From the IMG/VR virus record IMGVR_UViG_3300044730_000193, positions 1 to 28,492 of that record: 28,492 nucleotides of DNA; one strand, given 5' to 3'. The DNA is from a virus. Below, in pieces: positions 1-28,492 of the stretch (the stretch's first letter is position 1; every line of letters starts with the position of its first letter). The notes under the pieces were generated by a model, which saw only the letters and a program-made list of their open reading frames with translations, was not told the origin of the DNA and searched no databases. The position numbers and the translations under genes were made by a program.

Positions 1-99
1 TCTCAATCTCCTCCTTGTGCATTGCTTTGGCTTGTTCAAAGCTCATCTTAACAGCCTCAAGTAAATCACCATCGTGTTCAAAGTGTGACTTAAGGTTGT
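1..99. repeat. 99-bp exact direct repeat, copy 1
   Basis: Bases 1..99 are identical to 28051..28149. The first mismatch is at base 100 (t versus c), and similarity then continues more weakly to the start codon. It lies within the coding sequence of the two paralogous small genes. Confidence 0.95.
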
Positions 100-130
100 T
101 GTAAATCCATTCAATACTGCTCTGTTTCAT
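1..130 (-). CDS. Small phage protein, 5' part (paralog of the gene at 27878..28180); continues at the other end of the window
   Basis: The gene starts at the ATG at 130..128 and runs off the window at base 1 after 43 codons (begins MKQSSIEWIYNNL). Residues from about 12 on are identical to the 100-aa protein at 27878..28180. If the molecule is circular, codon 44 is completed by bases 28492 and 28491 and the frame continues through 28492..28440 to a TGA, giving a 60-aa protein that diverges completely from its paralog after residue 43. It lies 12 bases after the RecE-like exonuclease, with a leader (TTTAACACCAACGAGAA) much like that of the 27660..27881 gene. The sequence is helical and charged, with no recognisable domain and no known function. 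Confidence 0.75.
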   Translation of the reverse strand, partial: MKQSSIEWIYNNLKSHFEHDGDLLEAVKMSFEQAKAMHKEEIE

Positions 131-142
131 TTCTCGTTGGTG

Positions 143-913
143 TTAAAGTGTTCCTACAACTGTGTACGAATCCAAATCCTCACCCAAGATGAAGAACTGC
201 TTGTACATTTCAATAGCCTCTAAAGTCTTGCGTTCTCCCTCTGCCACGAACTCGGGACTCACAGAGTAAATGCCGATGTCAAGGCTTGCCTTGTCAATAG
301 CGATGAAGAAGAACTTATCAATCGGCACTCCGAACAATCGGGTGTAGATAAATGCCTGCACATCATAGCCGTACTTCTTTGCAGAGTAAGGGAATGCTCG
401 TAGGTCGGTTGTTGTTTTCAAATCAGCCAAAAACCCTTCAGCATAGATGTCAGCCTTCGCCCTAAAGGGTAGGCCGCCAATCATGCCAATCTTTGGTACT
501 TCAAACTCGCAGCCAGTTAGCAGCCCAAGCACGTTCTCGTTGCGCAGGAGCGCATCAGAGATGCGTTGCGCTTCGTTGTACTCCTTACGGGTACAGAGGT
601 TGCGCTTGCCCTTTGCATCCTGCCACGCCTTTGCGTTCTTACTCTGCACCTCAATCACCTCGTAGTCCGCTACGCGGTGCGGCTCCAGAGCCATCAGGTG
701 AACGAGTCTGCCTACTGCAAATGCATCGGATTCATCGCTGCCATACTTTGTGACGTAGTGGTACGTCTTGGGTGAGGTGAGCAGGAGTTTACAAGCAGAG
801 GATGATAGGGCGTTCTTGCCGAGTACCCCGTAGTAAAAGTCATCATCGTGCATCTTCTCAAGGATTGTCTCCATATCCCAAGTGCTGCCATCAAGTAGTT
901 CTATTATTTTCAT
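143..913 (-). CDS. RecE-like PD-(D/E)XK exonuclease (DUF3799 type)
   Basis: A predicted phage recombination exonuclease that resects double-stranded DNA ends, probably working with the SSB-like protein. In the 256-aa product the order typical of RecE/DUF3799 nucleases is visible: an early G-x-x-x-H (VGRLVH, His72), then FRAKAD with Asp155, then DLK with Asp164 and Lys166, then the conserved Gln186 in YDVQAF. These form a complete metal site. I chose the ATG at 913 (MKIIELLDG) because it overlaps the upstream TGA as ATGA; a longer frame to 946 begins inside the neighbour. No single-strand annealing partner of the RecT or Erf type is recognisable nearby, so it may act in end processing alone. 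Family assignment is fairly secure, precise role inferred. Confidence 0.85.
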   Translation of the reverse strand: MKIIELLDGSTWDMETILEKMHDDDFYYGVLGKNALSSSACKLLLTSPKTYHYVTKYGSDESDAFAVGRLVHLMALEPHRVADYEVIEVQSKNAKAWQDAKGKRNLCTRKEYNEAQRISDALLRNENVLGLLTGCEFEVPKIGMIGGLPFRAKADIYAEGFLADLKTTTDLRAFPYSAKKYGYDVQAFIYTRLFGVPIDKFFFIAIDKASLDIGIYSVSPEFVAEGERKTLEAIEMYKQFFILGEDLDSYTVVGTL

Positions 914-1092
914 TTTGATTCTGTTTTGAATGTTGATTCGTACCATTGCTCAAATGGAACACTAACTGATGAATCGCGGTAAGCGTAACGCAAGTGTATG
1001 GTCTCAATAGTTTCAATGTCTTTTAGGATTGATTCTGACAGGCCACAGGTCTTGAGGTCTCGGAGCAGTTGGGAGATAGTTTCGTATTTCAT
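910..1092 (-). CDS. Hypothetical protein, 60 aa
   Basis: Small protein of unknown function beginning MKYETISQLLRDLKTCGL, helical at the N-terminus, with no motif I recognise. The start at 1092 is preferred over an in-frame TTG at 1146 because the repeated leader motif AAAACCAATC lies 2 bases upstream and the longer frame would overlap the upstream gene. Its TGA overlaps the exonuclease ATG (ATGA), so translation of the two is probably coupled. Confidence 0.65.
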   Translation of the reverse strand: MKYETISQLLRDLKTCGLSESILKDIETIETIHLRYAYRDSSVSVPFEQWYESTFKTESK

Positions 1093-1094
1093 TT

Positions 1095-1104
1095 GATTGG
1101 TTTT
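1095..1104 (-). promoter_or_regulatory. CCAATC leader motif before the 60-aa gene
   Basis: Minus-strand AAAACCAATC preceded by AATAATT, 2 bases before the ATG at 1092. One of six early genes carrying this element. No promoter is visible here, which suggests a role in translation initiation. Confidence 0.5.
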
Positions 1105-1106
1105 AA

Positions 1107-1433
1107 TTATTCTTCTGATGCGACTTGAGTTGCCCAATTCAGCCACTTGGTGTAGATGTCATCGGCAAGCTTTGGGGCTTCTCCATAAATGGATGTGGTG
1201 GGGTAAGCTACGGTGTTGGTGTAGCCATCCTCGTTATACGATTCTTCGACATAGGTAATCTCCATCTCGTAGTTGTAGAAGTCAACAACGTGAACGTAGC
1301 CAAGCCACTTGGCAAGAATCTCATCGGAGTTCTTATTGTCGGGGTCGTAATCCTCAAGGGCATCCCAATAAGACTGCGGTAGTAGGTCGGCATCTTCTAG
1401 CCAGAACTTTAGGTCGTTGTATGTGAATATCAT
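1107..1433 (-). CDS. Hypothetical acidic protein, 108 aa
   Basis: A strongly acidic protein rich in Asp, Glu, Tyr and Trp (starts MIFTYNDLKFWLEDADLL). The central segment WLGYVHVVDFYNYE resembles short early proteins of other Bacteroidota phages, as I recall them, but has no assigned function. Its ATG follows the stop of the 34-aa membrane protein by one base (TAAGATG), so it is almost certainly in the same operon. Acidic, DNA-mimic-like composition is common among early phage inhibitors, but nothing here proves that. Confidence 0.7.
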   Translation of the reverse strand: MIFTYNDLKFWLEDADLLPQSYWDALEDYDPDNKNSDEILAKWLGYVHVVDFYNYEMEITYVEESYNEDGYTNTVAYPTTSIYGEAPKLADDIYTKWLNWATQVASEE

Positions 1434-1434
1434 C

Positions 1435-1539
1435 TTACAGGCTTATTAGAAATTCAACAAGGGCAAGGCTGCCGATAAGGGTAAAGATAATCGCTAATGA
1501 AGCAACTGTCTTTGCAAGGTAAACTTTGAATTGGTACAT
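1435..1539 (-). CDS. Small membrane protein, 34 aa
   Basis: A very short gene reading MYQFKVYLAKTVASLAII followed by more hydrophobic residues. Residues 10-33 form one convincing transmembrane helix. The repeated leader motif AAAAACCAATC sits 2 bases before the ATG, and the stop is one base from the next ATG, which supports real translation despite the size. It may be an early membrane effector such as an exclusion or lysis-timing factor; this is only inferred from length and hydrophobicity. Confidence 0.55.
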   Translation of the reverse strand: MYQFKVYLAKTVASLAIIFTLIGSLALVEFLISL

Positions 1540-1541
1540 CT

Positions 1542-1552
1542 GATTGGTTTTT
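1542..1552 (-). promoter_or_regulatory. CCAATC leader motif before the 34-aa gene
   Basis: Minus-strand AAAAACCAATC, 2 bases before the ATG at 1539, in a short gap after the 70-aa gene. No TAnnTTTG promoter is present. Confidence 0.5.
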
Positions 1553-1557
1553 GTTAC

Positions 1558-1770
1558 TTACTTAATTACTCCGTTCGGTAGTTTTACCATCAAAGTTATA
1601 TTTGACTCGTGGCAAAGATTTTCGTAATACGCTGATTCCGAGCGATTATCGTTGACTATCGTTTCTATTCTGTATGACTCTAAAAACTTGTCTCTTTTGT
1701 CAGCCCCATTAGGAAAGTAAGACGCTATCATTACTTTAGGGTACATTTTCTGTTCTTCAATAGTTAGCAT
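1558..1770 (-). CDS. Hypothetical protein, 70 aa, first gene of an early operon
   Basis: Unknown protein beginning MLTIEEQKMYPKVMIASYF. The frame stays open to 1839, but that extension runs through a perfect TATATTTG promoter element and a CCAATC leader, so the ATG at 1770 is the likely start. Residues 30-70 alternate charged and hydrophobic stretches without a recognisable fold. It leads an operon that continues through the membrane protein, two hypotheticals and the RecE-like exonuclease. Confidence 0.6.
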   Translation of the reverse strand: MLTIEEQKMYPKVMIASYFPNGADKRDKFLESYRIETIVNDNRSESAYYENLCHESNITLMVKLPNGVIK

Positions 1771-1786
1771 AGTGCGTGGTATTTGT

Positions 1787-1797
1787 GATTGGTTTTT
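1787..1797 (-). promoter_or_regulatory. CCAATC leader motif before the 70-aa gene
   Basis: Minus-strand AAAAACCAATC, 16 bases before the ATG at 1770 and about 10 bases downstream of the TATATTTG promoter element, so it would lie at the 5' end of the transcript. Confidence 0.5.
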
Positions 1798-1806
1798 AAT
1801 TATACC

Positions 1807-1839
1807 CAAATATATAACAAATAATTTAATTACCAACAA
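1807..1839 (-). promoter_or_regulatory. Bacteroidota-type promoter (TTGTTGG-N18-TATATTTG)
   Basis: Minus-strand TATATTTG at 1814..1807 matches the Bacteroidota -7 consensus TAnnTTTG exactly. TTGTTGG at 1839..1833, 18 bases upstream, fits the -33 TTTG/TTG element. The surroundings are very AT-rich. It lies just after a terminator and before the 70-aa gene, as expected for the start of an operon. The same TTGTTGG block precedes the promoter at 6047. Confidence 0.65.
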
Positions 1840-1857
1840 TCCAATAAAAAAATAAAT

Positions 1858-1883
1858 AAAAAAAAGAGGGCTACTTGCCCTCT
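1858..1883 (-). terminator. Rho-independent terminator overlapping the end of the 45-aa gene
   Basis: Minus-strand stem AGAGGGC / GCCCTCT (arms 1883..1877 and 1871..1865) with a 5-base loop AAGTA, followed by a run of seven Ts or more. The loop and distal arm include the TAG of the 45-aa gene at 1871..2008. It ends the replication operon just upstream of the promoter at 1807. Confidence 0.85.
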
Positions 1884-2008
1884 CTGAATTGTGTGTAGCA
1901 AACTGCTATTGCTTGGTCTTTATTTGGGTACTCGCTTCCGATAGCCTCCAAGCAGCGTTGGATGTATTCGGATTGCTTTTCACCACTTTTGGGTTGAGGG
2001 ATTGGCAT
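1871..2008 (-). CDS. Small conserved phage protein, 45 aa
   Basis: Reads MPIPQPKSGEKQSEYIQRC then a helical segment ending AVCYTQFREGK. The pattern P-x-P-K-x-x-E-x-x-x-(Y/F)-I-x-R-C plus a late D-Q-A-I-A-V-C matches a short protein I recall from several Bacteroidota and other phages, where it has no assigned function. The two Cys could bind metal or form a disulfide. The ATG lies 29 bases inside the upstream nuclease gene. The last codons REGK-stop are written in the terminator hairpin, so this gene is the final one of its transcript. Confidence 0.75.
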   Translation of the reverse strand: MPIPQPKSGEKQSEYIQRCLEAIGSEYPNKDQAIAVCYTQFREGK

Positions 2009-2486
2009 AGGTTAAAACTTTGAATGAAACTAATCTTTGAATGTCTGGCAACTCAAGTCTGCTTATCACATCCTCTCTGCCTTCTCTTTGGTAGTATTTT
2101 CTTGTAGCATCTTGCTTTGTCACAAACACAGGCTCTACAATCTGCTCACATAGCCGTGCAAGTTCCTGCGTTCTCACCATGACAAAACCACCAAGCTCTG
2201 GCATATTAAAAGCGATGTACTCGGCTTTGCCGTACATCCATCCATTGTCACCTTTTACGTTCTTGAACTCCACCCAAATGGTGTTGGGATGGTTGCCCCC
2301 TTTTACGTCTACGGATGTTGTTCCGTTTAGCCGTGTAACGAAGTAGTCAATGTGATCGTAGATGTCGGTGTTGCGGTCTGACTTCTCACAGGAGTAGCCG
2401 ATGGCCTCGCAAGCCTCTACAAACCGCTTTGCAGTAATATCCCCAACTTGGTTGGAGTATTGCCTGCGCTCGTTACTAACTGACAT
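1980..2486 (-). CDS. PD-(D/E)XK-type nuclease, 168 aa
   Basis: Probable DNA endonuclease of the PD-(D/E)XK superfamily. Residues 44-75 hold candidate catalytic positions: D44-x-x-D47, then VDVKGG with Asp60 and Lys62, then WVEFKN with Glu73 and Lys75. This beta-hairpin layout is typical of resolvase-like and VRR-type nucleases. The N-terminus (VGDITAKRFVEACEAIGY) resembles the helix that opens such domains. The length suits a stand-alone enzyme. It overlaps its upstream neighbour by 11 bases and shares a transcript with the sigma-like gene. It could process recombination intermediates or host DNA; a RusA-like resolvase is encoded separately. Confidence 0.65.
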   Translation of the reverse strand: MSVSNERRQYSNQVGDITAKRFVEACEAIGYSCEKSDRNTDIYDHIDYFVTRLNGTTSVDVKGGNHPNTIWVEFKNVKGDNGWMYGKAEYIAFNMPELGGFVMVRTQELARLCEQIVEPVFVTKQDATRKYYQREGREDVISRLELPDIQRLVSFKVLTYANPSTQKW

Positions 2487-2880
2487 AAGCGTTGTATAGT
2501 GTCTCTAGTTCCTGCAACCTACCACGAAGGCATGAGCCGCAGTTAGTTGGCTTCACGGAGTCTTTGAATACTCGGTTGTAGATTTTATTTACTTCCGTTT
2601 GCTCAATAGCGGTGACGGTGTTCCTGCCACGCATCGTGCCAACAAACTCGTATTCTTCTTTGGTCAAGCATTCGGGCTTCCTGTATCTAAATAGCTTGTT
2701 TAGTTTCTCCTTACGGGCATCGCAACCGCAGTCCACGCCTGTGGCTTCGCTAAACCAATCCACCGCAGCCTTGATGCCTGTGGCAGTTGTGATTTGCTCA
2801 ATGGTATCACCCAAGCCGCTTGGCTTCTTTGTACGCTTCGTAGGTGTCTTGGCAGTCTTCTTGGATTCGCTCTCTTGCAT
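2476..2880 (-). CDS. Conserved phage protein with two CxC/CxxC-type motifs, 134 aa
   Basis: A Lys/Thr-rich flexible N-terminus (residues 1-21) is followed by GLGDTIEQITTATGIKAAV, then DCGCDARKEKLNKLF (Cys51, Cys53) and, near the C-terminus, NCGSCLRGRL. The paired Cys clusters suggest one zinc-binding site. I recall proteins with this DCGC-x-RK-x-KLN signature in many Bacteroidota phages, always unassigned. Starting at the ATG at 2880 creates a 74-base overlap with the sigma-like gene; a TTG at 2811 would shorten that to 5 bases and drop the Lys-rich tail. It may partner the sigma-like protein, on position alone. Confidence 0.7.
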   Translation of the reverse strand: MQESESKKTAKTPTKRTKKPSGLGDTIEQITTATGIKAAVDWFSEATGVDCGCDARKEKLNKLFRYRKPECLTKEEYEFVGTMRGRNTVTAIEQTEVNKIYNRVFKDSVKPTNCGSCLRGRLQELETLYNAYVS

Positions 2881-3343
2881 TTTTTAGTGTGTTGAAAATT
2901 GATCGTGCTGAAATCTTGGTCTCATCCGCTAAAGTACGGATGCTCATATCGGTGTTATGGTATAGCGCAAATATCTTTTTGTCGTACCAATGCCAGTCAG
3001 TTTGTGTTGACCATACCCTGTCGTATAGTTGGATGAGTTGTACCTCCGCATCTTCGTTGGCCTCCTCGTAGATAAACTCCTCAAGGATGTCCACATCTAC
3101 GAACTCGAATCTTGCTCTCTGGCGCATTAAGGTGGCGTACATATTGCGGAGCGTAACGTACACAAAGAAGGTGTTGACCTCCGTTTCGTTGTACATTATC
3201 TTCTCGGCATCATCCACATATTTGTACAACCTAACGTACATCTCCTGCACAAGCTCTTGGGCAAGGTCATCACTCGCCCCGAAGCTCTTGCACATCCGAA
3301 TCCAGTCCGTCTGTCGCTTTGCTAATACTGCGAGGAGTTCCAA
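2807..3343 (-). CDS. Sigma-factor-like regulator, 178 aa
   Basis: Resembles a small (ECF-like) sigma factor. Residues 20-75, with DDLAQELVQEMYVRLYKYV and the aromatic NTFFVYVTLRNMY, fit region 2. Residues 122-160, with SIRTLADETKISARSIFNTL, form a region-4-type helix-turn-helix. The linker (80-105) is very acidic. If functional it would redirect host RNA polymerase to phage late promoters. The reading frame opens with TTG at 3343; the next Met (residue 17) would cut into region 2, so TTG is favoured. It overlaps the upstream membrane-protein gene by 22 bases. It could instead be a terminase-like HTH protein, but both regions in order argue for sigma ancestry. Confidence 0.65.
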   Translation of the reverse strand: MELLAVLAKRQTDWIRMCKSFGASDDLAQELVQEMYVRLYKYVDDAEKIMYNETEVNTFFVYVTLRNMYATLMRQRARFEFVDVDILEEFIYEEANEDAEVQLIQLYDRVWSTQTDWHWYDKKIFALYHNTDMSIRTLADETKISARSIFNTLKNARERIQEDCQDTYEAYKEAKRLG

Positions 3344-3480
3344 GTGATTTCTACAATTACAACAAACAGAGCAAACTGCACCGTGTGCATCACAATATCT
3401 TCTTCAAGGTAGTCGGTCTTTGACCAGTTAGCCCCTACGATAAGCCCATAGATTGGGTAAAGTCCTACGTTAAAATTCAT
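3322..3480 (-). CDS. Small hydrophobic protein, 52 aa
   Basis: Reads MNFNVGLYPIYGLIVGANW, a polar acidic centre (KTDYLEEDIVMH), then VQFALFVVIVEITW. There are two hydrophobic stretches, the second long enough to enter a membrane or form a beta pair. I recall similar short proteins (YPxxGxxxG near the N-terminus) beside the DnaA-like gene in other Bacteroidota phages; function unknown. It overlaps the preceding stop by 11 bases and the sigma-like TTG start by 22 bases, so all three are probably translationally linked. Confidence 0.6.
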   Translation of the reverse strand: MNFNVGLYPIYGLIVGANWSKTDYLEEDIVMHTVQFALFVVIVEITWNSSQY

Positions 3481-3883
3481 CAAATGTGCGTTTAAGAGTT
3501 AGATACAATTCCTTGTATTTAGATAACTCCGCAACGACTTCATTGAGTTGATTTAGTTCTTGCATCAGTCCCTCAAAGTCGGGCTTGTCAATCGTTGCCA
3601 TAGGGTTCTCGTTCAAAACGCAGCAGGCAACATTGTAATAGTGCTGATAGTCTCCGTAGATTAAGCGTGATTGGTGCATCCTTACGGCATAGGCTACGCT
3701 CGAATGGTCTTTATCAATGGCTTCACCTAGTTCATGGAGCGAGGCGTGGCTGCGGAATGCTGATACGAATGCGGCTCTTGCGGTGGATTCTTTATGCGCA
3801 CGGCTTCCATTGTCTTGGAACCCCAGACGGGCGTAGTATTGCTCTTTGCTTACTTTTAGTTGGCGTATTTCAAATGGTCTCAT
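3470..3883 (-). CDS. DnaA domain IV-like DNA-binding protein, 137 aa
   Basis: Residues 36-75 (RAAFVSAFRSHASLHELGEA then DKDHSSVAYAVRMH) match the duplex-binding domain IV of DnaA, whose signature is DHSTVxxAxxK/R. No AAA+ domain precedes it, so this is only the DNA-binding part. The C-terminal third (residues 100-137) is predicted helical, possibly coiled coil for dimerisation. It could bind the phage origin or recruit or block host DnaA. The ATG at 3883 overlaps the upstream TGA as ATGA; an ATG two codons earlier (3889) is also possible. It sits directly after the helicase block, which supports a replication role. Confidence 0.7.
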   Translation of the reverse strand: MRPFEIRQLKVSKEQYYARLGFQDNGSRAHKESTARAAFVSAFRSHASLHELGEAIDKDHSSVAYAVRMHQSRLIYGDYQHYYNVACCVLNENPMATIDKPDFEGLMQELNQLNEVVAELSKYKELYLTLKRTFDEF

Positions 3884-4110
3884 TTGCATTTACAGAGTCT
3901 TGCTCTGCCCTCTTTATGATTGGTTATTATTTTGGCGATTGGCATAGTGAAGTGCTTGTGATCTTTCAGTCTTTTGAACTTCATCTCACTTGCCCATTCC
4001 ACTAAATTGTCATCTTTGTCTTGGATAATTGTGTAGTCCACCACTAGGTAGTCCACTCCATCTACTGCAAAGCATTCGTACTTCTGAAAGGGGGAGAATA
4101 TCTGCTTCAT
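3880..4110 (-). CDS. Hypothetical protein, 76 aa
   Basis: Unknown protein beginning MKQIFSPFQKYECFAVDG. The first 35 residues look like a short beta-strand pair (YECFAVDGVDYLVVDYTII); the C-terminus is basic (RARLCKCK) and may touch nucleic acid. It overlaps both neighbours by four bases in ATGA fashion, so it is embedded in the replication operon. Confidence 0.65.
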   Translation of the reverse strand: MKQIFSPFQKYECFAVDGVDYLVVDYTIIQDKDDNLVEWASEMKFKRLKDHKHFTMPIAKIITNHKEGRARLCKCK

Positions 4111-4436
4111 AGCGAGTCCTCAATTATCCCTTGCAGGCGTTGTATCTCGTAGATCATCTGCTCGCTATCAACGCGCAGCTTTGAGTTAGCCAAGTACATC
4201 TCGTTCATCTTGCCCTCTGTGAACTGGCGGTAGTCAATAAACTGCTGAAGCAATAGGTCTGCGTAGTGGCAAGACATAACGTGGTGCAGGAGGTCATCTT
4301 GAACTTCTCTGCCGTTTGCTTTGTCTGCTGCTTGCTTTGCTAACCACATCGCAGTACCTGCAAGCATAAGTTGCTTCTCCCGAATGTAGAGGTCGTGTGA
4401 GTCATCAGAAGGGTACATCGCTCGCAGGTGTTTCAT
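4107..4436 (-). CDS. Hypothetical helical protein, 109 aa
   Basis: An almost wholly alpha-helical protein (starts MKHLRAMYPSDDSHDLYI) with heptad-like spacing near its end (SEQMIYEIQRLQGIIEDSL). It starts 32 bases inside the helicase gene and ends in an ATGA overlap. A helicase accessory or loader role is suggested only by adjacency; no domain is recognised. Confidence 0.65.
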   Translation of the reverse strand: MKHLRAMYPSDDSHDLYIREKQLMLAGTAMWLAKQAADKANGREVQDDLLHHVMSCHYADLLLQQFIDYRQFTEGKMNEMYLANSKLRVDSEQMIYEIQRLQGIIEDSL

Positions 4437-5337
4437 CTAATTTTATTGGCAGCAAGTTACGGCCATTTATGACAAAACCGACATTACCCAACACGCTCTG
4501 TAAAACGAGCGGTGTCTCAAGGGGCGTGATGCGCCCACCCGACTCCATCTCCTTAACCTTTCGAACATGGATGTGCGTATAAATCCAATCGGTTTCATGT
4601 GCTGCGAATCGGTGAATAACAATCACGCAGTCGCTTCGGTTGCCCCACTTACCACCGCCTTCAATGTCTGAAGTGTTTGGAGGCATCGCCATCCCCTCGT
4701 ATGGGTGGCCTTTGTAGAACACCTTGCGCATTGCCTCCGTAACTGGGTGAGCGTTTACGATTGTCGTGACGTTGTTCTGATGCGCAAACACCCGAAGCGC
4801 AGAGGCTACCTCATAGTGATATTCGTGCATCCCTGTCTTGCCTAATTTCTTTTGGTCTGTTGATAGGGAGTTGTAGGGGTCAATCAAAGCACCCGTGTAG
4901 TTCCACTCGTTCTTGATGCTGCTCATTACCTCAAGAAGCTCAAAGGCGGTGAATAGCCTGTTGCCGTCTATGAATTGGAAGTACTCGTTGATGAAGTCCA
5001 ACTTGCGGAACATCATGCCCTCATCAATCCCTTGAATGGGTTTGCAAACCAAAAACTCAATGAGCTTGCGCTTTAGGCTTGGCACTTCGTTCTCTGCCGA
5101 ATAGATGAGCCACTTCTTGCCGAAGTTATATGACTGCAAAAGCATAAGGTAAAGCAGCGTGTGGGTCTTGCCTACGTTAGCGTGGCCGACCACTACGACA
5201 AACTCCCCATCTTTAAGTCGTAGGTATTGGTCTACTTCATAGACACCGAGCTTGCCCGTGTCATAGTACTTGCCTTTTAAGGCTCGTTGAAGGTATGGTA
5301 ACGAAGATTCGTTAGATAGTAGGTCTGGATGTATCAT
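4405..5337 (-). CDS. RecA-fold replicative helicase-like ATPase (DnaB/RepA type)
   Basis: A 310-aa P-loop ATPase. Walker A is GHANVGKT at residues 51-58, followed by the amphipathic strand WLIYSAENE typical of RecA/DnaB folds. Walker B is GALIDPYNSLS near 149-159, and TTIVNAHP and GNRSDCVIVIHR mark sensor strands. It lacks an N-terminal DnaB domain or primase, so it is a compact RepA/AAA_25-like enzyme that would unwind the phage fork or load host helicase. The ATG at 5337 is preferred over a GTG at 5355 because the CCAATC leader and TATATTTG promoter element overlap the longer frame. It heads the main replication transcript, which ends at the terminator near 1870. Confidence 0.8.
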   Translation of the reverse strand: MIHPDLLSNESSLPYLQRALKGKYYDTGKLGVYEVDQYLRLKDGEFVVVVGHANVGKTHTLLYLMLLQSYNFGKKWLIYSAENEVPSLKRKLIEFLVCKPIQGIDEGMMFRKLDFINEYFQFIDGNRLFTAFELLEVMSSIKNEWNYTGALIDPYNSLSTDQKKLGKTGMHEYHYEVASALRVFAHQNNVTTIVNAHPVTEAMRKVFYKGHPYEGMAMPPNTSDIEGGGKWGNRSDCVIVIHRFAAHETDWIYTHIHVRKVKEMESGGRITPLETPLVLQSVLGNVGFVINGRNLLPIKLDETPASDVPF

Positions 5338-5344
5338 TGATTCT

Positions 5345-5352
5345 GATTGGTT
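5345..5352 (-). promoter_or_regulatory. CCAATC leader motif before the helicase gene
   Basis: Minus-strand AACCAATC, 7 bases before the ATG at 5337 and 2 bases after the TATATTTG element, so it would lie at or near the transcript start. Confidence 0.5.
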
Positions 5353-5354
5353 CA

Positions 5355-5362
5355 CAAATATA
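5355..5362 (-). promoter_or_regulatory. Probable promoter -7 element of the helicase operon
   Basis: Minus-strand TATATTTG matches TAnnTTTG perfectly and is identical to the element at 1807. It lies 16 bases after a terminator and 17 bases before the helicase ATG. No clear -33 TTTG is seen upstream, only the T-run of the terminator. Confidence 0.45.
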
Positions 5363-5377
5363 GGAAAATAATTGACA

Positions 5378-5401
5378 TAAAAAAACCCCTCCGTAGAGGG
5401 G
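5378..5401 (-). terminator. Rho-independent terminator after the SSB-like gene
   Basis: Minus-strand hairpin CCCCTC-TACG-GAGGGG (arms 5401..5396 and 5391..5386) followed by seven Ts. It separates the SSB-like transcript from the helicase operon. Confidence 0.9.
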
Positions 5402-5429
5402 CTTCACACAACGACCTATTAAAAACCAA

Positions 5430-5870
5430 TCAGAAAGGGTCGTTGCGATTTGCGAAATGCTCAACGTGTGATGCGGGAGCTGAACTTGCACCTGTCATCC
5501 AAGCGTTAAAGGTCTCTGCGTTGGCAAGGATGGTGTTAACATCATGTTGCGCAGCGCAAGCGTACTCAACTGCTGACTTCAACGCCACTTGGCGAATAAT
5601 AGAAGCGGAGCGGTCATCGTTACCTTTAGGAGCGAATGAAGGGGCTGATTGGGTATAGCCTCCACCCGTAGATGCGCCATAAGGATTGGGGCGTTGGATT
5701 TTAACCGTGCCTTTCTCGTTCTTGGTGTACTCTACCTCATCGCCTACTGCGTAGGGAGGGGTCTGTGATTTTGCAAAGGCAGTACCGAAGTCTCCATTGT
5801 CGAAGCGAACTTCGAGTTTGAATAAATCCTGCCATTGACCTGTGGGGGTGATAGAAATAATTTTTGACAT
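5430..5870 (-). CDS. SSB-like single-stranded DNA-binding protein, 146 aa
   Basis: Residues 1-60 (MSKIISITPTGQWQDLFKLE onward) look like a short OB-type beta barrel, ending in VEYTKNEKGTVKIQRP. A Gly/Ser/Pro linker follows, then a helical region, and the protein ends NRNDPF, resembling the acidic D-x-P-F tip by which SSBs recruit partner proteins. I infer that it coats single strands for the helicase and exonuclease. The canonical SSB fold is not certain from sequence alone. The CCAATC leader lies 4 bases before the ATG and a strong terminator follows, so with the 46-aa gene it forms a two-gene transcript. Confidence 0.6.
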   Translation of the reverse strand: MSKIISITPTGQWQDLFKLEVRFDNGDFGTAFAKSQTPPYAVGDEVEYTKNEKGTVKIQRPNPYGASTGGGYTQSAPSFAPKGNDDRSASIIRQVALKSAVEYACAAQHDVNTILANAETFNAWMTGASSAPASHVEHFANRNDPF

Positions 5871-5874
5871 AATA

Positions 5875-5884
5875 GATTGGTTTT
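5875..5884 (-). promoter_or_regulatory. CCAATC leader motif before the SSB-like gene
   Basis: Minus-strand AAAACCAATC, 4 bases before the ATG at 5870. It begins within the stop codon of the 46-aa gene, so it cannot be tied to a separate promoter. Confidence 0.5.
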
Positions 5885-6023
5885 AGATAAATAAAATTGA
5901 TTGCTGCTCCAAAATATCAATACGAGCTTGAAGCTCTTGTATCTTGTTTTGAAGTGCTTGGATTTGTGCTTGTTGCACTTGCACCATTTCGGTGTAAACG
6001 TCTGAAGAAAAAGATAAAGTCAT
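5883..6023 (-). CDS. Small coiled-coil protein, 46 aa
   Basis: Reads MTLSFSSDVYTEMVQVQQAQ and then continues with Gln- and Leu-rich heptads (IQALQNKIQELQARIDILEQ) to residue 41, a strong predicted coiled coil, probably a dimer or trimer. It has its own promoter upstream and the CCAATC leader, and its stop lies 12 bases before the SSB-like ATG. It might be an oligomerisation partner or a small regulator; no family is recognised. Confidence 0.6.
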   Translation of the reverse strand: MTLSFSSDVYTEMVQVQQAQIQALQNKIQELQARIDILEQQSILFI

Positions 6024-6027
6024 AACT

Positions 6028-6034
6028 GATTGGT
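6028..6034 (-). promoter_or_regulatory. CCAATC leader motif before the 46-aa gene
   Basis: Minus-strand ACCAATC preceded by TTAAT, 4 bases before the ATG at 6023 and about 12 bases downstream of the TATCTTTG promoter element. Confidence 0.45.
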
Positions 6035-6046
6035 ATTAAGTTACGA

Positions 6047-6078
6047 CAAAGATACAAAACTATTCTGTAACCAACAAA
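6047..6078 (-). promoter_or_regulatory. Bacteroidota-type promoter (TTTGTTGG-N16-TATCTTTG)
   Basis: Minus-strand TATCTTTG (6054..6047) matches TAnnTTTG. TTTGTTGG at 6078..6071 places the TTTG 20 bases upstream, the classical Bacteroidota spacing. A second TAnnTTTG (TAGTTTTG) overlaps at 6062..6055. The element spans the end of the RusA-like gene and drives the coiled-coil/SSB-like pair. Confidence 0.6.
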
Positions 6079-6443
6079 CCCGTGAAGGTAATTTCTGCCG
6101 TGTCTTTAGGAATTGATTTGTCATGAACCATCTTCAGCGACTGGACATAGGTGCGTGAGTCATCCTTCACGCCACCCCAAGTCTTGAATGCATCCAGAGC
6201 AAACTTCACCGCCATTATCGCATTGTCAATATCGTAGCGGTAGTTGACCTTGCAAAAAATTTGCACATCCGTTATCTGCTCAAGATCATACTCTGCTAGT
6301 TGCAGCATCACCTCATCGCAATGTTTGGTCTTTGCCTTTGCACGGACTGTCCAATGCTTGGATGCGTAGAAGGCATTGAGGCTTGGCACTTTGCCGACTA
6401 CAACCTTGTACGTTTTCAGTTGTCGGGTATCAGATAGCCGCAT
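6060..6443 (-). CDS. RusA-like Holliday junction resolvase
   Basis: The 127-aa size is typical for RusA, a dimeric enzyme that cuts four-way junctions. The family motif is clear at residues 71-95: YRYDIDNAIMAVKFALDAF then GVKDDSR. Asp71, Asp73 and the Asp94/Asp95 pair form the metal site, and Lys80 is the expected basic residue. The C-terminus (DTAEITFTGL) is the usual final strand. In phages it resolves branched replication intermediates before packaging. It overlaps the upstream gene by 28 bases. Confidence 0.9.
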   Translation of the reverse strand: MRLSDTRQLKTYKVVVGKVPSLNAFYASKHWTVRAKAKTKHCDEVMLQLAEYDLEQITDVQIFCKVNYRYDIDNAIMAVKFALDAFKTWGGVKDDSRTYVQSLKMVHDKSIPKDTAEITFTGLLVTE

Positions 6444-6664
6444 TGGATGGCGAAGTGCAGGTCTATCTTGGCAATCTCACCGAGTAACTCTTGTTCTTTG
6501 TACTTCGCCTGTTGGCGAGCTTGGTATGTGGCTTCGCAGTTTGACATCAGCGTAGCACACTCCTCAAGGATAAAGTCTATCTTCCTGCGTTTGGCAGGGT
6601 TAGTATAGTACTGCATATTTTCCTGTTGTTGTTTGGCTTCCTTCGCTTGTTGGTCGTTGCTCAT
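6416..6664 (-). CDS. Hypothetical helical protein, 82 aa
   Basis: A Gln/Lys/Glu-rich, mainly helical protein beginning MSNDQQAKEAKQQQENMQYY and ending HFAIQCGYLIPDN. The frame could start at a TTG at 6682, but the ATG at 6664 is more likely. It overlaps the DUF3310-like gene by 65 bases and the RusA-like gene by 28, so it sits within a compact operon. No function recognised. Confidence 0.6.
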   Translation of the reverse strand: MSNDQQAKEAKQQQENMQYYTNPAKRRKIDFILEECATLMSNCEATYQARQQAKYKEQELLGEIAKIDLHFAIQCGYLIPDN

Positions 6665-6860
6665 CTTGGCGTTCAAGTTCAAAATTTAGGTGAGCGATGG
6701 CCTTGCGGATGTCATCGCAGATAGGGTTGTGAGGTTTCTTGCCTGCACGCATTAGGTAGGTGAGGGCCGTACCTAAGTTGTAGTTATCAGGTTGGAAGTC
6801 CATCACAACATCCTTCGCCTCTATCTTCAACGTCTTGCCGATGTAGTACTTTGGTGTCAT
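6600..6860 (-). CDS. DUF3310-like phage protein
   Basis: Residues 4-70 follow the DUF3310 pattern: KYYIGKTLKIEAKDVV near the start, then NYNLGTALTYLMRAGKK, then DDIRKAIAHLNFELER. The N-L-G-x-A-x-x-Y-x-x-R-A-G-K-K core is diagnostic. These proteins, sometimes annotated as nucleotide kinases or pyrophosphohydrolase-like, are common in phage replication regions, but their reaction is unproven. The frame extends to an ATG at 6902 with a hydrophobic leader; the ATG at 6860 fits the family length better. It is the first gene after the AT-rich intergenic region, so it probably opens the early transcript. Confidence 0.75.
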   Translation of the reverse strand: MTPKYYIGKTLKIEAKDVVMDFQPDNYNLGTALTYLMRAGKKPHNPICDDIRKAIAHLNFELERQDEQRPTSEGSQTTTGKYAVLY

Positions 6861-7004
6861 TAGCCAAAGGTACGTCATCCCAATAAATGTAGATATGGTC
6901 ATTCATTATTTAGAATCATTACAAATTAACATAAGTACTTGCGGATGTCATTTTTATTTTGTTTTTTATCAAAGTTGAATAGTTAACTTACTTAACTTAA
7001 CTAC

Positions 7005-7022
7005 TTAATCAACTATTAACTT
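7005..7022. repeat. Iteron-like repeat, copy 1
   Basis: TTAATCAACTATTAACTT; matches copy 2 at 7038 except for one base. Start-to-start spacing is 33 bp, about three helical turns. Confidence 0.8.
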
Positions 7023-7037
7023 GACTTTAGTTAGTAG

Positions 7038-7055
7038 TTAATCAACTCTTAACTT
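7038..7055. repeat. Iteron-like repeat, copy 2
   Basis: TTAATCAACTCTTAACTT, one mismatch to copy 1. A related inverted form (AGTTGAATAGTTAACTT) lies near 6973..6989. Confidence 0.8.
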
Positions 7056-7084
7056 AACCAAACAACTTAAAGAAAAAGAAACTA

Positions 7085-7119
7085 AACAAAGAAAAAGAAA
7101 GAAGTTGCGTTGTAACGCA
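7085..7119 (-). terminator. Weak candidate terminator after the lysis genes
   Basis: Minus-strand TGCGTT-AC-AACGCA (7119..7106) is followed by a T-rich tract (ACTTCTTTCTTTTTCTTTG). The stem is short, so termination would be weak, but it is in the right place, about 70 bases past the last lysis gene. Confidence 0.4.
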
Positions 7120-7185
7120 TCCAAATACCTCAAGGTAGGCAATCCCTCATCTTTTGCATTTAAGCGCAGCAGAAGCCAAATAAAC

Positions 7186-7608
7186 CTACTCTACGAGCTT
7201 GTCTATCCACTTCTTGATGAAGTACGCAGCGACAAGGATAAGCCCAAGCATAACTGCTGCACCTTCAAAAGTCCATCCCCTCTGCTTCTTCTCCTTTGTG
7301 AGAATCTTGGTCTGGGTAACTCTGATCGTGTCGGGCAAGCACGTTGCCTCAACGTACACCTTTCGGTCGATGTACTGAAGTTGAAGACGTACCTTGTCTT
7401 GGTAGATTGTCGTGTCCTTGTAGAGTTCGAGCGTGTCGGTCAGGTACTTTGTCTGCGTGACAATTACCGTGTCCCTTACAATCACACTCTCTAGGACTGG
7501 TTTCACAGTAGCGCAACTGCTAACTACCGCAAGAGTCGCAGCCATCGGGAGAATCCACATTGCAAGTCGGTTGGGGTTTAGTTTCGAGTTCATTGAGCCA
7601 GTTATCAA
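7186..7608 (-). CDS. Candidate unimolecular spanin (lipoprotein with C-terminal transmembrane helix)
   Basis: A 140-aa protein with a spanin architecture. Residues 7-32 form a lipoprotein signal: basic NSKLNPNR, hydrophobic LAMWILPMAATLAVV, and a lipobox-like VSSC with Cys32. The middle (35-105) is periplasmic and rich in D-T-(V/I) repeats (VIVRDTVIV, TLELYKDTTIY), predicted as beta strands. Residues 116-131 (GAAVMLGLILVAAYFI) form a C-terminal transmembrane helix with a basic cytoplasmic tail. Such a protein would link outer and inner membranes and fuse them in the last lysis step, as T1 gp11 does. The ATG overlaps the endolysin stop (ATGA). Confidence 0.75.
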   Translation of the reverse strand: MITGSMNSKLNPNRLAMWILPMAATLAVVSSCATVKPVLESVIVRDTVIVTQTKYLTDTLELYKDTTIYQDKVRLQLQYIDRKVYVEATCLPDTIRVTQTKILTKEKKQRGWTFEGAAVMLGLILVAAYFIKKWIDKLVE

Positions 7609-8030
7609 AAGGTGAGGTACTTGGTTTTGCCATTGTGCTTTACTGCTTTTAGGATTTGTTTTCGGTTCTTGCTACTTGAGTAACTAACGTGAACCCACGA
7701 TGGCGCAGTATCAGAGCCAAATTCCCAAATGAGTTGGTCAAAGTCTAAATTGTCTTTAATCCAATGAAACAACACCTCGTTGCCACCATCAAACTTCAAG
7801 TCGGCAGCTTGAGCCTGCACGTGCTGCGAGGTCTTTGCTCCCCCCACTTTGCTATTCACCGCAGGGCTGCGGTATGCACTCGTTACTTTCACCGCACCTA
7901 ATGCATCTCTCGTGGGTTGTAAGACGTTTTCTGCAAGCGCACGGAGGTTGGGTTCCAAGTGCTTGGGTAAAGCGTTAGGAAGCCCTGTTTTTGTAGCAGT
8001 CAGTTCTGCGAGGGTGAAGTTCTTTGTCAT
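7605..8030 (-). CDS. Endolysin, M15-family peptidase
   Basis: A 141-aa zinc peptidase of the M15 (peptidase M15_3, L,D-/D,D-carboxypeptidase or L-Ala-D-Glu peptidase) type that cuts the peptide of peptidoglycan. The zinc ligands are visible as SQHVQAQAADLK (His70, Asp77) and WVHVSY (His114), and VTSAYRSPAVNSKVGG is the typical substrate-side segment. There is no signal peptide, so export must depend on the holin. The ATG overlaps the stop of the basic 42-aa gene. Confidence 0.92.
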   Translation of the reverse strand: MTKNFTLAELTATKTGLPNALPKHLEPNLRALAENVLQPTRDALGAVKVTSAYRSPAVNSKVGGAKTSQHVQAQAADLKFDGGNEVLFHWIKDNLDFDQLIWEFGSDTAPSWVHVSYSSSKNRKQILKAVKHNGKTKYLTF

Positions 8031-8155
8031 CGCCCTTGCGACTTGTAAGGCTTGGAGTAGTTCTTACTCGCTTTGTTGGCAGATGCACTCTTGGAGTGCT
8101 TGCCTCGCTTCTTGCTTTTGCTGATGTGCCTACTTACCGCCTGTTGCTTCGCCAT
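8027..8155 (-). CDS. Small basic protein in the lysis cassette, 42 aa
   Basis: Reads MAKQQAVSRHISKSKKRGKH and ends SKNYSKPYKSQGR. About a third of the residues are Lys or Arg, and Ser is abundant. The ending S-K-N-Y-x-K-x-Y-x-x-Q-G-R looks familiar from short ORFs next to endolysins in other Bacteroidota phages. The 26-base overlap with the holin-like gene and ATGA overlap with the endolysin support expression. It could bind nucleic acid or membrane; role unknown. Confidence 0.65.
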   Translation of the reverse strand: MAKQQAVSRHISKSKKRGKHSKSASANKASKNYSKPYKSQGR

Positions 8156-8318
8156 CTTTAGGGTCTTTCAAAAACATAAGTGCAAACGCACCCATCATAA
8201 ACGCACTAACCTCCGTGAGCGTGGCCTTCTCGTAAAACACAAGCACAAAACAAAGGCCGATAATAATCAGCCCAAGTATAGTAGTCTTCGGGTTGCCGAA
8301 GATGCGCTCAATTAGCAC
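8130..8318 (-). CDS. Holin-like membrane protein, 62 aa
   Basis: Residues 1-62 read as two transmembrane helices (TTILGLIIIGLCFVLVFYE and LTEVSAFMMGAFALMF) joined by a short KATLTE loop, with a charged C-terminus (KDPKDGEATGGK). This is a class II-like holin layout. I favour the GTG start at 8318 because AGAAGGA lies 5 bases upstream and the family usually begins near (L/V)IERIFGNPKT; an ATG at 8366 would overlap the neighbour by 59 bases. Position just before the endolysin supports a holin role. Confidence 0.65.
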   Translation of the reverse strand: MLIERIFGNPKTTILGLIIIGLCFVLVFYEKATLTEVSAFMMGAFALMFLKDPKDGEATGGK

Positions 8319-8478
8319 CTTTGTCCTTCTTGTAGTCCCTTCGCCACTTCCAAAGAGTGTACGCAAGTGAGGTTACAAGTACGGCTAAACCCAACATTTG
8401 ATGGGCGTAGCTTACGAGAAGTCCTGCTCCCGTTAAAGACCAAGACGTGATTACGCTATCAGCCGACTCCTTTGTCAT
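8308..8478 (-). CDS. Small membrane protein, second holin-like candidate, 56 aa
   Basis: Reads MTKESADSVITSWSLTGAGL, then a hydrophobic stretch to residue 44 (LGLAVLVTSLAYTLWKW), and a basic tail (RRDYKKDKGAN). One or two membrane helices are possible. It overlaps both neighbours and precedes the other holin-like gene, so the two could be a holin and antiholin pair. Confidence 0.6.
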   Translation of the reverse strand: MTKESADSVITSWSLTGAGLLVSYAHQMLGLAVLVTSLAYTLWKWRRDYKKDKGAN

Positions 8479-8593
8479 CTTTGTTTAGGGTGTTCTCGTA
8501 TGCAGATACCAAGACACGAACCTCATCTAATTGCATTAGTAGATTCGCCTCTTGCTGCTTTAATGCATCAAGCCGTTGTTGTAGGTGTTCCAT
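8459..8593 (-). CDS. Small coiled-coil protein, 44 aa
   Basis: Reads MEHLQQRLDALKQQEANLLM and continues as a Leu-heptad helix to about residue 35. The start lies 24 bases after the 85-aa gene and the end overlaps the small membrane protein by 20 bases. Function unknown; possibly structural (fibre attachment) or a lysis regulator by position. Confidence 0.5.
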   Translation of the reverse strand: MEHLQQRLDALKQQEANLLMQLDEVRVLVSAYENTLNKDDKGVG

Positions 8594-8616
8594 CAGTAGG
8601 GTAATTCCCTGCTAAT

Positions 8617-8874
8617 TTACGCTTCTTCGCCTTCTGCTACAACTTCTGCAACGGGTGCAGGAATCATCGCCCAAGCATCGTTGGCAAGGGTGCGGTAGTA
8701 GCCATCAACTCCCAATACCTCATCGGCAGCAGGGTCGTTAACTGCAAGCACGGTGCGCCAATAAGATGAAGCGATTACGGCTCCGTCTTTGGTAACGTCA
8801 GTTGTTTTGCGGACTTCAATAGTTCCGTCTAATTTGACGTTGAACTCGCTGATGTATGTGACTTCTTCAATCAT
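8617..8874 (-). CDS. Conserved phage structural-region protein, 85 aa
   Basis: Begins MIEEVTYISEFNVKLDGTIE and includes a predicted beta-hairpin with VRKTTDVTKDGAVIASSYWR, a short protein type often found beside tail fibres. The C-terminus is Ala/Glu-rich (AEVVAEGEEA). Its function is unknown. It lies 20 bases after the fibre gene with an AT-rich leader (TAATAATTAGAAACA before the ATG) like that of the fibre. Confidence 0.65.
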   Translation of the reverse strand: MIEEVTYISEFNVKLDGTIEVRKTTDVTKDGAVIASSYWRTVLAVNDPAADEVLGVDGYYRTLANDAWAMIPAPVAEVVAEGEEA

Positions 8875-8894
8875 TGTTTCTAATTATTAATTGT

Positions 8895-10115
8895 TTATAC
8901 GGTGTAAGTTACTGATACCATTATGACACTGTTATTTGAAAAATCAGCATTTGTTAAGTTTGATGTCACGCCTAAAATTGTAACCTCACCTAAATCAATG
9001 GAAGTTCTGCTTGTATCTAAAAAACCTTGAAATGCGTTTGTAAAGGTAATGTTCTCTAATCGCAATGTAACAGGGGTAATACCTGCGGCAAAAGCTCCGC
9101 TTGTAAATGGCAAACCTGTAAGTGTGGCGTCACCCGTAGAACTTCCCTTGCTTGAAAAAGCCATATATCCCATTGCGTTAACCTGACGGCCAATCTTGGT
9201 ATATCGCCCTTGATTGTTTACATAAGTAGCACCAACAGACGCACCACCAAACGATACACCCATAGTCCAAGTGCCTTCTTCGTAGTCATCAAGGGCGTTG
9301 GCTGCTGCGGTGTCCCCGTTGAAGGTTAGGCCGCCTCCTGCGAGGAAACGAGCCTTCTCGGTGTATGCTCCACCTGTCCAAGATTTAACAAGCAAATCAA
9401 CTGCGCCATTACCTGCATCTACATTTATGCAGTTTAATTCAGCACCGCCACCTGAAACGCTTGAACCTGCATCAGAACTAAACTTGAGTCGTGTTGAATT
9501 GTTTAATGTAGAGTTTGCGATATTGTCAATGTAAAGAGTAACGTCAGAACCCGATGCAGTACCTGCAACGTGCAATTTACATTCAGGCGCAGTCGTGCCG
9601 ATGCCTACGTTGCCATCAGAGGTGATGCGCATACGCTCTGCATCATTAGTGTAGAAACTTAATGGGTAAGCACCACCACCATATACAACAGTTGAGTATG
9701 CTGCTCCTGTAAATGCTCCACCTGTGCTACTATTGCGGCCGAAGTATGAACCACCTCCTGCGTTCTCAACAAAATAAGCAGCACCATTTGTATTAACTGC
9801 TGATGACAATCTGATTGAACCAACTGCTGAACCCGCTGCTTGAATATCAAGCAATGTCGTAGGCGCAGCAATACCTACACCAACGCGGTTGTTGGCAGCA
9901 TCAACCACAAGAGTAGAAGTATCAATCGTGACGTTGCCTGTTACTGCCAAAGTTCCTGCAATAGAAGCAGCAGTCGTTGACAAAGACAAGGTTGAGTCAT
10001 TACCCAAACCATCGCTTAACGCCTTTAGCGTACCGCTAATTGGCCCGTTGTCCGTAACCTTAATAAGGCTATCGTATGTGTCCTGTGGGGTTGTCCCCGT
10101 TAATGTTGTTCCCAT
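8895..10115 (-). CDS. Tail fibre / receptor-binding protein, 406 aa
   Basis: Gly-, Ser-, Thr- and Asn-rich protein with low charge, typical of trimeric beta-structured fibres. Two copies of the fibre repeat N-x-x-V-G-(I/V)-G-x-x-x-P-x-x-x-L-x-(I/V) occur near residues 75-95 (NRVGVGIAAPTTLLDIQ) and 165-185 (DGNVGIGTTAPECKLHVAG), the second preceded by ERMRITS. The C-terminal 120 residues (from DDYEEGTWTMGVSFGG) form a separate domain resembling C-terminal heads of phage fibres. The N-terminus is short and probably attaches to the tail tip. It would bind the host cell surface. Confidence 0.8.
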   Translation of the reverse strand: MGTTLTGTTPQDTYDSLIKVTDNGPISGTLKALSDGLGNDSTLSLSTTAASIAGTLAVTGNVTIDTSTLVVDAANNRVGVGIAAPTTLLDIQAAGSAVGSIRLSSAVNTNGAAYFVENAGGGSYFGRNSSTGGAFTGAAYSTVVYGGGAYPLSFYTNDAERMRITSDGNVGIGTTAPECKLHVAGTASGSDVTLYIDNIANSTLNNSTRLKFSSDAGSSVSGGGAELNCINVDAGNGAVDLLVKSWTGGAYTEKARFLAGGGLTFNGDTAAANALDDYEEGTWTMGVSFGGASVGATYVNNQGRYTKIGRQVNAMGYMAFSSKGSSTGDATLTGLPFTSGAFAAGITPVTLRLENITFTNAFQGFLDTSRTSIDLGEVTILGVTSNLTNADFSNNSVIMVSVTYTV

Positions 10116-10117
10116 TT

Positions 10118-10327
10118 CTAATTATTCCAAGTTGTTGACCAAGTATTCCAAATTTCTTCTATCAACTGCCAAGCACCTTGCTCGTTGTTGCCGTATAAGT
10201 TTGTAGTAGGATGACCATAAGACAATGGCTGAACCATACCCCAAGAGATACTATTCGTTGCAGCTGCTTGACCCCAATAGATGTCATTGTTTGCTGCTCC
10301 TTGTCCCCAATCGCCTTGAACTCCCAT
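10118..10327 (-). CDS. Trp/Gly/Asn-rich small protein, 69 aa
   Basis: Begins MGVQGDWGQGAANNDIYWGQ and continues with AAATNSISWG, a tandem W-G-Q-(G/A)-A-x-x-N-x-I repeat of about 11-12 residues. The end is Trp-rich (EEIWNTWSTTWNN). I recall similar WGQGA repeats next to fibre genes in Bacteroidota phages. It probably forms a beta structure at the tail tip or fibre. The late leader element (AAAGAGTTATTT) lies just upstream of its ATG, and the fibre ATG follows its stop by 2 bases. Confidence 0.65.
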   Translation of the reverse strand: MGVQGDWGQGAANNDIYWGQAAATNSISWGMVQPLSYGHPTTNLYGNNEQGAWQLIEEIWNTWSTTWNN

Positions 10328-10397
10328 TGTCTAAATAACTCTTTAACTTCACAATGTTGCTACGCTTCGGAGTGTAGGTCTGTTTCTTACCACTCAT
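10284..10397 (-). CDS. Possible small basic protein, 37 aa
   Basis: Reads MSGKKQTYTPKRSNIVKLKS and ends RRLGTRSSKQ, strongly basic. The ATG overlaps the upstream TGA as ATGA, the pattern seen at most real junctions here. However, its last 44 bases overlap the start of the 69-aa gene in another frame, and I recognise no homolog. Moderate support only. Confidence 0.45.
   Translation of the reverse strand: MSGKKQTYTPKRSNIVKLKSYLDNGSSRRLGTRSSKQ
10333..10345 (-). promoter_or_regulatory. Late leader element (TAAAGAGTTATTT)
   Basis: A variant of the 13-base element TAAAAGGTTATTT, 5 bases before the ATG of the 69-aa gene. Confidence 0.45.
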
Positions 10398-10891
10398 AAC
10401 ACCCAAGAACTGAAGTTAGAGTCAGTATCGGGGTAAACGTCAGCATTGTTGTTGGCGTTGTATTCTGGGAATGAGGCTTGGTTGTAGCTCATGTACGTGA
10501 TGAACCTATCGGTGTAGTACTTCGCTAAATCCCGTGCCTTGCCTACCAAATAGTCAACCTCAATCTTTTCTGCGGTAGTGCTATTCTCCGAGTTGTGCTT
10601 GAACACCCCACCATTGCCGATAGTGTATGCTGCGAAGGGGAGATATTCCACCATTGCGAAATGGATTAACATCGGCTGAAGGTAGTCGTTGACCAATGCC
10701 AAATAAGGGTTGGCAAGAGTATTGGCGATAATGTCGTTGCTGATCTTGTCGTACAATTTCGTTCCCGTATAGTTTTGCAGGTGTATCTCCTGCGCAATCT
10801 TGATGAACTGGATGAACTTGTCCGTGTCCACGTTACCGCCTATTGCGGTGTTGCGAACCAAGTCCTCTCGTTTAATCCATAATGCCGTCAT
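10394..10891 (-). CDS. Head-tail connector-like protein, 165 aa
   Basis: A mainly helical protein beginning MTALWIKREDLVRNTAIGGN. The segment FIKIAQEIHLQNYTGTKLYD and the central DYLQPMLIHFAMVEYLPFAA resemble the helical bundle of gp6/gp15-type head completion proteins, and position after the portal fits. The C-terminal 30 residues are Asn/Asp-rich and flexible. I assign a connector role mainly from helical content and neighbourhood. Its start overlaps the stop of the GIY-YIG gene, which appears to have been inserted between it and the portal. Confidence 0.6.
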   Translation of the reverse strand: MTALWIKREDLVRNTAIGGNVDTDKFIQFIKIAQEIHLQNYTGTKLYDKISNDIIANTLANPYLALVNDYLQPMLIHFAMVEYLPFAAYTIGNGGVFKHNSENSTTAEKIEVDYLVGKARDLAKYYTDRFITYMSYNQASFPEYNANNNADVYPDTDSNFSSWVL

Positions 10892-11412
10892 ACAAATGAT
10901 ATTTTATATTTGTTAGTGTGTTTTCCATTAGCCATTATTGAAACAAGTGCTTGACTCACTCCAAGTGCCGTAGCACAAGCTTGAGTGGATTCAAACTCCT
11001 CATTGAGATAACTGCAGAACACACGCTTCTTTATTTTTTCAATAGCCCAAGTTGGCCTTACTCCTTTCATTCGGGCTTTGATTCGCTCAACTTCTTCGGG
11101 AGTATGCTTCTTGCCTGAAAACGATTTAACGGGGCCAATCACATCTATTAGATTTAATCCCGTTTTAATTGAATCGTAATGATTGATGTAGAACTGCTCA
11201 ATTCTATTTCGCTCATACGGAACATTACTTAAAAACAATACCTCAATCGAATGTGCTTCAAAACCGTATTTCTTAATTGATGAGTAGAATTTATTTGTAA
11301 TTGTTTTAGAATCACTTTTATGCTCAATCATTCTCCTATGTATATTGGAAGCCTGCCCAATGTAGATTTTTCCACTTGGGCTTGTGACTTTATATACACC
11401 TGCTTCTTTCAC
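10888..11412 (-). CDS. GIY-YIG homing endonuclease
   Basis: A free-standing GIY-YIG nuclease of 174 aa. The catalytic domain shows GVY (5-7) and YIG (17-19), the basic HRRM (Arg26/27) and the metal-binding Glu in RIEQFY (Glu72). The middle carries a NUMOD3-like segment (FSGKKHTPEEVERIKARM), and the C-terminus (residues 130-174, STQACATALGVSQALV) is a NUMOD1/IENR1-like helix-turn-helix for DNA recognition. Starts with GTG right after the portal stop (TAAGTG) and ends in an ATGA overlap. Such genes spread by cutting related phage genomes lacking them. Confidence 0.92.
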   Translation of the reverse strand: MKEAGVYKVTSPSGKIYIGQASNIHRRMIEHKSDSKTITNKFYSSIKKYGFEAHSIEVLFLSNVPYERNRIEQFYINHYDSIKTGLNLIDVIGPVKSFSGKKHTPEEVERIKARMKGVRPTWAIEKIKKRVFCSYLNEEFESTQACATALGVSQALVSIMANGKHTNKYKISFV

Positions 11413-13176
11413 TTATCGTGGGTTTATAAATCCTTCATTGGGCATATCAACGGGTCGCTTTGCTACATCCTTTGGATTCGTTTCTAAATCTACTCCTGCT
11501 CGCTTGGCTTGGTTTACACTCACCTCTGCGTTGGGGTTGCCTACATCGGGAGTTACGCCTTCGCCTTTTGCCAAGTACGTCTTGCGCATCCAGAAGTGAT
11601 GACACCTAGCACCGCCCTTGTAAAGCCATATTGAATAGGTTGCTGCGCCTCTTGGCCCGAAACCTTCGTTGACGGCTTGACCATCCATGCGAAGCACATC
11701 TTCCTTTCGGTACACCTTGCCTGCTGCTACCATCTTCTTGCAGAACTCGCGGCTATTGGTCTTCGTGTCGTTTGGTGCGTAAGCATAACGAACCTTGTAC
11801 CTCTTGCCTTCTGCCGTCACACCATCTTGGCTGCTCTTGGCGTTAGGGAATGCGCTGCCTGTTGATGCGAATGCGTACTTGCTTAATGCCTGCTCCGCAT
11901 CGTAGTCAACGGGTCTTTCATCTACAAGCTCCCACTCATCCATATCTACGACCTCACCCAATATCTCAAGCTCTGCGAACATAGCATCGAAATGCTCATC
12001 AGTCGGCTCTTGGCTTGACAACTTCACACCTGTCTCCTCCTCGCGAGTTTCCAAATCCATAGGCGTTACCACGTCTTCGGTGAATTCCAAAGGCTGAATG
12101 GTCTTGAAGTACAAGTTGAGGCTGATGTCATTGTAGGCCAAGATTTGGTCTAGGCCGTCAATAATAATCTCCTGCTTGGGTCGGATTACAAGGTTATCCA
12201 AAAGCGTAGAAGCGGTCTTCAGCTCCTCTGCGTTATTGCCAAGTCCCGAATTGTCCTTGATGCCCAAAAGCATGGGGCTGACAATACGATGCGAGACCAT
12301 TATCTTCTGCGTTGATTCAGCACTCAAGAACTGATACTGCTCCGCAGCATCCGACAACTGCACGGGGTCAACCGTTGCAGCGAGGTCTTTGTTATCGTTG
12401 AACGCAAGAATAAACTTACCCGAGTTTGAACTACCGCTAAACTTCGTAGCAATCTGCTGCTCAATGCTCCTGCGCTCCTCCTCACTTGGGACTCCGTTGT
12501 TGAAGTTAATCAACATGGAAGGCGCAAGGCCGTTCTGGATGTTGTTGATGTGGTAGTTGGCAATCTCCTCCTCTAGTTCTGCGTATGGAAGTCCACCTTG
12601 ATAGTCCACAGGGGAGTAGTAGTAGAATCCTGCTCGGTAGGGTTTGATGTATAGAATCTCCAATCCCTCTTTGCTCTTGCCAAAGGCAGGGATGCGTACA
12701 GGTGTCTCTTTTCTGCTGCTCACCGCAAGCCAATCCTTTGCGTAGTAGTAAGCCTCAATCTCGCCATCTTCGTTTGCTCTGGCTGCTCTCAACGTCTCTA
12801 CGGGGATGTGCTGCACCTCTACGATGGTGTTGTGATCTTGGGAGTAAACGACCTGCAAAGAGCATTGCCCCATCATAACGTAGTCCGCTACGACCTTCTG
12901 CAAGCAAGACTTGGTGAACAAGCCACGCATTGCTGCGTACTCGCTCGGCTTCTTGGCAGAGTCTGTTGCATCCAATCCCTTGCCAAAGGTCAAATCCATC
13001 AACGAGTTTAGGATGGCGTTGTTGGTGGGTGAGCCGTTGTAGCGGTCAATCAGATAACCGAAATAATCGTTGTTATCTCCGTATTCTACGAAGTCCTTAC
13101 CCTGCACCTCTTTAACAACAGGCGTGGTATAGGAACTGAAGTTCACAACGTGGACTTTAGATGATGATGTACTCAT
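11413..13176 (-). CDS. Portal protein with minor-head-like C-terminal domain, 587 aa
   Basis: The first ~400 residues fit a dodecameric portal: NTERM VEYGDNNDYFGYLIDRYNGS, ILNSLMDLTFGKGLDA, the long helix region and SHRIVSPMLLGIKDNSGLGN, which resembles the core of Mu/SPP1-type portals. Residues ~457-587 form a separate module: YAYAPNDTKTNSREFCKKM, KVYRKEDV, GFGPRGAATYSIWLYKGG and CHHFW. These resemble the Cys/His-containing C-terminus of SPP1 gp7/Mu gpF minor head proteins, suggesting a fusion or an adopted module. I chose the ATG at 13176 (MSTSSSKVHVV); a TTG-to-ATG extension to 13206 begins inside the neighbour. No separate minor head gene is seen elsewhere. Confidence 0.8.
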   Translation of the reverse strand: MSTSSSKVHVVNFSSYTTPVVKEVQGKDFVEYGDNNDYFGYLIDRYNGSPTNNAILNSLMDLTFGKGLDATDSAKKPSEYAAMRGLFTKSCLQKVVADYVMMGQCSLQVVYSQDHNTIVEVQHIPVETLRAARANEDGEIEAYYYAKDWLAVSSRKETPVRIPAFGKSKEGLEILYIKPYRAGFYYYSPVDYQGGLPYAELEEEIANYHINNIQNGLAPSMLINFNNGVPSEEERRSIEQQIATKFSGSSNSGKFILAFNDNKDLAATVDPVQLSDAAEQYQFLSAESTQKIMVSHRIVSPMLLGIKDNSGLGNNAEELKTASTLLDNLVIRPKQEIIIDGLDQILAYNDISLNLYFKTIQPLEFTEDVVTPMDLETREEETGVKLSSQEPTDEHFDAMFAELEILGEVVDMDEWELVDERPVDYDAEQALSKYAFASTGSAFPNAKSSQDGVTAEGKRYKVRYAYAPNDTKTNSREFCKKMVAAGKVYRKEDVLRMDGQAVNEGFGPRGAATYSIWLYKGGARCHHFWMRKTYLAKGEGVTPDVGNPNAEVSVNQAKRAGVDLETNPKDVAKRPVDMPNEGFINPR

Positions 13177-13492
13177 TATTGTAGCTTGTTTCTTCGGTGT
13201 AAACATTTTGGTTAACCGTAAATTTATCGAAATCAGTTTGTGAAGTTACAAAGACTCGGTCTCTGTATATTAGATTTCCCGATGCAAATACGTTCAAGCC
13301 ATAGAATCTATTGTTGACAAGGCTAAACGTGCCTGTGAGGGTCATAAAACCATTCGCAGAGGCAGCAGTAACCGCAGGTGTTGCGGTAGTGTTTGTTGAT
13401 TCATCAATCAGCGCAATCGTAACACTCGCAGGGAACGTGCGTGGAATGATTACTATTGCTTGTGGCGAGGCTGATACTTGAAGAATATGCAT
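13157..13492 (-). CDS. Virion-region protein of beta structure, 111 aa
   Basis: A small, largely beta-strand protein beginning MHILQVSASPQAIVIIPRTF. The segment RFYGLNVFASGNLIYRDRVF recurs, as I recall, in structural regions of other Bacteroidota phages. It could be a capsid decoration or head-tail joining protein. The late leader element lies 7 bases before its ATG and directly follows a terminator, so it begins a new late transcript with the portal. It overlaps the portal by 20 bases. Confidence 0.65.
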   Translation of the reverse strand: MHILQVSASPQAIVIIPRTFPASVTIALIDESTNTTATPAVTAASANGFMTLTGTFSLVNNRFYGLNVFASGNLIYRDRVFVTSQTDFDKFTVNQNVYTEETSYNNEYIII

Positions 13493-13499
13493 CTTAAAT

Positions 13500-13512
13500 A
13501 AATAACCTTTTA
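13500..13512 (-). promoter_or_regulatory. Late leader element (TAAAAGGTTATTT)
   Basis: Minus-strand TAAAAGGTTATTT, 7 bases before the ATG at 13492 and 25 bases after a terminator. Identical to the copy at 23669. Confidence 0.5.
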
Positions 13513-13529
13513 CTTTCGATTTGTTTGAA

Positions 13530-13554
13530 AATAGAAAAGGGGCTTACGCCCCTT
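13530..13554 (-). terminator. Rho-independent terminator after the tail tube gene
   Basis: Minus-strand hairpin AAGGGGC-GTAA-GCCCCTT (arms 13554..13548 and 13543..13537) followed by TTCTATTTTC. A 7-bp stem with a 4-base loop, 24 bases beyond the tail tube stop. Confidence 0.85.
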
Positions 13555-13577
13555 CAACTATTCTGCCTTGCGGTAGG

Positions 13578-14126
13578 TTACGAGTTTGAACCTACAACAA
13601 TCGTGTCGTTAGCACCTGCAAGTCCTGCGAATGGATTGGCAGTAGTAGCACCTGCGATGAAGTTAGCAGGAAGTTGCTCCTGTCCCTCCATTGTCAAAGT
13701 GTAGCCCGATAGGTCACCCATAGCAGCACCAGTTACAATCGTTCCACCTGTTACTTCGGCTCCATAATTCAGACCCATCATAAAGGCGTTGCCGTTGTAG
13801 TCTTGTACCACAACGTAAGGCCGACCATAAGCAAGAAGCTTCAATTCTTTGTTGTCCTCCTTTGTCAGTTTGGTCAACGTCAAATTCAAAGTCTGCGTGA
13901 AGAAGGTAGTACCATTCTCACGGCTTGAGTTAAAGGTCTGCTCAAAAGAGCTATTGCCTTTTACAAGATATTGGTAAGCAGAGAAAGTTCCGCTGATGTT
14001 GGTAATCTCATCGTTGGTGAGGGTTACCGTACCCAAGTCACCGAAATCTACAAAGTACACGGCATAAATGCCACCTACTACGTCTTTACAGGGTACTGCC
14101 CTGCCTTTTGTTAAATCACAAGCCAT
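13578..14126 (-). CDS. Putative major tail tube protein, 182 aa
   Basis: Begins MACDLTKGRAVPCKDVVGGI. The body alternates beta strands (GTVTLTNDEI, TQTLNLTLTKLTKED, PYVVVQDYNGNAFMMGL) and ends in a Gly-rich segment (GAAMGDLSGYTLTMEGQE). Length, beta content and the pattern of paired strands fit siphovirus tail tube proteins, the subunits that stack around the tape measure. It stands alone between two strong terminators, which suits a protein needed in many copies. Tail tube identity is likely but rests on composition and position. Confidence 0.65.
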   Translation of the reverse strand: MACDLTKGRAVPCKDVVGGIYAVYFVDFGDLGTVTLTNDEITNISGTFSAYQYLVKGNSSFEQTFNSSRENGTTFFTQTLNLTLTKLTKEDNKELKLLAYGRPYVVVQDYNGNAFMMGLNYGAEVTGGTIVTGAAMGDLSGYTLTMEGQEQLPANFIAGATTANPFAGLAGANDTIVVGSNS

Positions 14127-14149
14127 TGTTTCTTTGTTTTATTAGAATT

Positions 14150-14183
14150 AAAAAAGGGGGCGAGGACATAGCCCAAGCCCCCC
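14150..14183 (-). terminator. Rho-independent terminator after the major capsid gene
   Basis: Minus-strand GGGGGC (14182..14177) and GCCCCC (14161..14156) enclose a 15-base loop and are followed by six Ts. It lies 20 bases downstream of the major capsid stop. Confidence 0.85.
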
Positions 14184-14203
14184 TTGATTTACGTTAATTC
14201 GGA

Positions 14204-15130
14204 TTAAGAGTAAAGAACTACGTCTGCTCCGATTCCGTACTGAACTCCTGCGAAGAAGCGAAGGATTACGCGAATATTGGCACTTCCGTCAAGGTCGGCC
14301 ATGTCAAGGACACGCACTTCGTTTCTCTCATCAGCCAAACCGCAGCCGAAGAATAGGTTGCTTGTTTCAGCAGCTACCATCTTGTTTGAAGGAAGACCGT
14401 TTGCCATAGCAACGCGGATGCCATCAAAGTACAAGTCTCCGTTGCCGTACCACATTGTGCCTTGATTGTCAACACCATTTGCTCCAAGACCCGAAGTTCC
14501 GAACCCACCAAGAGCGCGAACATAAGCCTTTGCTACGTTCTGTGGAACGTAGATGGTCAAGTCCTCCTTGCCGTAAAGGGCAGAAGGGATTGCATCAGCA
14601 ACTTTACCAAGCTCTGCGATTACGTTTGCAGCAGTCACGGTTGTAGCGGTTACGTCAATAACGTCAGAGTCAGCAGTCATCAATGAAAGGAATCCAGAGA
14701 ACTCACCTGCACTTGCAGCGTTTCCGTTCCAAATGTTCTGCTCAATCTTTTGGGCAGTCTTTGAAGCAACGTGAGCGATAAGGAAGTCAGCAAAAGAAGC
14801 AGGGATGCTATCGTAAGCAGAGAAGCCCATTTGACCACCAATCCAAGAATCGTAATAGTCCTTTTTGCAAAGCTGCAAGTTCACTTGGAATGGCTCAACC
14901 TCAAGGATGCGGTCGGTCAAAGTCAAGGTAGAAGTTGCATCAAAATCACAAGTGCCATCTTTTACGATGTCGTTGGTGTTCACCTTCTGAAGGGTGGTGC
15001 GGTAGTTTACGTTTGGAAGAATCTCAATGAGTCCTTTGTCAAGCGTGTTAGCAGAAAGAAGTGCAGCAGAGATATACTTCTGCGCAAAAATGCCTGCATA
15101 GTTTGTGGTGATTGAAGTGGTCGTAGCCAT
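14204..15130 (-). CDS. Major capsid protein, 308 aa
   Basis: HK97-fold capsid protein. It begins MATTTSITTNYAGIFAQKYI and has the middle (E-loop to P-domain) segment ILEVEPFQVNLQLCKKDYYD, the helix FADFLIAHVASKTAQKIEQN, and late strands YGKEDLTIYVPQNVAKAYVR and VILRFFAGVQYGIGADVVLY typical of small phage capsids. The adjacent acidic scaffold and XkdF-like protease support maturation by cleavage, although no long delta domain is evident. A terminator follows at once, probably boosting stable message. Confidence 0.85.
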   Translation of the reverse strand: MATTTSITTNYAGIFAQKYISAALLSANTLDKGLIEILPNVNYRTTLQKVNTNDIVKDGTCDFDATSTLTLTDRILEVEPFQVNLQLCKKDYYDSWIGGQMGFSAYDSIPASFADFLIAHVASKTAQKIEQNIWNGNAASAGEFSGFLSLMTADSDVIDVTATTVTAANVIAELGKVADAIPSALYGKEDLTIYVPQNVAKAYVRALGGFGTSGLGANGVDNQGTMWYGNGDLYFDGIRVAMANGLPSNKMVAAETSNLFFGCGLADERNEVRVLDMADLDGSANIRVILRFFAGVQYGIGADVVLYS

Positions 15131-15142
15131 TTTTTATATTTA

Positions 15143-15724
15143 TTATTTGTTGATTCGTGCAAGGACTCGGTCAATCGTCTTTTGGGGGCGGTTGGCACTC
15201 ATCTTTTGGACTTGCTTTGTTTCGGGGTTGTGCTTGATGGCTTTCGCAGCAGGTGCGGCAGATAGTTCTGCTTTAACCGCAGCCATCTCCTCCTTCTTGG
15301 CGTAACCGCCCATCTCCTCACGCATTCCTTTCATCTCCTCACGCATCATTGCAATCTCTTCGAGAACTCTCTCGATGATTGCAACAACCGCAGGGGCTTC
15401 TTCTTTTACCTCTACCTCTGCGAGTTCTACCTCTGCTTCGGGGGCTTCAACTTCTACCTCTACTTCAGTTTCGGTAGCGGCTTCTTTAATTTCAGCGATC
15501 ATACCTTCTTCTGTGATGACCAAAATACGGCCATCAGCAAGTAGGTGTTCGCCAACTGGAGCAGCAACTCGGTCTTCGCCACTAATGACAAACACTTCGT
15601 TACCTGCTTCAAATGATTCTGCCTCAAGAACGGCTCCGTTCTCAAGTGTCATTTGCTCAAACTTAACCTCGCGGATGGAGGATAGTTCAGCAAGGATGCG
15701 GTTAAGGATGTTATTCGCTTTCAT
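15143..15724 (-). CDS. Capsid scaffolding protein, 193 aa
   Basis: Positioned between protease and capsid. The N-terminal part (MTLENGAVLEAESFEAGNEV, GEHLLADGRILVITEEG) forms a small beta domain common in Bacteroidota phages. Residues ~80-115 are a run of Glu-rich, Val/Pro repeats (EVEVEVEAPEAEVELAEVE). Residues 116-165 are a coiled coil (IERVLEEIAMMREEMKGM). A basic C-terminus (KKEEMA... RPQKTIDRVLARINK) could contact the capsid. Acidic, coiled and basic-tailed order is classical for scaffolds, which guide shell assembly and then leave. Confidence 0.7.
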   Translation of the reverse strand: MKANNILNRILAELSSIREVKFEQMTLENGAVLEAESFEAGNEVFVISGEDRVAAPVGEHLLADGRILVITEEGMIAEIKEAATETEVEVEVEAPEAEVELAEVEVKEEAPAVVAIIERVLEEIAMMREEMKGMREEMGGYAKKEEMAAVKAELSAAPAAKAIKHNPETKQVQKMSANRPQKTIDRVLARINK

Positions 15725-15764
15725 ATCTAACTAATTAAAGGGGTTTTGATTATTTGTAACATTT

Positions 15765-15989
15765 TTAGAGGTCTTGCCATAGAGTATTTGTGGACTCCCA
15801 TAGCGTGTTGATGGTCTGCCACTCCTCGCCAAGTATGACAACGCTTGTGCCTTGACCTACGAGTGAGCCGATACCTTGCGCTGCAAGAGAGCCATCGCAG
15901 CAGGTGGACTTGTAGGTGTTGTCTTTGCATAAGCATCCACGATTGCCACCTCTCGGTGAAGCAACGGGAAGTTTCATTGGTCTATACAT
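15765..15989 (-). CDS. Cys-rich small protein, 74 aa
   Basis: Begins MYRPMKLPVASPRGGNRGCL, with CLCKDNTYKSTCCDGSLAAQ. Four Cys (C-L-C and C-C) and the G-G-N-R-G-C signature match a short protein found next to capsid genes in other Bacteroidota phages, as I recall. Metal binding or disulfides are likely; it may be a virion component. I chose the ATG at 15989, 8 bases before the protease stop; an in-frame TTG at 15995 is the alternative. Confidence 0.7.
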   Translation of the reverse strand: MYRPMKLPVASPRGGNRGCLCKDNTYKSTCCDGSLAAQGIGSLVGQGTSVVILGEEWQTINTLWESTNTLWQDL

Positions 15990-16917
15990 TGCCAAGTTCT
16001 TTTAGTTTGGATTCTGCCCAACGCTTACCTGCAAGACCGCCCCATAACAGGAATGATATTGTACCGCAGGCTTGCGTGTCGTTCTCATCGTAGTATTCTT
16101 CGGCTCTTGATAGGTAAGAGTACATCCGTGTGATGGTTTCCACAGACACAGGTTTGCCTTGTGCTAACTGCTGCGCCCTTACCTTACCGACAGGAGTAGC
16201 ACACTTGTTGCCGTTCTTCTCGTTTAGTTCAATACCACGCTTGGCGTTGTTCTTTACCACATCTGGGTAATCGGAATACGAAGCCATCTCGGTGCGTGTT
16301 CCCGACTTCTTACGGCCGTCTCTTTTTATGATAGCGACAATTTGTGCAAGCATCAACGCTGCTTCCTGCTCCTCTATCTGTGCCATCTCTTGCTTGGCAA
16401 GGTTTAGTTTGTCCACGAAGTATCCCTCAATAGAGAAGCCTTTGACCTTGCCTGTCTTGACAAAGTTTGTCCAAATCTCTGGGTTGTTTACTTTCATAGA
16501 TACCATCCAAGTGCCTATTGGTAAATCAAAGCCGTACTTCTTGCTCTTGTCTTGTACGTCATCTTCGATAATCCATGACTCTACAACCGTGAGGCCGTTG
16601 ATTCCTACTTCGTGTTCAAGCGTAGCGTTGTTCTGCTTGCTCTTTTGAAAGAACATCTCGCTTGCTTTGCGGATGGTGGCTTCGCTGAAGTACACATAGA
16701 ACTCCTCTTGTCCCTCTGCTCGGTAGATGGGTTTGTTGGGTACGAGTGCTGCTCCCATAAGGATGCGCTTTTCATCGCTCTGCGTAGCAAACTCAACCCG
16801 TTGTGAGTTGAGCGCAATGAAGTCCTCCTCAATAGCAGGATATTCTACAAGGGAGATTGCATCAATGCCCGTGAGCAACATTGATTCATCAAGTATTAGT
16901 TCAATTAGTTTCATCAT
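15982..16917 (-). CDS. XkdF-like capsid maturation protease with conserved C-terminal domain, 311 aa
   Basis: Residues 50-170 match the PBSX XkdF (S78_2-type) putative head protease: ALVPNKPIYRAEGQEEFYVY, the LEHEVG with candidate catalytic His102, GTWMVSMKVNNPEIW, and KGFSIEGYF with candidate catalytic Ser162. Residues ~205-310 form a second module (YSDYPDVVKNNAKRGIELNE, NGNKCATPVGKVRAQQLAQG, YSYLSRAEEYYDEND, WGGLAGKRWAESKLKELG), which I recall attached to various phage head proteins of Bacteroidota. Its role is unknown. The start overlaps the tape measure stop (ATGATGA). Confidence 0.8.
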   Translation of the reverse strand: MMKLIELILDESMLLTGIDAISLVEYPAIEEDFIALNSQRVEFATQSDEKRILMGAALVPNKPIYRAEGQEEFYVYFSEATIRKASEMFFQKSKQNNATLEHEVGINGLTVVESWIIEDDVQDKSKKYGFDLPIGTWMVSMKVNNPEIWTNFVKTGKVKGFSIEGYFVDKLNLAKQEMAQIEEQEAALMLAQIVAIIKRDGRKKSGTRTEMASYSDYPDVVKNNAKRGIELNEKNGNKCATPVGKVRAQQLAQGKPVSVETITRMYSYLSRAEEYYDENDTQACGTISFLLWGGLAGKRWAESKLKELGNV

Positions 16918-18452
16918 CCGAATGTTGCGGTTCTTACTCTTTGGCGTTGTAGTTGTTGCGAGGTCGTTACATCCTGCCCTACAACGTATGCACGAACGGG
17001 TTGGTTAAACTGACCACCGATGCTCTGTGCAAGTTGGTTGATTCCACCCTGTCCGACTATGTTGAACTGCGGTGCTTGTGAGGGAGCAGTTGGCGCAGAT
17101 ATAGTTGTTGGAGGTGCGGCATTCGGGGAAGTAGGTATTTGCGTAGAGCCAACCTTCTTTAGGTTAGCAAGACCACCTGCAATTACTCCTGCGGCAGCGA
17201 TGGCACCAAAGGGTGGTGGGTATGCACCCAATGCTTTTGTAGCACCTTGATAAGTATCAATCACAATCTGTGTCATCGCAAGTGCCTTGCTGATTTTAGT
17301 GTTCTCTCCTGCAAGTGCAGCAAATCCGCTGATTGCTCCGCTTACCGCATCAAGGTTTGCAAGGGTGAAATTAATGTAGTCGTTTAAGTCGGCTGCTGAA
17401 GTCTCTGCTCCTTTAGCGACTGATTCAGTAAAGAACTGACCTACCCTCGCTATCTCTGCTCCACCTTGTTTGCTTGCCTCTACCGATTTATCTACAAAGT
17501 CCTTGAACTTCTTTTCGCTATTTTCAAATCTTGCTTTCTCTGCACTGGTTCTAGCGGCCTCAAGTTCCTTGATCTTGGCAATTTCCTCATTAAGCAATGA
17601 CATTGTTTCAGTCTGAAGCCTACGCCTACGCTGAATGTTTGCCTGCTCAAGCTCTGATATTCTTGCACGAGCCTCCTCAATACGAACCAAACCATCTTCG
17701 GTGACCTCACCCATCTTGGCTTGCTCTTGCAATACATTCAATCTCTGCCTCTGAACGGCTAATTCTTGGCGGGCTACTTTTTCCTCAATAGCTCCTGCTC
17801 TGGCAACCGCAGCGATTCTCTGCTCGGTGCTTTTCGTTACGTCATCAGCGATAAGGCGAGCCTCTGCAATCTGCTTGTTGGCGATAGCACGTTGTGCGAT
17901 AAGCGCACGTTCAGCATCCTCTACATCATTGAGCTGTTTGGCAAGTTCCCTGCCGAGTTTGGTTTCCCTAACAATCTCATCACCTAACCCCTTAAAAGCA
18001 CCTGCAACGCCTTCAATGGCTCCCTTGAAGTCTCCTTGAAAGAACTTAAATAAAGCCTCGCCTAATCCAATCACTCGGTCGATTACAACCTTTACCGCTG
18101 CGCCAAGCGCACCCATAACTTCAGCGAGTTTATCGCCACCACGTTCCGTTTCTTTGAAATACGCAACAAGCGATGTTACTGCGACAAGCAGCGCACCTAA
18201 TCCAGTTGCAATGATAGCACCCTTTAGTGTGCCGAATGCCCGAATCGTACTTGTGATACCGCCCTGCAATCCTTTGAAAGCAGATACTGCACCACCCGTT
18301 TGTTTGTCTAATGCAGATAAGCCGTTACTAATCGCCTCATTGCTCTCTTTGGCTTTGGTTTGGGTCTTGTCAGCCTCTATCCCTACGGCTTTAAGCGCAG
18401 CGATAGCGGATGTGGCATCCCCTTTAATCTCAATTATTTCAACTGCCGCCAT
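16914..18452 (-). CDS. Tape measure protein, 512 aa
   Basis: Long helical protein with features of siphovirus tape measures. The N-terminus (IEIKGDATSAIAALKAVGIE) is typical of TMP openings. A hydrophobic segment at 79-99 (AIIATGLGALLVAVTSLVAY) is followed by a long coiled coil at ~165-345 rich in Ala, Glu and Arg. A second hydrophobic patch near 400-430 (AIAAAGVIAGGLANL) precedes a Pro/Thr/Ala-rich tail. By the usual 0.15 nm per residue, the tail would be about 75 nm long. The sequence follows the two tail-tip genes and the small 50-aa gene. Confidence 0.85.
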   Translation of the reverse strand: MAAVEIIEIKGDATSAIAALKAVGIEADKTQTKAKESNEAISNGLSALDKQTGGAVSAFKGLQGGITSTIRAFGTLKGAIIATGLGALLVAVTSLVAYFKETERGGDKLAEVMGALGAAVKVVIDRVIGLGEALFKFFQGDFKGAIEGVAGAFKGLGDEIVRETKLGRELAKQLNDVEDAERALIAQRAIANKQIAEARLIADDVTKSTEQRIAAVARAGAIEEKVARQELAVQRQRLNVLQEQAKMGEVTEDGLVRIEEARARISELEQANIQRRRRLQTETMSLLNEEIAKIKELEAARTSAEKARFENSEKKFKDFVDKSVEASKQGGAEIARVGQFFTESVAKGAETSAADLNDYINFTLANLDAVSGAISGFAALAGENTKISKALAMTQIVIDTYQGATKALGAYPPPFGAIAAAGVIAGGLANLKKVGSTQIPTSPNAAPPTTISAPTAPSQAPQFNIVGQGGINQLAQSIGGQFNQPVRAYVVGQDVTTSQQLQRQRVRTATFG

Positions 18453-18586
18453 TGTAGCTTAATATATTCGTTCCATCCTTCGGGTAGTTTGTGCTTGCCT
18501 TTGGCGATTTCAACGCAATCACCTGCTCCAAGCCACTCATCCGAGTTTAGTATTTCAATTAAATAACTTAAATAACTTGTCTTCAT
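18434..18586 (-). CDS. Small protein between tail-tip and tape measure genes, 50 aa
   Basis: Reads MKTSYLSYLIEILNSDEWLG then AGDCVEIAKGKHKLPEGWNE, ending IKLQWRQLK. The ATG overlaps the upstream TGA as ATGA, and the stop lies 19 bases inside the tape measure gene. The W-L-G-x-G-D and L-P-x-G-W-x-x-Y-I motifs look conserved rather than random. It might be a tail assembly factor by position; no family recognised. Confidence 0.65.
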   Translation of the reverse strand: MKTSYLSYLIEILNSDEWLGAGDCVEIAKGKHKLPEGWNEYIKLQWRQLK

Positions 18587-20718
18587 ACTACGTTGAGGAG
18601 TTCAAATGATGCTTTGCCTGTGGTCATGTTCAAGTTCACGTTGTTTATGATGTACTTGGTGTTGTTCCAGATGATTGCATTCTGAAGGTTCAGCGTGACA
18701 ATCGTACCGATGGGCAGCACCGCATCTACGTTGTAAACCCTGCGGCTCTTGTCGTATAGGTCGGTGATATAGTTGTTCCACTCGTTGTTGTAGAGGCTTT
18801 GGTTGACCGATTGCAGATGGTATGGGTCTATGTCTGCGCCAAACGTGATTGCGTGTGATGAGGCAGCACTTTGGTAGCGGTTTGACGTATTGGCATACCA
18901 AGCGATGTTCACTTGTTCGTGGCTACCATCTGCATTTACAAATGTTAAAGGATTTGTTTCTTCAAGGTCGTAGTTATCAAAGTACCCATAAAACAATACG
19001 GGTGCGCCCAAGTATGGGTTGAATATACCATCCTCGTTTGCTTCGCTTGTGATGCTTTTGTACACGAGTACGTTGGTGAGGGTGCTTGTATGTAGGTCGG
19101 TTAACCTTTCAAACAATGGGCATTCAAACGGCACTTCAATTAAAAACTGCTCGCCATCAAAAGTGAAGGTGTTGTTCAAATCCCCAAAGCCTACGTTGTT
19201 TGTCTGTAAGTATTGAAATCCAATTATTGCTTGGGTCTCTTGGTACTTAAATTCAATCTCCCTGTATAGCGGTGGTCTGTTTACTGCGTACTCCGTGATG
19301 TCAAGATAGGTCTGATAGTTTTGGTCAGTTCCTGCTGCATACCAATCATCTAACGGCTGAAGCAAGAAGCTCGTTGATGTAGTTGGCACAATCACCATAT
19401 TGTACATCTTGAGAATCCCTGCCAAGAAGTCCTTTACTTTTATTTCGGGCATTATGTCTTGCACCACCACTTGAAAAGAGTAAGTTGCGGATGCAGTTTG
19501 GTCTACCGAAAAACTTACGGCAGACGTATCGCCATCAACGGCAGAATAGTCCGTGCATTGATAGTTTAGTGTAGTAGCACTTTGAGGTCTGATAAGCAAC
19601 TGCACCGTATCACCTGCGGTAAACGACAAAGCAGCCATAGTTGTAGTTACCGAAGACGCAGCGTGAGCAGCAACCAATACAGAAAAATCAAACACCCCAT
19701 TACGAAATAATGAAAGCTCATAGGGCGCACTTACGTTTGCCATTGTAATATCCAAGTCGTATTGCTTGCTATCTACAACAGTCCAAGTATCGGTTGTCAA
19801 ATTGAACTGCGAACCGCTTCCTGTGTTTCGGTTCATATTTATTAACTGATAAGCAATGTCGTTGCCCCCTGCAAATAGATAGCCCTCGTAGCGATGCAGC
19901 CATAGCGACAAATCAACAAACGGAGTAGCAGACAAGAATGAGCCTGTAAACGTGATTCCGTATTGCGCTGCTATTGCATTAAGAATAGATTGAACCTTAA
20001 TTGCAGGCTTCAGCTCAAAGTAACGGATGCCGCGTTGCCCTACGCCTCCCGTTTTGTGAGCAATGTTATTCTCGTTATCAGCACCACCACCACTACCACT
20101 CTGATAAAACCAATTCTTTACAGGACTGCATAGCGGGTAGAACAAGCCTGTGTCATCATTGGTGGTTAGCTTATTAAATACCACAGTATCGGTGTACTCG
20201 TGGTTGAACTCTGCAAAGTCAACGTCATACAGATAGTCCTCGCCAAACAAATCAACAAGCGTTACCACATCCCCATAGAATGTCAGCGTGTACGCATAAG
20301 GCTCTGTGCCTTTTAACTGCACATTCTCTACCTCTATCACACCCGTACGGAATGGCAAAGAGTTTATTTCAATTCTTGCTTCTTGTCTAAACCTGCCATC
20401 AAAAGTATTGACTACACTTGTAGTACTTGCGCCCGAATTCCAAGCCGTGTTCCAAGAGTTCCAAGTGATGCCTATGCTATTCCACACAGGCGAGCCTCCC
20501 GTCTCGGTGGTGATTAGCGACTCCGTGATATTGGCGTTGTAGTAGTGCTGAAGTATCTCGTTATTGCGTGGGCTTGCAGGAATGGTAAACCCCTGCGTAA
20601 AGTCCGTGAACACCTTACTGATGTCCTGCACGTTTTGCACCGAGAGGTTGATGCTGATCTCCTCATCATCAAAAATATCAAGGCGAAAGCCATTGACGTA
20701 AATATCAACCTTGTTCAT
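18583..20718 (-). CDS. Large tail-tip / baseplate hub-like protein, 711 aa
   Basis: Begins MNKVDIYVNGFRLDIFDDEE and has a recognisable N-terminal domain (ISINLSVQNVQDISKVFTDF, GFTIPASPRNNEI) shared by tail proteins of many Bacteroidota phages. An odd Trp/Asn-rich stretch (VWNSIGITWNSWNTAWNSG, about residues 76-94) interrupts this domain. The rest is beta-rich with RQEARIEINSLPFRTGVIEV and YAYTLTFYGDVVTLVDLFGE, consistent with hub or distal-tail domains that assemble into rings. It would sit at the tail tip and carry the fibre. Start overlaps the upstream stop (ATGA). Confidence 0.65.
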   Translation of the reverse strand: MNKVDIYVNGFRLDIFDDEEISINLSVQNVQDISKVFTDFTQGFTIPASPRNNEILQHYYNANITESLITTETGGSPVWNSIGITWNSWNTAWNSGASTTSVVNTFDGRFRQEARIEINSLPFRTGVIEVENVQLKGTEPYAYTLTFYGDVVTLVDLFGEDYLYDVDFAEFNHEYTDTVVFNKLTTNDDTGLFYPLCSPVKNWFYQSGSGGGADNENNIAHKTGGVGQRGIRYFELKPAIKVQSILNAIAAQYGITFTGSFLSATPFVDLSLWLHRYEGYLFAGGNDIAYQLINMNRNTGSGSQFNLTTDTWTVVDSKQYDLDITMANVSAPYELSLFRNGVFDFSVLVAAHAASSVTTTMAALSFTAGDTVQLLIRPQSATTLNYQCTDYSAVDGDTSAVSFSVDQTASATYSFQVVVQDIMPEIKVKDFLAGILKMYNMVIVPTTSTSFLLQPLDDWYAAGTDQNYQTYLDITEYAVNRPPLYREIEFKYQETQAIIGFQYLQTNNVGFGDLNNTFTFDGEQFLIEVPFECPLFERLTDLHTSTLTNVLVYKSITSEANEDGIFNPYLGAPVLFYGYFDNYDLEETNPLTFVNADGSHEQVNIAWYANTSNRYQSAASSHAITFGADIDPYHLQSVNQSLYNNEWNNYITDLYDKSRRVYNVDAVLPIGTIVTLNLQNAIIWNNTKYIINNVNLNMTTGKASFELLNVV

Positions 20719-21944
20719 CGTACCAAACTGCGCTCATCAAATCCAAAGTCAAAGGACATTGTGTAATTGATAAGCTTTGTGTTCACGCTCTTTTGGTATT
20801 CTATGCTGCCACGATTCGGAACTGCACTTACCCAATTACTATTGGTATAGACCGCAACATACTCGCTCATCAGAATGTCCTCAATAGTCTCATCGTAGTT
20901 TTGGTCAACGAACCCTGTGTTTAGAGATAGGGTGTTGCGAGAGTTGACGTTGAAGGATTGGTACTTGCCTACCTCCAATGAAGGGGTGGTGAAGCCATCG
21001 TTGTAGATGCTCTTTTGGTAGGAGTCTTGCGTGAAGTTACCACGCTCATCGCTGCGCTTGAAGAAGGTGATAAAGTCAGCAACTCCAAAGCGGTTGATGA
21101 ACGCCACCTGCACAGGCGTGTACTTTGCCTCACATTGAACATAGTACCTCACCGTTCCAATCGTGGTATTGGATGCATTTTTTAGTATCACATCGTAGTA
21201 CTGCCCTATGCCACCATTAGGTTGCTCGCTTGGCTTTATCTCGGTAGGTAAAAAAGGATTGTTCTCAAGGTTTGCAGCACCTACTCCTGCATAGATTACA
21301 AGGTTTTGTGAGTTGTTGGTTGCGCGTGTTGGTGGGGCGGTGCTGACGGAACTCACATAAAAATCATCGGAATCACCACTCTGCCAACTGATGATAATTT
21401 TAGCAAGACCATTATTGACGCTATTGTTAATTGCAAGGGATTCATAGTTGCCTACAAGCACCTGCCGATTGCGATTCGTGGCAAGCACGGCCTGCGTTAC
21501 CGCAACAGGTGCGATGTTATCACGGGTTGCCCATCCATCAGTCGTTAGGTATGCGTAGGCAGTAGGGGATTCATCGGGGAAGGTTGCATTAGCAGGTGCT
21601 GCTCCGTTATTAGAGAATGTCACAGAGCCTTCGGGTACTATCCACAACGCCTCACCTTGTGGGCTTTGCGTGTAGCCTATGTCATTCCATACGCTGAAGT
21701 CGTGGTAGAACTCCGAGCGCACAAGGTCGCTGATTTCAAAGTTGATGACTTGGTTTATTGAATAGTCTTTGCTCAACGAATAGTTAAACGAACCCGATGC
21801 AGCAAGGACACCCGTGCGAATACGCAGGTTTAAGTCCATCTCTGTGAGCGTGTCAAGAGCAAGAGCGTTATTCTTTGCCGTGATAAATTGTGGGCTTCTT
21901 GCCATTGCAAGGCTGCTCGGTGTGGAAAATACAGGTGTACTCAT
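20715..21944 (-). CDS. Tail-associated structural protein, 409 aa
   Basis: Begins MSTPVFSTPSSLAMARSPQF. The N-terminal ~100 residues (FNYSLSKDYSINQVINFEIS, DLVRSEFYHDFSVW) fit a beta-sandwich found in tail proteins of Bacteroidota phages. The middle is a set of repeats of beta strands with GNYESLAINNSVNNGLAKII and YYVQCEAKYTPVQVAFINRF, the latter followed by a short helical region and DFITFFKRSDERGNFTQDSY. Likely a distal tail or adaptor component because it lies immediately before the 711-aa hub-like gene. Starts at ATG overlapping the gp10-like stop. Confidence 0.65.
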   Translation of the reverse strand: MSTPVFSTPSSLAMARSPQFITAKNNALALDTLTEMDLNLRIRTGVLAASGSFNYSLSKDYSINQVINFEISDLVRSEFYHDFSVWNDIGYTQSPQGEALWIVPEGSVTFSNNGAAPANATFPDESPTAYAYLTTDGWATRDNIAPVAVTQAVLATNRNRQVLVGNYESLAINNSVNNGLAKIIISWQSGDSDDFYVSSVSTAPPTRATNNSQNLVIYAGVGAANLENNPFLPTEIKPSEQPNGGIGQYYDVILKNASNTTIGTVRYYVQCEAKYTPVQVAFINRFGVADFITFFKRSDERGNFTQDSYQKSIYNDGFTTPSLEVGKYQSFNVNSRNTLSLNTGFVDQNYDETIEDILMSEYVAVYTNSNWVSAVPNRGSIEYQKSVNTKLINYTMSFDFGFDERSLVR

Positions 21945-22459
21945 CGTGTGGTTCTAAAGTCTTCTTCTGTTAGTTTGAATGCCTCTACTAATTCGGGCGG
22001 TAATTTTGCAAAGCCAAGTTTGAATGGTGTGGTAAAGAAATTAGTTGGTCTAATACCCTGCCGAAATACGGACTCACGGACTGCAAACGGATTCAGCCCC
22101 TTGCTCTCTGCCCAAGCCTTGAATGCAGATACAGGAGGCTTCTTGTCTTTATAGGCAAATGGACTATTGGGTGCTTTCTGCCTCCATATCTTGCCTTTGT
22201 TGTTTCGCCTGTTGAATGCGCTTGTAGTCTTTCTTGTGCCTCCTGCTCCCTTTACGCCTTGATCTTGGAACTGACCATAATCCTCCATAAAGAAACTCAT
22301 TGAGAACTTATCATTTGAGTAGTACACGCTATACCGAAGTGAATTGTAAAGGGTCTTGTTGAAGTTGTGCTTGCCTTTGGTGAGATTACTCCTCGCCTGT
22401 TGAATGACATATTTGCCAAACTTAATAAGTACCGCAGCAACCAAGTCCTCCCGTGCCAT
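21941..22459 (-). CDS. HK97 gp10-like tail completion protein, 172 aa
   Basis: Begins MAREDLVAAVLIKFGKYVIQ and resembles the HK97 gp10 family, which helps join the tail to the head. The family pattern of an N-terminal helix, a conserved RSNLTKGKHNFNKTLYNSLR, a DYGQFQDQGVKGAGG loop with Gly-rich turn and a C-terminal helix (PPELVEAFKLTEEDFR) is visible. A basic, Ala-rich surface fits nucleic-acid or capsid contacts. It is next to the tail terminator-like gene, as usual for this family. Confidence 0.7.
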   Translation of the reverse strand: MAREDLVAAVLIKFGKYVIQQARSNLTKGKHNFNKTLYNSLRYSVYYSNDKFSMSFFMEDYGQFQDQGVKGAGGTRKTTSAFNRRNNKGKIWRQKAPNSPFAYKDKKPPVSAFKAWAESKGLNPFAVRESVFRQGIRPTNFFTTPFKLGFAKLPPELVEAFKLTEEDFRTTR

Positions 22460-22460
22460 T

Positions 22461-22928
22461 TTAGCAGATGCTTATCTCGGTGTTTGCAAGCAGCACGTCA
22501 AACGTGGCAGTCCACCCTGCAAGCAGGTTCTCAAACCTCTCGCTAAAGGGAACGCAAGAAGCAGTACCATCCAACTGATAAAGGTCGGTGTACAGAGTAC
22601 CCCTGCGCAGCTCTGTCACCACATCGTTGATTACTGCAAGCTGCGTGTTCAGTATGTTTTGCTCGTTGCTGATGCCATAGAACGGCTCTGCCTGCAATCG
22701 TGGATTCTCTTTGGTCTCATCTACCAAGTCCATACAAACTATGCTCACGTTCATCCGTACTATCTGTCCCTCGAATGTTGCTTGGTTGATAATGATGTGC
22801 GACAAAGGGAAGATGGTCTGCTTGTTTAGGTCGATGTCGAATATGTCACCCGTTGTTACCACGTTGACTTGGCTATTGGCTTCAAGCGTATCTTTTAGTT
22901 TGGTGGTGATGTCGTAGAACTGTCTCAT
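22461..22928 (-). CDS. Tail terminator-like protein, 155 aa
   Basis: Begins MRQFYDITTKLKDTLEANSQ and has the pattern of Bacteroidota-phage tail completion proteins: DIDLNKQTIFPLSHIIINQA, RMNVSIVCMDLVDETKENPR, QNILNTQLAVINDVVTELRR, RFENLLAGWTATFDVLLANT. The alternation of strands and helices resembles gpU-type tail terminators, which cap the tube. The start overlaps the chaperone -1 frame stop (ATGA). Position between the chaperone genes and gp10-like gene supports the call. Confidence 0.65.
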   Translation of the reverse strand: MRQFYDITTKLKDTLEANSQVNVVTTGDIFDIDLNKQTIFPLSHIIINQATFEGQIVRMNVSIVCMDLVDETKENPRLQAEPFYGISNEQNILNTQLAVINDVVTELRRGTLYTDLYQLDGTASCVPFSERFENLLAGWTATFDVLLANTEISIC

Positions 22929-23182
22929 TTTATTGACTTTTTTATTAGGTCGTTTTCAACTTCTTGCTTTTGCTTTTCGAATGTGAGGAAATGAAGACAC
23001 TCTTGGAGTTCCAATTTAGTGACTCCTCCAAACCTTCTAATATCTCCTTGAGCAAGTTGATATATTGTAGCGTACCATCCCCAACGAGCGGCGAATTGTC
23101 CTTGCTTGGAGTATTCGTTTTCTGGTTCCCGTTCTCCAAAGAGGTCAGGGAAGCCCGCAATAATTCGTTCCCTAAACGCCAA
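22925..23182 (-). CDS. -1 frame of the tail assembly chaperone pair (gpT-like extension), 85 aa
   Basis: Reads as LAFRERIIAGFPDLFGEREP, EYSKQGQFAARWGWYATIYQ, RRFGGVTKLELQECLHFLTF and a Lys-rich tail. The WGWY-x-x-IY-x-LA-x-GD-I-x-x-F-x-x-VTKL pattern is one I recall after the chaperone gene of Bacteroidota phages. It opens with TTG in the slippery T9 run at 23189..23181, exactly where a -1 shift from the 238-aa frame would enter. It is therefore either a separate TTG-started ORF or, more likely, the C-terminal part of a 245-aa fusion (160 upstream residues plus 85). It overlaps the other frame across 238 bases. Confidence 0.7.
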   Translation of the reverse strand: MAFRERIIAGFPDLFGEREPENEYSKQGQFAARWGWYATIYQLAQGDIRRFGGVTKLELQECLHFLTFEKQKQEVENDLIKKSIK

Positions 23183-23661
23183 AAAAAAAGCGATGCTCCC
23201 ATTGCAACACTCATCGGGGCTTGCTTCATCTGCTCCGAATACCTGCTTGACCCTTCGTATGGCTCTATCAGATACCGATGCTTGACCTCGCTTGTGATAG
23301 GGCGATACAATACCGCCATCACTTTGTGTAGGTCTTGCACATCTTGCAGGTAGCCATCAAGGTCAACAAACTCACCATAGGTGATATTGTCAAGCTCTGG
23401 GATGAACCCGTACTTCGTGTCCCCCATCGTGAAGGTTGGCGTGAGGCTTGGCTTCTCATTTATCATGGCCATTATGTGCTTGCTGATGTGGCTCACATCT
23501 TTGATGCGCACATTGGGCAACTGCGCCAGAGGCACTCCGCAGAATATCTCAAGCATCTTGTGGGTCAAGAACTCCTCATCGCCCTCTAACCTCGCAAAGC
23601 GTTGGTATTGGTCAAGGGTGATCTCTGATAGGGCGGTGGGTACAATTACCTTTAGTTCCAT
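22945..23661 (-). CDS. Tail assembly chaperone (gpG-like) frame 0, 238 aa
   Basis: Begins MELKVIVPTALSEITLDQYQ and has the helical LTHKMLEIFCGVPLAQ and GEFVDLDGYLQDVQDL segments of chaperone-like proteins I recall from this phage group. At residues 158-160 (Leu-Phe-Phe) the message passes through a run of nine Ts. Frame 0 continues after the run with WRLGNELLRASLTSLENGN, DGTLQYINLLKEILEGLEES and a Ser/Lys tail, also protein-like. Siphoviruses commonly make a short chaperone and a -1 frameshifted longer one in a set ratio for tail assembly. The late leader element precedes its ATG by 7 bases. Confidence 0.75.
   Translation of the reverse strand: MELKVIVPTALSEITLDQYQRFARLEGDEEFLTHKMLEIFCGVPLAQLPNVRIKDVSHISKHIMAMINEKPSLTPTFTMGDTKYGFIPELDNITYGEFVDLDGYLQDVQDLHKVMAVLYRPITSEVKHRYLIEPYEGSSRYSEQMKQAPMSVAMGASLFFWRLGNELLRASLTSLENGNQKTNTPSKDNSPLVGDGTLQYINLLKEILEGLEESLNWNSKSVFISSHSKSKSKKLKTT
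23181..23189 (-). promoter_or_regulatory. Slippery T9 run, probable programmed -1 frameshift site
   Basis: On the minus strand the message reads CTT TTT TTT TGG in frame 0. T_TTT_TTT is a valid -1 slippery heptamer; slipping back one base enters TTG GCG TTT, the -1 frame of 22925..23182. Confidence 0.6.
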
Positions 23662-23668
23662 TGTATTA

Positions 23669-23681
23669 AAATAACCTTTTA
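23669..23681 (-). promoter_or_regulatory. Late leader element (TAAAAGGTTATTT)
   Basis: Minus-strand TAAAAGGTTATTT, 7 bases before the chaperone ATG; identical to the copy at 13500..13512. Confidence 0.5.
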
Positions 23682-23684
23682 GTT

Positions 23685-24845
23685 TTAGCGTATGGCATAC
23701 CTGCCAAAGTTAGGTCTGCTCAACTTGTTGTAGGTGGCATAGCGAAGCGCATCTATGGCGTGGTTGAACGCATCTATGGGTTTGTTGAGCAGGTTGCCGT
23801 TCTTGTCCTCTACCCACTTGTAGTTCTGAAGTTCCTTGATTAGGTTGCTGCTTCGTGGGGTAACAAATAGCTTGTGCCGCTTCAGCACGTCAATACCCAC
23901 TATTACGCTATCTGCGCCCTTCTGCGTAGGTTTCACGTTCCATCCCATACGATGCAGCTCCTCAATAGATTTGGGTTCAGCAGAGTCAGCATATATCTCT
24001 GCCCTTCGGTCAAGCCCAAGTGAGGCAAGTACGTTGCTGATGTCGGGGTTGGTCATCCCCGTGCGGTAGATAAGCTCATCCACATAAAGATTATCCCCCG
24101 ACTTGTAAACCGCCACAAGTGCGGTTGGGTCGTTGGTGTAACCAAAGTCCATCCCGTGACATAGGAGCGTGGCATCCGTTGGTATCTCTGCCTGCCCGTA
24201 TTGGAAGATGGTGGCTCTGCTCATCCCCCTCTCACCCAGACCATAGATACGCCAGTAGTCATTGTCCGTATGTTGCAGCCTCTCTATCTCCTCCACGATT
24301 GAGGCATCCAAGAACGGGTTATCAAGGTATGTGGATTGGATATAGGTAACGTCATCCCTTGTCAGCAACTTATCGTATATCCAATGGAACGCATCAGAGG
24401 GGTTGTAGTCAACCCATATCTTGCCTGTGGTACGAATCAAGAGCTGAAAGAAATCCTCCCAAGTGAGTTCGTTTGCCTCATTGCAGAATAGGTAATCACG
24501 TCTTGCTCCCCGTTTCTTCTGCGGTTGGTCAAGGCTGATAAACTCAAAGAGGTTCCCGTTTAGCTCGTAGGTGTAGTCGCTCTTGTTATGCCGTGCCTCA
24601 TCGTAGAGACTATTGGCATTTAGGATTTCAAAGAAGTCACGATAGGCCGTCATCTTGAGAGACGGCAGAGACTTGCGGACAATGGAATACACCTTACCCC
24701 TGTCCTCCATCGCCATCACGATGAGCATCTGCAAAAGCGAGTAGGTCTTACCAGAACGACTGCCGCCTTGATTGACTACTATCCGAGTTGGGGCGGTGTA
24801 GTTCTTCTCAAAGAGTTCGCTACTCTTGATGTTTAGCTCGGACAA
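23685..24845 (-). CDS. terL: Terminase large subunit, 386 aa
   Basis: ATP-powered DNA packaging motor plus headful nuclease. Walker A is GGSRSGKT at residues 27-34; Walker B is YLFCNEAN at 118-125, followed by the coupling ELTWEDF. The RNase H-like nuclease domain shows MDFGYTNDPTA with Asp233, EIYADSAEP with Asp287 and DAFNHAIDALRY with Asp358/365. The compact size and order resemble PBSX/Terminase_3-type enzymes. The frame can only open with TTG at 24845 (a stop lies two codons upstream), and it overlaps the small subunit by 26 bases, suggesting translational coupling. Confidence 0.95.
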   Translation of the reverse strand: MSELNIKSSELFEKNYTAPTRIVVNQGGSRSGKTYSLLQMLIVMAMEDRGKVYSIVRKSLPSLKMTAYRDFFEILNANSLYDEARHNKSDYTYELNGNLFEFISLDQPQKKRGARRDYLFCNEANELTWEDFFQLLIRTTGKIWVDYNPSDAFHWIYDKLLTRDDVTYIQSTYLDNPFLDASIVEEIERLQHTDNDYWRIYGLGERGMSRATIFQYGQAEIPTDATLLCHGMDFGYTNDPTALVAVYKSGDNLYVDELIYRTGMTNPDISNVLASLGLDRRAEIYADSAEPKSIEELHRMGWNVKPTQKGADSVIVGIDVLKRHKLFVTPRSSNLIKELQNYKWVEDKNGNLLNKPIDAFNHAIDALRYATYNKLSRPNFGRYAIR

Positions 24846-25119
24846 TCTCTACTTTGATTTTGGTTAGCTCATCCGATACCTCGTGTGAGTTCTCCACCCT
24901 TGCGAGTTTGGGAGTCGTGTACTCTGCCATCTTGTTCAAGAGGTCAAGTGCGCCCTTCGGGTCATCAGCAGCAACTTGGGTGAGCCATAAGGTCATATTC
25001 TCAAGGTTGGCTTCAATGAGGGTTTGGAATGCCTCCCGTATTTTATTGGTGGTCTTGTTTGGTGTTCCGCTTGGCCTTCCTGTGTTGCCTGCTATGAACC
25101 TGCCTTTGTCATCTTTCAT
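24820..25119 (-). CDS. terS: Terminase small subunit-like protein, 99 aa
   Basis: Predicted to recognise phage DNA and start packaging with the large subunit. It begins MKDDKGRFIAGNTGRPSGTP and continues NKTTNKIREAFQTLIEANLE. The G-R-F-x-x-G-N-x-G-R-P-x-G-(T/S)-x-N-K signature is common in small terminases and related DNA-binding proteins of this phage group. The helical region at 30-80 may oligomerise. The late leader element lies about 33 bases upstream. The assignment rests on motif and its place before terL. Confidence 0.75.
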   Translation of the reverse strand: MKDDKGRFIAGNTGRPSGTPNKTTNKIREAFQTLIEANLENMTLWLTQVAADDPKGALDLLNKMAEYTTPKLARVENSHEVSDELTKIKVEIVRAKHQE

Positions 25120-25150
25120 ATCCGTTCAATTCCGTTATTTTCGGTTGTAT

Positions 25151-25411
25151 CTAAATAACCCTTTTTGATAGGTGGTGATCGTGTGTTGCGGTTAGCATCT
25201 CTTTGTGCTGCTTCTTATCCCCATATTCTGTATGGCAATTACGGCATAGTGCCATCAGATTCTCGATGGTGTCAGCGAGCTTGCTTCCACCCATCCCTCT
25301 AGACTCTATGTGGTGTATGTCTTGCGCTTGGGCTTGACATACCTCGCAGGGGATGAAGTCAGTTGTGGAGTAGCCCATCCCTTTTAGGTAGACCTTTGTG
25401 TGGTTTTTCAC
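25151..25411 (-). CDS. HNH endonuclease, 86 aa
   Basis: Compact HNH nuclease with a structural zinc site: PCEVC (Cys22, Cys25) and LCRNCH (Cys56, Cys59). The catalytic motif is DIHHIESRGMGGSK (His33/34), with Asn51 and His60 completing HNH. Phages often place an HNH nuclease beside the terminase, where it assists in cos-type cleavage or maturation in HK97-like systems. I favour GTG at 25411, which overlaps the methyltransferase stop (GTGA); a TTG at 25426 is the longest option. Confidence 0.85.
   Translation of the reverse strand: MKNHTKVYLKGMGYSTTDFIPCEVCQAQAQDIHHIESRGMGGSKLADTIENLMALCRNCHTEYGDKKQHKEMLTATHDHHLSKRVI
25153..25165 (-). promoter_or_regulatory. Late leader element variant (AAAAGGGTTATTT)
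   Basis: Minus-strand AAAAGGGTTATTT, 33 bases before the terminase small subunit ATG. One base different from the 13500/23669 element and overlapping the HNH stop. Confidence 0.4.
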
Positions 25412-25935
25412 CTTTGGTAAATCCAACAGTCATCAATGAACCAAGCACGGGGGAGTAGTTCATCTACCGCTTGGATTACTCCCTGCCAATGTTCATGGTA
25501 GTCATCTCCTGCGATGAAGCCACCCTTCTTTACTTTGGGCAACCATAGCTTGATGTCTTCCTTTACCGCCTCATAGGTATGGGTAAGGTCTATGAATACC
25601 ACGTCTAAAGATTCGTTGGCAAACTTCTTTGATGCTACTTTGGATGTTGCTTTGATTGCCTTGTACTTGCGGTCTCCCATATTCTCCACAAAGAGATTGT
25701 AGATGTTTTGCTGCGTTGCAAGTTTATGTGTGGTCGTGAGTTCGTTTGGCGAACCCTTCCAAGTGTCAACGATTGTGATTTCTTGGGATGTTGCTTTGTC
25801 GCATAGGTAGGCTGATGACTTACCTAGCCACGCACCCAGTTCTACGAAGGTGCCGTCTTCTGGCATATTGGCAAGGAGGTAGTCGTATGCTGCTTGGTGG
25901 TTGAACCACCCGTCTATTTGTTTGCTAGTTTTCAT
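25408..25935 (-). CDS. Class I SAM-dependent methyltransferase, 175 aa
   Basis: Rossmann-fold methyltransferase of the Methyltransf_24 type. Motif I is FVELGAWLGKSSAYL (residues 30-44), where ELGxxxGxS binds SAM. ITIVDTW gives the acidic end of strand 2, and VVFIDLTHTYEAVKEDIKLW with KVKKGGFIAGDDYHE gives the motif typical of enzymes acting on sugars or small molecules rather than on DNA. The ATG at 25935 overlaps the upstream TGA (ATGA). Together with the two glycosyltransferases it could methylate a transferred sugar on the virion or host surface; the substrate is not visible. Confidence 0.85.
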   Translation of the reverse strand: MKTSKQIDGWFNHQAAYDYLLANMPEDGTFVELGAWLGKSSAYLCDKATSQEITIVDTWKGSPNELTTTHKLATQQNIYNLFVENMGDRKYKAIKATSKVASKKFANESLDVVFIDLTHTYEAVKEDIKLWLPKVKKGGFIAGDDYHEHWQGVIQAVDELLPRAWFIDDCWIYQR

Positions 25936-26459
25936 TTTAGGGCGTTGTAGTAGCAAAGGTACTGCTCTACGCATATAAGTGTGCCAAGCCTTGCGGCTTC
26001 ACTAGCAAAGATACCATCGGCCTCATAGGACATTTCAAAGCGTAGGTTGGGCAGGTCGTAGGGCTTAAACATATAACAGGCGGTGTCTATGTTGCCGACT
26101 TGGGGTTGGTCGGTAGGGCGTAGCCTGCCACCTTGCCCCCACGTTACGATTGAACAGTCAAGGGAGTTTAGGTTGTTCCACTCCTCAAGGAACTTTGGGT
26201 GCAGGATATTGTCATCATCCAAGAAGTACACCCAGTCCTCTGGAGTAAAGGAGTCAGCATACAATTCAAGGAACTCATTGCGTAAGGGGTTACCCATATT
26301 GCCTGTGCGTGTAGAGTAGTGTGTGATTGATGCGCCTGTTGCTCCCTTGAAGTCGGTAGCAGCATCCATCATCACCACCCATGTGGCGTAGTTGGGGATG
26401 TGTTGTTTTAGCCTTACTAGGTTTTGAGGTCGTGAGCAGGGCGTGACTATGTAAAGCAT
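25932..26459 (-). CDS. GT-A glycosyltransferase, GT43/GT2-like, 175 aa
   Basis: Begins MLYIVTPCSRPQNLVRL, resembling the VTP-x-SRP opening of GT43-type glucuronosyltransferases. GNPLRNEFLEL corresponds to the sugar-nucleotide site, and DWVYFLDDDNILHP contains the metal-binding DDD (residues 81-83). WGQGGR and SYEADGIFASEAARLG fit the acceptor side. It lacks a transmembrane segment, so it is soluble. It overlaps the GT4-like gene by 13 bases and the methyltransferase by four. Confidence 0.8.
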   Translation of the reverse strand: MLYIVTPCSRPQNLVRLKQHIPNYATWVVMMDAATDFKGATGASITHYSTRTGNMGNPLRNEFLELYADSFTPEDWVYFLDDDNILHPKFLEEWNNLNSLDCSIVTWGQGGRLRPTDQPQVGNIDTACYMFKPYDLPNLRFEMSYEADGIFASEAARLGTLICVEQYLCYYNALK

Positions 26460-27409
26460 CGTAGTTCGTTTATCTTATCCATCGTAAAGTCTTGCACATA
26501 CTCGTATAACGATTCCGTTAGGTCAGCCACTTGGTTGGGGTTTTCTTTAAGTCTTTTGATTGCTCCTGCCCATTCGCTTGGGTGCTTGATGGCAATGCAG
26601 TTCTCTTTGGTGATATAGGGTGAATAAGGTTGCGTGTTGCTCACTATCAATGCGCACTTGCTAAACCCTGCCTCAAGCATCTTTAGGTGCGACTTGCACT
26701 TGGCAAACTCGGAAGTGCTTAACGGCACAAGGCTCACATCAAAGAACTCGTAAAGTTTATGGTAGTGTGTTGGTGGCATCGTAGGCAGCCTATGGCTTGC
26801 CTTCATAATGTCTGGGTATCCATCCACCTCCGCGACATACCCTTGATAACCTTCAAGGTTGATTGTAGATTCCCTTACGTCTAGTGCGTGGTGGTTGCCA
26901 CCAATATACCCGAAGCGCACTTCTTCGCTTGGCTCTCGCTCTACCTGCCACGTTGGTACGCTGATGGCATTGGGGATGATTCGGATGTTGGTATTATACT
27001 TCTTGACCTTTGAGGCAAGGTGCTTGTTTGTCACCCATACCTCATCTGCTGCTTTCATAGAGCGCACGATGCGCTCCCTCATCTGCTCCGAGTAAATCCC
27101 AAGCAAGGGATGCGTAGGAGGCAGCACCCACCAGTCATCATTGTCAACGATTAGCTTGATTCCCTCTTTGCGGCATAGTTTCAAGAAGTCATCAAACGGC
27201 TCTACTGGGAACACCCTTGAGGTAAAGATATGAGTAACCTTCGGCCATATTTCGGGGTCAATGTCCGTTATCTTCTCAATGAAAAAGACATCTACATCCT
27301 TGTGGCATATCAAGGGTGCAAATGTCCTGTGGTGTGATACACCCGAATTCTGTTTGTGGAACGCAAGAACGAATGGTCTAATCATATTGTTCTGTGTCGT
27401 TGTGTTCAT
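26447..27409 (-). CDS. GT-B glycosyltransferase, GT4-like, 320 aa
   Basis: Two Rossmann-like domains of the GT-B fold. The N-terminal half has GIKLIVDNDDWWVLPPTHPL (residues 83-102) and ADEVWVTNKHLASKVKKY (121-138). The C-terminal half has RIIPNAI (143-149), VRFGYIGGNHH (165-174), and the donor-site segment KSHLKMLEAGFSKCALIVSN (239-258) with Glu246 in place of the usual E-x7-E. It ends just inside the second glycosyltransferase. I list the ATG at 27409; the ATG at 27385 (MIRPFVLAFHKQ) would overlap the neighbour less. Possible targets are virion proteins or host surface glycans. Confidence 0.85.
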   Translation of the reverse strand: MNTTTQNNMIRPFVLAFHKQNSGVSHHRTFAPLICHKDVDVFFIEKITDIDPEIWPKVTHIFTSRVFPVEPFDDFLKLCRKEGIKLIVDNDDWWVLPPTHPLLGIYSEQMRERIVRSMKAADEVWVTNKHLASKVKKYNTNIRIIPNAISVPTWQVEREPSEEVRFGYIGGNHHALDVRESTINLEGYQGYVAEVDGYPDIMKASHRLPTMPPTHYHKLYEFFDVSLVPLSTSEFAKCKSHLKMLEAGFSKCALIVSNTQPYSPYITKENCIAIKHPSEWAGAIKRLKENPNQVADLTESLYEYVQDFTMDKINELRCFT

Positions 27410-27551
27410 CTTTAGGTCTGCGCTTCATAATTGGTGGTCTATCCTTTTCTCTTTGTTCAGCAAGACACTTCGCAGCGTAGCCTTTAGGCATTCCTTTGGT
27501 TTTACGCCTGTTGGCTTTATACCTAATTGTTGATGCCTTGCCTTTTCTCAT
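27378..27551 (-). CDS. Small basic protein, 57 aa
   Basis: Reads MRKGKASTIRYKANRRKTKG, MPKGYAAKCLAEQREKDRPP and an acidic end (DEHNDTEQYD). Very basic first half, likely nucleic-acid binding. It overlaps its neighbours at both ends, as the other short genes here do. No family recognised; expression is supported only by context. Confidence 0.5.
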   Translation of the reverse strand: MRKGKASTIRYKANRRKTKGMPKGYAAKCLAEQREKDRPPIMKRRPKDEHNDTEQYD

Positions 27552-27663
27552 TTCGCTCTAAAAACTTCACCCACATCCGAGCAGCTACTGCCCTGCGTTG
27601 GGGTTTGAACGGGTAGGTGCTACGGAGCTGCGCCATAGCAATCCTCATAAATTGCTCTCTCAT
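27523..27663 (-). CDS. Small basic protein, 46 aa
   Basis: Reads MREQFMRIAMAQLRSTYPFK, then PQRRAVAARMWVKFLERNEK, ending RQGINN. The ATG overlaps the upstream TGA as ATGA, the usual coupling in this genome, and it overlaps the 57-aa gene by 29 bases. It is predicted helical and basic. Function unknown. Confidence 0.55.
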   Translation of the reverse strand: MREQFMRIAMAQLRSTYPFKPQRRAVAARMWVKFLERNEKRQGINN

Positions 27664-27881
27664 AGCGATAAGTCGTGTTCGGTTAGTAGCGAATGAAGTT
27701 TGTCTCTTGTTCCCTCGTAAGCTTTGTGAACCTCATCAGGCATTGAATCAGGAGCGTACTTGGTCAAAGCTCGCAGTTCGTTATCCATTACCCACATAGC
27801 GTACTTCCATTTAGCTCCATTGACTGCATCTTGGAACTCCTCTTGCTCATCAGGTAGGTTGTATTCAAGTGTTGCTTTCAT
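27660..27881 (-). CDS. Conserved hypothetical phage protein, 73 aa
   Basis: Begins MKATLEYNLPDEQEEFQDAV, then GAKWKYAMWVMDNELRALTK. This opening (L-E-(Y/F)-N-L-P-x-E-x-x-E-F) recurs in early regions of many unrelated phages, where the protein has no assigned function. It is acidic and helical. Both ends show ATGA overlaps, and it follows the paralogous small gene. Confidence 0.75.
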   Translation of the reverse strand: MKATLEYNLPDEQEEFQDAVNGAKWKYAMWVMDNELRALTKYAPDSMPDEVHKAYEGTRDKLHSLLTEHDLSL

Positions 27882-28180
27882 TTCTCTTTTGTGTTAAAGA
27901 CTGTTTTGTTTTCCTGTGGGTAGTAGGTATAACCATTCGTACTATCCTGTAGATTTTCTTGATTGGTGTTAAAGGTTTCGTTGTAGTAAGTTTCGCCCAT
28001 CCATTGCACAAGACCTTCTTCATTGTAATCCCAACCTTGTTTAACTGCATTCTCAATCTCCTCCTTGTGCATTGCTTTGGCTTGTTCAAAGCTCATCTTA
28101 ACAGCCTCAAGTAAATCACCATCGTGTTCAAAGTGTGACTTAAGGTTGTCATACAACCAATCAATACTGCTCTGTTTCAT
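27878..28180 (-). CDS. Small early protein, 100 aa (paralog of the gene at 130)
   Basis: Begins MKQSSIDWLYDNLKSHFEHD; the middle is KMSFEQAKAMHKEEIENAVK and the C-terminus is polar, ending FNTKEK. The E-Q-A-K-x-M-(H/E)-K-E-E-I signature is widespread in Bacteroidota phages. Its first 43 codons are nearly identical to the paralog at 1..130, and the C-terminal 57 residues differ. ATGA overlaps join it to the 88-aa and 73-aa genes. Function unknown. Confidence 0.75.
   Translation of the reverse strand: MKQSSIDWLYDNLKSHFEHDGDLLEAVKMSFEQAKAMHKEEIENAVKQGWDYNEEGLVQWMGETYYNETFNTNQENLQDSTNGYTYYPQENKTVFNTKEK
28051..28149. repeat. 99-bp exact direct repeat, copy 2
   Basis: Identical to 1..99. Flanking bases differ on both sides if the molecule is circular (base 28050 is t, base 28492 is c). 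Confidence 0.95.
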
Positions 28181-28443
28181 TTTTGTTTAGTATTAAATCG
28201 TTTGTCAAACATATCATCAATAGTCAAGTCCTCACACCAAGACTCTTCAGTATCTTGGTAGTTTCGGTTTGCTTCATCGCAGTATTCTACGAAGTCACAC
28301 ATCACATCCTTCTCTTTCTGGAGCATCTCCTTGCGAGTGGTTCTAATCTTATCAAGGATAGCCATAGCCACTCTTTCGTCTGAGTCAAACATTCGTGTTA
28401 GCTCTGACTCAAGGTCTAATAGTTCGTGCAGTGGTGTCTTCAT
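28177..28443 (-). CDS. Hypothetical acidic protein, 88 aa
   Basis: Begins MKTPLHELLDLESELTRMFD, an acidic helical protein whose centre (LDKIRTTRKEMLQKEKDVMC) is amphipathic, and ends FNTKQK. The final codons TTT AAT ACT AAA CAA AAA TGA double as the leader of the next gene. The ATG overlaps the TGA of the gene that crosses the window edge. Function unknown. Confidence 0.7.
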   Translation of the reverse strand: MKTPLHELLDLESELTRMFDSDERVAMAILDKIRTTRKEMLQKEKDVMCDFVEYCDEANRNYQDTEESWCEDLTIDDMFDKRFNTKQK

Positions 28444-28492
28444 TTGTCTTCTTTTAGTGGTTCAGCAATACCTTGCACAAGGTTGTAGTGAC
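28440..28492 (-). CDS. 3' part of the gene interrupted by the window edge
   Basis: Reading in from base 28492, one frame stays open as HYNLVQGIAEPLKEDK and ends in a TGA overlapping the ATG at 28443 (ATGA). The frame is the one needed to continue the gene starting at 130, with Ser at the joining codon (base 1 plus 28492 and 28491). The two other frames close in stops within 40 bases or lack the overlap. If the window is not circular it is simply the end of an unknown gene. Confidence 0.6.
   Translation of the reverse strand, partial: HYNLVQGIAEPLKEDK

Follow-up and report, generated by a model that had tools for sequence, protein, structure and literature searches.

Introduction

Frameshifting in phage tail genes, in its textbook form, yields two products that differ by an extension. 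Genes of the lambda G/GT type lie directly before the tape-measure gene, and seven Ts suffice for a -1 slip of the ribosome. Since genes of this kind as a rule reach a stop shortly past the slip, a frame 0 that stays open beyond it is unusual. The lambda proteins gpG and gpGT are reported to bind the tape-measure protein, the T part being the one that binds the tube protein (PMC5009743), and in the SEA-PHAGES genes the distance from slip to stop is given as 26 nt on average (PMC10885494). Runs of nine As or Ts are described as efficient slippage sites in vivo (PMC5009743), and homopolymers of eight or more are named as frequent ones (PMC3711429).

At the locus analysed here the two products would differ instead by the swap of one end for another, and both frames are open in hundreds of phage sequences. 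These sequences form a large natural data set on how one DNA stretch serves two reading frames, and they bear on whether some phages fix a protein ratio by slippage of the polymerase rather than of the ribosome. Among the matches listed in the literature search, with subscription papers mostly outside it, no paper was found that treats this gene, or a tail gene with long dual coding past its slip. The reading regarded here as quite probable is that of one gene giving two proteins with alternative C-terminal ends, through a slip at a run of nine Ts (T9).

Gene layout and position in the window

The window is the whole stretch of viral DNA that was analysed, 28,492 bases long. Frame 0 of the slip gene opens with an ATG at 23661 and crosses the T run as CTT TTT TTT TGG; a -1 shift at the heptamer would give a predicted product of 160+85 = 245 aa (Table 1). 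The first-pass annotation had described two frames joined at T9 by such a shift, with products of 238 and 245 aa and 78 codons of frame 0 past the slip. The analysis reproduced these coordinates and lengths, and with them the prediction, made from sequence, of two products of nearly equal length. The T9 run is the sole A or T homopolymer of nine or more in the window, the next longest being an A8 at 1858..1865.

Table 1. Features of the slip gene and of its neighbours, in coordinates of the window
Feature	Position	Strand	Evidence
Frame-0 ORF, 238 aa (160 shared codons + 78 post-slip)	22945..23661	-	ORF list and translation
N-terminal part common to both forms, 160 codons	23182..23661	-	AlphaFold2 pLDDT 76-95 per ten-residue block, residues 1-170
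T9 slippery run (A9 on the + strand)	23181..23189	-	At least nine Ts in 257 of 259 regions
Heptamer T_TTT_TTT inside the T9 run	23188..23182	-	
-1 frame after the slip, 85 codons (LAFRERIIAG...), TTG ORF, stop TGA	22925..23182	-	Conserved, under selection
Overlap open in both frames	22945..23181	-	Frame-0 constraint strongest in the first ~60 bases, 23181..about 23122
Next gene, 155 aa; its ATG (22928) overlaps the -1 frame TGA as ATGA	22461..22928	-	
Large terminase subunit gene, next upstream of the slip gene	23685..24845	-	PF04466/PF17288, phrog_2
Probable tape-measure gene	16914..18452	-	phrog_3336 tail length tape measure, E 3.7e-12

Four genes stand between the slip gene and the probable tape-measure gene, and the best profile match of the latter is phrog_32985 (unknown function, E 8.1e-35). 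The slip gene is probably a tail-assembly gene. The identity as a tail chaperone, the name first given to it, would draw on position, architecture and weak profile hits. The G/GT-like slip architecture agrees with that name, but the only strong match is to phrog_32199, a family of unknown function (residues 3-167 of the window protein, E 1.9e-21; 81/81 members of alignment A7). The match to phrog_166, a 'tail protein' family, is weak (22/81 members, best 2.2e-4), and the gene does not adjoin the tape-measure gene. In a library of predicted viral structures, one protein annotated as 'tail assembly chaperone' stands at E 0.2 to the frame-0 model.

Several other genes of the window were noted in passing. 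A GIY-YIG domain ORF (10888..11412, minus strand, PF01541, E 6.9e-6) lies between the portal gene and a 165-aa gene and looks like a homing endonuclease, and an HNH endonuclease (25151..25426, minus strand, PF01844, E 3.8e-9) lies just upstream of the likely small terminase gene. The stretch 25408..27409 (minus strand), which lies upstream of the packaging genes, holds a methyltransferase ORF (PF13578) and two further ORFs that lack a Pfam match and are glycosyltransferase-like by eye. An ORF with a peptidase M15 domain (7605..8030, minus strand, PF08291, E 7.5e-17) is a candidate endolysin.

Relatives and conservation of the T run

Scans with either frame retrieved at least 458 loci, nearly all of them IMG/VR contigs; the window's own locus is among them, as are two MAG contigs and two phage records. 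A further scan with a distant seed added at least 77 more. The scans took the most similar sequences first, that is the best 80 of 162, 136, 537, 411, 482 and 93 relatives. After loci incomplete over 740 nt and duplicates were left out, 458 became 199 and 77 became 60, so that the final set consists of 259 unique complete regions, the window's own (L159) included, with no duplicate remaining. Two of them (L330 and L360), on contigs truncated at the 5' end, have a misplaced gene start and were excluded, and run counts therefore refer to 257 regions. As the sequences are related, all counts are of non-independent trials.

Among the matches listed, the run is T9 in 231 of these 257 regions, T10 in 24, T11 in one and T12 in one. 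A run of at least nine Ts is retained down to about 30% identity of the N-terminal part, the isolates P12024S and P12024L of Nonlabens phages included. With the T11 and T12 variants left out, the -1 frame is open for 81-90 codons past the slip in 255/255 regions, and frame 0 for 48-80 codons in 253/255; in P12024S and P12024L frame 0 stops after 25 codons. All 255 T9 or T10 regions preserve the heptamer in the proper phase. The third frame stops within 0-3 codons in 194/194 regions, so that other slips would yield short products.

A scan seeded with P12024S gave two relatives only, at 99% and 94% identity, both with T9 and the same short frame 0. In the phage collection, the Nonlabens phages were the only cultured relatives found with four queries, and a fifth query gave no match. 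A search of 395 genomes from the phylum of the MAG behind one locus (L319, titled Bacteroidetes bacterium) found a match in that MAG alone.

The two longest runs (L417 with T11 and L419 with T12, the run starting at about position 2473) belong to relatives of T10 phages and are real variants or assembly errors. In the former the N-terminal part and the -1 domain stand in one frame; in the latter the genomic frame 0 ends four codons further on.

A sequencing or assembly indel that splits one 245-aa gene is another conceivable explanation. Single-chain relatives that seem to exist at the level of structure speak for it, as does the T11 contig with both parts in one frame. Against it, T9 or T10 with the same two frames recurs in 255/257 regions, among them two isolates and three contigs that are 99% identical to the window, come from other samples and all carry T9 (L003-L005). 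This comparison with homologs, which the first-pass annotation had named as the check, upholds its T run and refutes the indel for the family; the chance of this explanation is regarded as very small.

Selection on the two reading frames

Substitutions were studied in three clades: A (n=55, which holds the window), B (n=91) and C (n=45, later 104). Changes were reconstructed by parsimony on trees built from the upstream region, and the upstream region read against a fake frame of the same geometry served as control. The tests leave out the T11 and T12 variants and four further regions (L001, L002, L458 and L457), and the later position-wise test also leaves out L524.

When the overlap is recoded with the phages' own codon usage so as to preserve the -1 protein, frame 0 stays open for a median of 7 codons. 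Under this null the mean probability of a frame 0 as open as observed is 0.045 in clade A, 0.019 in B and 0.009 in C, with single clade A sequences reaching 0.265. Changes that are silent in the -1 frame and replace a residue in frame 0 occur at 0.80, 0.49 and 0.47 of the control rate in A, B and C, respectively (codon-permutation P 0.023, 0.0002 and 0.0002), and at 0.28, 0.14 and 0.32 of it in the first 15 codons past the slip. Compared with doubly silent changes, the same class gives ratios of 0.66 [0.31-2.14] in A, 0.27 [0.16-0.48] in B and 0.37 [0.26-0.52] in C, against control values of 0.96, 1.40 and 1.07; the clade A value is not significant. The doubly silent changes themselves are not depressed, although their numbers are small (7, 32 and 17 in A, B and C), and this speaks against a purely nucleotide-level constraint. 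Besides, changes that create a stop in frame 0 are reduced 3- to 8-fold relative to the control (0.75, 0.72 and 1.15 in A, B and C versus 2.40, 6.01 and 5.85).

The picture is less sharp where the -1 residue changes as well. The frame-0 ratio is then 0.75 [0.45-1.24] in A, 0.72 [0.53-1.01] in B and 0.96 [0.73-1.32] in C, with controls of 0.91, 1.38 and 1.09, and none of the overlap values is significantly under 1. The -1-frame ratio given a frame-0 replacement is 0.35 in A, 0.51 in B and 0.83 in C, where the interval of 0.63-1.12 includes 1. The -1 frame is the more constrained of the two.

By position, frame-0 constraint after codon 20 is not detectable in clade A (0.95-0.99). In clade B the values are 0.63-0.66, hardly under those of the -1-only stretch past the frame-0 stop (0.70-0.76), and in the enlarged clade C they are 0.50-0.51 versus 0.78-0.85 past that stop. 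A kappa of 1.5 or 4 leaves the position-wise frame-0 results unchanged. These substitution patterns indicate that both frames are under selection. For protein-level dual coding the support is good in all three clades as far as codon ~15-20, and clade C alone extends it to the entire overlap; elsewhere frame 0 is open without clear constraint on its residues. The dual coding proposed for the whole overlap thus stands near the slip by the overlap substitution test, and further on it stands in clade C, is doubtful in B and is absent in A.

These limits leave room for another explanation, considered unlikely, in which the -1 frame is the sole conserved protein end and frame 0 is open for other reasons, for instance because most ribosomes are carried near the next start for coupling, its own tail having no function at the protein level. 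It agrees with the absent (A) or doubtful (B) frame-0 constraint past ~20 codons, with the low confidence of the frame-0 model after residue 180 (pLDDT 33-58) and with the arrangement of the stops: in 132/194 regions the -1 stop and the start codon of the following gene overlap as ATGA, and in 192/194 the frame-0 stop precedes the -1 stop by 17-89 bases. What opposes it is that changes replacing a frame-0 residue are strongly suppressed in all three clades within 15 codons of the slip and, in clade C, over the whole overlap. The ATGA overlap itself hints at translational coupling of the next gene to the -1 frame. As a separate observation, the frame-0 stops lie at a few fixed distances ahead of the -1 stop (17-20, 59-68 or 80-89 bases in 192/194 regions), as if the spacing to the next gene start mattered.

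Predicted proteins and the start of the -1 frame

AlphaFold2 models the N-terminal part of the frame-0 protein with confidence and draws a helix at residues 150-181 that crosses the slip point at 159-160. From residue 181 the pLDDT falls to 33-58 by block, though the model has a further helix at 195-214. For the -1 end a helical structure is predicted with a mean pLDDT of 72, the five models ranging from 60 to 72. The stretch of frame-0 selection coincides with the end of the modelled helix 150-181, from which we infer that either reading must complete the helix crossing the slip point, should the model be right.

In the predicted-structure library of viral proteins, the frame-0 model has 38 matches at E up to 0.001, and no function is named for any of them. 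Three, A0A6J5SVK3, A0A516L5A8 and A0A6J5N0W0, are single chains of 241-267 aa (E 2.2e-4, 1.3e-8 and 2.0e-10) that also match the model of the -1 domain, weakly (E 0.011, 0.019 and 0.083). This suggests, at the level of models, that the N-terminal part and the -1 domain exist as one protein elsewhere, and since these three proteins seem to carry both parts they support the fusion as a real product. A PDB fold search with the -1 domain gave three matches, all with E above 7, and the VIA-align matches of the frame-0 model are mainly to helices at residues 151-226 (Z up to 7.2) and uninformative. Among profiles, the N-terminal part has no Pfam or NCBIfam match worth keeping and the -1 part none in Pfam; in PHROG the -1 part matches phrog_38404 and phrog_3146 weakly, in 5/82 members each (best 0.0012), neither with a function.

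The layout might also be read as a pair of separate genes, of which the second has an internal start of its own, and the Nonlabens phages are indeed annotated in this way, their second gene beginning at an ATG 28 codons past the slip. In addition, a TTG stands at the slip in 42/194 regions, and small proteins of 54-84 aa that form library entries of their own match the -1 model, among them A0A516L648 (83 aa, E 1.5e-3) and A0A516M9I1 (79 aa, E 1.6e-3). These entries could be independent genes or pieces left by gene callers from a like two-frame layout, and in the latter case they would lose their force for separate genes. No ATG is found near the slip in 190/194 regions, no start codon is common to the clades, the conserved -1 frame starts at the slip itself, ahead of those internal starts, and the three distant single chains seem to hold both parts. 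Two separate genes are thus very improbable. The slip that joins the two parts would correct the annotation of the cultured relatives, where the second half stands as a hypothetical gene of its own.

Ribosome or polymerase slippage

The run is never shorter than nine Ts in the 257 regions, and it occurs in three phases relative to the heptamer: -1..7 (most regions), -2..6 and 0..8. Its edge lies one base further 5' in 15 regions and one base further 3' in 3, besides the 24 regions with T10, and where one edge is lost the opposite edge is extended. This compensation points to selection on run length, as slippage of the RNA polymerase needs. The independent events behind the shifts are probably few, for which reason transcriptional slippage is given only about an even chance.

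The classical alternative is that the ribosome undergoes programmed -1 frameshifting on U_UUU_UUU, in the manner of lambda G/GT; the Ts beyond the heptamer would then reflect a choice of hydrophobic codons, and the open frame 0 would be a by-product. It is a serious candidate, held somewhat below an even chance. An unbroken, in-phase heptamer is present in the 255 T9 or T10 regions, NTT TTT TTT is invariant in 191 sequences although clade A elsewhere prefers TTC (387) over TTT (254), and -1 frameshifting is reported to be widely conserved in tail genes (PMC5009743). Nevertheless, seven Ts would be enough for the ribosome, yet runs of seven or eight occur in 0/257 regions and the loss of an edge is offset by extension opposite, and no downstream structure is common to the clades (pseudoknots being outside the search). 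A combination of both mechanisms, or some other one, has a small chance.

Folding of 38 representatives gave mean z values of -0.23 for the 40 nt upstream and -0.07 for the 60 nt downstream, and 5/38 have a window under -2; no RNA structure common to the clades was found on either side of the run, in a search that did not cover pseudoknots. For the unique upstream 40-mers the mean z is -0.11 in clade A (n=21), -0.78 in B (n=65) and 0.46 in C (n=60), versus 0.04, 0.38 and -0.02 in a control window. The lean in clade B corresponds to a stem GCNCC/GGNGC (e.g. L308 and L306) a few bases before the T run, which is complete in 34/65 sequences and exceeds slid versions of it. This stem sits in conserved Ala-Pro and Gly-Ala codons, and its sole freely varying pair forms no more often than the columns predict, so that it shows no covariation beyond coding constraint. 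In appearance, stem and T run resemble a terminator hairpin plus U-tract.

Three ideas were tried and dropped. RNA structure, pseudoknots aside, is not taken as a general stimulator, with mean z near 0 and a clade B lean without covariation. A Shine-Dalgarno-like stimulator is not general: a 4-mer lies upstream in 30/191 sequences (16%) versus 9.5% of control windows, a mild excess. Like hydropathy in both frames, measured over 18 residues, gave r of 0.48, 0.65 and 0.14 in A, B and C versus means of 0.25, 0.37 and 0.47 in the control, and so on the whole does not exceed it.

Taken together, a run that occupies three phases without ever falling under nine Ts and the lack of an RNA structure shared among the clades favour RNA-polymerase slippage at least as much as the ribosomal -1 step, as far as sequence comparison goes. 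The proposal of programmed -1 ribosomal frameshifting made at the outset therefore keeps its -1 joining of the frames, and loses its place as the sole mechanism.

A model with two products

In the proposed model, one gene would give rise to two proteins that share a 160-residue N-terminal part. Normal decoding would produce the 238-aa frame-0 form, and a slip at T9, whether one extra U put into the mRNA by the polymerase or a -1 step of the ribosome, would produce the 245-aa form, which would end in a helical 85-residue C-terminal domain. Selection on the first ~15-20 post-slip codons in both frames would then mean that either reading finishes the long helix. Further on, the -1 frame would carry the conserved domain (WGWY...), while frame 0 would be kept open with weaker, clade-dependent or no constraint. 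By analogy with lambda G/GT, the role of the short form during assembly may be to coat a tail protein, and that of the long form to bridge it.

The T run, the two open frames and the substitution patterns on which the model builds are observed; expression, the ratio of the products, the type of slippage and the role in the tail are inferred. Put in its strongest form, the proposal is that a widespread phage group sets the ratio of two tail-assembly isoforms by RNA-polymerase, not ribosomal, slippage at nine or more Ts, with ends that are superposed over 150-240 bases and finish the same helix. In this form it is offered tentatively.

Comparison with known systems

Lambda G/GT is like the window gene in that two forms, one short and one long, share an N-terminal part and are linked by a -1 shift, in a gene of a structural operon, and a slip site that joins two ORFs and is conserved in relatives is present here too. 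Three features set them apart. In lambda G/GT frame 0 stops soon after the slip, whereas here it continues for 48-80 codons in 253/255 regions (25 in the Nonlabens pair). Lambda G/GT adjoins the tape-measure gene, whereas the window gene follows the terminase gene and precedes the probable tape measure by four genes. Finally, the window gene has a homopolymer of at least nine.

Genes with programmed transcriptional slippage have a conserved A/T homopolymer of about nine or more, and the window family, never below nine in 257 regions, fits this pattern. The dnaX gene of Thermus thermophilus is reported to slip transcriptionally on a nine-base A/T run like that of the window (PMC5009743). In that gene stops come fast in both other frames, whereas here one of them holds a conserved domain of 85 codons and the other reaches a stop within 0-3 codons.

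The closest cultured counterparts are the homologous genes of the Nonlabens phages P12024S (P12024S_38/_39) and P12024L (P12024L_40/_41), with T9 and the same -1 end; they differ in that frame 0 ends 25 codons past the slip and the -1 end is annotated as a separate gene. The family phrog_32199, without known function, is matched by the window protein only as far as residues 3-167. What we rate as new in comparison with genes of the G/GT kind is the long conserved dual coding after the slip.
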